Below are positions 1-64,000 of a DNA stretch of 64,000 bases, one piece after another (the stretch's first letter is position 1; every line of letters begins with the position of its first letter). A model generated the notes under the pieces. The model worked only from the letters and a program-made list of their open reading frames with translations. It was not told where the DNA came from and searched no databases. Both the position numbers and the translations under genes were made by a program. Origin of the DNA: Tetracentron sinense (taxonomy: Eukaryota; Streptophyta; Magnoliopsida; Trochodendrales; Trochodendraceae); NCBI GenBank assembly GCA_015143295.1, contig CM026573.1, positions 5,072,434 to 5,136,433 on the forward strand, written 5' to 3'.

Positions 1-185
1 ATGTTATTTGTCGAACCACATATATCTTGTGTTTTTTCTGATAATTTTATTTGGGTGTGTGCTTGTTCTATTGATCCCTTGTATAAAATGTTTTCTCCAC
101 ATGTAAGAAAGTTGATTTATAAGTTCCGAATTATTTCACAACAACTGGTATTAAGTATCCAAGGATATTTTCAACGGTGTTGAAA
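1..185. other. unassigned flank of Copia remnant
   Basis: AT-rich sequence before the gag remnant. The 60-codon open frame has no recognisable domain. It could be leader sequence of the same retrotransposon, but no LTR border or primer-binding site is visible. Confidence 0.3.
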
Positions 186-189
186 ATTT

Positions 190-1010
190 TTGGATACTTT
201 CTATGGAGAAGTTTGACGAAAAAAATGAACTTAAATCTGTGACAAAGGAGAATGAAGGACGTCCTAGTTCAATAGGGCATGTCAAGGGTGTTGAGGAATA
301 CGGTCTGTCAAAAAAGATGCTTGAAGTAGGTTAGGAAGATATTGAAGCAAAGACAATTAGAACAATACACCTCGGTCTTGTGGATAACGTAATGTACAAC
401 GTTATGGATGAAGAATCAACACAAGAACTCTAGAATAAGTTGGAAAAAATCTATATCGAAAAATATGCTGACCAAAAGGTAATATTTGAATAGACAGTTG
501 CATACTTTGAGGATGGCAAATGGTACAGATCTCATTGAAAGCGTGAATGTGTTCAACCAGATCTTGAGTCAACTACAAAAAGTTGATGTCAAGGTAGAGG
601 AAGAAGATCGAACATTGATGCTTCTTACCTCAATTCTAGATTCATATGAGCACTTTGTGACAATGTTCTTCTATGACAAGGATACATTGCGGTTGGAGGA
701 GGTCACAGTGGCACTACTCTCTAATGAGATTAGGCGAAAGCCAATTTATGAAGATAATCATAATCAGGCTTTGGTTGCTTGTGGAAGAGGAAGGGACTTG
801 GAGAGAGGATCTAACCGAGGCAACAAAGTGTCTAATTACAAGATTTTGTACTATTTAGATTTAATATGACCAACTCCAGTATTGCTAATATGTACGTCGT
901 CCTATATGTTTCAATTGATGGATGATGCATAGTCAATGAAGGAAGATAATAAGGTTATGAAGGAAGAGTTGAATGATTTGAAAGAGTTGTTCAAGAATTG
1001 AAGTTGTTGA
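190..1010 (+). pseudogene. degenerate Copia-type gag remnant
   Basis: The translation resembles the UBN2-type gag of plant Ty1/Copia elements. A segment around 340-480 reads like the 'LxDxVLYNVMDEE' gag block. The stretch 486-820 has the usual order: cytoplasmic helix, 'EEEDRTLMLLTSILDSYEHF', then 'DTLRLEEVTVALLSNEIRRK'. In-frame stops (near 332 and 432) and a frame change near 490 break it. It ends before a zinc knuckle, and no protease, integrase or reverse transcriptase follows. Seen directly: the motif order and the breaks. Inferred: an old truncated Copia insertion with no function. Confidence 0.7.
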
Positions 1011-1862
1011 AATGTGAAGTTATATGAGACATTGATGTATAATCATTTACATACTGTATAAATCTTATCTTAGACATGTATGAGTTGTATAATATCAAAT
1101 TGACAATACAAAGTTAATTGAATGATTCTACATTTTAGATCGCTAATATATCATCAATTGGTACATCATATTATCGATTGATCGATTTCATATCACATTA
1201 TTGATCACTTTGTAATTAAGATCGATTTGCCCATAAAAAAGCAGTTTTATGAGAATTACAGTGTAATATTATGGAAGATCACTTTTACTATTGTGTAATA
1301 TTAATACAAGATGATTACAAATTCGTTACAATATCACTTTTAGAATAATGTCATTACAAAATGTATTGACGTCTATTATTTAATATCATTTTTTAGTACA
1401 AGATCAACTCCATTGAGATATGAGATTAGTTCATGGTTGTCTGCTATGTCATGCTTGTTTACATCTACCATATTTCCAGTTGGTCGCTCTTCGCCATGTG
1501 AGAATTCTTTTATTTTTTTGGTTTTCCAACAGATCGTCTTCCCATTGGGGGTCATATTCTCTCAGCCTTGACCCTCACTTCATCTAGGGTGTTCTATCGG
1601 ATTTTGACTCGCACTTGATATATTGATCCATTATCTACAATATTGCAACGGGTTTTGGAACTTTAATAAATGAATACAATAAATATTATGAATTGGAGCA
1701 ACGTTAATAATTTATATATTGATCAATCGATAAACCTAAACGATTGCTTGTGTTTATGATAGATCGATCAATATACCAGATCACTTGCTTGCTTGATTAT
1801 AAAATATCGATTGATCATTATATAAAATAGATTACTCGATATCTTACGATCGATCGACGATA
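1011..1862. other. AT-rich intergenic sequence, no gene seen
   Basis: No open frame of note. The stretch is rich in GATCGAT-type words (for example near 1190, 1735 and 1845), also frequent in the LTRs elsewhere in the window, so it may be decayed LTR material. No clear border was found. Confidence 0.35.
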
Positions 1863-4800
1863 TGTAATGACTCAAAATTTTAATATATTAAATTATGGGT
1901 TTTTAGGTCATTAACTGCGATTAATTAGTTAAGTAATTGATAATTTTGTAGAAAGTGAGTTTTGTTTGGGATTGGGTTGTACCAATAAAAGTCCAGTGTT
2001 TTGTTTTTTGAAAATCACACACAGTGTACTGGGTAGTTATCAGGACGATCACATGTCGTACCAGTTCCATCGCGTATCGATTCGTGAGACTGCAGAGGTG
2101 TTATGTGTAAGAAAATCAAGAAAACAGGAAATGTACAGATTTCTGAAGTTCAATTGGGACTCCATATCTATTGAAGATTCTAATAGAAATCCATGAGGCT
2201 CATACCATCACGTGTCGGTAGAACCTGTGGTCAACTGTCTGTTATTTTGGCAGTTCATCATCTCATATGAAGAAACGGCAGCATGTTTTGTGTCCGAAAT
2301 CAGAAAATTAGTCGGTTTATAGTTTTTGTACAGACTTGCTTTTAACTGTCAAAACTCAGTATTTTTTCCTAAAATTTCTACAACATGTGTCGAACTATCC
2401 CAAGTTCGGTCACCTGAAGTTTCGCCAAAATCGGACTTCATTTAGTAAGGTTTCAAAAACCATATGCGTAAGAAAAACTGGGAAAAAGTCAACCGATCAA
2501 ACCCGTTGACTTGGTCAAAGGGGTCACATCACCATGGTCATGTGCCTAGCACATGACCCTTGGCCTATATAAGAGGGCTAAGCCTCCCTCATTCTCACGG
2601 TTTGCACAAACAGAGGAGAGTGCTGCACTAGAATATCTAGAGAGAGAAATTCTAGAGAGATAAAGAGAAAGAGAGAAAAAGAAGAGAGAGAGAGAAAATG
2701 AGAATCCATCTTAGGGTATTTTGATGTCCCTGACGCGTTGGTGACGTCCATTTTCTCCCCAACGCCTCGATCGACATGTAGAGAGAGAGAGAAAAAGTTA
2801 AAGAGATAAAGTAAATGTTTGAAGGTGATGAGCTTCACCTTGAGGTTGATCGTCCTCTCGAGCGCGTTGGCGGTGTTCATTTCGGCCCTAGACACTTCGA
2901 AGTACGTGAAAAAGGAAAAACTCCTTCCATCTCCATCTCTTCTCTTTTTTCCTCTTATTTTGTTATATTTTGTATGTGGAATGAATGTGTGTGTTTTGGC
3001 GTTGATGAAAAAGGGTCAGAGACCCCGTGGACGTTGTATGAGAAGGTGGTGGAACATGGACAAGTGAATAGAGTGATATAGTCTCAGTCTAGGGTGTAAA
3101 ATCCTGGATTTAGGCTCACTGTGTGAATGACGTGGATGAAAAAGGGTCGGAGACTCCTATGTGATGTGTGAAAGAGTTGGACGTGCGTGTAAAATCAGTA
3201 GAGGGATGTAGCCCTCGGTCTCGGGTGTTAAAAAACCCCGGATTTAGGCTCACTATGTACTGAGCGACCGATCGCCAGTACCCAGACTTGCCTATTTGGG
3301 CTGTGATAAGACTTGAACTTCATGTGAACCTTCAAGGAGTCTCGATCGGGTCCCGGGTATGATGGATCGTCACTCTAAGGTGACAAAAAGTTGATTTGAG
3401 TGTTGTGTAAGGCGATGGACACCTCAATTGGCTTAGAAACGTTCCATAACGGAATGGTATGTTATCAGATTTAGTCTACTGGTGCGAGGCCCAACTGTTT
3501 CAGTTAATCAAGCGAGGCTTGGGTTAACTGGGATTACTCGGTTGTTAGAAAATCTAACAAAGGTTAAAGTATAATCCTCCGTGACTGATAGTCGGGAGTG
3601 GGTGAATTATTATCCATAAATTTTCTTTGACTAGGTCAGAAGTGGTGATGTCGTATAGTCCTCTGTGACTGATAGTCGGGAGTGGGTGAAATAATATTCA
3701 TACATCCTCTTTGGCGAGGTACGTGATTGATCATCGGGAGTGAGTGTAATAATGTCCATAGATCCTCTTTGGCGAGGTACGTGATTAATCATCGGGAGTG
3801 AGTGGAGTGTTATCCATAAATCCTCTGTGGCTAGGTCTGGAGTTGTGGTGTTAAGTGAGTCCTCTGTGACTGATAGTCGGGAGTGAGTGGATTTGATATT
3901 CATAGATTCTCTTTGGCTAGGTTTGGAGTGGTGTTGTTGTGCTAGTTCTTCATGATTGATAGTCGGGAGTGAGTGAAATTGATATCCATAAATCCTCTTT
4001 GGCTAGGTCTGGAGTGATGATATGATGTAGTCCTCCATGACTGATAGTCAAGAGTGGTTGGATTTGATATCTATAGATTCTCTTTGGCTAGGTCTGGAGT
4101 GGTGGTATTAAGTGAGTCATCTGTGACTGTTAGTCGGGAGTGAGTGGATTTGATATCCATAGATCCTTTTTGGCTAGGTCTGGAGTAGTAGTGTTATGTT
4201 AGTTCTCCGTGACTGATAGTCGGGAGTGGATGAAATTGATATCTATAGATCCTCTTTGGCTAAGTCTGGAGTGATGGTATGATGTAGTCTTCTATGACTG
4301 ATAGTCGGGAGTGGGTGGATTTGATATCTATAGCGGTGGTGTTATGTGAGTCCTCATTGACTGATAGTTTGAAGTTAATGGATATGTGATGTCTTTGATA
4401 GAAATGCCGTGAGAACGAGTTCCCCACCGTGGATGAGATCAGATGATTTGTGTTGATTCTATGGGTGAATGCCGGATGTATATTAAGTCTAAAGACTCAA
4501 GGTATAGTTTGAATGAGTGTAGGTCCAATTGGTTAATAAGTGAGTGTAGGACTCAGGTGTAAAGGTTGTACACAAGTGAAGGTCCAGTCGATCGAGTTTG
4601 TGGACTCGAGAATAAGGTATGAGTGGTTATCTAGATCGATAACCTGATGTCGTGGATAATGATTGGATGAACTTAAAAAATTAGAGGTCAAAAATCTCAG
4701 TTAGGGTAAAATAGTCCTGAGTGACCTCGGGTCACGAATTACGATATTATATATTATTATAATATGAGAATTGTGTTGTAATACGATATCATTATTGATG

Positions 4801-5114
4801 ATTGTTACTAGGTGAAAAATAGCCTAGATGGATGGTGGATTTTGCTGGGCTCCATAGTTCACTCTTCTCATTTTATGTTTTCAGATCCTGAAGTGGTTGT
4901 TAATTGGTAGAGTAAAGACTACTGTAGTCAGTGAGATAACGCAGTTGCCTATGATGAGTTATTGTGATGATCAGTTGTTGTTGCTTATGTAAGCACGTAA
5001 GAAAAGTTAAAAATTTCCGTACTTTCGTGGGTAAAGTCTTCCACATACGTGGTTATGACGAACGGGCGTGCGTCTCGAAACTTGATTCTTTAGGTGCGGG
5101 TTCGGGACGTCACA
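1863..5114 (+). mobile_element. large solo LTR, probably Gypsy-type
   Basis: The block begins TGTAATGACTC and ends GGGACGTCACA, the TG..CA ends expected of an LTR. It contains a promoter-like TATA (CCTATATAAGAGGG, about 2564-2577) followed by a purine-rich leader. The flanks are CGATA (1858-1862) and CGTTA (5115-5119), a 5-bp target duplication with one mismatch. No internal domain, second LTR, PBS or PPT is seen, which fits a solo LTR left by unequal recombination. At about 3.25 kb it is unusually long. Open frames inside (for example 2815-3081) have no known domain and look accidental. Assignment to Gypsy rests on the length and the style of the ends and is not certain. Confidence 0.65.
3560..4385 (+). 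repeat. 86-bp tandem array inside the solo LTR
   Basis: The core GACTGATAGTCGGGAGTG recurs at about 3586, 3670, 3870, 3957, 4042, 4128, 4213 and 4299. Most spacings are 84-87 bp, with two 58-bp units near 3728 and 3786 and a short last unit near 4361. Each unit also carries a 'CCTCTTTGGCTAGGTCTGGAG' block. Units differ by several percent, so the array is not recent. Confidence 0.9.
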
Positions 5115-5530
5115 CGTTATGAATACAAATTTGTTGCAGGAGAGTGGAATGAAAATTGAACCATACAGTCCACACCAATATAGAAATCTCTAAAAAAACA
5201 CAATAAATAGGAACATAGCAAGAAATTTAACAAAATTTATACAGAAAACACCTTTAAATATAAAATAACAAAACAATTAAGAATATATTGAAATGGATTC
5301 AAGAAAACTCGAACATTGATAATATATCACTAATAAATATTATAATGAACCCTTACCATTGTAAGGGATGAATCAAGTCCAACAAACAAGAGAGTGGTCG
5401 GTTTTTGAATGAAGGAGTCCTTCATTTTCAAAAATTACGCGACATAACGTGAATAATAAAGAAAACTGTGTTTTCTCTATGCTATCTTTCGCACAGAAAG
5501 AACATGACATTTTGGTCCATTTAAGCTTAA
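5115..5530. other. intergenic, no gene seen
   Basis: AT-rich sequence between the solo LTR and a MITE. No open frame, RNA motif or repeat border was recognised. Confidence 0.4.
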
Positions 5531-5783
5531 GGTGGTGTTTGGTGGCTCTAATCTAAATAGGTAGAACTTATTTGAAAATTATGCTTAGTTGTACTTTAGA
5601 TTGTTAAGTGGTAGGATAATTGCATGTTTACATTTTTTTAAAATAGATATTTTTACAATTAAAATCTCAATTTCAAAAAGATGTAGACATGTAATTAACC
5701 TTTAACTTAATAGTTTAAAGTCCAACTAAACACAATTTTCAAATAAGCTATACCTATTTAGATTAGTGTTACCAACCGTCACC
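5531..5783. mobile_element. Tourist-like (PIF/Harbinger) MITE
   Basis: A 253-bp foldback element. The left end GGTGGTGTTTGGT and the right end (reverse complement GGTGACGGTTGGT) form terminal inverted repeats. The complementarity continues inward so that almost the whole element can form one hairpin. It is flanked by TAA on both sides (5528-5530 and 5784-5786), the 3-bp duplication typical of PIF/Harbinger MITEs. It lies about 480 bp upstream of the CDT2 start. Confidence 0.8.
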
Positions 5784-6134
5784 TAAGTCTCACATACTTT
5801 GGGGGACTCACATACATGTGATCCAAAAAAGTTATTTGAAATTGACAAAATAAGACAATTCCGGGCCTATATGGGAAAGAGGAGTGCTAGCCCTACTCTC
5901 AGTCTTAGTCTTAGTCAACTCCTACTCTCATCCTCCACCAACCATTTGTCTCTTAAAACACTCTCTCATCCAAAAAGTGGATAAGTGGTTCGTAGAGAGT
6001 GAGAGTAGGGATTGGCAAAGAGTACGGATAGCATTCCTCATTTGGGAAAACTTCCGTATATATTTTATTTTTCGTATGCCGGCAAACACATAATCATTCC
6101 CCAACGATAGCCCCACCTCCCTCACAATTTTAAA

Positions 6135-6167
6135 TTTCCCGCTAGGTAAAACGAATAGTTTCGCGCC
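6135..6167 (+). promoter_or_regulatory. two E2F-type sites upstream of CDT2
   Basis: TTTCCCGC at 6135-6142 and TTTCGCGCC at 6159-6167 both match the plant E2F consensus TTTSSCGC. They lie 93-125 bp upstream of the CDT2 ATG and just before the CT-rich leader. Genes of replication licensing are commonly E2F targets, so S-phase expression is a reasonable inference. Confidence 0.7.
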
Positions 6168-6206
6168 AAGGAAAACCATAAAAATAATCTCTACATACTC
6201 ACAAGT

Positions 6207-6240
6207 CACATTTCTCTCACTCTCTCTCTCTCTCTCTCTG
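6207..6240 (+). repeat. CT-rich microsatellite in CDT2 leader
   Basis: A (CT)n run interrupted near its 5' side, ending 20 bases before the ATG. Pyrimidine-rich leaders of this kind are common in plant genes. Confidence 0.8.
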
Positions 6241-6259
6241 TTAGACTTAGTGTTGCAGA

Positions 6260-9200
6260 ATGGAAAGCTCGAATCCTCCATCATTCTTTCAAGATCTCAA
6301 GTCAAGGGAACTCAATGGATTCAGAGGTGTTTCACCATCTCTATTGTAATTCGATTCATTTCCACCCTAATCTTGATTTCATATCTGATTACGATCCGAC
6401 TGTTTTTTCTTCCATTTTCAGTACGAAAACGGCCCTATTTCGGCGATCTATCGTCAGATTCCGGTGGATTTGGTGCCGGAGTTCTAGCTATCGAACACGA
6501 CGGCGACGAAACACCTCCCTTGGCTGTTTCATTCTGCAAGGTAGGTTTTTTCTTTGCCTTTTATCTCCCCCAATGCTGAAGAGTTTAATTTATAGAAATT
6601 AATCTATACTATTTATTTATTTTAACTACCAATTTTGCAGGAGGTGAGAAATTCTCATTTTCTTGCTGTTTCCGACGAGAGTGGGTACGTTAGTATCTAC
6701 GATACTCGTCGAAAGCTTCCTTCTTCTGCCTCTTGCCGAGAAAACCCAGGTTCGATCTATTCCAATTAATCTAGGGCTAAGATTTTGATTAGTTGATGCT
6801 TCATTCTTTTCCGTCCATTTTTTTTACTGGGTTTATGTTCATATGGGTTTCAGCGGAAGCTAGGGTCAGCGATTGGATTGCGCATCAAAATGCCATTTTT
6901 GATATATGCTGGATCAAGGTACTTTACTATCTTTTTGTTCATCTAAAGTCATTTTTAGTGTATTTAATATAGGGAAGTGACAGTGTGTGTGAGTTGTAAG
7001 TGTGTGTTCTATATATGTTACCAAAAAATAAAGCTCTTTATATTTAGTTCCACATCGGTTTTTTTTTTTTTGTTAGAGGGTAAACAAGAACACTAAACAC
7101 TAACAAAAACAGCTGGAGAGTTCCTGGCTGCCAAAATAGATCTGCAATGCCAAGGATTAAGCCGCTGCGGAAGGAAGTTGCGAGCTGAACTGAGACCTAG
7201 GCTGTGTCTCGCCAATTTGTGAGCATAGATGTTGGATTGCTTGGGAAGGTGAAAAGTAGCATGGTGAGGGATGCTTTGAAGGTCCTTCCGAACGTCTCTC
7301 ATAGAAGCCGAAATTTCCGCAGGCTCTTTGATGTTGGGATGTTGGGTAAGCTTCACTAGAGCTTCAGAGTCCGAACCAAACTCCACCTTTCTCCAACCAT
7401 TCGTGACAGCAAGGGAGGTTGCTAGCCGAAGAGCAGCAGCTTCAGCTCTCAGCGCCGAGCCACCTCGGATCCCTTGAATAATGCCCTGAGTAATCATCCC
7501 TCTATGATTTCTCGCAATGGCTTCTGCACCTGCCAGATGACTCGCGGAATTATAGGCTCCATCCGAGTGGATCCTCAGCCATCCAGGTTGAAGAGGGGGT
7601 TGAGAATTTCTCGAAGAGGAGGGGGATTGCTGGACTCTCACCTAGTTTTTTTATCTTATTTTCTTCCGCCTGTAAACACTCCCCAGCTAGCTTCTCTGCC
7701 ATTTGGATTATCTGCGTCGGGTTGGGGGGAGTCTCTTGGAAGATTCTGCAGTTCCAAGCTTTCCAAAGTTTCCAAATTATAGCTGCACATCGAGTCAAAT
7801 AGTTGCTTTTTTCATTATCATTCAAATTCATATTCACCCAAAACTTCCACCATTCTTTCAAGGATTTATTTTGACTGTGATCAGTTCGGAGAGAAATAGA
7901 GGATCCCCACTACACTCTTCTAGCTAAAAGGCACTCAAACATGAAGTGAGTAACGTCCTCTACTTGATTCCCACATAGGTTGCAATGAGGGTCAATAGGA
8001 ATTTTTCGCCTATGGAGTGCTTTACTAGTGGGAACTGCTCCCCAAAGGCAGTGCCAAATAAACCATATGATCTTGTGCGGAATAGGCAATTTCCATAATG
8101 TCTTCCACTCCAAAAGAGATAAGGAGTTAGAGGAACCAGGCCCCTCTCCCTTCGTGGAGTTGCTTTGATCCCGTTGAGCATGGTAAGCCGAACGAACCGA
8201 GAAGTTCCCATTCTTTTCAAAGTGCCAGACTAACTCATCACATCCATCTTGGTTACTGTACTGGATTCTTGTGATCGCCTTGATTTCTTCTTGGTTGAAC
8301 CCAAACAACAACCTATCCCAATACCAATCCCCCACTTCCAAATTTATGAAGTTTGCAACTTTAGTCCAATGGCAAGAAGTCGGTTTTTTGAAGATTGCCT
8401 GAAAGTTAGCTAGAGTGGGGATCCAAGCATCCTTCCAAGGATTGATGGCCTTACCGTTACCTAGATTCCACCTAAGACCCAGGTTGAGCACCTCCCGTCC
8501 GGTTGAGATGCTTCTCCAAGCCCAGGATGGGTGAGCCCTAGATGTAGCTGAAAGGAAAGATCCCTAGGAAAATAGATACTTTTGGCGAGGTGCCCCCAAA
8601 GCGAGTTTGGATTCTTGATAAGGTTCCACCATTGTTTTGCAAGTAGGGTATTATTTAAGGAGACCAAGTCTCTAAAGCCGCCACCTCCACCCGCTTTGTT
8701 CTCACACATTGTCGCCTAGTTGAATCAGTGAATCTTCCTTCTAGTGTGGTCTTGGCCCTACCAAAAGTTTGCCACTTCGGAGTTGATATCTTTGCAAAGT
8801 TTGATGGGTAACTTAACAACTCATGGCATAGGTGGGGATTGATTGCGCCACAACTTTAATTAGGACGTGTCTCCCTGCTTTGTTAAGGTATTTTCCTTTC
8901 CAAGTTTGGAGTCTGCTCACCACTCGGTCCTTGATAGTGGAAAAGAGGTTCGCTTTAGATTTCCCAAACACCGATGGAAGCCCTAGATACGTCCTAGATC
9001 CTTTAATAGTCTTGATTCCCATCATTCTGCTAATCATCTTTTGAATCTTGCTCGGAGTATGTTTGCTAAAGATAATTCCAGATTTGTTGGAGTTGATTTG
9101 CTGCCTTGATATCCTTTCAAATTTGTTGAGGAGCTCCTTAACATTGCCTGCTTCTTGAGGGGTGGCCTTGCAAAAAAGAATGTTATCATCAGCAAAAAGG

Positions 9201-12200
9201 CTATGAGTGATAGTCGGGCTCGATCTCCTAATTGTTATCTCAAAGATGACCCCTTGGCTTTTGGCCCTATCAATCATGTGGGATAAAAAATTAGAGGCCA
9301 ATATGAAAATATAAGGAGAAAGGGGATCCTCCTGTCTTAGCCCTCTGAAAGGGGAAATGTAACCCTTAGCTTGTCCTTTAATAAGGATAGAATAGTTGAC
9401 GGTTGTAATGCATTGGATAATTAGTTGGACCCATTTATCACAAAAGCCGCTTTTTCAAAGAACTATTTTGATAAAACCCCATTCCAACTATTCATAGGTT
9501 TTGTTCATGTCAAGTTTGATAGCGATGTTCCATTTGGCCTTTTTCGGTTGGGTTTTCATGTGGTGGAGCATTTCATGAGTACTGTATACATTCTCATGAA
9601 TGCTCCTCCCAGGAATGAAAGCACTCTGAGAAGGATGCACTATGTGCTCCATCATATCTTTCATGCGATTAACCAAAATCTTAGCAAAAATTTTGTATAA
9701 AACAGTGCAGAGACTAATAGGGAGCAACTGTCCTATGTTTTGAGGGTTGGGCACTTTTGGAATCAACACGATATGAGTAAAGTTGGTTACTACTTTCTTC
9801 ATGTACCCTTAATAGCCCCACGAATCCTCTTTTTGAGGGTTGCGTGGGTGCTGTGCTTTGCTGCACTAGTGTGTGTGTGTGAGTTGTGTAAGAGCATCTC
9901 CAACCCTATCTCTAAAAGTTCCCTATTTTTAATCTAAAATGAAGTGTTAGATTTTTTAGGAACCTTCTTTTTCTACTTGCAACTCCAATCCAAACTCCCT
10001 ATTTCTTCCCTATTTCTATTAAATACTAATTTTTTATTTTTTTGAATGAGATGACACTCAACAATCTTAATTTTTGGAAAACAGTAATTTTTCCAATGGT
10101 CATATTTTTATAACGGTCATTTGTTTTCAAATGGTCATATCTTTTATAACGGTTATATTTTAATGGCCATATCTATTCAAATTTATATTTTAACGATCAT
10201 ATTTTTTTGAATTAGATGACACTCCGATTATAAATAAAACAATTTCCTCTCTCATTTTCATCCATCACAACTCATTTTTCTCTCAACAATAAAAAAACTT
10301 AGTTGTGTCTCAATTTTATTGATCATTTTCTCTTTATGGATCACAGCCTTCTAAACAATACATTTTTTGGAGATCTTGAAGACTCTGACAAAGAGTTGGA
10401 GATCAACGAAAGGGAAATGAATAGAATGTATCTAGGGTGGTTATCGAGAACGGATTGACTTCTTCTTCATCAAATGAGTTTGGATCATCGCTCCAATCCA
10501 TATTCTATCTCTTAAAGAAGAAGAATATTATAAAAAATTGGTATATCAAAACTAGTGAAGAAATTGATTTTGGTATACCAAAGACAGTGAAAAAATCAAG
10601 AAAAAAAGAAACACATTTGAAGAATTTAAAAAAATTTTGGTATACCAAAACTAGTGAAGAGAACAATTCACGGTTGAACACATTTTAAGACAGCAATGAG
10701 TGGGAGGAACATTACTGTTGAGAGAGCCGTTTACATTTAGCCGTTGAGGGAGTCAGATTTTAAAAGCTTTTTAGAAAAGTAAAAAAAAAAACATTAAAAT
10801 ATTATATGGTGGAAGAGAAATGCTCGGCATCATTGCTTATCAAAATCCAACGCACTCCCTAAAGTCAACAATATCGGCAAATTTATTAGCTTTTTCAAAA
10901 AAGCTTGCTCCAACACACTCCCTAAATTGGAACGCCATTTTACCGAAAGGGATTTTGTTCGGCAATGATGCCAAGTGTTTCTCTTCCGTCATATAATATT
11001 TTAATATATATTTTTTTACTTTTCTAAATAGCTTTTGAAATCTAACTCCTTCAATGGCTAAATGTAAACGACTCTCTCAACGGTAATGTTCCTCCCACCC
11101 ACTGCTGTCTCTTTAGAATGTGTTCAACCGTGGATTATTCTCTTCACTAGTTTTGGTATACCAAAATTTTTTAAAATTTCTCAAATGTGTTTCTTTTTTT
11201 TATTGATTTCTTTACTGGCTTTGGTATATCAAAATTGATTTTTTCACTGGTTTTGATATACCAATTTTTTTTTTTAAATTCTTCTTCTTTAAGGGGTAGA
11301 ATATGAATTGGAGCGATGATCCAAACTCGTTTGATGAAGAAGAAATCAATCAATTCTCGGCAACCGCCATAAATGCACTCTATTTATTTCCCTTTCGTTG
11401 ATCTCCGACTCTTCGTCGGAGTCTTCAAGATCTTCCAAAAACGTATTGTTTAGAAGGTTGCGATCCATAGAGAGAAAATGATCAATAAAGTTGAGACACA
11501 GCTAAGTTTTTTTGATTGTTGAGAGAAAATTGAGTTGTAATGTATGAAAATGAGAGAGGAAATGGTTTTATTTATAATCGGAGTGTCATCTAATTCAAAA
11601 AAATATGACTGTTAAAATATGACCATTTGAATATATATGACCGTTATAAAAGATATGACCGTTTGAAAACAAATGACCGTTAGGAAAAATATGACCGTTG
11701 GAAAAATTACCGTTTTCCAAAAATTAAGATTGATGAGTGTCATCTCATTCAAAAAAAATAAAATATTAGTATTTAATAGAAATAGGGAGTTTGGGTTGGA
11801 GTTGCTAGTAAAAAAAGAGGGTTCCTAAAAAATCTAACACTTCATTTTAGAGTAAAAATAGGGAACTTTTAGAGATAGGGTTGGAGATGCTCTAAGTATG
11901 TGTTCTAAATATGTTACCCCAAAAAAAAAAATATAGGGAAGTGATACTTTGTGCACAAACGGCCCTTCACATGCCCTTTTCCATTATTTAAAAAAAAAAA
12001 TCATGATTAAGTTTAACTAATATGAGGTTAATATATATATATTTTAAAAACTAAGGTTAGATAGATGAACCCTAGGGGTGGGTGAATCTTAACCATAGTC
12101 GATGAGTATTAATTAACTTGAGGTTATTTTTCTAAAAATCAAGGTTAGATGGATGAACCCTAAGGGTAAGTGAATCTTAATCATAGTTAATGAGTGTTAA

Positions 12201-15200
12201 CTGATTTGAGATTATTTTTCTAAAAACTAAGGTGAGATGGATGAAACGTAGGGGTAAGGGAATCTTAACCATAGCTTATAAAAGTCAAAAGGTGAGATTG
12301 AGGATATACATTGATGTTTTTCTGTTGATCTCTCTTGGTTATTTTTGTATCTTTTTGCAGGAGGACACCCACATTTTGACAGCTTCAGGTGATCAAACTG
12401 TAAGTTACTCATTAATAGATGTACAAGTTTGGGTTAGAACTTAGAATTAGCTTATCCATTTGAAGAAACTAGAAGATTTAGCCTTTTGTTTCAAAGTTCT
12501 GGAAACAAGGTTATATTGTGCAGTATGTTTGTCTACTTGTAGTGAATGAGTCTTCATTTGGTTTATTTAGTTGCTTATTTGGACAGAAATTTGGAAAGTG
12601 ACTGTCTGCTTATGGTTCGACATGGAAACTACGATTATTGGATTAATGGAAACCAGAGACACATAATTCAAAGATATATTGATATTTTCAACTATGATTA
12701 GAAGCCTGGTTTGCAGAAGAATCACCTATCTTTGAACTTTAGTTGTATTTCATAAGCTATATTGCCTTTACATATACGTAAATGTATCGATCAACATTGG
12801 CCAATAAAATCAAAACATAGTAATGTCAGTCCCATTGTGTAACGGGTAAGGAATTATATAAGTTACTGGACTAAATTACCTCGTGGAGTTACTTGGACAA
12901 ATCAGTATCAAATAGAATCCTATATTGATAAATAAATTACATTTAGGACTAGTTCTTTTCTTAGACCAACTGTTGTGAATTATTCCCCCTTTGACAGATA
13001 AAGACATGGGATGCGGAGACAAAGAAATGTATTGTAGTCATGGCGGGCCATACAGGAAGTGTGAAAACATTGAGTTCTCATCCATCTAGTCCTGGTAGGC
13101 ATATTTTTTTTTCTGCATGGTTGCTTTCCCTGCAAGTATTTCTTTTGTCATCAAGAAAGGATACAATGTCTAATTGCTGAAAGTATTTATTTATTTTTGT
13201 TTGAACAGATCTCTTTGTCTCTGGTTCGAGAGATGGATCTTTTGCTTTCTGGGACTTGAGATGTAAGACTGGTGACACAAATAGCCATGAGGAGCCCTGC
13301 TTAACGCAAGTTTCTACTATGCTATCAAACTTCTCACTTTATTTAATCATAATGAGTTGATTAGGCTTGTATTCACTTTTGAGTATTGTTTTAATACTAC
13401 TCTTCAGCTCAACTGCTGTGGTCAAAGGGGCTCATGTTTCAGCTCAAGGAAAAAAGAGTAGACGTCGCAAGGTTTGCCCCTCAATACTGGTTTTTTAGTG
13501 GTGACTAATTAGACCATGTTGTATTCACTATTGAAGCTACAGTCTTTTCAGGCGGCTTCAATGAGTATCACATCAGTTCTTCATCTCAAAGATGAGGTTT
13601 CTATTGCTAGTGCTGGAGCAGTGGATAGGTCAGTGAGCCCTGCCAGATATTTTTCCTTGAATCAAGTGCAGATTTCTTCTGTTAGAAAATAATTTGTATT
13701 GATGCTTCAGTAATATTGAATCTTTTCCTTCACGTATTTTTTTGTGTATTGGTTCATTTCAGCGTAGTGAAATTCTGGGATACTCGAAACCTGAAAGCCC
13801 CAATTGCCCAGGCACATCCTCATCTTCAGTCCTCAACCGAAAAGGTCAACTACCTTAAAACACATACTTTTTTTATTGCACATTGAATAAATAGATAAAC
13901 AACAAATTCCTCTGAGATGTGTTGAGGTCATCTCTTCACATCAGTGGATCTTGAGAGTTGAGAACTTGAGATATGTGCTGGGTGAACTGGTTTTGGCTGT
14001 CTGCAAAGATTGAGTGAAAAGAATCAGACTGCAGATATATTGAAGTTAGAGATTAGAGGCAGATTTACTCAGCATATGGAGTTTGATCCACCTGAGGTGG
14101 ATATATAAATGTTACAGCTCTAAAAAGTGTTCAATTTTTTGAAGTTTCAGTAAATTTTGTGAAGTGCTGGGCATGTCGAGCATGTTTGATTTTTTTCCCT
14201 CTCAATTTCAGGAAAGAAGGTTACACGGAATATCTTGCCTATCCCAAGATTCAAATGGTGTGTTTCTGTCAGCATCCTGCATGGACAATAGGTATTTCAG
14301 GTCCTCTAACCTTTGTTTTTCTTCTCTGAAAAGAACATTATCTTCCGCGCCAAGTAGCATGCACACTTTTCAACACCAGTAAACGATTTGGGGTTGAGTT
14401 CATCCCATTTACTGTGTTGGGTTGCAACTTGCAACCTTGGGCTTGTTGGTACAATCCCAGCACTGAACTGTAGCCTGGCTTCTAAACACACGCTTGCAGC
14501 CATGCACCAAATAAAGGTAATAAAAGGAAATTGTTGAAGAAATTTCTAATCAAGGATTTCATTGTTTTCCCTATCAGGATTTACTTGTATAATGTGCTTC
14601 ATCTTGAAAAGGGTCCTGTGAGAACTTTCTCTGGCTGTAAAATTGAGACATTCTATGTGAAGGTAAGCCTTTTTTTAATGGTTAGTTCAAGCACCAAAAC
14701 TCAAGAGAGCGAGTGTAGTTGTGTTTCTCATGTCCTAAAATTTGAATTTTATTGCAGTCAGCAATTAGCCCAGATGCAGCTCACATAATTAGTGGCTCTA
14801 GTGATGGAAACACCTACCTATGGCAGGTTCTTATTTGATTTGATTTATTATTATTATTTTTGGAAATTGTGTTTTCCCCTTTCTGGTTTCTGTTTGGTTT
14901 GGGTATAACTTGCCAACATGTATTATAACAGGTGAAAAAGCCTCAAGTAGAACCCGTCACATTGAAAGGACATGAAGGAGAAGTTACGGCAGTAAATTGG
15001 TATATTTATTGGCAAAAGGCAGTGCTGATCTCAAGTACCACTTTCTAAACTGTTGTTTATATCGGACTTCATCTATTTTTTGCAGGTGCCCATCTGAGAT
15101 TGGAAAGATAGCAACTTCTTCCGACGATTTCACAGTAAGCATGCCCAATTAGTGAATCAAGTACACCATAATAGTTTAATCAAATCCATGTACCATAGAG

Positions 15201-15817
15201 TATCCTGTTCACTTAATACTGGTTTGGCGGCATCTACCATCCACACATGTTAAGCTTTGTTGCTACCTTCCAAAAAATCTTCACATATAGAACATGAAAT
15301 TTCTCTCGAGTCTGGACTAACCTCAAAAATGCTCACAAACATGCCTGAGGAAAGAGTAACTACACTGCATCTCCCATGTATTTATATCTACCGATGTTTC
15401 CTAATCACACCAATGATGCTGTATGTTTGATAGGTCCGCATCTGGAACATTCAGAAGGGTTGTTGCCCTAGCACAAAATCTCCATCGTCCATTCGGAGAA
15501 GAGTAACAGCAATCCCGAACATGGAGTGTAGAAAGCTGTTCATGGACGAAGACCCAGCCGAACTCACAAAGGCTGCTGCCAGCAGCTCGCATCCTTCAGA
15601 AGTATTGAATGAAGTTTACACACCAGATCAGATTCAAATGCCTGAAATCAGTACTCCCGAATCGCTGAAGAAAAAAATTCCATCAGTTTCTTTTTTAAAA
15701 GAAGAATTAGAGATGGAAAAGACTCCAGAAGCTGCATTGAAAAGCCCATCATCTGTTCTGAATCCACCTTCCTCCTTGAAAAGAACAATCAGAGATTACT
15801 TTGTGGCCCCTTCATGA
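6260..15817 (+). CDS. CDT2: CDT2/DTL, WD40 substrate receptor of CUL4-DDB1 ubiquitin ligase
   Basis: Sixteen exons join in frame to 516 residues: 6260-6326, 6422-6540, 6641-6749, 6854-6918, 12361-12399, 12998-13094, 13209-13305, 13408-13471, 13552-13628, 13763-13844, 14212-14291, 14578-14662, 14758-14826, 14932-14999, 15086-15134, 15434-15817. The family, with CUL4-DDB1 and chromatin-loaded PCNA, targets CDT1 and other substrates for ubiquitination in S phase. The N-terminus carries the family block '[16 protein letters not shown]'. WD40 repeats follow from about residue 40 to 420, with two DDB1-contact WDxR boxes (WDLR near 182, WDTR near 251). A low-complexity tail rich in Ser-Pro ends in KRTIRDYF (505-512), like the PIP box of animal Cdt2. 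All introns are GT..AG except intron 7 (13306-13407, GC..AG). Intron 4 is swollen to 5.4 kb by transposons. A 3' UTR intron at 15900-15980 looks likely. Confidence 0.93.
7059..9805 (-). mobile_element. 5'-truncated LINE (L1-like), degenerate
   Basis: Read on the minus strand it runs from reverse transcriptase at the right to an A-tail (the T-run 7059-7071). RT motifs are visible: '[17 protein letters not shown]', '[13 protein letters not shown]', and FADD in '[10 protein letters not shown]' (a variant of YADD). Then come the 'GSRTYLGLP' block, a zf-RVT region ('[19 protein letters not shown]'), and an RNase H domain with catalytic D/E/D contexts (HSDGAYN, EAAALR, GSDSEA). ORF1 and endonuclease are absent. 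Several frameshifts and stops break the frame (near 9300-9490, 8710-8810, 8490 and 7640-7910). It cannot move by itself. A clear target duplication was not resolved because both sides lie in another repeat. Confidence 0.88.
9892..11892. mobile_element. 2,001-bp palindromic PIF/Harbinger-type element
   Basis: Ends are GAGCATCTCCAACCC and its reverse complement, flanked by TAA on both sides (9889-9891 and 11893-11895), typical of PIF/Harbinger. The inverted repeat does not stop at the ends. The left arm (about 9892-10850) and right arm (about 10950-11892) match in reverse complement almost throughout, leaving a loop of roughly 100 bp. Each arm holds the same fragment starting ATGGATC (10337 on plus; its mirror near 11470 on minus), which translates to an acidic '[15 protein letters not shown]' start before stops. 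This could be an N-terminal transposase piece, but no DDE domain is present. As part of a CDT2 intron it would be transcribed as a long hairpin. Confidence 0.85.
12030..12290 (+). repeat. 88-bp satellite, three units, in CDT2 intron 4
   Basis: GAATCTTAA recurs at about 12084, 12172 and 12260, each preceded by 'AGATGGATGAACCCTA' and followed by 'CATAGT..GAGT'. It is the same family as the array at 24950-25600. Confidence 0.8.
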
Positions 15818-16300
15818 GTTAGATGCTTATAGTTTTTGGGTTATCTCTTATACAGTATTTGCTGAAAGTAGGTGGCATGCCTTATTCAGATAATTTAGAG
15901 TAAGTTCATTCCATTTTCTCCTGTAATTCTTATTACACACTCAATGGTCCACTCAGTGATATTGGTTTGTGTTTCTGCAGGGTTGTATTTGAAATGTACA
16001 GGGGGATAATTGGTTATAATATCATATTCTAGGAGAGAATTTTGATGGGGCATATTGCGTCCTCTCCTCAATATTTTTGGGTCATTGTTGTAATAAGATT
16101 CAACTGTGGAGGAAGTAGTCCTTGTCCAGATTTATGAAAATTATGAACTTTGCATGTTATGAACTTCTATGTGCATTTTAGATGCACCCAAACTCATCCA
16201 GTATCATCTTTGAATGTGTTAACCGTGTTTTGCATTTTCCATGCAACTGGACAGTGCATTCAATTGGCAAAACAACCCATAACTAAAATAAGCATCAATT
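15818..16300 (+). other. CDT2 3' UTR and downstream spacer
   Basis: The sequence after the TGA contains a likely 81-bp 3' UTR intron: donor GTAAGT at 15900, acceptor TTTCTGCAG ending at 15980. AATAAG-like words near 16090 and T-rich stretches suggest polyadenylation near 16.1 kb. The end cannot be fixed without transcripts. Confidence 0.45.
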
Positions 16301-16550
16301 TGCACAGCAAAGATTGAAACAGGGGGACATGGCGGTTCAGGTGAGATCCAAGGTAGATCCAACTTTCTATTCATTTATTGGATCCCGGTGGTCCTGGATA
16401 TTGGCCAATGAACTCACAGCATGGTTTGTAATTTGGGTTTCATTATGTTATCCTCTTGTGGGCAGTGCAGTTGTGAGCATGTAATTGGGATGTAATTGCT
16501 TGAATTCAGCTTAGAGTTTGTAGCTGTTTATGTCTGCCTGATTTAGTTCT

Positions 16551-17275
16551 ATGGTCTGCTTTAGAACTGGACTTTTGGAGCCTGGAGCCTGTTCAGAGGC
16601 ACTACCCTTATTCAACAAAATGAATATCAAAAGTGAAAAAACAGATCACATCTTAGTTGCTAGTGGATTGGCAGCTTGTGCTCGGTTGCCAATGGTGGGA
16701 CCTGGTAGGGATATCTACCATTATGTTATCCTGTGCGGATTTGAGCTATAGTTAATGGTTTCATCTGCTTCATTAACATGTCTAAAGTGGAGTTTTGCTG
16801 GTTTTGAGTTTGAGGTGTCTAATGTGCAGTTTTGCCTCTATTATGAAAATGACAATGTTTTATTATCATGTAATTTAGGTATTGTTTCACATGAACTTGT
16901 CTCTCTGGCTTTTAATTCTCTTTTTGAGGATATGCTGGAGAACGGATTTAAACCTGATCAATCCATTTTTTCCTATCAATGTACTTGCTGCCATCCTGGG
17001 ATTTTTAAAGATGCCAAGAGCTTTTTATAATAATGAATGCATTTGATATTCCACCAAAAATGGAGTGCTAGTACACATCGTGAAGCTTATAGGGATGGCT
17101 GAAGAGTTGGAATAGGTCTACAACCTTTAAGTGTTCACGTCGGAACTGCCTTATTCAGGCATTTGGATTGTATTATCATAATGCTGTGTTCACAGAAGTT
17201 CTGATATGGTGGAAGGACTAAGGAAAGTCAAAATTTAGCCGGATGAGAGACGGCAATATGAAATTCTTGAACTTT
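16551..17275 (+). pseudogene. pentatricopeptide repeat (PPR) pseudogene
   Basis: Broken pieces of a PLS-class PPR protein in successive frames. 'EALPLFNKM' followed by 'SGLAACARLP' and 'GRDIYHYVILCGFE' matches a PPR motif with its usual spacing. Downstream comes 'FEDMLENGFKPDQS' with 'CCHPGIFKDAKSF', and from about 17036 'FDIPPKME' and 'KLIGMAEELE', the standard end of such repeats. Stops separate the parts and no start, targeting peptide or E/DYW end is intact. Functional PPRs of this class act in organelle RNA editing or splicing; this copy cannot. Confidence 0.75.
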
Positions 17276-17502
17276 GATATGGATACTTGATCAAACCTTT
17301 TCTATCAGCTATGCAGACAAGAAATGAGATGCTCAAATTGTAATAGATTCAGGGAGTTTCTTAAAGAGGTAAAGGATTTGAAAAGCTCGTGTATGAAAAA
17401 AGATGCTCAAACAAGTATTTTTTCAATTGGTTTCTTATATCCAACTGTTGTTTCAGAGATATAATAAAAGGCAATAGATGCTTAAACAAGTACAAACAGG
17501 GA

Positions 17503-17592
17503 AAATTCCGAGTGGGTCGGTGCAAATACCCGAAGGGACTAGTCCTTGCCTAGAAGGAATTGGGACACCCTCCGTTACCCAAAAAAAAAAAG
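17503..17592 (+). mobile_element. 5'-truncated SINE with 13-bp TSD
   Basis: Ninety bases ending in an A-run (17581-17591), flanked by exact GTACAAACAGGGA at 17490-17502 and 17593-17605. The body contains 'ACCCGAAGGGACTAGTCC', a segment typical of the 3' part of tRNA-derived plant SINEs. The A and B boxes are missing. Confidence 0.75.
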
Positions 17593-17771
17593 GTACAAAC
17601 AGGGAGAATAGAGTTGTGTAAACTCTTAAGAACAGATCCCTTGACTAAGTACAACTTAATGAAACATCAAATAGACAAGGGCTCAAGCCGATGCAACACA
17701 GTGTGCTGCCAGGCCTAGCTCTTGTTCTTCACCACTGAAACAAAACCGAGGCCCATCTGCAGTAACCAAGC

Positions 17772-19892
17772 TCAACCAATCTCTTCACGGATTCTTTGAT
17801 TCATTAGCTGTTCAACTATGTGGAATCTTACAATTGGGATGTGTTTGATCTTGTAGTTGTCTCCTCCTCCATCAGGTTTCAACCTCTCTGCATGATCGTT
17901 GAGCAAAGGCAGCAAATCCAACTGCTGAAGTGTGGTGACAGACTGCAACCCTTCAGGAAGCATCCTCAGTTTCAAACAGTTATGGAAATGGAGGTATTTC
18001 AAGCTTGGAAGTGCTCCTTCCTCTAGCTCTGTCCATTCCTCCAGAACATGAGAAGCAATACTGAGAATCTCAAGCTTTGGAAATCCTCCTACCCCACAAA
18101 ACTCTTTCCCTATTTGCTTTGCATCATGGGCTTGCCAAAGGGAGAGATTTTTCAAGTTGGGTAGCAACTGAAGGACCAAAGCTGGGTTCTCAGATAGATG
18201 AGAGAAACCTAATCTTAGGTTGGTGAGACTTCCCATCAAGCCAAGCCATTTGGGTATCTTTCCTAGTCCCCCTTCCAGGCAAAGTTTTCTAATAAGCGGT
18301 GGAGGCGAAAATGGCTCCAAAGGAGGGAGTGTTCTCACTGGGAAAGAACTTTTTGCCTGTAGAGACAAGGACAGGAGACTCTCCATTTTCATGATAGAGG
18401 CACAGAGCTCACTTGCAACATTTTCTGCCACATCCATCACTCCCAGCCTCCTGAGTTGGATCAAGCTACCTAGCTCTCCGGCAATGCCATCACCGGCATG
18501 CAAACCGGTGAACGTCTGGAGGTTTTTCATCCTCCCTATCCCTGAAGGTACCTTTAATCCACAGACACCAATGTTTTTGAACATTTTAAGGTGCCTCAAT
18601 CCTGGAATTTTCAGTATTCCACTTGGTAATGCAGTTAACTTCCCACACCATCTGATATCTAGAGTCTGTAGGTTCCGAAGATTACTTAGACTCTCTGGCA
18701 GCTCAGTTAAACCGGTTTTCTTCAAGCCTAGATACCTCAGGTGAATCAGATCTCCTATTTCATCGGGTAAGCACTTGATGTTAGTCTCTTCTAGATCCAA
18801 GACCCGTAAAAGTTTTACCCCGTAAAATACTAGTTTTAGGCTTTCCCATCCCACTTCAGAAAGGTCTTTAATTGTAAACATGAATAGAGATCGAATTGGG
18901 AGAGTATTCAGGTTGGGAGGAATGTTCTTACTGTTGGAATGGATGGAAACACGGCGGGCGGTAGGAGGTATGTCAGAATCTGAACTAGTAAATGCAGTAA
19001 TGAAATCTTCTTCCTCCATCACACAGATGGTGAATTCCCGACAAGAACTGGGGAAACTGAATTTAGTCCCATTACCAGGATGTTGTTCTACAATTTGAAG
19101 CATTCCCAGGCTGACCAGTTTTTCGATATTCTGTTCTGCTATATCCTCCATAATCACTCCTGGTATTTCTTGTACCAAACCTTCGGCCACCAATAGCCGA
19201 ATCAGTCTCCCTTTAGGTATCCAGTACTTCTCAGGGAAGATGCAACAGTACATTAAGCAAGATCGAAGGTAATACGGTAAATTTCTATAATTTAATCTGA
19301 AATTAAAAGAGCATGATGCCTCACCTTCATCAGCTTTTGAAGAGCTCTCATTTTCTTCTTCCCTCCTCTCCTTCCCAGAGAAGTTGCAACAGTATCTTAA
19401 ACAAGATCCAAGATAATACGCTAGACTTGCAAAATTTAAACTGTGTGAAGAAGGGGACGATGTTTCACCTTCATCAACCTTGTAAGAGCTCTCCATGTCT
19501 TCTTTCCTCCTTTCTTCGGCCGCAGTTAAATTATCGAATTTAGACATACTATCAATAAATTCGGCAAGACGGGCATTTATCTTCTCCAATTCACTTTCGA
19601 AATGAGCTGTGGATGCAGTCCTGCTAGACCCATTTTGATTATACATCTGAATTATGAATTCATCAATACAGTCATCCATATCATGGACTATATCTCTCAG
19701 TTCTCGAACCCAACTATGAACAGCATCATCCCCTCCCGTTCTTCGGCGTATATCTCCAAATAACCATCCAATCTCATTGAGTATGCTCATAAGCCATAGA
19801 ATTTGATCTTCCAGACCTGAAAAAGTCTCAGGCTCTTGAAGTAATATAGAATCCAATCTCTGTAAGAAAAAATTCACCAAGGCATCTGCCAT
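17772..19892 (-). CDS. NLR-like CC / winged-helix / LRR protein lacking NB-ARC core
   Basis: Uninterrupted 706-codon frame; the start MADALVNFFLQRL is the usual beginning of Rx-type coiled coils. Residues 1-120 form an Rx_N-like domain with a variant EDVID motif (MDDCIDEF, 72-79). No P-loop, RNBS-A, kinase-2 or GLPL motif follows. The chain passes through an acidic Ser/Glu-rich linker directly into the winged-helix region (203-270: 'LPYYLRSCLMYCCIFP', 'RLIRLLVAEGLVQE'). The MHD position reads PSSCREF, so that motif is also lost. LRRs run from about 340 to 690. Residues 127-174 and 175-222 are a tandem duplication covering linker plus the SCLxYCC helix. The family mediates pathogen recognition. 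Lacking the ATP switch, this protein could be a decoy, a helper-dependent sensor, or a decaying but still open gene. It lies tail-to-tail with CDT2. Confidence 0.85.
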   Translation of the reverse strand: MADALVNFFLQRLDSILLQEPETFSGLEDQILWLMSILNEIGWLFGDIRRRTGGDDAVHSWVRELRDIVHDMDDCIDEFIIQMYNQNGSSRTASTAHFESELEKINARLAEFIDSMSKFDNLTAAEERRKEDMESSYKVDEGETSSPSSHSLNFASLAYYLGSCLRYCCNFSGKERREEENESSSKADEGEASCSFNFRLNYRNLPYYLRSCLMYCCIFPEKYWIPKGRLIRLLVAEGLVQEIPGVIMEDIAEQNIEKLVSLGMLQIVEQHPGNGTKFSFPSSCREFTICVMEEEDFITAFTSSDSDIPPTARRVSIHSNSKNIPPNLNTLPIRSLFMFTIKDLSEVGWESLKLVFYGVKLLRVLDLEETNIKCLPDEIGDLIHLRYLGLKKTGLTELPESLSNLRNLQTLDIRWCGKLTALPSGILKIPGLRHLKMFKNIGVCGLKVPSGIGRMKNLQTFTGLHAGDGIAGELGSLIQLRRLGVMDVAENVASELCASIMKMESLLSLSLQAKSSFPVRTLPPLEPFSPPPLIRKLCLEGGLGKIPKWLGLMGSLTNLRLGFSHLSENPALVLQLLPNLKNLSLWQAHDAKQIGKEFCGVGGFPKLEILSIASHVLEEWTELEEGALPSLKYLHFHNCLKLRMLPEGLQSVTTLQQLDLLPLLNDHAERLKPDGGGDNYKIKHIPIVRFHIVEQLMNQRIREEIG

Positions 19893-19989
19893 TTCTACAA
19901 TGGACAGGAGAATGACAGAAGAATTTTAGCTCATTCTCTCTTCAGCTTAATCATAGGACTTGTGTCTCTAAAGATCAGAGAGGATTGCA

Positions 19990-19998
19990 ATATATAGA
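19990..19998 (-). promoter_or_regulatory. TATA box of the NLR-like gene
   Basis: CTATATATT on the minus strand lies about 100 bases upstream of the ATG at 19892, a usual distance for a plant promoter. No other core element was recognised. Confidence 0.55.
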
Positions 19999-20394
19999 GA
20001 TTCTACTGTGATATTGAGGAGGGGTTAGTTACCTTGGAAAATGCTCTATTCCTTGTCTGTGATATTGAGGAATGCTTTCTGTGTTTTGTTTCAAACTATA
20101 ATGTTTGGCAATTTCTAAATATCCGACCATTCAGTCAAATTTATTGTTATATATTGAAAGAAAACGAAGTAATCAATGAAGCTTCTTTGCATATTTCGTA
20201 ATGGACACCTAGAAGCATATATATCCCCAAGACTCTTTCAACAACCAATTTGTTAAACAAACATGTCTAAGGTATAATCTGGTCCTGACTGACCCAAACA
20301 AAAAATAATACTGTACCAGGGTAAATGTTTGCATTCACTGTAGTAACCAAACAGTCCCCAAAATGAAAGTATAGCTTAAACTCTGTTAATTGCT

Positions 20395-20700
20395 GAGAGC
20401 AGTGTTTTGAAAACCGAACCGGACCAGTCGGCTGAACCGGTAAAACCGGGAACCGGCCAGTCAACTGGTCCCCAAAACAACCAAAACTGGTCTAAAAACC
20501 AGGAACCGGAGGCCAGTTCATCCAAAAACCGGTGATAAACCGGCCACTAAAGGGAGATTTAAAAAAATAAAAAATAAAAATAAATGGATACAGTCGAACC
20601 GGGAACTGGTCACCCAGCCGTTTCGACCCCGGTCAGGTTTGGCTGGGAGTTTAACACCAACATGAAGATGTGTTAATTTAGTTTGACGGGTTCTTTCATG
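20395..20700. repeat. dispersed CCGG-rich repeat (GAAAACCGAACCGG type)
   Basis: Clusters of AACCGG/CCGGTT words surround an AT-rich centre. Blocks beginning GTTTTGAAAACCGAACCGG are common dispersed repeats in plants. No terminal repeats or target duplication were found, so the class stays open. Confidence 0.45.
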
Positions 20701-20817
20701 CCGAGTCAACAGAAAATGTTGAGCCCAAATCTTCTATTACAAATTAGGACTCTTACAAAGAAGAATTTAGCCTATTTGGTCTGTGGAAAACACCTGCACA
20801 TGAGTGGTACTTAGCAT

Positions 20818-21008
20818 CATGGCCGGCCCAAGCCATTTGAAGGCCTAAAGTGAAAATTCTAAATGGAATTTTTTTATTTTTATTTTTTAATGTTATTAAA
20901 AAGGTATTTTATTTATTTTTAATATTCTAAATGGGGCCTTTTTTTAAAATGTTTTTTAATGGGGCCTAAAGCAAAGGCTTTGATGGCCTAATGGACGGGC
21001 CGGCCCTG
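20818..21008. mobile_element. hAT-type MITE with perfect 8-bp TSD
   Basis: The ends CATGGCCGGCCC and (reverse complement of the right end) CAGGGCCGGCCC form 12-bp inverted repeats with one mismatch. The 191-bp element is flanked by CTTAGCAT at 20810-20817 and 21009-21016. The interior is T-rich and noncoding. An 8-bp duplication and CAnGG ends are hallmarks of the hAT superfamily. Confidence 0.9.
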
Positions 21009-21139
21009 CTTAGCATGTTGTGATTGGTGCGGGTGGGCAACTATAAGAAAACACCTGCACTGTATTTTTTTTTACTTTTATATTATACATATAAAAATTA
21101 TAAAAAATTGGGAGGGCCAAACTTTTCACGTTTGGGTGT

Positions 21140-21310
21140 CATCCCCGGTTTAGTCCCACCTCAGTTGGGAAAAAGACTTCGCAGGGGTGTATAAGGGACC
21201 ATCAACCCTCCTTAAGACAAGTCCTTTTGGAGTGGTTGCTTGGACTTACCACCTTAGCGGCTACCTTAGGTCTGGCTGTGTGTGTGAGTTTAGTGTTCTG
21301 CTTTGACCAA
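21140..21310 (+). repeat. retroposon-like repeat with USE and TATA motifs
   Basis: GTCCCACCTCA (21153-21163) matches the plant snRNA upstream element RTCCCACATCG at 9 of 11 positions. TATAAG follows at 21190-21195, a gap of 26 bases. The body ('CCATCAACCCTCCTTAAGACA', 'CTACCTTAGGTCTGGCT', 'GTGTGTGTGAGTTTAG') is shared with 38160-38335 on the other strand. No open frame. Confidence 0.6.
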
Positions 21311-21555
21311 CTGCCCATATCATATGGAGGCAAGTGACTGTGAATAAAAATGGAAACCTAGGTGCATGTGTATTCCCTCCTTTCTAAGAATACTTTTCAC
21401 CCCAAGACTACCAAAAAAAGGAGAGTTCTGCTGCTAAAACAGGGAAACCTAAAATTCTCCATTAGCAACCATATCTTCAAAGTACTGTATGGATGCACCA
21501 ATCATTAATGCAGATCATGGAGTTTCAGCAGTATTCATTTTAGAACTTTGCTACC

Positions 21556-21659
21556 AGGACCGGATTGGTTTGGAGCCTTATTTATGACTTAATTAGGATG
21601 CCAAACCAGGACCGGATTGGTTTGGAGCCTTATTTGTGACTTAATTAGGATACCAAACC
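21556..21659 (+). repeat. 52-bp tandem duplication
   Basis: The unit beginning AGGACCGGATTGGTTTGGAG occurs at 21556 and 21608 with only two or three differences. Confidence 0.9.
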
Positions 21660-21775
21660 AGTGTGATACTGGTTTGGCCTGGCCTGCAGTCCTACTTGCT
21701 TTATTCAATTCATTCTATGAAGTAGAAGTAGAAAGCTTACCAATACAATGCCACTCAAGCAAAGAGCAAAACACA

Positions 21776-22211
21776 TTGTTGGAAATGGCTCGTTTTTGAG
21801 AAGGGGCGATCGATCGGCCATAGAGTGGGCGGATCAATCGGCCACTCTTAACCGATCGATCGGTGGACGGTGTTTAGTCTTCCGATTTTTTACGTTTTCT
21901 CTCTCTTGTGTTAATAACCTTGGGGTATAAAAGGATCCTTATACCTAGGGTTTAGTCATGCTTTGTTTATGCTTGAGAGAGCTTGAGATTTGTAAAGGGG
22001 AGGCCATTAGAGAGTGAGAGAACTCTCGTAAGATCTCCGTGTTGATTCTCATAGTGAAAAGCCCTGATCACTATCGCCTGTGGACGTAGGCATTAAGGCT
22101 GAACCATGTATATCTTGTCTTGTATGATTGCATCTTTTATGGTTTATTTTTCTTTGCTTTGATTTGCTATTTCTTGTTCTCACTAGATCCTTAGGGGTTA
22201 TTTCTACAACA
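21776..22211 (+). mobile_element. Copia-like solo LTR
   Basis: Begins near TGTTGGAAATGG (21777) and ends near TCTACAACA (22211), inverted TGTTG/CAACA ends. Inside are a promoter TATA (GGTATAAAAGG, about 21933) and the phrase GTGGACGTAGGCATTAAGG near 22080, a typical feature of Copia LTRs just after the transcription start. AAAACACA lies on both sides (21768-21775 and 22211-22218), overlapping the proposed right end, so exact borders are uncertain. An inverted GATCGATCGG cluster lies at 21807-21865. Confidence 0.65.
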
Positions 22212-22218
22212 AAACACA

Positions 22219-22950
22219 GATTCAGTAAAGGAACCGTGGAGCAGACCTGGGTTCAATTCCTAGCTTAAGCATTACATTTTTCATGTGGGCAAGGCCAAAC
22301 TTCTGTTACATATAAGCTTACTATGACATTACAACACATTTTCTTTAAATATTTGGAAGCTCTGTGATCAATCAGAAACTCAAATTAAACTACACTTTTG
22401 GACGGTACCAGTCATTCAGCTTGCAGGAATATGTATGGAAAAACTGTTCACAAAAGAAATACATTCTGGTTAAGTTCACTCGAAAGGTCCTAAAATGCTT
22501 TAGCAGGCATCTTATGCATGAACAAAAACCCAAAATTTAATTGATCATGTTGGCCGAGTTTAAAAAAAAGAAACTTTTTTCTTAAAAAAAATCATCTATA
22601 CTAAGATTAATAATATAATTATTGTAGATGCCAAACTTTCCTCTGTTCCAGTATTAGCATTACTGATAAACATTGGCCAAGGGATGCGCAATGCTAAGTG
22701 CAGGGGTGCCCTAATGCATGCCCCCACGTCACTTATATAGAGCCGGCTGGCTTGTTGCATGCTTTCTTTTTCAGATCCCAAATAGAAGATGTACAAAAAC
22801 AAAACATGAGAAACATCTGAAGGGATCAAATGAATTTATATTGAACAAGATATCAAAGAAGATCAATTGAATTTATACAAAACCAATTACAAAAAATGTA
22901 TACATTTGAACAAAAGAATTTGTACCGAACAATTTTTTCTTTTTTAAGCA
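22219..22950. other. intergenic, no gene seen
   Basis: AT-rich spacer. Short open frames lack recognisable domains, and no repeat border was identified. Confidence 0.4.
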
Positions 22951-22956
22951 AAAGGT

Positions 22957-24165
22957 TTACAAGATCAAACAAGGGACCAACCGACCCATAAGGTCATCTT
23001 CCAGGATAGGAATCAAAGAATCAGGTGGATCCTCATTCCATTCTTCATAATGAACAGCTTCTACAGCCATGTTAACTAAATGGTCAGCGGCATGGTTTGC
23101 TTCCCTGTACTCGTGATGAGCCACAATCCCCGTGAAATGCTTGAGAAGATTTTGACAACTGATAATAAGAGAAGAAATTTCTTCGTAGCAAGGTTTCTGC
23201 AGCCCATTCAACATCTCCATCACAAGCTTGGAATCACCTTCAATCAAGATGCACTCAATATGGAGTTTAACTGCCAATCTAAGCCCATCATGCAATGCCG
23301 AGGCCTCGGCAACTAAGGGGGAGTTGTTAATTGGGAGCGGTGTCACAAAAGCTCCAATAAAGCTGCCATCTGCATCCCGAAGTAGCCCTCCTGCTCCTGC
23401 CTAGCCTGTTCCCCCTTTCGGGGAGCCATCAAAGTTGAGCTTGGTCCATTGACTAGATGGATGAGTCCAAGCAATATAATGAAGAGATACTGGACTTATG
23501 ATTGTTTAACACCTCCTTCAATGGGAGCTAAAACCCATGAACCATATGCACTATAGCTGAGAGACCGACCATCTTTAGTATGGATGATAAATGGCTTCAT
23601 GACCCACCCGACCACAAGTAAAGCATAAGCTGGGAATTTCATACTGGAAGTTCTGGAAAAGCCCACCTTCTACACCATCAATCCAGTTCCCTGTAGGCAG
23701 TGGAGAATTTAGATCGACTTCGACGCACATATAGACTGCTCTCCAGAAATTTCCTCATAGACAGCTATCTTGATGGGTTGTCCAGCTATAGACCCCATTT
23801 CATAGAGAAATTGGGGATCCCAATACTCACAAGGCAGCCTGGGAAATCTAACCCAAATCTGACTTTCAGTCTCAGCACTGCAATCCGGGTGCCATCTTTT
23901 TATCACAAGGCACTGCTTGCCCATGAATAAGGGTCCCCACGACCACACCCGACTGAAGTCGTCTACTTCAGAGAAGTCAAAAACATAGAAGTTATTACGT
24001 TCTTCAAGTACATGGACATAACCACTCAGTTTCCAGGTTCAATGAAGCCATGACATATCTAATTTTCCCCGGAGTAGCTTACCAATCAGCTTAAGGTTCA
24101 AATAACCAGAGACTTCTTCTAACACTTGCCCTACTGTTAGCTTACCCATGTATGCTATCTGCCTT
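22957..24165 (-). pseudogene. LINE-type pseudogene: DUF4283 / zinc knuckle joined to RNase H
   Basis: On the minus strand the order is a DUF4283-like domain (24165-23709: 'VWSWGPLFMGKQCLVIKRW', 'WVRFPRLPCEYWDPQFLYEMG', 'GQPIKI'), a zinc knuckle near 23600 ('CFTCGRVGHE'), then an RNase H-like RVT_3 domain (about 23440-22957: 'KLNFDGSPKGGTG', an in-frame stop, 'AGAGGLLRDADGSFIGAF', 'EASALHDGLRLA', 'EGDSKLVMEML', 'NHAADHLVNMA'). The endonuclease and reverse transcriptase that normally stand between these parts are missing. Stops near 24035 and 23402 break it further. A deletion derivative of a LINE is the simplest reading. Confidence 0.8.
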
Positions 24166-24169
24166 CACT

Positions 24170-24945
24170 TGTCTTTCCTGTATCCAAAAGAGAATATTTT
24201 GGTTAGTGTTGAATGATTTCAGCAACAAAATACCACATACGTTTAATCATAGAAAATGGTATTTCAATCAAGCAACGACTTGAATAGAAAATGGTATATT
24301 ACCGGAATATAATGAATAACTGGGTTTGTGCTCCAACGATTCCAAAAGGCTAAGAAGGCACTTTCAGATATGATCTTTGAAGCTTTTATTAATGCTTTAA
24401 CGGCTAAAAACAAATAGGACGAAATTTGATTTTTGAAGCTTTAACGGCTAAAAACAAATATGAAGACTTCGTTTTTTTCTCAGATGTATCCAGAAAATGT
24501 TATCTCGTCCCTTTGCTTTTTTCAATTTCTTATATAAGCATCAGGAAATGTACGGTTTTATTTTATAAACTTTTTTTAATTAAATTTAGAAACTTGATAT
24601 CAAAGCCATTTTTTTAAAAACAAAATTTGTCCTGGGAAGTGATAAGTGATAGTTTGGTAATTATGAGCACAATAAAGGAGAGTATTTTTCAACATAGCAT
24701 TTTTTCCATATCGCCAGATCTTTGAAGGTTTTATCCACCCTCTTGTGCTTGGCTGGGCCGGGCCCACCAGAATTGGGACATTTTTAAAATGGGTTTTTTC
24801 ATTTAGGCTGTCTAGGTTTATCCTAGTTTGCAAATATACCGCTATATAACAGTTTTGGTTTGCAAATTAACTCATTGTTAATAAAATGACTATTATGCCT
24901 TTAAGAATTAAGAGTTTTAATAACCTTACAAAGCCACTTTAAGTG
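24170..24945. other. intergenic, no gene seen
   Basis: AT-rich spacer with a short duplicated phrase ('TTTGAAGCTTT..AACGGCTAAAAACAAAT') at about 24378-24420 and 24430-24460. No gene recognised. Confidence 0.4.
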
Positions 24946-24949
24946 TTCT

Positions 24950-25605
24950 TGAACTGTGGTTAATAAGTTTCAACCATAGGTCAAGGGAGTTAAAAGTGAA
25001 TATATATATTAATTTTTTTCTAAAAATCAAAGTTAGATGCTTTAATTAGTGAATCTTAACCACAAGTAAAGGGAGTTAAAAGAGGACAAGTTATTTTTAA
25101 AAAAAATCTAAAACCAAGGTTAATGCTTTAACCCTAAGGGTTAGTGAATCTTAAACACAGGTAAAGGGAGTTACAAGGGATAGGTTAATTTTTAATTTCT
25201 AAAAACCAAGGTTGCATGCTTGAACCCTGAGGGTTTGTTAATCTTAACCATAGTTAAATGGAGTTAAAAAGAGGACACATTAATTTTTTTTCTAAAAACT
25301 AAGGGTATATGCTTTAACCCTAGGGTTAGTAATCTTAACCACAATTAAAGGGAGTTAAAACGGGACACGTTAATTTTTCTTCTAAAAACCAAGGTTAAAT
25401 GCTTTAACCCTAAGGGTTAGTGAATCTTAATAACAATTAAAGAGAGTTAAAAAGGGACACGTTAATTTTTTTTTCTTTTAAAAACCATGGTTAGATGCTG
25501 TATCCCTAAGGGTTAGTAAATCTTAGCCACAATTAAACGGAGTTAAAATGGGACACATTAATAGGGCTAAAACTTGTTAATCATAGTTCAAAGACAGTTA
25601 AAGAG
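24950..25605 (+). repeat. 91-96 bp satellite, six to seven units, with telomere-like palindromes
   Basis: AATCTTA recurs at about 25052, 25147, 25240, 25331, 25423 and 25519. Each unit contains 'CTAAAAACCAAGGTT', 'AACCCTAAGGGTTAG' and 'AAAGGGAGTTAAAA'. The family is the same as the three-unit array inside CDT2 intron 4. The palindromic AACCCTAAGGGTT includes a telo-box-like word. Confidence 0.85.
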
Positions 25606-26090
25606 GCTTTGTGAGGTTAGAAATACCTTAAGGGCATAATAGTGATTTCATGAAAGTCTAACGAAACTAAGGTAGGGTTGAGGTTGATTGTCTAATGGTT
25701 GGAAAACCAAGAGTTACTTTGCAAAACTATTACATATGACATTATATCGGTAAAGTAGGAAGAACGTAGCAGTAAGCAGTTGATATACAAAAACCCCTTA
25801 CAAGATCTGGACAAAAAAAGTTCGAGAAATGTTTGGAAAGGGTAAATTTGTGTTGGTAGTTGGTACAAGTCTTCTTCTCAGTAATTTTGAAAGATGGAAT
25901 GAATTCTAAGGGTAATTTGATAATTTAAAGTAGGGGTATTTTTATATTATTCTAAAATTAGGCCATTTGTAGAAATGTTGAAAAATATTGTTTGGTTTTA
26001 GTCTTAAAAGGTTAATTAAAAGGGAATGGTAATGCGAAAATAACATTCTTCATGGATATATGACCCAGTAAATTTGAGTGTTGTCAGGTT

Positions 26091-26172
26091 CAATTTTAGT
26101 AGGGCATCGGATTTTCTCTGGTACTCAAGTTCAACTTTAGTAGGGCATCGGATTTTCTCTGGTGCTCGCCCG
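26091..26172 (+). repeat. 41-bp tandem duplication
   Basis: The unit CAATTTTAGTAGGGCATCGG and onward is repeated at 26091 and 26132 with few changes. Confidence 0.85.
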
Positions 26173-26437
26173 AGGCGGCCTTGGGGCGTCCATTCATTGT
26201 GCAGCATTTAGCGCTAAGGGGAGAAGTCATTTCATTTTCTCCCTGTTTTTTGACTTATCCCCTGTTGATATATCTCCATCCGTTGCCTTTGAGTAGGTGT
26301 AGGATTTAGGAATATATCTTCAACCCAAACCCGACCATCATTAAGAACTACGTGAAAAAGCTTAAAAATAAGACCGTAAATAGGTGCTAAAAACCATGGC
26401 TGATGGCCATCATTTAAAACTCGACGGGCGTTCCGTT

Positions 26438-26493
26438 AAAATTGATGAACAGTGACGGATTGCACAAAATTGATGAACAGTGACGGATTGCAC
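26438..26493 (+). repeat. exact 28-bp tandem duplication
   Basis: Two identical 28-base copies, starting AAAATTGATGAACAGTGACG, lie side by side at 26438-26465 and 26466-26493. Confidence 0.95.
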
Positions 26494-26543
26494 ATTGGCT
26501 AGGTTAGGGTATTCTCTGTGAGTATCCACGGTTCTCCCAAGTT

Positions 26544-26745
26544 CTTTTTTTTGGAACTCTGGGTGTCCCCAACCCTTTGGGTCAAGGGAGGGTGCGACGT
26601 AAGCCCACAACCCGACAACCTGCCACACCAAGTAAGTCCGGGTAAAACCCGTGCGGGGCTGGCCCCAAAGGGGGAGTGAGAAGTGGAACTCAGGACCTCT
26701 CACTTGGAGAAAGGCCCAGGAACCACTGGTCCACCCCTTGGGGTT
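26544..26745 (-). mobile_element. SINE (tRNA-related), minus strand
   Basis: Read on the minus strand it starts GGGGTGGACCAGTGGTTCC (A-box-like), carries a B-box-like GGTCCTGAGTTCCAC about 40 bases on, and ends in an A-run (the T-run 26544-26551). The organisation is that of plant tRNA-derived SINEs. A clean target duplication was not seen. Confidence 0.65.
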
Positions 26746-27083
26746 TAGGCATCAGGAAGTTGGTGAGTATCAGATTTTTTTTTTAGGGTTTCTTGAAATT
26801 CCTGGAAACCGATTTTACTTTTACAAATAGAGAAATTTAACCAAAAAAAAATAAAAATGGAGACTACCCAGAGATGGGGGGCAGTACACCCTTCATGTAA
26901 ATACCATAGATTAACCAATAATCTATGGTATCAATTACATGGTCTGCATGTGAAAAGGGGGAACTTTTTTCTTTCATTTATGACCATGGCTTGACAACTA
27001 TTTCCAGTCATTACTCAGAGGTAGATTTTTAAGAATTGAAAGATCTATCGAGTGTGAGAGACAGCTTTCAACGGCGGATTTTG

Positions 27084-30000
27084 CTATTGCAAAATATATA
27101 GCTCTTGCTTAGATATAAAATAGCGTCCAATGACATTCCCTGGCTCCATAATGAACTGCTCTTGGAATGTTCCCATCCGTTTACTGGTAATATCAAGTGA
27201 TAGATCTTTGAAATTCGGCATACCATCTGCTTGTACCCCTTCTCCGCAAATAAGGAACTGGTTCCCAATAATAAAAGAACCCGATGCACGAATGGCAACT
27301 CCATCTTGGCCATGTGCACGACATTGAAGTTTTTCAACGACATGAACAAGCCTTTCAGGAGGCCAGTCACCTGCTAATGTTTCCTGGAGGTTTGATAATG
27401 TCGCAAAGATATCATTTGGGCCAACAGATAGTTTATCTGAGAAACTGGAAAGAAAGGAGGTGTATTAGTAAATGACAAAAGCCCCAATAACCTCAAATTT
27501 ACCAAAAGCATCATCTTGACAACCTCAAGTTCAAAACATTATAAATCAACTTCTACTACTAGCACTCAATCTAAGGAATAGATACCACCTGCTTTCTCAT
27601 TTATATTAAAACAGAAATCTCTTTAACTATTTCTAAGACCAAGAATTGCTTTGATTTTTGTCTAGAGATAGTAGAAGCTCCATGCAATTATACTTCTACT
27701 TAGCTTCATCTTTCCAAAATGACTAAATACATCTTTCACTTTGTGACAAATGACAGTAAAAAATGTCACTGTACATAGAGAATCGTACAGTACCTGAAAG
27801 TTGAACCTTCATTGTATAAGGTCTTTGCATGATGCCAAAGTTCATCAGGTCCATCAAAAAGTAAGTAATAGTGTATCGTAAGCATCTGATCAGGCAAGAA
27901 GAAGTAAATCAACATCCATTTTAACAGTTACGTAATAAAGATATGATAATTTTGGCTTTTGATAACACCAAATAAATGTTTTGCACACCTCTACTTTTTG
28001 TTATTATCAACATTTTGCCCACTTTTATCGGGTGTGTTCTCTAATTTTGACTACTGTTATACATATAATTTTAAAATTCCGCAGATTGGGCATCCAGAAG
28101 TACCCGTGTCTGACAGTTCATAGCCATGTCCAACAAAAACAGTGTCCACATGCCATACACCCAATTATATACATCTTATTTGATTGCCTTTACTTTTCTT
28201 CATTTACAAATTAACTTTTGCTTCTTGTCAAAAGATGTTATCACATTTTGATCAGAGAAAAAAAACTGAAAAGGAAAAGGACTCACATCTGCTAAATCTT
28301 TCATCCTTTGTGTTGGATCAAAAACGCTTTGGACGAATGCTGTTAAGTCTACATCTGCTTGCTCGTATTTAGTAATAAATGGGTGTGAAAGAAGCTGTGC
28401 ATCAATCAGAACCAGGAAATCATAAAATAACACAGAAAGTCAGAAAGAAAACTCATCATCAAAGAGTACAAAACACTATGTCCTTATCTAAGGGATCACA
28501 GCCGGATTAACATAAATTTTTCTATGATACAAAGAGAAGTTGGATACAATTCTAATAACTATACAAGGTTTTCCAGCTAATTGACATTTAAATGTGGAGA
28601 ATATATGTTGTATTTCTATCCTGTTGATATTCACATAAATAATGTCTTGTGGATGGGAAAGCAAGGAGGTTAAAAAATCCTGAAATAAAAGGAATGATTC
28701 CCAGTCCAGAAAGTCAGAAATACATTACAGAGCAATTTAGCAATATGGACTTAAATTTATCAAGCATCTTTTACAGGGAATCCCTGAAGGTACATGTAAT
28801 CCAGGCGAAAAAGTTATAAAGCATGATGGAAAATTTTCATGCATATATAGGATTAAAAAAAGGCAATGCAAAGATGGAAATTTTGGTTGGGTTTCAAAAT
28901 ACGATTCAAGGGAACTTCTAATTTAGAAGATATTAATCTCAGATTCATAAGTTAATGAGACTTATGAACATACAGCCAGGATACCAAATTCTTGTTGATG
29001 GAGTATGAAGACCCTACAATCCTGAGTTCTCGTTGCTGGAAAATGACAATAAAACAACTTTCCCTAATGCTATGTTTGGTTGCCGAAAAAATAGGCGAAA
29101 ACATAGGCAAAGAAAATAAATTTCAGATTTCTAATACAATTCTTATTTGTGTTTTGTCTAATTTTCTTTTTTTTTCCATGTTTTCACTTATTTTCTCAGC
29201 AACCAAACATAGGATACAGGATTTCTGTCCTCCAATAATATTAACATATCTTCAGCATTGAAATTGGATATCTCATCCCATGTAATGCCATGAAACCTAG
29301 TCCTAAAAGAAAGTCCCAAGAAATTATAGGACTGAAAGCTGAGGAAATTCTTGGTGAACCAAGGCACGGAAAAAATTATTGTTGTTCACGTTGAACCAGA
29401 ACTTAAAAGTATACCAAGAGGCCTTCATATTTTGGGGGTATCATTTCAATTCCAATAGCGCCACCAATGTCCACAATGATCCCTGTTAAGGACTCTGATA
29501 CTACTACAGCTGAGGCTGCTCTCTTGACATCTATAATTTTTGTTTATTCACTTATTTTTCTTTGCCCAACTTTAGCGTCATTGTTAGTTGGGGAATGAAA
29601 GACCCCTAACTCCTAAGTGCCCTATTAGATGCATAGTCACAAAAAACTGCGTTTTGTTGAAAAAAACCCATTTAAAACACGCATTAATACCCTACCGTAG
29701 AAAAAGGCATTTAAAACCCTTTTTTTGAATAAAACACGCATTATAGTTTTAAACCCGTTTAAGAACGAATAATACGAAAAAAAAGGGATAATCTTGAAAT
29801 TTTTTGAGAATGAAAATTATGCAGATATTGACGACTTTGATGCACTTTTGAGGGATTGATGAATATAAATGAGTGGTTTTATTAATATACGTATTTTAGT
29901 CAGTTTTTAATCCTGATAATTGATGTTTTAATGAAATTTAATGCCTTGATGGAATGAATTTGATGTTATGAACTTATTATTGTTGATTATAGTTACTCTT

Positions 30001-30972
30001 TTTGTATATTATCTCACGAAATTGTTAGATATATTAATTAGTATTGTTACTAACTTTTAAATTAATAAATTTTTTCTCCATTTTTTTCCCTAAGTTTTCC
30101 CTATTTTTTCGAATTTTTCCGTACTTGACCCTTGCCGAATTATTCCTGAACCCCGACTTTGTGACTATGATTAGATGTACTCCTTTAGATAAACTGCAAA
30201 ATGTGTAACTCAAGTCATAGCTACAACTGTGAAGTTTAGCCCATTAGATTCAACTATCAGCTATAATCAACATATACTCTCCATGTTAGTCAATGGATAA
30301 TAACTTTTCATAGAAGTGTTTGGATGCGTTTCCTTTATCAAAATCAAGGTTCAAAATGCTGCTGAAAATTTAAAATTTCAGTATCGGCAATGGATCCTGG
30401 TACAAAATGTTGGAATTTCAGGATTTTGGAGAACTTTCAGACGATATTTGGCAGATTTTCTTTTATGGAAAGAATATTCTGTTAGATTCCTCTCACCTGA
30501 ACAAAAATTCTCAAATCTCGGTCGAAATTCCACGAAATTTCAAAGAAGTTCAAATTCTCAAATTTTTTTTTAAGCTTTCCTTTTTAAGAGATTATATAAT
30601 TGTAATGTAATTTTTTTCTTTAGTATAACAATACACTAAGTATATATATAGTAAAATGTATTAATTAATTAAGTATTGTTTAATTAGTATTTTATTATTT
30701 AACTAAGTAAAAAATACTTACTGCTATACTAAGTATGTTTATAGAATATATGGACTAAGCCTTTTTACATAGTTATTCTAACTAGTTTATTCTTTGTTCA
30801 TAGTATAATATATGTTGACTAAGTTTTAGTACTTTATAATAAAATAATATATATATCTTCTTTATAGTAGAATATATTAACTAATTTATTGTTTATTACT
30901 GTTAAATTTATATACTAACTAACTACAAATACTTTATCCAATACTCTTTTTTTGTAATTCACTAACTATTTA

Positions 30973-31004
<32 letters not shown>

Positions 31005-34000
31005 GAAAATTGTTGGAAAGATGGAAACAAAAGTAAAAAATTTCAGCCAAATTTCTGAAAATTTGAAATATTGAGGCCTCAAATATTGGTCAAATAAAAA
31101 TTTAAAAGAAAAACTGGCCAAAATACTAAAGTTTCAGAAATTTCGTGTCCGACTAGGAGTTTGACGTGCCCATAAGTTCTGACATTTTGAACCTTGATCA
31201 CAATTATCAGCTTGTCTAGTATTTTTCCCACGTAAAAATACAACTGGCACCAAATTCAATTAAGTGGGAATGTTTTTTTTTTTGATTGATAATAGTGGAA
31301 AGGTTTTATAGTAATGTAAGAGCGGAATTTCATTTTCTGAAGCTTGATCACTCCATTATTACATATCTCTTTTGCAAATTGATCCCCAATTAAATACTAC
31401 TTCTATTTTGTAAAAGACCAATTAAGATTCATAGTTCAACAAGAAAGGTTGTGTTGTCATCTGATTGACATGCCCGATATAATGCATACTACAACCACAC
31501 TAATATAAGTGACAATATTTTTTTACTACCAGACCAGTTGTGCTGATCTCGAAGCTGCATATGCTTTTGGCTTACCTGCTCCCTGCTCTGCTGTTTTTTT
31601 TAAAAAATCGGTAAATCAGATATATTAAATAGAATGATCAACAGTTTATAGAGATGTAAACTAGGAACAAAAGATGTTAGTAATAACAAAACAGAGAAGA
31701 GAAAGGATAACAGCGCAAAAAAAACACTGAAGCAACCGACTGCCTCCTCAAAGATACCTGCTCTGCTGTTGGCCTTGCATCTGCATCCTTTTGTAGGCAA
31801 GCATCAACAAATGAGCAGAACTCTGGTGAAAAGGAATATTTTGATGGTGATGGCGAAGGATCATCCAAGATCTGCCAGTACGAACACTTGTTGTAAGTCG
31901 CAAAATAAAGATATGACAACTCGATGAAAAAAAACTAGTACAAGTTGAAAAGAAACATGAAGAAGGCGGCATGGTAACACGACTACACAAGCAAGAATCA
32001 GAAATATCATAGATAAATCTATTTCTTGCACAGATAAATTGAAGTTGTCTACAGCATGCATTAGTTTTTTCAGTGAAGAGTAGCATTCTTGCAGCAATAT
32101 TTGTCCGGCCTACATACAATTCATGTATAACCGTAACAATAACACAATGTTTCAGGCTTCCACCTTAAAAAGATTATAATTTTTACTGTGGATGTCAGTT
32201 GATTCTAAACTAGAATTTTCTTAAAAGACAAGAAAATTAGATGCAGATATGCTTAGGGTATTCAGAGCTTCTTAGCATAAGGAATGCTTGCTCTTATATA
32301 TACATTTATATAAACATAACTGCTAGGTAGACGGTAAAAGTTCATCTAGCACACCCCATGATAAGAACCCTTCCAACATATCTAGTTTCTAAAAGGATCG
32401 CTATGGTTCTAATGTTCTATTCACTTCAATTTGAGAAAATGACTCTTGAAAAATTAAATTCAACAAAGAGATATGCCAGCTAAAATCAAATAAGGAAACT
32501 ATTCAAATTTGGAATGGTACTGGCACATCACCTGTAACATAAGATTAACAGGTCCTTCATTAGCTGCATATGGAAATTCTCCTGTACCACACTCAAATAG
32601 AGCTAGCCCGAGGCTCCAAATATCAGCCGGAAAAGAATAGCTCTCATTTCGAATTCTCTCTGGCGACATGTATGTAACAGTGCCGACAAAAGTAGCACAC
32701 TGGTAAATCACATTCACACATATGTTAGCTACCTGTCTCATACTTAATCTTCATGTCCAGGTGGGACCAGTGAACAGTAAACAAACTCTAAAAGAAATAT
32801 TTTTAAAAGGCACTTATATTGAGTACCAGGGCAAGAATAAACCGCAACATACATTAATGGAGTCTCACTAACCATTGCCATTGAATTCTCTAGACCAGCA
32901 CTTATACCAAAATCTGTGATCTTTGGCTCCCCCTTGAGATTTATAAGCAAATTTGCAGGCTTTATGTCTCTGTGAACTAAATGTCTTACTCCATGCAAAT
33001 AGCTTAGTCCCTTGAAGAATGATACAACAGATGTAAATTCAGATGGAAAAGAATAAGAATTCTGAGAATTAATGTCAAGCTGTCCCAGAAAGGAAAGCAT
33101 AGTGGAGATTGAAAAAGAAGATGCTTACGTGCAAGAGCTTTTGAACCATAGATGAAAGGGCTGGTTCCGGTATACATTTCCGCACTCTTAAAACATCTGC
33201 AAGTGATCCTCCATCCATGTATTCCAAAGCGATGCTTATTTGCCCCGAGTCTGGGGTATAGAATGCCCCATGGAATTCCACTAGACCCTGATAACAAGGT
33301 GCCTCGCACAGCGTTCGTATCTCAGTAAGAAGTTGCTGTCTTTTCTCCTTGTATACACAACACGAATATTTATGTAAGACAAAATCACAAAAGAAATGCT
33401 TGTCAGTACTCATATTTTCAATCAGCTCAGTTTTGTTACTCTTGGCCAGGTATGGGTCCTGGACTAGCTAGCTATAGGTCTGGATTTTGGACTTCCTCAA
33501 CCTTTGAAGGCAGAAACTGCAGCTCCTATGTTTTAATCTGGCAGTTCACTAATAGCAAGCAGCAACATGTAAATTAGATAACAAGCTACAATGCTTCCAC
33601 TAATCACCAAGTTTAACAACACTCTCTGGGTGCATGATATACTGCGAGTGTTCCGATCGAACTACATGGAAAATATTATAAAACAACTATAACACCAGCA
33701 ATGCTTTATGGGGTAGAATGTGGGACAACCGAATGGAAACAATGAAGAAAGATTTGATAGCACCTCTTTTTTGATTAATATATCTTCCAGATTATCTATT
33801 TAAAAAAAATATAAGCAGGAGGTATGCAAACCTTTTCAAAGATATTAATCTTCTTCAAGGCTAAAATCCTATGAGTGGGTATATGGATTGCTCTCTGAAC
33901 AACACTGCTTGCACCACTCCCTATGGCTCCAAAAATACTCATCTCACGTGAAGCACACCGGTATGTCTTTTCGCTGTCATCTGTTTCATCTACTGATCCA

Positions 34001-34272
34001 GATGCACGCTTTTGTAATCCAAGCTCGTTAATATTATATACTCCACACGATCTGCTCAATAAGTTAACAGCCCCACCATCCGATACCTGCATGAAATGAT
34101 GAAAAGCAGTAGTGTGTTAAAAAGAACCTTGTCCTCTCTATCTCCACTGCTTCCAATAAAGAAAACCTACCATATATGATTCACAAGGGTCCAAAGTCGT
34201 TCCAATAGAAAAGCCTATTTCAGCATCAAACAAGGGTGCGAGCTTCTTCTTGAGTGCCTCCAACCCAGCCAT
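27084..34272 (-). CDS. MKK3: MAP kinase kinase 3 with C-terminal NTF2-like domain
   Basis: Nine coding exons (transcript order): 34272-34171, 34086-33832, 33347-33129, 33010-32873, 32699-32532, 31871-31758, 28394-28287, 27885-27794, 27444-27084; 518 residues, close to the known length of plant MKK3. The kinase domain has the glycine loop IGSGASSVV (89-97), the ATP lysine in ALKK (112), HRD (205-207), DFG (225-227) and the plant MAPKK activation site S-x5-T (S235, T241), followed by YMSPERI. Residues from about 365 form the NTF2-like extension unique to this MAPKK group ('[19 protein letters not shown]', '[13 protein letters not shown]'). MKK3 acts in MAPK cascades linked to ABA, seed dormancy and pathogen signalling. 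A 5' UTR intron (34342-35445) is suggested by CCT|GTAAG and GGGCAG|ATAG. Intron 6 (28395-31757) is enlarged by transposons. Confidence 0.97.
29070..29212. mobile_element. MITE with CTATGTTTGGTTGC ends, in MKK3 intron 6
   Basis: 143 bp. Left end CTATGTTTGGTTGC and right end GCAACCAAACATAG are exact inverted repeats, with the internal halves also partly complementary. The same family is at 53841-54082. Confidence 0.8.
29632..30169. mobile_element. hAT-type nonautonomous element with 8-bp TSD, MKK3 intron 6
   Basis: Ends CATAGTCACAAA and TTTGTGACTATG form 12-bp perfect inverted repeats. ATTAGATG flanks both sides exactly (29624-29631 and 30170-30177). The 538-bp AT-rich interior has no coding frame. 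Confidence 0.88.
30345..31196. mobile_element. second hAT-type nonautonomous element, MKK3 intron 6
   Basis: Ends CAAGGTTCAAAATG and CATTTTGAACCTTG are inverted repeats. The flanks ATCAAAAT (30337-30344) and ATCACAAT (31197-31204) match at 7 of 8 positions. The 852-bp interior is AT-rich, with a TATATA run near 30980-31003 and no transposase. Confidence 0.75.
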
Positions 34273-35445
34273 GGTGACTTATTATTGCCTTTCTTTCAGA
34301 TTAAAAAAACAGCAACATCAACACCTTCCCAAAGCCTCTATCTGCCCACAATGAAAATCATAGTTACTCTCTAGAACAGAGAGCCAGAAAGTCTTGACCG
34401 GATAAACATTAAGCTTCAATTATAGCTACCATTGGTTTTAGGAGCCTAAACTTTAGGCTTTCTTTTCTTTAAGATTTTTTTTCAAGGTGAATCTAAAAGG
34501 AAAGGACAACCCGGATTGTTAAGCCAAGTTAACGAGATTGGATTAGTGGACTTATAGTAGCTTGGAAGGATCTAGGAGATGGGAAAACATTCTAGAGATC
34601 AATAAATATAATAACAGAACTTATAAGTGATTCGAACATTTCATGCAATCACATACTCCATGGAGCTAATAAGGCTGTTAAGTCACCTAGCTCCTTCCAT
34701 CTACATACCGGGAACCATTTCATGAGATACTACCTCTTATGAATTCATGACCAATTGAATTAGATGAGAGAAAGATTAAAAAAATCAATTGGAAGCAACC
34801 CAATTGTTGTAATTCAGAGTAATTAATAAAGCCATGATTTGTACTTAATTAATAAGAGGAAAAAAAAATTAGACTATGATGTTTGATTCCTGCTAAAATT
34901 AATCAAAAGCTTTGGACAAAAAACAATAAAGGGGAATGGAAATCCACCAAATTCACTAAAAAGAAGGGAAAAAACTTAAATTTCTCCGGCAGACCAACCT
35001 TAAGTTGGAGACGGTCAATTCTATGTTTCCCAATCAATCAAAGACCTATTTTGGACAGAAAAAATCCTGAGAGAAAACCAAAATCCAGTTCTCATAATCT
35101 CCTTAGCCAACCAAACTCAAATATACCTGATTCTACTCATTCCACTGTAAGATTTCTTACCTTCCCACACAGAAAAATCATCAAGTAAAAAAAAAAAAAA
35201 AAAAAAACCATTCCACGAATGCAAACATTAGATTCGAGTTACCCAACAATCGAAATTAGAAACCCTAACCTGGATTGTAACTCTAGATCCAAACCAACAA
35301 ATACCAAACGAGAATCATCAGATATCTTTAATCATATAATGCCTAAAAATCCAACAAAATAAAAGAAAATTTCCTTAAAGACAAAGATAATACAGAATCC
35401 AGGAAGAAATCGGACAAAACACAGATATTTCTAAATAAAACTTAC

Positions 35446-35710
35446 AGGTGAAAGGAATAGGGAATGGATTCTGGTTTTCAGTTACATCAAGCTTCTATTT
35501 TTCACCCTTTCCGTTCTCTTCAGTGCTCTCGCGGCCGAATCTAAGACAACAGCTCGCACGTGAAGGCACAGACAGTTGGGTACTTGGTACATGTCTGATA
35601 AGATAACACGTGTTGATAAAATCCGATATTCTTTCGCTATCATCAAGTAGGAAAGCCTAATGTACCTCCCTAACTATACAGTTAAACTGTTAAAAGGTTT
35701 GGGCCTTCAG
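35446..35710 (-). promoter_or_regulatory. MKK3 5' UTR exon and promoter region
   Basis: The first noncoding exon of MKK3 probably ends at 35446. Upstream on the minus strand are CT-rich sequence and two ACGTG cores, in GCACGTG (about 35555-35561) and ACACGTGT (about 35607-35614). No TATA box stands out. Confidence 0.4.
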
Positions 35711-36141
35711 TAGGGATGGCAACGGGCCGGATTTGGGCTGGGCTGCCTCAACCCTACCCACTAATGGCAGCAAGACTCCTACCCCGTTTCAAACCCGGGC
35801 CGGATCAGTTCCAATTTATTAAAACCCTTTTGTAACCCGTCCCCGTCCCCGTCCCCGTCCCCGTCCCTGTCCCTGTTAAGTACTAGTCTAGTTGGGTCGA
35901 TATTTCATATAATAAGTAATGTATTGAGGTATTTTTAGGATTAATTTAAGGGTAAAATAGTACTTTTACATTATAAACGAGCGGGTTAGGGCGGGATGAC
36001 TTAAATCCATTCCCGACCCGAATGCAAGTAGGGTTTAACCATTTATTCCCAAACCCGCCTCTACCCCGTTTAAGAACTCTCCAAACCCATCCTAATAGGG
36101 TCGGGACGGGTTACTCGATTAGCCTGACCCGTTGCCATCCA
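35711..36141. mobile_element. hAT-like element with GGATGGCAACGGG ends
   Basis: TAGGGATGGCAACGGG at the left and CCCGTTGCCATCC at the right are inverted repeats. The interior is GGGTCGGGxCGGG-type sequence with a (CCCCGT)n minisatellite at 35836-35876. No target duplication was found, and the right end seems to lack its last three bases. Similar ends occur at 50927 and 52107. Confidence 0.6.
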
Positions 36142-36338
36142 GAGTGGTTGACCATCTTATCAAGTTAAAGGTCCTAAACCATGTGGTTGATGGTGAGATG
36201 GGCCTCACGATAGGGGTAGAAGGTGCACCATTTGCATGGCCCGGGCATGAAAGCCTAGAGGTACGACGGGTGTCAACGGATACAAATATCCATATCCGTT
36301 TTTATCCAAATTCATTTACTCGAATAGGTGTAGAGTGA
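36142..36338. other. spacer between two mobile elements
   Basis: The 68-codon open frame here has no known domain and is judged accidental. A run with AACGGATAC..ATCCGTT words near 36275-36305 starts an AT-rich repeat that resumes after the SINE. Confidence 0.35.
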
Positions 36339-36505
36339 TTTTTTTTTTGACATTGAAGAGGTATCCCAACCTTTGGCCAAACTATTCCTCTCCAGCTCCA
36401 TCCTAGACACCCACACCAGGAAGGAGCAGATAGAAGTTGCTGAGAGTCGAAACCAAGACCTCCACTTCATGAGGCGTGGTGCTTGACCAACTGAACCAGC
36501 AGGTG
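36339..36505 (-). mobile_element. SINE with A and B boxes, minus strand
   Basis: On the minus strand: A-box-like CTGGTTCAGTTGGTCAAG near the 5' end (about 36502-36485), B-box-like GGTTTCGACTC (36453-36443), and an A-tail (T-run 36339-36348). These are the pol III promoter parts of a tRNA-derived SINE. Confidence 0.75.
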
Positions 36506-36509
36506 GGTG

Positions 36510-37626
36510 TGATGTGGAGCGAATTCAAATAAGGATTTCACCATTCGTTTATTATTGAACACAAATATGAACATTGGTCATGAAATATTCGACCGATTAT
36601 ATATATATAATATATTATAAGTTTATGAAACTAAAATAACCTTATGAATATATATATTTTTATATAAGTTAAGACATTAAAATTATTTTTTAATACAAGT
36701 TTTAAAAAAATATTAATTTTTTATTTTTAAAAAATAAAATTTATAATTGTCAATATTTTTAGCAATTTTTTCTTTTAATTTTTAAGGTAATCAGATAGTT
36801 TAGATAATATCCGAATTTAAATATTTTAATCGGAGTCGGATATAAATACTATATTTCACTATCCATCATATATTTAATTGAATTCAAATGGATAGTCAGA
36901 TATGTAAACGTATACGAATTCAGATATACCTCTATCCACTTTGAATTCGCTCTATTGATAGCTCTTCATGTATTATCGACCTCCTCCAGTCCTTCTCTCC
37001 ACATGAGCTTAACTAAAAAGTAGGCTTGGGCCTGGGCTTCAGATCAGTAATCTTGGATGTAGTAAGTTTGGTCCATGGAAGCCTAGAACTAGGCAATCGT
37101 AGTCCATAGTGAATTGCGATCTGTGGGCTTTAGGCTCCAGACCAGGGTAGTCATGGATTATAGAAGTTTGGTCCGTTGAAGCCTCCAAAAAGGAAACTGT
37201 AATGGGCTGTGAGCAATGGGATTGGGATTGGGATTGGGCTTGGGCATCATTTCAGGGTGATCTTGGACTTAGAGAGTTTGGCCCATGGAAGCCTAGAGCT
37301 AGGCTTTGGCTCAGAGACCAGACAAAACTCAGAAGCAGAACTTGTTCCAATCAGAACGGCATTGGCCTCGTAGCCCATTCTCGAAATCTTTGTACTACAA
37401 TTCAGTGTAACACACAATTAGTGAATTACCACTAATCAACAGGTCTCACTGGTGCACATAGGCTTGAGTCAGTGTCAGTCGCTGAACTGAGATCAGAGGA
37501 GCCATGACCAAGCCTAGGGAAAGAATTGGACAACCCTAATTGTAAGTGGGGATAACTTGAGCATCTAGCTCTTTCTTTTGATCTTGTAACACTCTAGACT
37601 CCGAAAGTCTGAATGTATTTGTGTAT
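36510..37626. other. AT-rich repeat remnant and GGCTTGGGC-rich spacer, no gene
   Basis: 36540-36955 is very AT-rich with 'ATCCGAATTTAAATATT' style words resembling 51690-52020. 37020-37330 has reiterated 'TTTGGTCCATGGAAGCCTAGAGCTAGGC' phrases at about 37068, 37170 and 37280, roughly 105 bp apart, suggesting a decayed tandem repeat. The 77-codon frame at 37202 is part of it. Confidence 0.45.
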
Positions 37627-37795
37627 CCTTTTTTTTTTTTGCTGGAGTTATCATGTACCTACGTTAGTAATCTTGAATCGGTTAGGCAGTTAGGGGTTAG
37701 CAATGGGTAGGGGAGTTCTTGCAACTCATTCCGGAAGGGATTCGATCCCTGACCTCCCACATCTGGAGGCCACACCCCAACCATTTTCCACCTTG
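37627..37795 (-). mobile_element. SINE family copy, minus strand
   Basis: On the minus strand: A-box-like TGGTTGGGGTGTGG, B-box-like GGGATCGAATCCC, then 'ACTAACGTAGGTACATGA' and an A-tail (T-run 37628-37639). Shares body segments with 40715-40880 on the plus strand, so it is a dispersed family. Confidence 0.75.
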
Positions 37796-38159
37796 TTTTC
37801 AAGGTTGCAATAAAAAGCACAAAACTGTGAAAAAATGATTACTTTTCATGTAAGATGTTTTAGGGGGCGTATTGATGGATGGTAAACTTGAAAGCAAACG
37901 GAATGGGCTGGGCTTGGGCCATAAGTATGAGACCAATTTTTAGAAATGAGTTAATGGTGATCATGAGATGGACCATAGCTGGCCTACTGATGGCCCTACC
38001 CAAGTTGATATAATACTAATAAGCCTATCATTGCAGCCCAAACTTCAGCAGGATCTGGGCCTTAGCAACCATGTGGGGTGGTTCTATCCATCTATAAACC
38101 AACGGGGAGTGCTAGTTAGTCCCCACTGATGCATTCTTTCCTTTTCTTGGGACAAAAAC

Positions 38160-38335
38160 ATTTTTTTTGGTGGAAATATAATCATGTAACTAACACACGC
38201 ACTCTAAACTCACACACATAGCCAGACCTAAGGTAACCGCCACGGTGTTATAAGGGGTAAGTCCAAGCACCCACTCCAAAAGGGCATGTCTTAAGGAGGG
38301 TTGATGGCCCCTTATAAGCACAACACAAAATCATT
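38160..38335 (-). repeat. retroposon-like repeat, second copy
   Basis: The reverse complement repeats 21185-21300: TATAAGGGG, 'CCATCAACCCTCCTTAAGACA', 'TTGGACTTACC', 'CCTTAGGTCTGGCT', 'GTGTGTGAGTTTAG'. It continues through 'GTGTGTTAGTTACATG' to an A-run (T-run 38160-38168). No USE-like motif is present upstream of this copy. Confidence 0.65.
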
Positions 38336-39114
38336 GTTTTCTTGCCTCAAAAGGAGAGAGTGAATTATGGGGTAGAAGAATGCTAGCCTCAATTTCGTCA
38401 ATCATTAATCAACCCATAAAAGAGAATAGTCAAACACTTTAAACATTGAATCCACTAAAATATATTTTGTTTATTTTCCTTTTAATAGAAAGATTAACAA
38501 TTGACACGATTGGAGCTAGCATTTCCAATAAAAGGAGTGTGAAGGGAATGGCAAAATTCATATACGCACTTAATATTCCCAAGGGGAATCAAAGGGGGAT
38601 TTGATATTTTTACAATGCCTTCGTACCCATATGAGAATTTAAAAAAGATCGAAAGTCTCAATTGCGTCATTAATTATCTTATAAATAAGTAATTTATTTT
38701 TCTTATAAGGTAGCTAACACTTCCATAAGATATTTATCATGTGTGGTGACGAGTAGAGGGGCTTGATAGATTCCCCCATTCGAATCTAATGATGAAGAAG
38801 GCTATATTTTGTTTGTCTAGCAAAATCCAAACTTGCTAGAGCTTTATGTGAGGAATCAAATACGTGTGAGACAATTGAAGAGTCTTAAGGAATGTTTCAT
38901 TAAACCAAACTATTGCTTCATGTGATGTACACACAATCACTCTCTTCTACACTTCTACTAGGTCAAATGCTCCTTAATAAGATATTTCTTACATTTAAAC
39001 ATACCAGCAGCTGGAACAGATAGTAATCCCAACTGACCAGTAAAATGCAAAAAAAAAAAAACACACACACACCAGCATTTACCTCATCCCTTCCTAAGGT
39101 TTAGTAAGGCATGT
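38336..39114. other. intergenic, no gene seen
   Basis: AT-rich spacer; no domain-bearing frame or clear element border. Confidence 0.4.
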
Positions 39115-39317
39115 GATTGCCTCCGGCAGATGTCATAAAAGTGGTCTCGGGCTCCACATATCATGCGCCATGTGGAGATAAAAAGGAGGAGAGATATCAA
39201 GAAGGGAGAAGTAAAAAACATGGGGAGAATGAAATGACTTATCCCTTTTTTATCGCCACATGTCGCATGATGTGTGGAAGCCCAAGACCACTTTTATGGC
39301 ATCTGCTAGAGACAATC
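39115..39317. mobile_element. foldback MITE with GCAGATGnCATAAAAG arms
   Basis: The left arm GCAGATGTCATAAAAGTGG and right arm CCACTTTTATGGCATCTGC are inverted, and the complementarity extends inward about 60 bases ('CCACATATCATGCGCCATG'). The outer ends GATTG/CAATC also pair. No transposase and no clear TSD. Confidence 0.75.
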
Positions 39318-39589
39318 CTGTGCTGTTTAGTAAATGCTGATGTGGCACATGCACCATGTGCATGTACAGGTTTGCGCTCGTATGATCCTTTTCCTTTTTT
39401 CAAGATAGGGAAGTGATTTAAAACTCTTATAGTAGTACTATCATTTCTGGCCGCCTGATTGAAAATCTAATGGCATCAAATATTAAGTAGCTAGGCCTAC
39501 CATTTAATGCATGTGCGCAATTCTTGATAGCTATCAAGAATTTTAAACCAATTTCCCACAAATAAGCATATTAAGGGGTAGGACTTTGC

Positions 39590-39730
39590 TACTGACACCC
39601 ATTAGGGTGTGACCACCGAGACCATGTTTTTAAAGCATTGGATTTCAGGTGGGGCTCATTTCACATTGTAGGCCCCACCTGAAATCCCATGCTCTTAGAG
39701 CATGGTCTCGGTGGTCTCGGCCCTAAGGGG
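39590..39730. mobile_element. short foldback MITE
   Basis: The arm 'GACCACCGAGACCATG' (39610-39625) is matched by 'CATGGTCTCGGTGGTC' (39701-39716). 'GGATTTCAGGTGGGG' pairs with 'CCCCACCTGAAATCC' inside. The hairpin has a loop of about 20 bases. Family unknown. Confidence 0.75.
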
Positions 39731-40714
39731 TCTCCGAAGCTTTATCCTAAGCGGTACTAGCATGTACTAGCATCCACACATATCTTTCTATGTCTCATTC
39801 ATATGGACAAAAAATTATTTAAATAAATTACCTTAGCAATAATCTAATATCAAGCACACTGCACACCCACCCTCGTTGATAAATGGTACATGTGTATCCT
39901 CGTTAGGATGAAGTCCTTTGTTTAATTACCAGAAAGAGAATTATGTTGAATTAGTAAAAGTGTTCTTAAACGATGTGGCAGGAGAGGCCACTCACCTACT
40001 TGACACTAACAAAACTGTAAATAGATGATATTGTAGCCAAGCCCCTTTTGTGAGTGTAACTCGGCACACAGATCTTGTGTGCCCTCTGATAGACAGGGCA
40101 TGATAATAAAAGAACTAGTTGGGATGGGCAAATTCATCTCGAGTGTTTTACCAAAGCATAATTTGTGAATATTGGACTAAAACATATAATGCTAAGCAAG
40201 ATGAAGGCTCTCGATCGATCAGATGGTTAGGGATGTTTTGTCGGTGCCATATACGTACCCATCCAAAGAGTTGTAAACAATTTTCGATGGATTGATGGCC
40301 ATGTACACCATGTGTATGACATCCACCTAAATTGCAACTTCTATATGCATCTTTCCGCTTCCATCAATATCATGTGCATCGATCGTACATCTATATATGT
40401 TTATATAAGCACTCAGATTGATTGAGTGGAATCCATAGAAGGTGAATGTGACCATGATATATTAAATGGGGTTCTGAAAAGCCTAGCTTGTTGTGTCAAT
40501 AGGGCTGATATATTAGGTTTTGGGTGGTTAAGAATCAGAATCTTGTACTGAGGGTGGAGAGAATGATGTTTGCACCCTTAGGTTTTACCTTTTAAGGTCC
40601 CACCCAATTTGCCTTATTGGTAGCTTTTGAGTGAAAAAGGTACTTTTCAGCCTAAGAAACACCCTCAAATCAATCCTTACCCCCAAATCAATCCTTGCAA
40701 GAATGGAAGTGCTA
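39731..40714. other. intergenic, no gene seen
   Basis: No open frame or RNA gene recognised. GATCGATC words occur near 40212 and 40379, as in other repeats of this window. Confidence 0.4.
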
Positions 40715-40880
40715 ACACCCTCGCCTGTTGCGTGAGTGGTAGGAGGTGTGGCCTCTTAAGGGGAGGTCTGGGAATCTAATCCTCAGGGTAAGAGTTGCAA
40801 CTGCTCCACTGCCCAGCTAACTTCTGACCGGTTGACTCTACTGACGTAGGTAAATGATATTTGACCTTGTGAAGACCACA
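40715..40880 (+). mobile_element. SINE family copy, plus strand
   Basis: 'GTGTGGCCTC', 'GGGAGGTC', a degenerate B box (GGGAATCTAATCC), 'AGTTGCAACTG', 'CTGACGTAGGTAAATGA' and a terminal A-rich tail follow in the same order as in the minus-strand copy at 37627-37795. The tail is (A)n with GAA interruptions. Confidence 0.7.
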
Positions 40881-41820
40881 AAAAAAAGAAAAGAAAAAAG
40901 AAGGGAAGTGCTAGCCCCACTTTCTTCTAACTGCACTCTCCTCTTTTTGGGGGCAACAATATAAGAAATTTATGTCCTGAATTAAAATCCTTGTCTCTTG
41001 TCTGAAAAAGGAAGAATCCATTGGGGGAGAGTGGGGCTAGCAAAATTCAAGAAGATATATATTGCCTCATGGACCAGAAACTTAAGGAAAAGGATTAGCT
41101 TCCTCTGGGCTTAAATGAATGATAATCTGTTATATTATATCTCCAATATTAACCTCTAAACGCTTACCTAATCATTGGGGGTACTTATACTTCATTATCG
41201 TTACTCTAATTCTCTTTATCGCTTATCCTAGTTTTAAGACGACGACCCACTGCAATCTGACCCACATGGAGTGTATAGAGAATTCCAGCAGGCGTGCAGG
41301 AATGGCAGTCCCCCTAGCTGAGAGGCTGAAGGAAAGAGAAATAAAAGTACCCACTAAAGAATGAATTAGTAGATAAAAGTCCCTTGCTATATAGTTGTGT
41401 AAAAGATTAGAACCATATATAGGTAGGGTATATTAGCTTCTAAATCTTTTCTTAGTGACTTTAAGAAACCATATCATGAATAAATAAGACAATCATTAGG
41501 AGGAGGGTATTACTTCTTTTTCTCTTTTTGAGGGAATTGTTTATTTGATCCTTGCATAAATTTTGTTTGCAATGAGAATTGAATTTCTATGAATTTGAGA
41601 TGGTGATACATGAGTAATACTAACCTTCACTAGACTAATGAATTTGGTAACCTTCACATACATTTGTACTATGTATTAATTATTAAACTCACTAAAATGA
41701 AGGTAATTTAGTATTTTTACATGGAACCAATTGTTAAATGAAGGTGACAAAATATTTTTTCTTGTCTTCTCTATTTAATAATTTGTCTCCTATGAAAATA
41801 TCAAACCCTAATTATATTTA
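40881..41820. other. intergenic, no gene seen
   Basis: AT-rich. The 81-codon frame at 41119 has no known domain. Confidence 0.4.
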
Positions 41821-42035
41821 GGGGAGTAATTTAAAACTCTCAATAGTAGGTACTATCGAGAGCTAAGACCGCAAGATTGAAATTCCAAAGTGCCAACACT
41901 CTCAAGTAGGGCCCAGTATTTAAAGAATGTGCAACTTGTGGCTGTTTGATTTTCAAATCACGTGGCCTTGGTCTTGATAGTACCTATTTTTTTTAGAGTT
42001 TTCTATCACTTTCCTTATATTTATTAGAGTGATAT
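41821..42035. mobile_element. probable foldback MITE
   Basis: 'AATTTAAAACTCTCAATAGTAGGTACTATC' near the left side is matched in inverse by 'GATAGTACCTATTTTTTTTAGAGTTTTC' near the right. A related, partly decayed block lies at 39408-39550 ('GTGATTTAAAACTC..AGTAGTACTATC'). Target duplication not resolved. Confidence 0.55.
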
Positions 42036-44665
42036 TTAATACATAGGGTTAGGGGTAAAAAAGTTTAATGAATGTTACCAAGTTCATTAGTCTAGGCAAT
42101 GTTAACATTTCTCATATAAAATAGGAGTCAAAAGTCTGGTAAATGTTACCAAGTTCACTAGTGTGAAGGTTAATATTCTCACATAAATAAATATAAATAT
42201 ATATTATACTATATTATATTATGTATGTGGGTTAAGAAAAAAAGATTGATAAGAGCATAAAAGTGAATAGTACAATTTTAAAAAAATCAGACCAAATTTA
42301 CCTACTCTACTGTTTCTAATAACCCCACCCATGAGTCCATGACAGTCCATGACGACAACCCTACCCATGAAGGGAACTTCTGTAAATATCTATCAAAGAA
42401 GGTGCAAAGTTCAATTCCCTATTATTGTATTTTGTTTTGACAAGTGTATACAGTATATCTGACTTTGGTATATAATATACGAGGAATATATAAAACTATA
42501 AGGATTTGATTTCTTATTTTTCAAAAGTTATGTTTATATTATTCCCTTCTTTTATTAATTTATTGAGAATTTGAGATATGGTGGGGGGTCATGCGTGTCC
42601 AAAATATTCCATCGCCGTTTCATCCAAAGAAATTCCTACCCAAATGATCCCCTCGACTTCCTTTTATTTTATTTTAGTTCTTTGGCACTATATTTATAAT
42701 GGTTGCTTTATAGTCGAGAGAAATGGGGGGCTTAGAGTCTTCAAAGAGAGTGGTGTAAGATCCTCCAACTCAAATGCTTACAAATTCTTCATCTTCAAGT
42801 CTTCAAAAGCCCTCAATCACAGGTAAGAAGTATTACTATGCCTTCTTTCTTTCTTTTTTTAAAATAACAAATAAAAATCATGAAAATGATGATTCTTAAT
42901 GACGGCAGCATGAACGTTACAGTAACCATCCATTTTTATGGGTCAACGAATGGTTCGAGTTTGAAAATGGTAGCTAGATTTAATCTATACAAATAATGTA
43001 TAAACTTAGTTCAAATCCTATTAGACAATGTTTGCTAAAAGTACAAATTAAGACCAATAAGTGAAGGATGGTTGATAAATTTCGAGAAATCAATGTTTAA
43101 ATTGTTGATCATTTCCTACATATCACATTGTTTTGTAATGTGTGAGACATTTGGATATAAGGCTATTCTATTGGTGTCAGCATGACTAGTATAATATATA
43201 ATATTCATATCTAATGATAAAATGGGCTTACAAAACATGTTGATAATAAGGGAATGACCTCCTCCAACGACCCAAAAAAGCTACTATTGGTCTATGTGGA
43301 TTCATACTGAATTGGTAAAATCAATATTTCGTAAATATCCATCCACTGGGGGATTCTGATCAAAAGACAAGGTCGGCAATGGTGTATAACTCCCTTGGGT
43401 TGTGCATGGAGATTATTTCTCATGATAATAACTATCACTGGGAGATGATCTCCTAACATTAATGACAGAAACTACATACCATATTCAACTTTGGTTTGGT
43501 AAATTCCCCCATTGGGACATATATTGACTAAAATACAAGCTTCAATTTTCTCCTTATCAAGGAGATTACTAGGACAAGAAGACTTATTGCACATGTGACA
43601 TTGTATAATAAAAATAAGTATATGTGAATAAAAAAAGAAAGTGAGGTTAGATATCCAACTTCAATAAGTAAAAGGAAATAAACTAAAAGAAGGAAATCAA
43701 TTCCCAAGTATCAATCCAAGAAAACTAATTAACTTCAGTTTTCTAATTAATCAGAGAAGGAGAATGGAAAGTCGACTAAGTGAATTAAAATACCATAGTC
43801 GACATTGTATTGGTTAGCATCCCCTTGGTCAACATCTATAGACCAATACTAATCCTACTCCGTTGACACATGAGATCATTCCGAAGAACGAAAACCTCAG
43901 TTTTAGTCAATCTTTGTCCTCTCTATTCTCCTGTAATTATCAATTATTATTTGTAAGATCTCACTGTCATATTTGGTCTATGATTCAGGAGAAAGCTTCA
44001 TATATATGACAGATGAACAGTCATTCTGATTTTTCATCTATATTATTCCACGAGGTAATCCAGCATCGACTTGTTGAATTGATGATTTAATTGTTATGGT
44101 GACCTGAAATATTTGAATTTTGAGGTCAGGGCCCATTTTTATCAAGTATGGGGGACCTATCACTTACTGATCTCTTTTAATTCGATGCCGCGTTAATCGG
44201 CTTTTCAAAAAAAATTGTTTTTTTACAAGGTTGGGATCATTCCATCAACACTAGCATCATCATTTCAAGCAAACCTTATAGATGAATGTTATAAAACCAT
44301 TTATCACACATGATTCTATATACTATATAAGGGGTAAGTATGCGTATACAGAAACAAAATTCAGTATGCCTATTGCCTGTTCCAATTGAACATCTTTGTG
44401 ATGTAATTTATATATTAACCAGTTGATCATATTTAATCCATCGAGCTTAAAATAAATAAATAAAACCAAGAAGCGATATCATATGTTAGATTTTGTTAAA
44501 GTAATTAAGATTTTGCTACACCACTCTTATTGATGTTTACCAAACTCGAATGAGAAAAGATAGGTTTTGTGATTATTATTGATTGGAACAAGGCTTGATT
44601 TGATCATTATCACATCATTAGATATACATACATGTATATATATGCACACATGTATTTGTATACAT
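42036..44665. other. gene-free spacer upstream of LOB
   Basis: AT-rich, with an open frame at 42578-42826 lacking any known domain. Around 42690-42826 a TATA-like word (TATATTTATAA) precedes a pyrimidine/purine-rich stretch ending at a strong donor (CACAG|GTAAG, 42822). This might be the first exon of an unidentified noncoding transcript, but no partner exon was found. Confidence 0.3.
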
Positions 44666-44670
44666 GAACA

Positions 44671-44678
44671 TATATAAG
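44671..44678 (+). promoter_or_regulatory. candidate TATA box of LOB
   Basis: TATATAAG precedes a leader-like region. With the proposed 5' UTR intron (45433-46254) it would give a leader of about 740 bases before splicing. Other TATA-like words exist nearby, so this is tentative. Confidence 0.4.
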
Positions 44679-45753
44679 CAATTCCTCACCCTATGATCCA
44701 ATTCAATCAGGCCCTTTTACTATTTCTTCTGCTTGATAATCAAGAACATTGGATACCCTTCTTTTACTTCATCTTCTAATTTTTAGTTTTTAGACAGAGA
44801 TTTCTTTCCCCTCAAGATGAGAAATAGTTGAGGAAGAAATGAGTGATATATCCCACAGGCCAAATAATATAGTGCAGTGTCTTAGTCATCCTTTTTAGGA
44901 GTGAAACTTGGCAACAACCGTACTTGCAGCGTTTGGCGACCAATATGCTGTTCACACATCAAAAAAAATTGTTAGATATGTATCCTTCAAAAAAACATGT
45001 TATCTGCTTTTATTATTTCAAAATTTAGTTTTCTGACACTTTTTATGATGTGTTAGTTGTCTCTTAGTCGTTTGCAGCCCGGGGCTGCAAGGACCATTGT
45101 TGCCAAGTTTCAAGTGTACCTCCCATTTATTATTACCCTTGTCTTTTCCTTTCCATTCCTTCTCCATAAACTAAATGCTCTTTGCCTTCCTTCTTTCCCA
45201 TCTTCTCTTACTTTTTGTTGCCGAATTTGCAGGCCTCTCTGATCCTCCCATTACGCTTTCCCCATTGAGGACTCCGCTCAAATAATAGAATGTTAGGAAC
45301 TCTCATCTTTCAATGACTACAGCTTCTTTTTTGGAAGAACCAGAGAACTGCTACTGAAAGAGTTCACACAAGGGGAAAGTAGTACTGGTGCTGCTCCTTT
45401 TCATCTGATCAAACAAGCCTAGGTCACAACAGGTAAACACATTTAGTTTCTTTATTCCTTTTTATGCTTATTTTCTTGATTTTTGTTTCTTGGTAAGCTA
45501 AAGAGATAAACCACATGATTTTGGGTCAGGCTCTGATCTAGGGTTTTGTCAGATGGGATTTCTATAGGTAGAGTAACAGGTGTTCATGTCATCTACTGCA
45601 GTTGTGGAAAAATAATCATGGGTGAGATTGCACCAGTCAGATCCCATGCTCAACTGACTTATTGTTTGGTGGAAGCTCAACTGACTTCACAGAAAGCAAA
45701 TTACTGTGTAGAGTAGATGGTGCAACTGATTCTATGAAATCTAGGAGTCTAAA

Positions 45754-45757
<4 letters not shown>

Positions 45758-45795
<38 letters not shown>
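45758..45795 (+). repeat. (GA)n microsatellite in LOB 5' UTR intron
   Basis: About 19 GA dinucleotides without interruption. Confidence 0.95.
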
Positions 45796-45798
<3 letters not shown>

Positions 45799-46259
45799 TA
45801 ATCTCCATATGCAAGAAAATATGGATGTACCTTTGATGCGTTTTAGGTATATCAAAGAGAAGGGGGAAAGAAAACTGAGGGGGGAAATGTACACAATTTA
45901 GTGTTCAAATTAAAACAAAAAAAAAAAGAAAAGGAGATTCAGATGGTTGTGGCCTGTGGGTGTTTCTTCCTCCAAGTAACCCTAAAGTCCTTGAGAACTT
46001 CTTATATTAAAAAACAGAAGAAGAAAAATATTGTCTGGGTATAAGAAAAGAAAAAATCAGTAGTAATAGAAAAATATTGTCTGGGTGCAACTTAGATCTA
46101 CATGAAATCTCAGTTTCTTCTTGAAATTAAAGTTGAAGTTCTATTTTTTCTATATGGAAAAAACAAAAACAAAAATCAGTTACTCCAAATCTAAGAAAAT
46201 TAACTTGCAAAAATGGTTGTGGAGTACTTTAGTGGATATATTTTCTTGCTACAGTGAAA

Positions 46260-46793
46260 ATGGCTTCATCCAGCTCTTCCAACTCCCCATGTGCTGCCTG
46301 CAAGTTCTTGAGGAGGAAATGCATGCCAGGTTGCATCTTTTCACCCTATTTCCCACCCGAAGAGCCACATAAATTTGCCAATGTTCACAAGATCTTTGGT
46401 GCTAGCAATGTCTCTAAGCTCCTCAATGAGCTCCTCCCTCATCAGAGAGAAGATGCAGTAAACTCGCTCGCCTATGAAGCTGAAGCTCGGATAAAGGATC
46501 CTGTCTATGGCTGCGTTGGCGCGATCTCGGTCCTCCAAAGACAGGTTCACCGCCTTCAAAATGAATTGGACGCTGCTAACGCCGATCTAATCCGGTATGC
46601 CTGCAATGAAATCCAGACAGCATTGCCTGCACCACCGGCGACAGGCGTTCCTCCGGTGGCTCCTCGCCAGAGGTCTATCGCCTTCCATCGAAGTACAGGT
46701 AATGAAGGAGGGTCTTTCTATCAGAACCCTGGTTTCCCTCTTCCATATCCTCCTCCATGGCCTGATAATCATGGAGGAGATGGCAATATGTGA
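46260..46793 (+). CDS. LOB: LATERAL ORGAN BOUNDARIES (LOB) domain transcription factor, class I
   Basis: One exon of 177 residues. The LOB domain shows the zinc-binding CX2CX6CX3C block (C11, C14, C21, C25), the GAS block (about 27-50, 'FANVHKIFGAS'), and the class I leucine-zipper-like LX6LX3LX6L (L92, L99, L103, L110). The C-terminal 'PPWPDNHGGDGNM' resembles the tail of Arabidopsis LOB, which favours the LOB subgroup over other LBDs. The protein is a plant-specific nuclear DNA-binding factor expressed at organ boundaries, where it limits brassinosteroid response (family knowledge). The ATG at 46260 follows an acceptor-like TTTTCTTGCTACAG (ending 46254), and a donor CAG|GTAAAC at 45433 would give an 822-bp 5' UTR intron. 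Confidence 0.95.
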   Translation: MASSSSSNSPCAACKFLRRKCMPGCIFSPYFPPEEPHKFANVHKIFGASNVSKLLNELLPHQREDAVNSLAYEAEARIKDPVYGCVGAISVLQRQVHRLQNELDAANADLIRYACNEIQTALPAPPATGVPPVAPRQRSIAFHRSTGNEGGSFYQNPGFPLPYPPPWPDNHGGDGNM

Positions 46794-48285
46794 TATGAAG
46801 TGGGAATTCTTTGAAAGAGAAAATTAACCCATCTAGCTATCTAGGGTTTATCTCTTAATGGATAGGGTGGAGAGACTCTCCTAGCTAATATGGTGTGGTG
46901 AGGTATGCTATGCTATGCTATGGCATCTAGTGAATGCTTCTAGATAATATATAAGATTACTGCTCTTAGCTAAATCATTGATTACTATCTTTTTCTTAGC
47001 TAAAAACAATGGCAGATTGAGTACTTATTCTGCAAAACCAATTGGATTTCAATATTCTATCTAGATCAGTTCTTGAATGTGGGATTTGGGATATAAGTAA
47101 AGGTCTAGAACATGGTGGTTGTGTTCCTAGTGCAGTTCTAGACCATGTGCATGCATTTGGAGTTCTTATTATCTGTTGGTATTGTCTTTGCTCAAGAAAA
47201 TAAGAATAACTAATTCTCAACTTAAAGAGGATTCTCAAGCTAAGTCTAGGGTGTAGGCCTCTTTTAGATTAGATTATATATTCTTACTCCCATTTCTGCT
47301 TTGTTCTGAAGGACCACTGTCTTTCTCAGAAACCTTATTGAACTGGTTTGTAGCCTTTGGTTTCAAGTATAAAATATATCCAAATTCAGTTTGAGGACCT
47401 CAGGGCTGCACTTAACTGACCTAGGTTTGTTTATTAAATTTCATTAATTTCATTGCCATCAACTCAAAATCTCTCTTCTTGAGAGGTACTGACACAGCAA
47501 TATCATTGAAGAAAACCCATCTTGGTATGAACAAGTGGAAAAGAGTAGTGTGAGTTTCTTTGAACTTTTCCTACTTAAATTCAAGTTTTGTGAGTGTTTC
47601 ATCTTGTTTTTGTTATTTTTTATTCTATCACTAATAAAGGGTATACTGTAAAATTGTTGATTTTTTCTTTACTATACCACCTTGTGTTGTTTGTGAATCT
47701 GAGCTCCAACCCCTCATCCTACCTTAGCCATTATCTCAAACAGTAAGTTACAGTTCCCTTGCTCTGTTAAGATCCAAAAGGTGGTGTCCTTCCATGTGAG
47801 GGTACGTGCATCAACACAGAATTATTAATTGCATGTGAATCTTAATTAGGTTTTCACCTGTCTCTTACCAAACACCACTACAGATGAATATAATGTGTAT
47901 TCATGGAAGGGCTGTTGCTAATCCACACACACGTATGCATGTTGTGTAGAAATGTACTTTTTTCTTCAGAGTTATATTAGTGATATAAATGTCTGTAGAG
48001 AGAGAGGATTTGACAGGTGAATGAGTTCATAATTTCCTTAATTTCTTCGATTGTCTAAAAACTCTCTTACATGCTTTCATTCCTCTCTCTCTCTCTCACA
48101 TTCATACACACGCACACATTGACGTGTTGTGTCGTTTAACCGTACGAAATTTCCAACATGAACCCATCTGCTCTACTGTTCTTCCCTTACCTTTGTCAGA
48201 TCTCTCTATTTCTCTCACGGTCACATACACCCACACAGATCTGCTCTACTGTTTTTACCTCACTTTTCTGTCATATCTTTCTCTT
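46794..48285. other. LOB 3' region and spacer, no further gene seen
   Basis: Includes the LOB 3' UTR (end not fixed) and AT-rich intergenic sequence. No domain-bearing frame. Confidence 0.4.
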
Positions 48286-48289
48286 GCTC

Positions 48290-48376
48290 ACGAGAGAGAG
48301 AGAGAGAGAGCTAAGAAAAGTTAAACTGTCAGCTCTATTCTCTAGCAGTCGAGAGAGAGAGAGAGAGAGAGAGAGA
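48290..48376 (+). repeat. two (GA)n microsatellites
   Basis: (GA)n runs at about 48291-48311 and 48351-48376, separated by 40 bases. The frames through them (for example 48158-48484) are dinucleotide-repeat translations without domains. Confidence 0.9.
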
Positions 48377-48379
48377 CGT

Positions 48380-50926
48380 CCATCGTCCTCCCAAGTTCCA
48401 ATTCCTAGGTCACCATTCTCGAAATCGCCAATGAATCGCCTTTTAACTGGGAGGTGGCTGTTGCAAACATTGAACTTGGGGTGAATGAAATCTCAGGGAA
48501 TTTAGGTCAGACTGTGTGTGTTTAGGTGTTATTTACCTCCTTAACCGAAAAAAAATAAAAAAAAAAATCTCCGGGAATTTTTAAAATTTTTTTTTGTAAT
48601 TGTGCTGTCTTTGTGTAACTGTGTGTCAGAAGGTCCAGAATATGGGGGGAGTATCATGACTCTCTGAAGTTATTGTTGGGTTTTCTGAAAAAGAATGCTA
48701 CAAAATTTCAGAATCCATCAATCTTCTGTGAGACGTGAGAAAGAAGTAAAGAACATTGTCTGAAAGAAAAATGGCAAGCCATGAAGACAAGAAACTGCTT
48801 AGAATTCGTGGGACCCTTTTATACTTTCCACTGCAACATGTAGAAATAGGTTTCAGCAACCAAACAAGGATTAACCAAAAAAAAAAAAAAAAAAAACCAA
48901 ACAGGAAGAGGGACAGACAATTAAGATCATCAAATTAGAAGGTTTTGAGGTTCAAGGTTTGTAATGCAGACTCTCTCTCTCTCTAACTACGAATGGTATG
49001 GTGAAGAGATACTTGTCATTGTCACACTAGCCTGTACCAAAATGGCATAAACTGACTGCACTAGATATGCAGTTTGTTGCTATCAGATGAAAAAAATTGA
49101 AAAATGCAGTTCATGACCCTCATGTAGGGTAATAAACCATCTCCCACACTTCCATGGATTAGGGTTGACCCGCGGGTGTGGTTCTGGATTGGATTTTCCC
49201 AAATTTATATACGAGTTTACCTAATTAGCTTATTGATGTATTACCTACTGATTCTAGGTTTACTGATTATTTGGGTAAGCCCCATGTCAGTGATTATATA
49301 TATCATTGATAGCTAATACATCACATAGACCTCCTTAACCTTTGGTCACTATCATTTTGTTTGTAAACCTATAATAACCCAGAGTTAGCATAGGTCACCA
49401 GTTGCAATATATATTACAACAGAAATGCTAGGCCCAGTGGCAGTCTTCCCCAGGCCCAAGGTGGTGGCAACAAGTGTCAGCCCATCTCTAGTTATAGGTA
49501 GCGAGTAGTAACACCACGTGTTGCACCTACTCCGCTTCTGCGGAAAAAAATTGACTTAGTGCGTTTGGAGCTAGCACTCCTCATACTACAAATTAAGCAA
49601 TGGTATTGTTAATTAGTATGTTGAGCGATTCTGTTACAAAATATGTACTTAGAATTTTCTTTCTCTAAATCCAAACTCCGGAAGGAGAATAATATTTTTG
49701 AATTAAGACAGTATTGGTAAATAATTTTCTAACATAACCCTAATGACCATCAAATGAACCAATTTTGACTATAGTTTACTCTTTTCAGATTTATATATAT
49801 CACTTCTATTTACCGATCAAAAAAAATAAAAAAAATCCAATCGCAATGGAAATAACGGTTCGTGTTAGCTCGCACTAACATGGCTTACCCTAAAACTAGT
49901 CAATAGTTATAATCCTTAATTAACTCTCATCCCTTTGCATAATTCAGGTTTTTATAATTCACCAGCATTAATTAGAGCCACCGATGACTCGCATATAACA
50001 AGATAGGATTTTGAGCTAAGTATGATTAATATACACAAATTTAATTAGTTTTTTTGCTTATGTGAAGGGGCATTGAGCATGGGATTATCCCAAATCAATC
50101 TTCATCATGATAGCACTGGAACCTATCATTGGGGCTTTGAGTCATGTATAGCAGATGGAAGGAATTAAAGCAGGTTATGTGGCTATTAACGACTGATTGC
50201 CGTATGCCTTTGATTATTTTATTTTTAAAAAATAAAAGAAAAAAGAAGGTAAACGGCTCTCTTTCTATATATGCCTTTGATTTGATGCTAGAAATAGTTC
50301 TTTTGGCAGATTACCAATGATGATGATCATGATGATAACCACTAATATGACATATAAGAAAATACTATCTCCTATAATATACAGTATTATGAGTAAAAGA
50401 CTATTGCACTTTTGATTTGAATATTCATATATTTCTAGGTAATGGTTTTGATTAGTGTCTAATACCATCTTCTTATTAGTTAAAACATAGAAAAAAGTCT
50501 GAGAAGAACATGAATATAAGAATCTCTTACTGTTCTAAAGCTATTGTCCTATAGGGCCGGTCGATAGTCTTTAGGCTTTATATTTATTCTCTAGGGGATC
50601 GGGATGTCTAAAATACCCTCCTTACTTTGATTAGGGGAAGGGTAAATAGAAGGATAGTTCAGTATTTTGAAACTGGACAATTCGGCCAAACTTCAAATAA
50701 CAACCAAGTCACTGTTGAGTAAATACGGTTCGAATCCAACTCTAATTGCGTACTTAAAAGATTGAGCTATAAACAGCCTTTTTTTTTAGCCTGGGCCGTT
50801 TGGATAGTAGGACCTATTGAAACCCCTAGGTGTAAAGGCCTGCATCCCAGTTTAGATGGCGAAGGTGTATCCCTTATCCGGGGTCGTCCTTCGATTAAAT
50901 CCAGAGGGAAAATAACTAGGCGTGTC
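48380..50926. other. gene-free spacer
   Basis: AT-rich with A-runs (48547, 48879) and a CT run near 48972. 50800-50910 has a compact GC-richer block ('CCTGCATCCCAGTTTAGATGG'..'CCGGGGTCGTCC') that might be a decayed SINE, but no boxes or tail could be defined. Confidence 0.35.
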
Positions 50927-51444
50927 AATGGGCCGGCTTGGATTAGCCCAAAATTGGCCCAATTTTCAAGCTATATGAAGTAGGGTCGCTCCATTAGTGG
51001 AAGCCCAAATAATTTAGGGTTGGGCTAGAGCTTGGTTGATTGAATCCCGGGCCAGGCCTGGCCCGATCATATACATATAATAATAATTAGTTATGATAAA
51101 TGTGTGTGTGTGTGTGTTTTGGCATTGTGTAATAACATTTTTTTAAATTCAAGCAACATGTTTTTAAAAGAGAAAAGAAAACATGTTGATGTGTGTGCGT
51201 ATTTTGGCATTGTGTAATAGCATTTTATCTTCAATGTCATTTTTTTTTAAAAAATTCAAGCAACGTGTTTTAAAAGAGAAAAGAAAATATGTTGACAGTT
51301 GACCATTTTATAAGCTCGAGCCTAGTCCATGTTAGGGTCTTGATAGGGCTTGATTCCTTCAGGCCGTAAAGGGCTTGAGCTCAATAGTACTTTTCATTTA
51401 GGGTTGGGCCTAGGCAACCCCAGTTCAGCCCATTGACAACCCTA
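50927..51444. mobile_element. hAT-like element with GTCAATGGGC ends
   Basis: The left end TAGGCGTGTCAATGGGC pairs with the right end GCCCATTGACAACCCTA. The flanks AAAATAAC and GAAATATC agree at 6 of 8 positions. The interior has (TG)n near 51102-51117, an internal duplication ('CATGTTGA' blocks near 51150-51295), and no transposase. Confidence 0.6.
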
Positions 51445-52106
51445 GAAATATCCCCAATATATTGATAGCAGTTCTCATCCTCAGTTGATGTGGGGGTGCA
51501 GGAATACTGTGCACCAAGCATGCGGTAGAGAACTCACTACTTTTTCTTTCCTATTGTTATAATTTTTTGGGGGAGAGGAGTAAAGAGAATTCCTTGCTTC
51601 AATCAACCCAAAGCCCAAAGCCCAAACAGCAAACAATTCCACAAAACCCTAAATGCAAGTGAAAATAGAGGACTTCTACAATATGTTAATAATTGGATTC
51701 AGATATTGGTATAATCAATTTTTTGAATATCCAATCAATTATATATATATAATATATTCATATGACTAAAAGACCCTTATTTATATTTTTACATAATCTT
51801 AAAACATATTAATTATACTATTATTTTTCATGTAAATGAGAATAAATAGTAATCTGATAATTCTTTTAATAGTATTTTTATTTTTCCCTAAATAATTAGA
51901 TATTTAAAAAAATATTCAACATTAAATACAAATATTCAAATTCATTATATATCAAATTGAATTAAATTCAAATAATTAATTAATATAATTAAATCAAATT
52001 CAGATTACTACTATCCACTTTGATTCATTCCAGTGGTAGGTGAAAAGCACCAAGTAATCAGAAACACAAGTATACAACAAAAATGAGGCATGAGGTTCCT
52101 TGCAAG
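51445..52106. other. AT-rich repeat remnant, no gene
   Basis: 51690-52020 resembles 36580-36960 ('CTACTATCCACTTTGATTCATTCC' versus 'CTCTATCCACTTTGAATTCGCTC'), so both are copies of one degraded dispersed repeat. Confidence 0.45.
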
Positions 52107-52878
52107 TAGGGGTGGCAATCGAGCCGGGCTGGGTCGGTTTGGAGTTAGCTCAAGCTCACCCCCAAAGTTTAAAACCTTAGCCCAAGCTTAGCAAACCCAA
52201 TCTCATGATTAGCTCGAGCACCCCAATCCAAGCTCGACTCACTAATAATATTGGGTTTTGGGGCGAGTTCGGGCTGACCCCAAAGTAAGCAAAGTGTGGG
52301 CCGAGTTTGGGCTGATCAATTCGGGCTGACCCAAATTAAGCAGCTTGTGGGTGGAGTTTGGGTTGAGTTCTCTCGTAACTTGTTAGTTTTCTCTTAAACA
52401 CCTACATGCAATGCACAAAAACTTGACCGATAAACAAATTTTTAGTTTAATAAAATCAAGCAATCACTATTCTTGGTACCTAATTCTTTTAACTAGTAAT
52501 TAGGTTTTGCAGGTGTTTGTCTAATAGCAAAAAAACTAGTTTTGAAATCCTTAATAAACAGTGCTAGGATAATTTTTTTTTTCAAAAAATACTACTAGTA
52601 ATATTTTTAGATAGCAAACACAAAAATAGTTTCTCCATGTTAAGGACATTAATTCCAATTGAATGAGAATGAAATTAAGTCATGAGCCCTCTCTATCTAT
52701 AAATATAAATATAAAATATTTTTAATTTAGGCTGGGCTGAATTCGGGCTGAGCTAAGAGCAGCCCAAACTCAGGCCAATATTTACTTCGGGCCTATATTC
52801 TCAGCCCAGCCCGAAATAATGAAAGCCCAACCCATTCAAATTTCGGGCCGGGCCAGTCCAGCCCAATTTCCACCCCTA
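52107..52878. mobile_element. hAT-type nonautonomous element upstream of oleosin
   Basis: 772 bp with ends TAGGGGTGG and CCACCCCTA as inverted repeats, flanked by CTTGCAAG (52099-52106) and CTTACAAG (52879-52886), an 8-bp duplication with one mismatch. The interior is rich in GGGCTGGG/CAGCCC words. It ends 37 bases before the RY motif of the oleosin promoter. Confidence 0.8.
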
Positions 52879-52914
52879 CTTACAAGCCCTCAACAAACAT
52901 GAATACTTGTTTTT

Positions 52915-52991
52915 CATGCAAACCTTCAATCCCAAGTTCACAAACACGTGGCCACATATTCTCACGTGTCTGTCACTCCATTCTTTAAATA
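52915..52991 (+). promoter_or_regulatory. oleosin promoter: RY, ABRE/G-boxes, TATA
   Basis: RY motif CATGCA (52915-52920), CACGTGGC (52945-52952), CACGTGTC (52963-52970) and TTTAAATA (52984-52991) lie in that order within 180 bases of the ATG. RY plus ABRE is the arrangement used by ABI3- and bZIP-driven seed-maturation genes, matching an oleosin. Confidence 0.8.
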
Positions 52992-53096
52992 CACTTCTCA
53001 CTCTCAACTCGCTCCTTCAGTTTTCTTAGCTTCTCAAACAGATTCTCCCAAAACCACTTTTGAACCAAACTCAGATTTACAAGACCACCATCGTTA

Positions 53097-53561
53097 ATGG
53101 CTGAACACCACCAACAGCTACAACACCGCACTGATGGTAACAGAAAACTCTCACCTGAGAAGTGCCCTACAACCTCTCAAGTCCTAGCAGTCGTGGCCCT
53201 CTTCCCTATAGGTGGTATCCTACTCACCCTTGCCGGTGTGACGTTAACCGGCTCAGTGATTGGTCTTGTTGTGACGACACCACTTTTCATAATTTTCAGC
53301 CCAGTATTGGTACCCGCAGCTTTTGTTATAGGGCTAGCCGTGACAGGGTTCCTTACATCAGGAGCTTTAGGGCTCACAGCGCTATCGTCACTCTCATGGA
53401 TCTTAAATTACTTGCGTGGGGTACGTACAAAGGTGCCCGAGCATTTGGACCATGCGAAGCGGCGCATGGAGGAAGCAGCGGGCCATATGGGCCAGAGGAC
53501 TAAGGATTTGGGCCAAGAGACGCAGAGTAGGGCCCAAGAAGTTGGAAGAAAGGGAGGTTGA
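53097..53561 (+). CDS. OLE: oleosin, low-molecular-weight (L) form
   Basis: One exon of 154 residues. A short polar N-terminus (1-25) leads to a hydrophobic hairpin of about 70 residues with the proline knot PX5SPX3P (P62, S68, P69, P73). The amphipathic C-terminus ('[27 protein letters not shown]') lacks the 18-residue insertion of the H form. Oleosins coat seed oil bodies, keep them from fusing, and are inserted from the endoplasmic reticulum. The start is the first ATG in a leader that follows the TATA by about 100 bases. An overlapping frame (53162-53503) is a shadow. Seed-specific regulation is supported by the upstream RY and ABRE motifs. Confidence 0.97.
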
Positions 53562-53840
53562 GGCCTTTTGGGCCTTTCCTTGGGTTAAACGGTCAAATAT
53601 AAGAAGAAATGGCACGAAATGGGGTGTGCTACTGCTAGCTTTAACGGTCTGCGTGGTAGGGTGATATATTACTCGTACACAATATCATAAAATAAAACGT
53701 AGCGAGTAAAAGAGAGGAACCTGGAAGGATGATTGGGTATTCTTTTTCGGGTTACTGTTGGAATGCAGAGATTTAATGGTTGCTTTCTTTGATTATGTGG
53801 AAGTTTCTTTTTTTCTAGTTTTCTATATCTTAATATAATG

Positions 53841-54082
53841 CTATGTTTGGTTGTTGAGAAATTAAGTAAAAACATGGAAAATAAAATAAAATTGGACAAA
53901 ACACAATTAAAATTTGTATTAAAAATCCATTTTTTTTTTCCCATGTTTTTACCTATTTTCTCAACAACCAAACATAGTACATGGAAAAGAAAAGAAAATT
54001 GGACAAAACATAACTAAAATTTGTATTAAAAATTTCTTTTGTTTTCCATGTTTTCACCTATTTTCTCAACAACCAAACATAG
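53841..54082. mobile_element. MITE of CTATGTTTGGTTG family with duplicated right half
   Basis: Left end CTATGTTTGGTTGTTGAGAA at 53841. The complementary right end (TTCTCAACAACCAAACATAG) occurs twice, ending at about 53975 and at 54082. A block of about 107 bp ('ATTGGACAAAACA'..'CATAG') is tandemly duplicated. Same family as 29070-29212. Confidence 0.8.
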
Positions 54083-54640
54083 CATTAAGTGTCTTCTCTT
54101 ATTACTGGGTTGATAAACTCTTATTACTGGGTTGATTATCAGTGCCTCTTCATATATGCATATGCATATGCATGAAGAGGAGTGCTAGCTCTACTCTCTG
54201 GTCTTTTCTCCTAGTTGCCTCATCCCTACTAGTTTGTGTTGGTTGTCAACACAAATCACGCTCCACCATTGTGGTCCATAACAACATATAAATGATTAAA
54301 GTCAGGATTTTGAACATTGTTATCCAAGATTGGGACAGGCAAGTAGCACGTCAATCCTCCTCTTTAGTTATCCAAGATTGGGACAGGCAAATAGCACACA
54401 GAACATGACATCCAACAGAATTATCATTATGTTTAACTTGACTTGATAAGGATCAATCATTCCCCCACCCCAAACGAGTTTTCATTTAGTATGAAATAGT
54501 GTTTCCATATTTAAAGTAAAAGGTGGGTAGTCTCATAAATACTTTCCATTAATCCTAATAGTTTATAACTAACCAATTAAAGACCAAGATTTGACTTGAT
54601 TTATTTTGTTTTTTCTAAGGCCACATCAACTTTAATCTTT
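54083..54640. other. intergenic, no gene seen
   Basis: Contains small direct repeats ('CTCTTATTACTGGGTTGAT' at about 54097 and 54118; 'TTATCCAAGATTGGGACAGGCAA' near 54320 and 54367). No gene. Confidence 0.45.
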
Positions 54641-55110
54641 AATCCTAACCGTTTAATAGTTTAACTGTTAGGATTTGAGAGCATATTTGATCTAACCGTT
54701 TAATAATGAAGTTTAACTGTTAGGATTTGAGAGCATATTTGGGACCATTTATAACTAACCATTAAAGACCAAGATTTGACTCGACTTATTTATCTTTTCT
54801 TCACATCAGCTTTAATCCTAACCGTTATTTAATCTTAACCGTTTAATAACTAACCGTTTAATATTTGAGAGCATATTTGGTAGTACAACTTTAATCCTAA
54901 CCTTTTAATAATGAAGTTTAACTGTCAGGATTTGAGATTTGAGAGCATATTTGGGTTTATTCCTAACTGTTTAATAATGAAGTTTAACTGTCAGGATTTG
55001 AGATTTGAGAGCATAATTGGGTTTAATCCTAATCCTTTAATAATGAAGTTTTTTTTTTTTTTAGATCTTTAATAATAAAGTTCTGTTAGGATTTGAGAGC
55101 ATATTTGGGA
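54640..55110 (+). repeat. irregular repeat array upstream of AP1M
   Basis: 'TAATGAAGTTTAACTG(T/C)TAGGATTTGAGAGCATATTTGG' and parts of it recur at about 54658, 54705, 54910, 54975 and 55075, mixed with 'TTTAATCCTAACCGTTTAATA'. Spacing is irregular. Not a known element. Confidence 0.75.
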
Positions 55111-55395
55111 GAGTACCCCTAGACATTCATAGTTTAATAGTTATCATGATGGATGTGGGCTTCGAATTGGCCCATATCAAAAGTTGGATATCTTTGGGCT
55201 GTACTGGGCCTCTCGATTTTGGGGTCTGCTTAAACCCACCAATTGTATTACGCAGCACGCGTATGTTAGCAGGGTGCGTATGCTAGAAGCATAAAGTTCA
55301 AGTAGAGATCAATCTCAGGCGTTTTGACAGAGATCGGAGTTCCAAACAAAAAAAAAAGACAGAGATCGGAGGAAGTCTTCAATTACTCCCGTATG

Positions 55396-55402
55396 TATAT
55401 AA
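55396..55402 (+). promoter_or_regulatory. candidate TATA box of AP1M
   Basis: TATATAA 177 bases upstream of the AP1M ATG. No other core motif was recognised. Confidence 0.5.
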
Positions 55403-55578
55403 GCAACCAGAGCTCTTATTTCCCAAGAAATCAAAGTGTTCCAAAGCAAAGAGGAAGAACTAAATGACGGAGAATACCCTAGAATTCTCATTTTCCAATT
55501 CTCCAATCTCGTTTCTAATCTCAAATCCAGATCTGTATCTTCCCTAATTTGATCCCCGATCTTCTCAAACCCTAATCA

Positions 55579-58500
55579 ATGGCGGGCGCCGCCTCGGCGT
55601 TTTTCCTTCTGGATATCAAAGGCCGCGTTTTGGTGTGGCGCGATTTCAGAGGCGATGTCTCAGCAGTACAGGCGGAGCGATTCTTCACCAAGCTCATCGA
55701 GAAAGAGGTGTGACTCTTATCTGCTGATGTTTCTGTTTGTTATTCAATGAATTAGGGCTCAAATACCGGTTGGTTTTATGATTTTTGGGTTGAGTCTGGT
55801 GATTAGAGAGATTAGTTGTGGAGTTTTATTGACAAAATGACAATATTGTTATTAATTTCATTTTCTTAGAGGGTTTGGTTATGAATCCAGTATTTTTGAA
55901 CATTTGAAACTTAAATTTGGGATCATATAGTACGACTGTTAGTGATTTGTACTTCGAGTAAAGTTCTTCCGATGAGTTTGACTTCGCAAGCTTAGAATTT
56001 CGCAGCTTTGAATGTATTTCCCCATGCAAGAGAAAGTAGCTGAATCTGTCATAATCATGGTTCATTATCTTATTTCGATCTACTTCAGGGTGATCCAGAG
56101 ACTCAAGATCCAGTCGTGTATGATAATGGTGTCACCTACATATTTATACAACACAACAATATTTACTTGATGACAGCATCAAGGCAGAACTGCAATGCCG
56201 CCAGTCTTATTCTCTTTCTACACCGTGTAGTTGATGTAAGCTCTCTTGGTGGTGTATGCCTCTGTCATTGTGTTTCAAAGACATGTGTTCAATTCAAATG
56301 AGATTTGGAAAAATATGTATTCAATTAAATGAGATTTGGAAGTAAATTAAGTTAATGAACGGATTACATGATTGTAATCTTGAACTGTAAGTAATTTTCC
56401 GTGGCAGGTATTTAAGCATTACTTTGAAGAGTTAGAAGAGGAATCCCTAAGAGATAACTTTGTGGTGGTGGTAAGAGGATATCTCAACCTTTGGTTTTAC
56501 CTATTAAGTAACTTAGTCTGGTGGTGAGCACTTAAACTAGTTATGTCACATATGAAAGCAAGTACAAGAATTGGAAAAAGTCATACTGATGCCATGTTCT
56601 TTTGGCAGTATGAGTTACTTGATGAAATGATGGACTTTGGTTACCCTCAGTATACTGAAGCAAAGATTCTTAGCGAATTTATCAAGACCGATGCTTATAG
56701 GATGGAGGTCACACAGAGGCCTCCCATGGCTGTAACAAATGCAGTGTCCTGGCGCAGTGAAGGGATACGGTACAAGAAGAATGAAGTAGGTTTGTTTTTA
56801 TGTGAGTTGCTATTAATCTTTTATGCCATTACATGATATATTAGGAAAGCTGTCATGTCTGACCAGGTATTCCTGGATGTGGTGGAAAGCGTCAATATAC
56901 TTGTCAACAGCAATGGTCAAATAATTCGGTCAGATGTTGTTGGGGCATTAAAGATGAGAACATATTTGAGGTATGTTGTTCATCCTTTATATTTCGTTTC
57001 GTTTACTTGAATTCAAGGCACAACAAAGATGGATATTTGGAAAAATTTGGTTGCTCACTTATTCACTTATGGTTCTTTTCTTAAGTCTTAACAAGTTAGG
57101 AATCATGATTTAACACACATACTAAGTGAAGTTTGTTATTGAATGAAAACCAGTAAAGGCTAACAATTCTATTTGAGCAGAATACCTCTTTTTAAAGCTA
57201 GAACATGAAACCTTTGTACCTTTTCTTTTAACTTACGAATGTAGTATTATGATATCAAGCTCAGGAAGTCTTGGTTTGACCTGCGGATGGTATCAAGCAA
57301 ATCTCCTTTTATCGGCAAAGTTGTGTTCTTCCTATCACAATCCAAGTAAATATTTCACTTCCACAACGGTAGCACCAGTGGGTTTGGCTGGCATGATGGA
57401 GAAATCATCATGCTTCGTAGCAGAACACATGCCACGTTCTCAGAACACCATATTTTCCAATAATGCCTGTTGATGTAGGAGAGTGATGCCACTTAATAGC
57501 GCTCATTCTGGGACTTTTATGCCAGATACCATGACATGCAATGCTCAATTGTCATAGCCCAAGCCAAAGAAATGGAAGGAAAATAATAAAGTTTGCCAGA
57601 TTAGCCACGTCCTAGAATCCTAAATATCACATCCTTAGTCTCTCAATTCCGTACCGAAATCCTAGTACTCCTTTGATTTTTAATATACCAACAACAATAA
57701 CAGAAAGGAACAATATTCTTTTTAGCAAATGGAAATTCCATTAGAGGTAGGGAAACACTTGATAGTCACTATCCACATGAACCCTTTTCCCGGGACTTAC
57801 TAAGAAAAACCTCAATGACTAGTTCATTCAAACTTTTGAGCCTAGTTAACAATGCTGACATGCTGTATTTAGATGGGCTTTGTTATTTTATTACCACGCC
57901 TTGTCAACTAATTCCACATATAAAATGTCTGTGAATCGTATACAGGGCTCTTACTAATGTGAGTATTTAGTAATAATCTGCATAACAAATTGAAGTTTTT
58001 ACTGCAGATCCATTATTCAGATCCACAAGTTGAACATTTTTATGAATATATGATATAGGGCCTAGTGAAAGAAGTCTCATCTTGTTGGGTGTTGGTTGGT
58101 TTCCCATAATGCTACTACATAGGGGGCAGTGATTTTGATGTACTGGCACTAAAAGTGCTCAATGTATCAATGTCCTGATAATAGTAGATCTAATTTAAAT
58201 GTTAGTGGCATCCTTAGTTGTTGTTAAATGAAACATTTAAAATAGATGTCTTGCCACATGCATGCATTGGGCTGCGCTTGTATTGCTCCTCTTTATGTCC
58301 TTGATAATCGGGAACTACTGAGTGTTAGGTTCTGTCAATGTGAACCAAGGGGATTGTACCATTGTGGTCCTTTGGCTCATGAAAGATGTGGTTGGAGGAT
58401 GAAAATTTTTGTTCACATCTACACCTACCGAAATGCAAACTGATGACACAACATTCTACCATTGTAAAGGCCTATTATTGGTGAATGGTGCATTAACTGG

Positions 58501-61500
58501 ATTACTGGAGTTTGTCTGTACTTTCTGTGTAAGGGAGAATTTTAGTTGTCATAAATCCTTGACCATGAAGGACAGTAAACATTCAAAAGTTTTTTGGATC
58601 TTCAAAGTAGAAAGCTTCACAGAAATTCAAATGCAGTGTGAAGGCAGAAAGAGACTTGGGCCTTTGAGGGGTAGAGGGCAAATAGAAAGCAAAGGAAAAT
58701 GTCTCTCTAAAGTCACATTATTCTCCCTTTTCTGACTTGTAGCTTATTTTCCTTGTGTCCTTATTTCCTTAAGGGAGTCTATAAGACCAGTGGTAGTTGA
58801 TGGCTAGGGAAGGTCTTGCAAAAGTAGTTTTCCATTTCATCAACTCTGTTTCTTCCTTGAGCTTCTAACATATCACTAATTTGCAAGTGAGCACAAACTG
58901 GAAATGAGAAAGTAATCATGCTTCATCTGTTACAGTGGCATGCCTGAGTGTAAGCTTGGCCTAAATGATAGAGTACTACTAGAGGCTCAGGGTCGGTCGG
59001 CAAAGGGAAAAGCCATTGATCTGGATGATATCAAGTTTCATCAGTATGTAGCCTCACTCTTTGCTCTAATTGTATTCTGATCTTATTCATGAAGTTGTAT
59101 ATAAGCGGGTGCAATTCTACTCATCTGGAGATGTGATTATATTATTTTCACTACAATGTCGTATTCTAATAGCTCACTTTTGGTTTAGGTGTGTGCGTTT
59201 GGCTCGATTTGAAAATGACAGGACAATATCCTTCATACCACCTGATGGATCTTTTGATCTGATGACATATAGACTCAGTACTCAGGTTTACTTAATGTTT
59301 TTTTGCACTATTTAAGGGCCAGTGCAGTTTTCGCTACCTGTTTATTCAATTGCTTAAACTCGTGGCATTATCTGAGGCTCCTTTGTCTATTGTTTCAGGT
59401 AAAGCCCCTGATTTGGGTTGAAGCTCAAGTTGAAAGGCATTCAAGAAGTCGTATTGAAATCATGGCAAAAGCCCGGAGCCAGTTCAAGGAGCGTAGGTAT
59501 AATTTTTTCCAGTTTTACTTTTCAATAATTTTACCTACTAAAACTCCATTAGTCCTCTGGATTGGGGAGGGGGAGTCGGATTGTCACGCCCCAAAATACC
59601 CCCTGGGAGTTAAGGGATACTTTAGAGGTGACTACGTGTACCTGTCAAACCATCCTGTAATGCCAGAGGCTAAACATAATATAATACAATGATAATCAGA
59701 GCGCGGAAACTAAACATAAGTGCGGAAGCATAAGCCAACTTTTTTCTTTTCTTCTATAACTCCAAATACTATTCCAAGTTAACATATACCAAATACAATC
59801 AAAGTAAAGGTGGACATGCCCACCTATCAAAATACAAAAAGGAACTCTCTAACCCTCTCCTCTCAACAGTAATCGAGGTACGGCCACACATCCAAGTCCC
59901 CATCCTCCTGAGACTGCCATGGGATAGGTGGCTCCCTCTCCTCTACATACTCCTCCTCGACCCAAGGCTCGGGATCGAGGACATCCACCGTACCTGCCGA
60001 CATAAAAGTACGGCTGAGCATGGAATACTCAGCGAGTACAAACTACTAGCTAACCATAACAATAGCGAAAACATAACAACAGTGAGCAATACAAGATATT
60101 AATTTAAAGCAATAGTGAAAGCATAAGATACATAGCCATATCTTGACATGCGGGTATGAATGCAAAAACCTCGGTAAAACTCATGTCTCGGAAACCTTTT
60201 TCGTGTCTCAGTCAAATCATGTATGTGTGTCGTGTCTTGTCTTGTATTTCATGTCTTGATTTGTTCTTGACTTGTATACTTGTGAGCCAGAGGCTAGCAC
60301 CCTTCCTTGGGCTACCAACCTCCTTGTCATGTTCTTGTTCCATTTCTCTTGTGAGCCAGAGGCTAGCACCCTTCCTTGGGCTACCAACCTCCTTGTCATG
60401 TTCTTGTTCCATTTCTCTTGTGAGCCAGAGGCTAGCACCCTTCCTTGGGGCTACCAACCTCCTTGTCATGTACTTGATTCATTTCACTTGTGAGCCAGAG
60501 GCTAGCACCCTTCCTGGGGCTACCAACCTCCTTGTCATGTACTTGATTCATTTCACTTGTGAGCCAGAGGCTAGCACCCTTCCTGGGGCTACCAACCTCC
60601 TTGTCATGTTCTTGTTTTCTTGTTTGCTTTATTATGCACAATTACTCTTGGAAAACCCAATTCATGCATGCATGCGTGCTTGTGTGCTTGTCAATAGTGG
60701 TAATCATGATGACATACTTGAATAGGCGGATCACATGAATATGGCATTTCAATCCTTAACATAGTGGTATGAAAATTAAGGCAACATATAGCACATTTGA
60801 GCAATTTATCATTCCTAAGAAAATTTACACAATTTCTATTTCCATTTTCTTCATTAAGTCCATTTATCCCTTGTTTAGTCATTTTATCAAACACACGGTG
60901 GGCCACATTTCTTAGTCCTTCCATTTCCCTTATTTAGTGCGTATTTTTCATCAAGAAATCAAGGTACATTCGTTATTTGTAAAGTGCCCATCTTCCATTT
61001 TCCATTTCACACATCACACAACATCCATACGGCATCCAATCGCCTCAATCGACATCCCATCCACACATCCATATCTTTTTCTTATCTTGTTTATATTTAG
61101 TGGAGATGATACATTTTATAAGTAAGAAAACATACTATCAAGAGTCACATTTCACAATAGAAAATCTAGACTATTGCTAAGGGAAGTTAGTAGGGTGTAC
61201 CAACCTTGAATCGAAGCTTGATCTTGGTGTAGACCTTGATTTAAACTCCAACTTGGAAGAAGAAAGCCCTTACTCAAACTATACTTGCTTGGGTAGGAAA
61301 CCCTCTTGAAAATACCGTAGAGAGTGCTGCCCTAGCTTGAGAAGGGAACCCCACACGAGCTTGAGTTGAAATCTTGAAGAAAACGTGCTTGGGGACGATC
61401 TAGGGTCTTCACCCCTTTGATTTCTTCTCCAATGGAAAACCCTAGTTGCAAATCCCCTTCTCCTCTCTCTCTATCTCTCAAAATCCCTTAAGTGTTGTGA

Positions 61501-63084
61501 ATGAAGCCCTAAAGGCTCGGGCAAGCCTTAAGGAGAAAGGGTTTAACCCCCAAAAGACGATAAAGCCCTTACTGAAATTTCTGCAAAAACGCGAAGACCG
61601 AGCGATCGGTGGTTATGACCGATCGATCAGTTGCCTACCGAGCGATCGGTGTTTATGACCGATCGACCGGTCAAAAACTCACTCTCTGGAAAATTTCCCC
61701 ATACAAAATTTCTGACCGCGCGATAGCTACCGATCGATCGGTTATGGACCGATCGATCGCTGACTGGACCGAGCGATCGGTTCTCTGTATGTCTGGACTG
61801 TTTTGACCATATCTTTTGACTCGCTCGTCGGATTTCGACGATTCAACTTGCGTTGGGTTCGTCTTTCGAAAACGCACATTTCTGACGTTTCGGAATTTCC
61901 GATTTCTCCCTTATTTATTAATTAGACTATAAAAACGGCCAATTAGCTACGAAGGTGGTATTCATTAAAGATGAAAAAGTCTGGGGTGCTACACGGATTT
62001 TCCTGATTCTACTTAGAAGATGCTTTTCTCGTACAGCACGGCAACAAATGTTGAAATTGAGTTGCCTGTGCCATCTGATGCTACTAATCCTAATGTTCGG
62101 ACATCGATGGGATCTGCTGCATATGCACCTGAAAATGATGCATTGCTCTGGAAAATAAAATCTTTTTCTGGTGGCAAGGTATGAGTTAGCTTTAATTTTT
62201 TCCTGTATTGCCGTGACTCTGCGGTTAGTATTTTTCTATTAATGGCGCCATTGATTTTGAATTATACAACCAAATTGTTTAGGAGTATATGTTGAGGGCA
62301 GAGTTTAGTCTTCCCAGTATCACTGCGGAAGAAGCGGCTCCCGAGAGAAAAGCTCCTATCCGTGTGAAATTTGAGATACCATATTTTACTGTCTCGGGGA
62401 TACAGGTATGTCCTTCTGAACATGATTGATTATCTTCTTAGTTAAATGGGGCATTGGATATTAGAGTTTTGATGATTTGCACTTCTTCATATTCAAGATA
62501 CATGATTTAATATGTGTTTTTCCTTTTCTATATACTTTTTAGATTGAGAATTCGATAGCAAAGTAATTTTGTTCATAAGCTTTGCCAAAAAATTTATTTC
62601 CTTTAACTTGATTGCACAATGCTACTGTTGACCTTTATAAGTTATTGCTTAGAGGTATTTTGTGCAAATTCTGGAAGATGTAATGGCATGATCTTTGCTA
62701 AAAAATTTATTTCGTTTAACTTGATTGCACAATACTACTGTTGACTGTTATAAGTTATTGCTTAGAGGTATTTTGTGCAAATTCTGGAAGATGTAATGGA
62801 TAACTTGCTACCTATCTTAGTAGGTCTGTTGTATAGTCATCGAAATCTGAGCAATTCTATTCTCATGCAGATAATAGTTGTTATTTAATTGTGACATTTA
62901 TGTGACTATGTGGTGCTTATTCATACTTGATCCTAAATCAAAATAGCCTGCAAAACAATATAAACAAAATATGCAATGCATGATTTGCTACCTATTAAGC
63001 AGGTCGTTTGGCATGGTGAGGAAATGGCACCACCGTGGTTCTCTCTTGCTGCTTTGCAATGGCCTTTTTTTTGGATAGGAAGAG

Positions 63085-63120
<36 letters not shown>

Positions 63121-63725
63121 AGAGTTCCAATTGGTGGCGCTCACTAGAGGTTCTAGTGAGCACCCTTCTCTAGAAACTTGACACGTGGCATGCTTTTTTG
63201 GAAAACTGACCGTTGGATGCTAAGGTAGGTACTTTTGGAGACACATGGCTAAAAATAGCCCGCTTGGTCATTTTAGACTTGTCTGGTTAGACCCTAGTTG
63301 GTCAGCACTACCCTCCTAGGGTTCACTAGTCCCTACCTAGGCTATGGAAATCTATGACTTTTCATCCTTCAATTGGATGGTCTAAAAACGTCCTATTCGC
63401 ATTTTTTTTGCCACATGTCTCCCAAGGGACACACCTTAACATCCAAGGATTGGATTCCTAAACAACCTACCACATGTTGAGTTTGTAGGGGAACACTCAC
63501 TACATGTTCCAACTTCCAATGAGCGCTGCTTATTAAAATGTCACCATATATATATATATATAATCGGAGGGGCTAGAAATGTTTGATTGAGCTATTTTTG
63601 TCCACGTGTCTCCCAATGGATTCACCTTTGACATCTAATGATTGGATTAGAAAACAAATTGCCACCTGTCGTCTTTCTTGAGGGGGTGCTCACTAGAACT
63701 TCTAAAGAGCGCAGCCCATTAGAAC

Positions 63726-63770
<45 letters not shown>

Positions 63771-64000
63771 AAGTTATAATAAGTTCACATTAGCTATTTC
63801 ATAAGCACCATCTCGGTGTGGTTCTTCCCATTATGTTTTCTCTCGCTTTCTGCTGTACTATTGGGAAATTTCCTCTCCAAGGGTACACTTGGACTTTGCC
63901 TAGTTCGGGCCTTGAATCATCAACCTGCTAGGTTTTTAAGCAGGAGTCCATTATTTCTGTGATTTTGTTCACATCACCTCTTGTGAATGTTCTGGTTGTA
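55579..64000 (+). CDS. AP1M2: AP-1 clathrin adaptor complex medium (mu) subunit, 3' end outside window
   Basis: Ten exons join in frame to 396 codons: 55579-55707, 56089-56235, 56408-56470, 56609-56785, 56867-56970, 58936-59043, 59189-59285, 59399-59496, 62037-62178, 62283-62405. The expected last exon (about 32 residues, with 'LPWVRYIT' and the stop) is not found before the window ends, so the gene continues. The longin-type N-terminal domain starts MAGAASAFFLLDIKGRVL. The mu-homology domain has 'SWRSEGIRYKKNEVFLDVVE', containing the Asp of the YxxPhi pocket, and 'KAPIRVKFEIPYFTVSGIQ'. AP-1 sorts cargo at the trans-Golgi network/early endosome and is needed for cytokinesis and pollen function in Arabidopsis. 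Two paralogues exist there (AP1M1/AP1M2), and orthology to one is not settled. Intron 8 carries a solo LTR; intron 10 carries MITEs. Confidence 0.96.
56971..58935 (+). other. long intron 5 of AP1M, nothing recognised inside
   Basis: 1,965 bases between AG|GTATGT and TTACAG|TG. The short open frames (for example 57249-57473 and 58409-58735) have no domains. No inverted repeats or target duplications were spotted. Confidence 0.5.
60282..60627 (+). repeat. five 69-70 bp tandem repeats inside the solo LTR
   Basis: GTGAGCCAGAGGCTAGCACC starts at 60282, 60351, 60420, 60490 and 60559. Copies are nearly identical. As 69 is a multiple of three, several frames stay open across the array and give false repetitive proteins on both strands. 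Confidence 0.95.
61596..61790. repeat. cluster of ACCGATCGATCGGT-type palindromes
   Basis: At least six variants of ACCGA(T/G)CGATCGGT occur in about 190 bases near the LTR 3' end (first near 61597, last near 61768). Each is self-complementary. A smaller cluster lies in the Copia-like LTR at 21807-21865. Confidence 0.85.
62581..62806 (+). repeat. 113-bp tandem duplication in AP1M intron 10
   Basis: Two units beginning TTTGCCAAAAAATTTATTTC (62581) and CTTTGCTAAAAAATTTATTT (62693) are alike throughout, ending 'GGAAGATGTAATGG'. About five differences were seen. Confidence 0.9.
63121..63535. mobile_element. MITE flanked by (TA)n microsatellites, in AP1M intron 10
   Basis: The left end 'GTTCCAATTGGTGGCGCTCA' is matched in inverse by the right end 'CCAATGAGCGCTGC' (63515-63528 region), with 'GTTCTAGTGAGCACCC' against 'GGAACACTCACTAC' further in. 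(TA)n runs stand on both sides (63087-63119 and 63545-63561). This resembles the rice Micron type, which sits in TA microsatellites. The borders are approximate. Confidence 0.6.
63562..63770. mobile_element. partial second copy of the (TA)n-associated MITE
   Basis: 'GGTGCTCACTAGAACTTCTAAAGAGCGCAGCCCATTAGAAC' (63686-63725, read in parts) is the inverse of the left end of the neighbouring element. The preceding 'CACGTGTCTCCCAATGGATTCACC' block parallels 63412-63436. It is followed by (CT)n (63727-63745) and (TA)n (63747-63770). Confidence 0.6.

Follow-up and report, generated by a model that had tools for sequence, protein, structure and literature searches.

How plants first recognize a new transposon is still an open question, and one proposal is that the trigger is hairpin RNA made from an inverted duplication that arose by accident, with Mu killer of maize as the model case. 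As described in the available portion of PMC3440606, Mu killer is an internally deleted element in which both terminal inverted repeats (TIRs) derive from the mudrA side and in which mudrA is present as an inverted duplication; the same portion reports short antisense transcripts and questions the model of a hairpin produced by read-through. Elements of the PIF/Harbinger type require two genes and generate 3-bp target-site duplications (TSDs), according to the accessible text of PMC2836001, and their deletion derivatives have been attributed to abortive gap repair in PMC2213677, the available part of which mentions inversions and describes no full palindrome. Three further papers state that the rice gene EUI is repressed through siRNAs by an intronic MITE (PMC7145194), that mismatches lower the self-silencing of hairpin transgenes (PMC9263138), and that the hairpins predicted in maize genes are mostly intronic (PMC10760457). 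Among the titles and abstract openings listed in literature searches, we found no description of Harbinger palindromes with two 5' ends.

Here we describe a non-autonomous Harbinger element that forms a palindrome and has a 5'-type end on both sides, located in a 64-kb stretch of Tetracentron sinense DNA (hereafter the window, meaning this whole stretch). Based on alignment and family matches, the element spans 9892-11892 (2001 bp, no strand assigned); its outer ends are both GAGCATCTCCAACCC and are bounded by a direct TAA duplication, which can be read from the letters at 9889-9891 and 11893-11895 (both plus strand). Arm 1 (9892-10848, plus strand) runs from this 5' TIR to the putative fold-back point, where it terminates with the TCC at 10846-10848, and arm 2 (10846-11892, minus strand) runs from its own 5' TIR to a 3' TIR without the last 7 nt, terminating in ..GGGAGTGCGTTGGA. 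The paired parts of the arms, about 950 bp each, are separated by a loop of 101 nt (10849-10949, no strand assigned), which is equivalent to the 3'-terminal part of the long copies described below and occurs a single time. Over arm positions 1-945, 840 of the 920 aligned columns are identical (91.3%; Jukes-Cantor distance 0.092), the 80 substitutions comprise 60 transitions and 20 transversions, and nine gap events span 36 columns; an alternative identity of 88.9% (866/974) includes non-homologous loop columns. The first-pass annotation, which had placed here a palindrome with arms of some 950 bp, Harbinger-type ends and TAA duplications, is borne out in all these respects, although its wording "near-perfect" is too strong for arms with this identity and this number of gaps.

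In a minus-strand self-BLAST of the window (matches of at least 120 columns), a single inverted repeat of 2054 columns was obtained, the runner-up having 262 columns, which excludes a chance palindrome. An artefact of the assembly is also disfavoured as its source, since arms that lie about 9% apart make a mis-join unlikely. A second copy of the CDT2-intron palindrome was not found in the genome among the 40 of 69 candidates scored. The ends of the arms may be conserved: columns 1-73 contain one difference (p 0.010, for a stretch chosen post hoc), and the wider stretch of the first 116 arm positions has five differences in 105 (p 0.098). The proportion of transitions to transversions between the arms (60:20) gave no signal when set against that between the family copies L010 and L033 (118:54, p 0.37).

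Sequence comparison identifies the family of this palindrome as PIF/Harbinger (Plant_tran/DDE_Tnp_4), dispersed across the 1.16-Gb genome. With arm 1 as query there are at least 47 genome matches, both arms included (40 of 427 candidates scored); all family copy counts are lower bounds, the candidates scored being 40/427, 40/69, 29/29, 40/70 and 40/324 in the different searches. The complete sequence was read for six long copies (2930, 3621, 2840, 3348, 4001 and 3629 bp), all six flanked by direct TAA or TTA duplications, and for four short copies of 345-385 bp, all four with TAA flanks; GAGCATCTCCAA stands at both ends, with at most two mismatches, in the ten family copies read. The transposase frame of the long copy L017 matches Plant_tran (E 1.1e-72) and DDE_Tnp_4, and a minus-strand frame of L028 matches the NAM-associated domain (E 1.9e-12); a Myb/SANT domain was not matched, and the L012 frame taken as the Myb-like part gave no Pfam family. 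In the six long copies read, no open frame exceeds 286 codons, the frames being counted without intron modelling. The Harbinger identity proposed in the first-pass annotation is confirmed by the TAA/TTA duplications, the Plant_tran/DDE_Tnp_4 transposase and the NAM-associated second gene, and the related family that it expected does exist, with long relatives (2840-4001 bp) that carry the same ends and direct TAA/TTA TSDs. Two short copies (L032 and L051, both on contig C17 and about 66 kb apart) are 98.6% identical, with the 3' end partly duplicated in each, and are probably the result of a local duplication.

Compared with the 3621-bp copy, each arm covers positions 1-541 and then position 3138 onwards. 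The corresponding internal deletion junction, which joins parent positions ~540 and ~3138, lies at 10399-10401 in arm 1 (plus strand) and at 11403-11405 in arm 2 (minus strand), and consists of a GAG microhomology common to both parental sides. A query spanning this junction gave 31 matches, and the junction is crossed by the two arms alone (29 of 29 candidates scored). Arm 1 retains, at 10336-10401 (plus strand), 22 codons that match the beginning of the transposase gene in the long copies (the counterpart in arm 2 starts at 11468, minus strand). At 10402-10501 (minus strand), it carries a conserved ATG and some 32 codons that may belong to a second gene (the counterpart in arm 2 starts at 11303, plus strand). 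The latter frame is also conserved in L010, L012 and L033, and may represent the beginning of the family's NAM-associated gene. The transposase-like leader that had been attributed to each arm is indeed there, as a 5' leader with some 22 initial transposase codons, the catalytic domain being absent from both arms; the arm frame 10425-10688 gave no family in a Pfam search. In an 18-sequence tree of the 5' region the two arms are sisters (support 83/73, the mark for strong support being 95/80; branch 0.0041), and a 37-row tree of 150-165 bp did not resolve their placement.

The centre of the palindrome suggests how the two arms arose. On the minus strand, arm 2 can be followed as far as ..TTTAGGGAGTGCGTTGGA, 7 nt short of the family 3' TIR end GGTGCTC, after which the strand continues TTTTGATAAGCAATGATGCC, a copy of arm 1 from the TCC at 10846-10848. 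These central letters (GGGAGTGCGTTGGA, then TTTTG..) are as expected if a GGA at the 3' end had primed on an internal TCC. We therefore favour, with a probability of roughly 0.7, a fold-back origin from a non-autonomous Harbinger element, followed by transposition of the palindrome into intron 4 of the host gene; the structure and the derivation by fold-back are well supported. In the proposed sequence of events, a long copy first lost its interior, as is shown by the deletion junction common to both arms. A break 7 nt from the 3' end of this deletion derivative would have been followed by its folding back at the 3-bp GGA/TCC microhomology, and the folded 3' end would then have been copied back through the element's own 5' end, leaving two 5' ends around a 101-nt loop; it is the letters of this single central junction, with 3 bp of microhomology, that point to the fold-back copying. 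The two 5' TIRs may subsequently have acted as a pair recognized by the transposase, so that the palindrome would have inserted at a TAA of intron 4, with the direct TSDs as the evidence that suggests transposition as a unit; the arms have since diverged by about 9%.

Neighbouring pairs in opposite orientation are common among MITEs, which speaks for another reading, namely that two separate elements made adjacent insertions in opposite orientation. Nevertheless, the centre has neither a TSD nor a complete 3' TIR, and one deletion junction, absent elsewhere, is common to both arms; we consider adjacent insertions very improbable and have rejected them in favour of the fold-back origin.

Besides the palindrome in the CDT2 intron, three further palindromes of the family were found, so that the genome holds at least four; neither these relatives nor the fold-back signature at the centre figure in the first-pass annotation. 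These are L030 (contig C37, 1979-2708), with a TTA/TTA TSD and a 3' end 13 nt short, L031 (C4, 1735-2422), with a TAA/TAA TSD and a centre made of a complete 3' TIR, TAA and then the inverted copy, and L050 (C19, 1546-2291), flanked by CAA/TAT (no clear TSD), where the centre contains 33 bp from the 5' region (positions 66-98), suggestive of more than one template switch. Copying in place would invert the right flank (TAA with TTA), so the direct TSDs present in three of the four palindromes argue for insertion as a unit, and the palindromic form has probably transposed, a chance agreement of the TSDs being possible. In the tree, the arms of L031 are sisters (98/86) and those of L030 are not, which suggests that the L030 palindrome may join two copies. 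L056, on contig C881, was considered as a transposed copy of L050 (C19:7098000-7102000) and discarded, because 4.1 kb of flank aligns at 88%, as in a duplicate of the locus, and gives no proof of movement; the flanks of these two loci combine the 88% identity with numerous short indels, a pattern that fits C881 being a redundant contig of this assembly with many errors.

The exon and intron numbering of the host gene comes from a model built by hand from plus-strand frames alone. In this model, exons 1-4 (about 6260-6325, 6421-6541, 6641-6748 and 6856-6918, plus strand) are followed by intron 4 (6919-12360, approximate boundaries), by exon 5 (12361-12399), which encodes a piece of a WD40 repeat, and by later exons up to about 15814. 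The palindrome lies in intron 4, as had been proposed, in a middle position about 470 bp from exon 5; this intron of 5.4 kb also contains a fragment of a LINE-type non-LTR retrotransposon (7093-9808, minus strand; RVT_1, zf-RVT and RVT_3). The frames encode a WD40 protein, of which a joined piece of 186 residues matches many WD40 proteins. Among the best 60 of its 513 matches, the PDB entry "Denticleless protein homolog" (9c5t; E 5.9e-26, residues 50-184) gives the longest such alignment, and other WD40 proteins outscore it (a dynein assembly factor, E 1.1e-31). The C-terminal frame, for which a Pfam search gave no family, ends in KRTIRDYF, which we take to be PIP-box-like, and this ending, together with the WD40 frames and the Denticleless match, fits a CDT2/DTL-like gene. 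An Rfam search of 6900-12400 returned no match, and a search for an empty site with 12290-16200 as query matched the window's own locus alone (one match), with no paralogue.

Additional repeats and frames were seen around this gene. Three tandem units of 88 nt (12042-12305; 100, 83 and 66% identity to the first) lie in intron 4 directly upstream of exon 5, and a 255-column inverted repeat (5530-5784, 79%), possibly another MITE, lies upstream of the gene. Downstream, on the minus strand, a frame of 717 codons (17772-19925) belongs to a resistance gene of the NLR type (Rx_N, WH_DRP, LRR_14), with no NB-ARC match in the Pfam search. A pair of related short inverted repeats, at 29067-29215 and 53836-54087, shows a mutual identity of 82%.

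If transcribed, the intron RNA is predicted to fold into a duplex of nearly 900 pairs. For the palindrome RNA (2001 nt), the predicted fold contains 883 arm-to-arm pairs and 18 helices of at least 21 pairs (G-U counted). Its energy is -1303.8 kcal/mol, against -388 to -408 for five mononucleotide shuffles; six 2-kb segments from elsewhere in the window gave -412 to -585. The fold of the whole intron (5435 nt) retains 877 of these arm-to-arm pairs, and the long duplex anticipated by the first-pass annotation holds, as a prediction. Strictly identical runs of at least 21 nt between the arms number 12 and yield 86 windows of 21 nt. Among the transitions between the arms, 38 still allow G-U pairing in the sense RNA and 22 abolish the pair (p 0.052), the corresponding ratios for the three other palindromes being 4:1, 10:9 and 22:23; this bias is at most a hint of selection for pairing, and it would also be produced by a strand bias of mutation within a transcribed intron. 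Concerning methylation footprints, the C-to-T changes in the arms (summed by hand, with 19 unresolved sites left out) affect 14 of 80 CG sites, 5 of 52 CHG sites and 17 of 446 CHH sites, an excess over CHH with p 3.7e-5 for CG and a non-significant p of 0.068 for CHG. The CpG observed/expected ratio is 0.77 for the element, 0.885 for L010, 0.441 for the LINE and 0.314 for the 3' part of the gene; a value above those of the LINE and of the rest of the gene does not indicate heavy long-term methylation of the element.

Regarding possible effects, we rank an inert or merely local element first, ahead of silencing in trans, with a silencing role being possible. The palindrome could simply be a fossil that is spliced out with the intron to no effect, a reading to which we give slightly less than even odds: it agrees with the position in the middle of a large intron that also holds a LINE, with the 9% drift between the arms and with the lack of an Rfam match in the intron, but a duplex of such length is a recognized Dicer-like substrate in plants, and the marginal 38:22 bias also counts against it. 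We regard as somewhat unlikely a local effect in cis, by which siRNAs from the intronic hairpin would direct methylation to the intron and thereby reduce or adjust CDT2 expression, in the way of rice intronic MITEs. The precedent of rice EUI, as given in the available text of PMC7145194, and the concentration of C-to-T changes at CG relative to CHH are in favour of such an effect. However, the decay at CG also fits gene-body methylation or events that preceded insertion, the CpG ratio of 0.77 exceeds those of the LINE (0.44) and of the rest of the gene (0.31), and short intronic TEs are often CHG-hypomethylated in rice, according to the same portion of PMC7145194. If the palindrome has any present consequence, the likeliest would be this local production of siRNAs with methylation of the intron, and not control of the whole family.

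It is improbable, in our view, that the palindrome is a natural silencer of the Mu killer kind, in which a hairpin in the CDT2 pre-mRNA would give siRNAs that silence Harbinger relatives in trans and would be kept as genome protection. The layout is that of Mu killer, in that the same end is present twice and the beginning of the transposase gene is duplicated in inverted orientation, and the G-U-keeping transitions would be in line with such a silencer. Additionally, perfect 21-mers of the palindrome recur in 21 of 22 family copies (14 to 134 per copy; L034 has none) and nowhere in the remaining 62,000 bases of the window, and 373 of the 1981 21-mers of the palindrome are present in at least one of seven long copies. 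Against these observations, the arms contain only about 22 transposase codons, and the frames are broken in the six long copies read, so that, with no frame above 286 codons (introns not modelled), the family may no longer contain an active target. The excess of 38:22 is of marginal significance and could also come from strand-biased mutation in a transcribed intron, 9% divergence with nine gap events does not amount to strong preservation, and the hairpin mechanism of Mu killer is itself disputed in the available portion of PMC3440606. The suggestion that the element acts in the manner of Mu killer is thus upheld for the layout, and not for a large or present-day role in trans, given the few codons and the broken frames of the long copies. 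More doubtful still is the broader proposal of a Harbinger counterpart of Mu killer, whose hairpin, expressed from an intron of a cell-cycle gene in dividing cells, silenced its own family in trans, and for which recurrent two-5'-ended palindromes would make transposition generate its own silencing triggers. A Harbinger family that gave rise, within one genome, to at least four palindromes with two 5' ends, one of them inside a gene of the expressed type, would show that such triggers originate in a defined way, through fold-back at the 3' end, and are able to spread.

Set beside the known systems, the palindrome in the CDT2 intron is a rearranged PIF/Harbinger derivative, with the 3-bp TSD of the group (9889-9891 and 11893-11895), a short TIR also present in the ten family copies read and, for the second Myb/SANT-type gene that accompanies the DDE transposase in such parents, a NAM-associated gene. 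It resembles PIF/Harbinger deletion derivatives and Tourist-like MITEs in its TIRs, its TAA/TTA TSD, its internal deletion and mobilization by a two-gene parent (PMC2213677 and PMC2836001, in their available parts). Unlike the deletion derivatives, the whole element is an inverted duplication with 5' ends at both sides; instead of one 5' and one 3' end, both outer ends are of the 5' type, and the sole 3' end is central and truncated. Tourist-like MITEs are usually below about 600 bp and of high copy number, a size that the relatives of 345-385 bp have, whereas the present element measures 2001 bp and is a single palindrome copy among the 40 of 69 candidates scored. The Foldback-like element Galileo of Drosophila has similarly long inverted arms, for which aberrant gap repair or template switching has been invoked, but it belongs to the P superfamily, has another TSD and TIR, and its arms are the long TIRs of the element itself (PMC4168063, accessible text). 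The MITE of rice EUI is likewise a hairpin-forming transposon within an intron, with siRNA-linked repression reported there (PMC7145194, available text), whereas the present element is known from its sequence. Finally, Mu killer is a MuDR element with about 1.3 kb of transposase sequence, whereas the present one is a Harbinger element with about 22 codons, lies in an intron of a host gene, is old (9% arm divergence) and has a hypothetical silencing role; even so, as far as the available portion of PMC3440606 describes Mu killer, both are internally deleted DNA transposons with two transposase-side ends, an inverted duplication of the transposase start and a proposed hairpin RNA.
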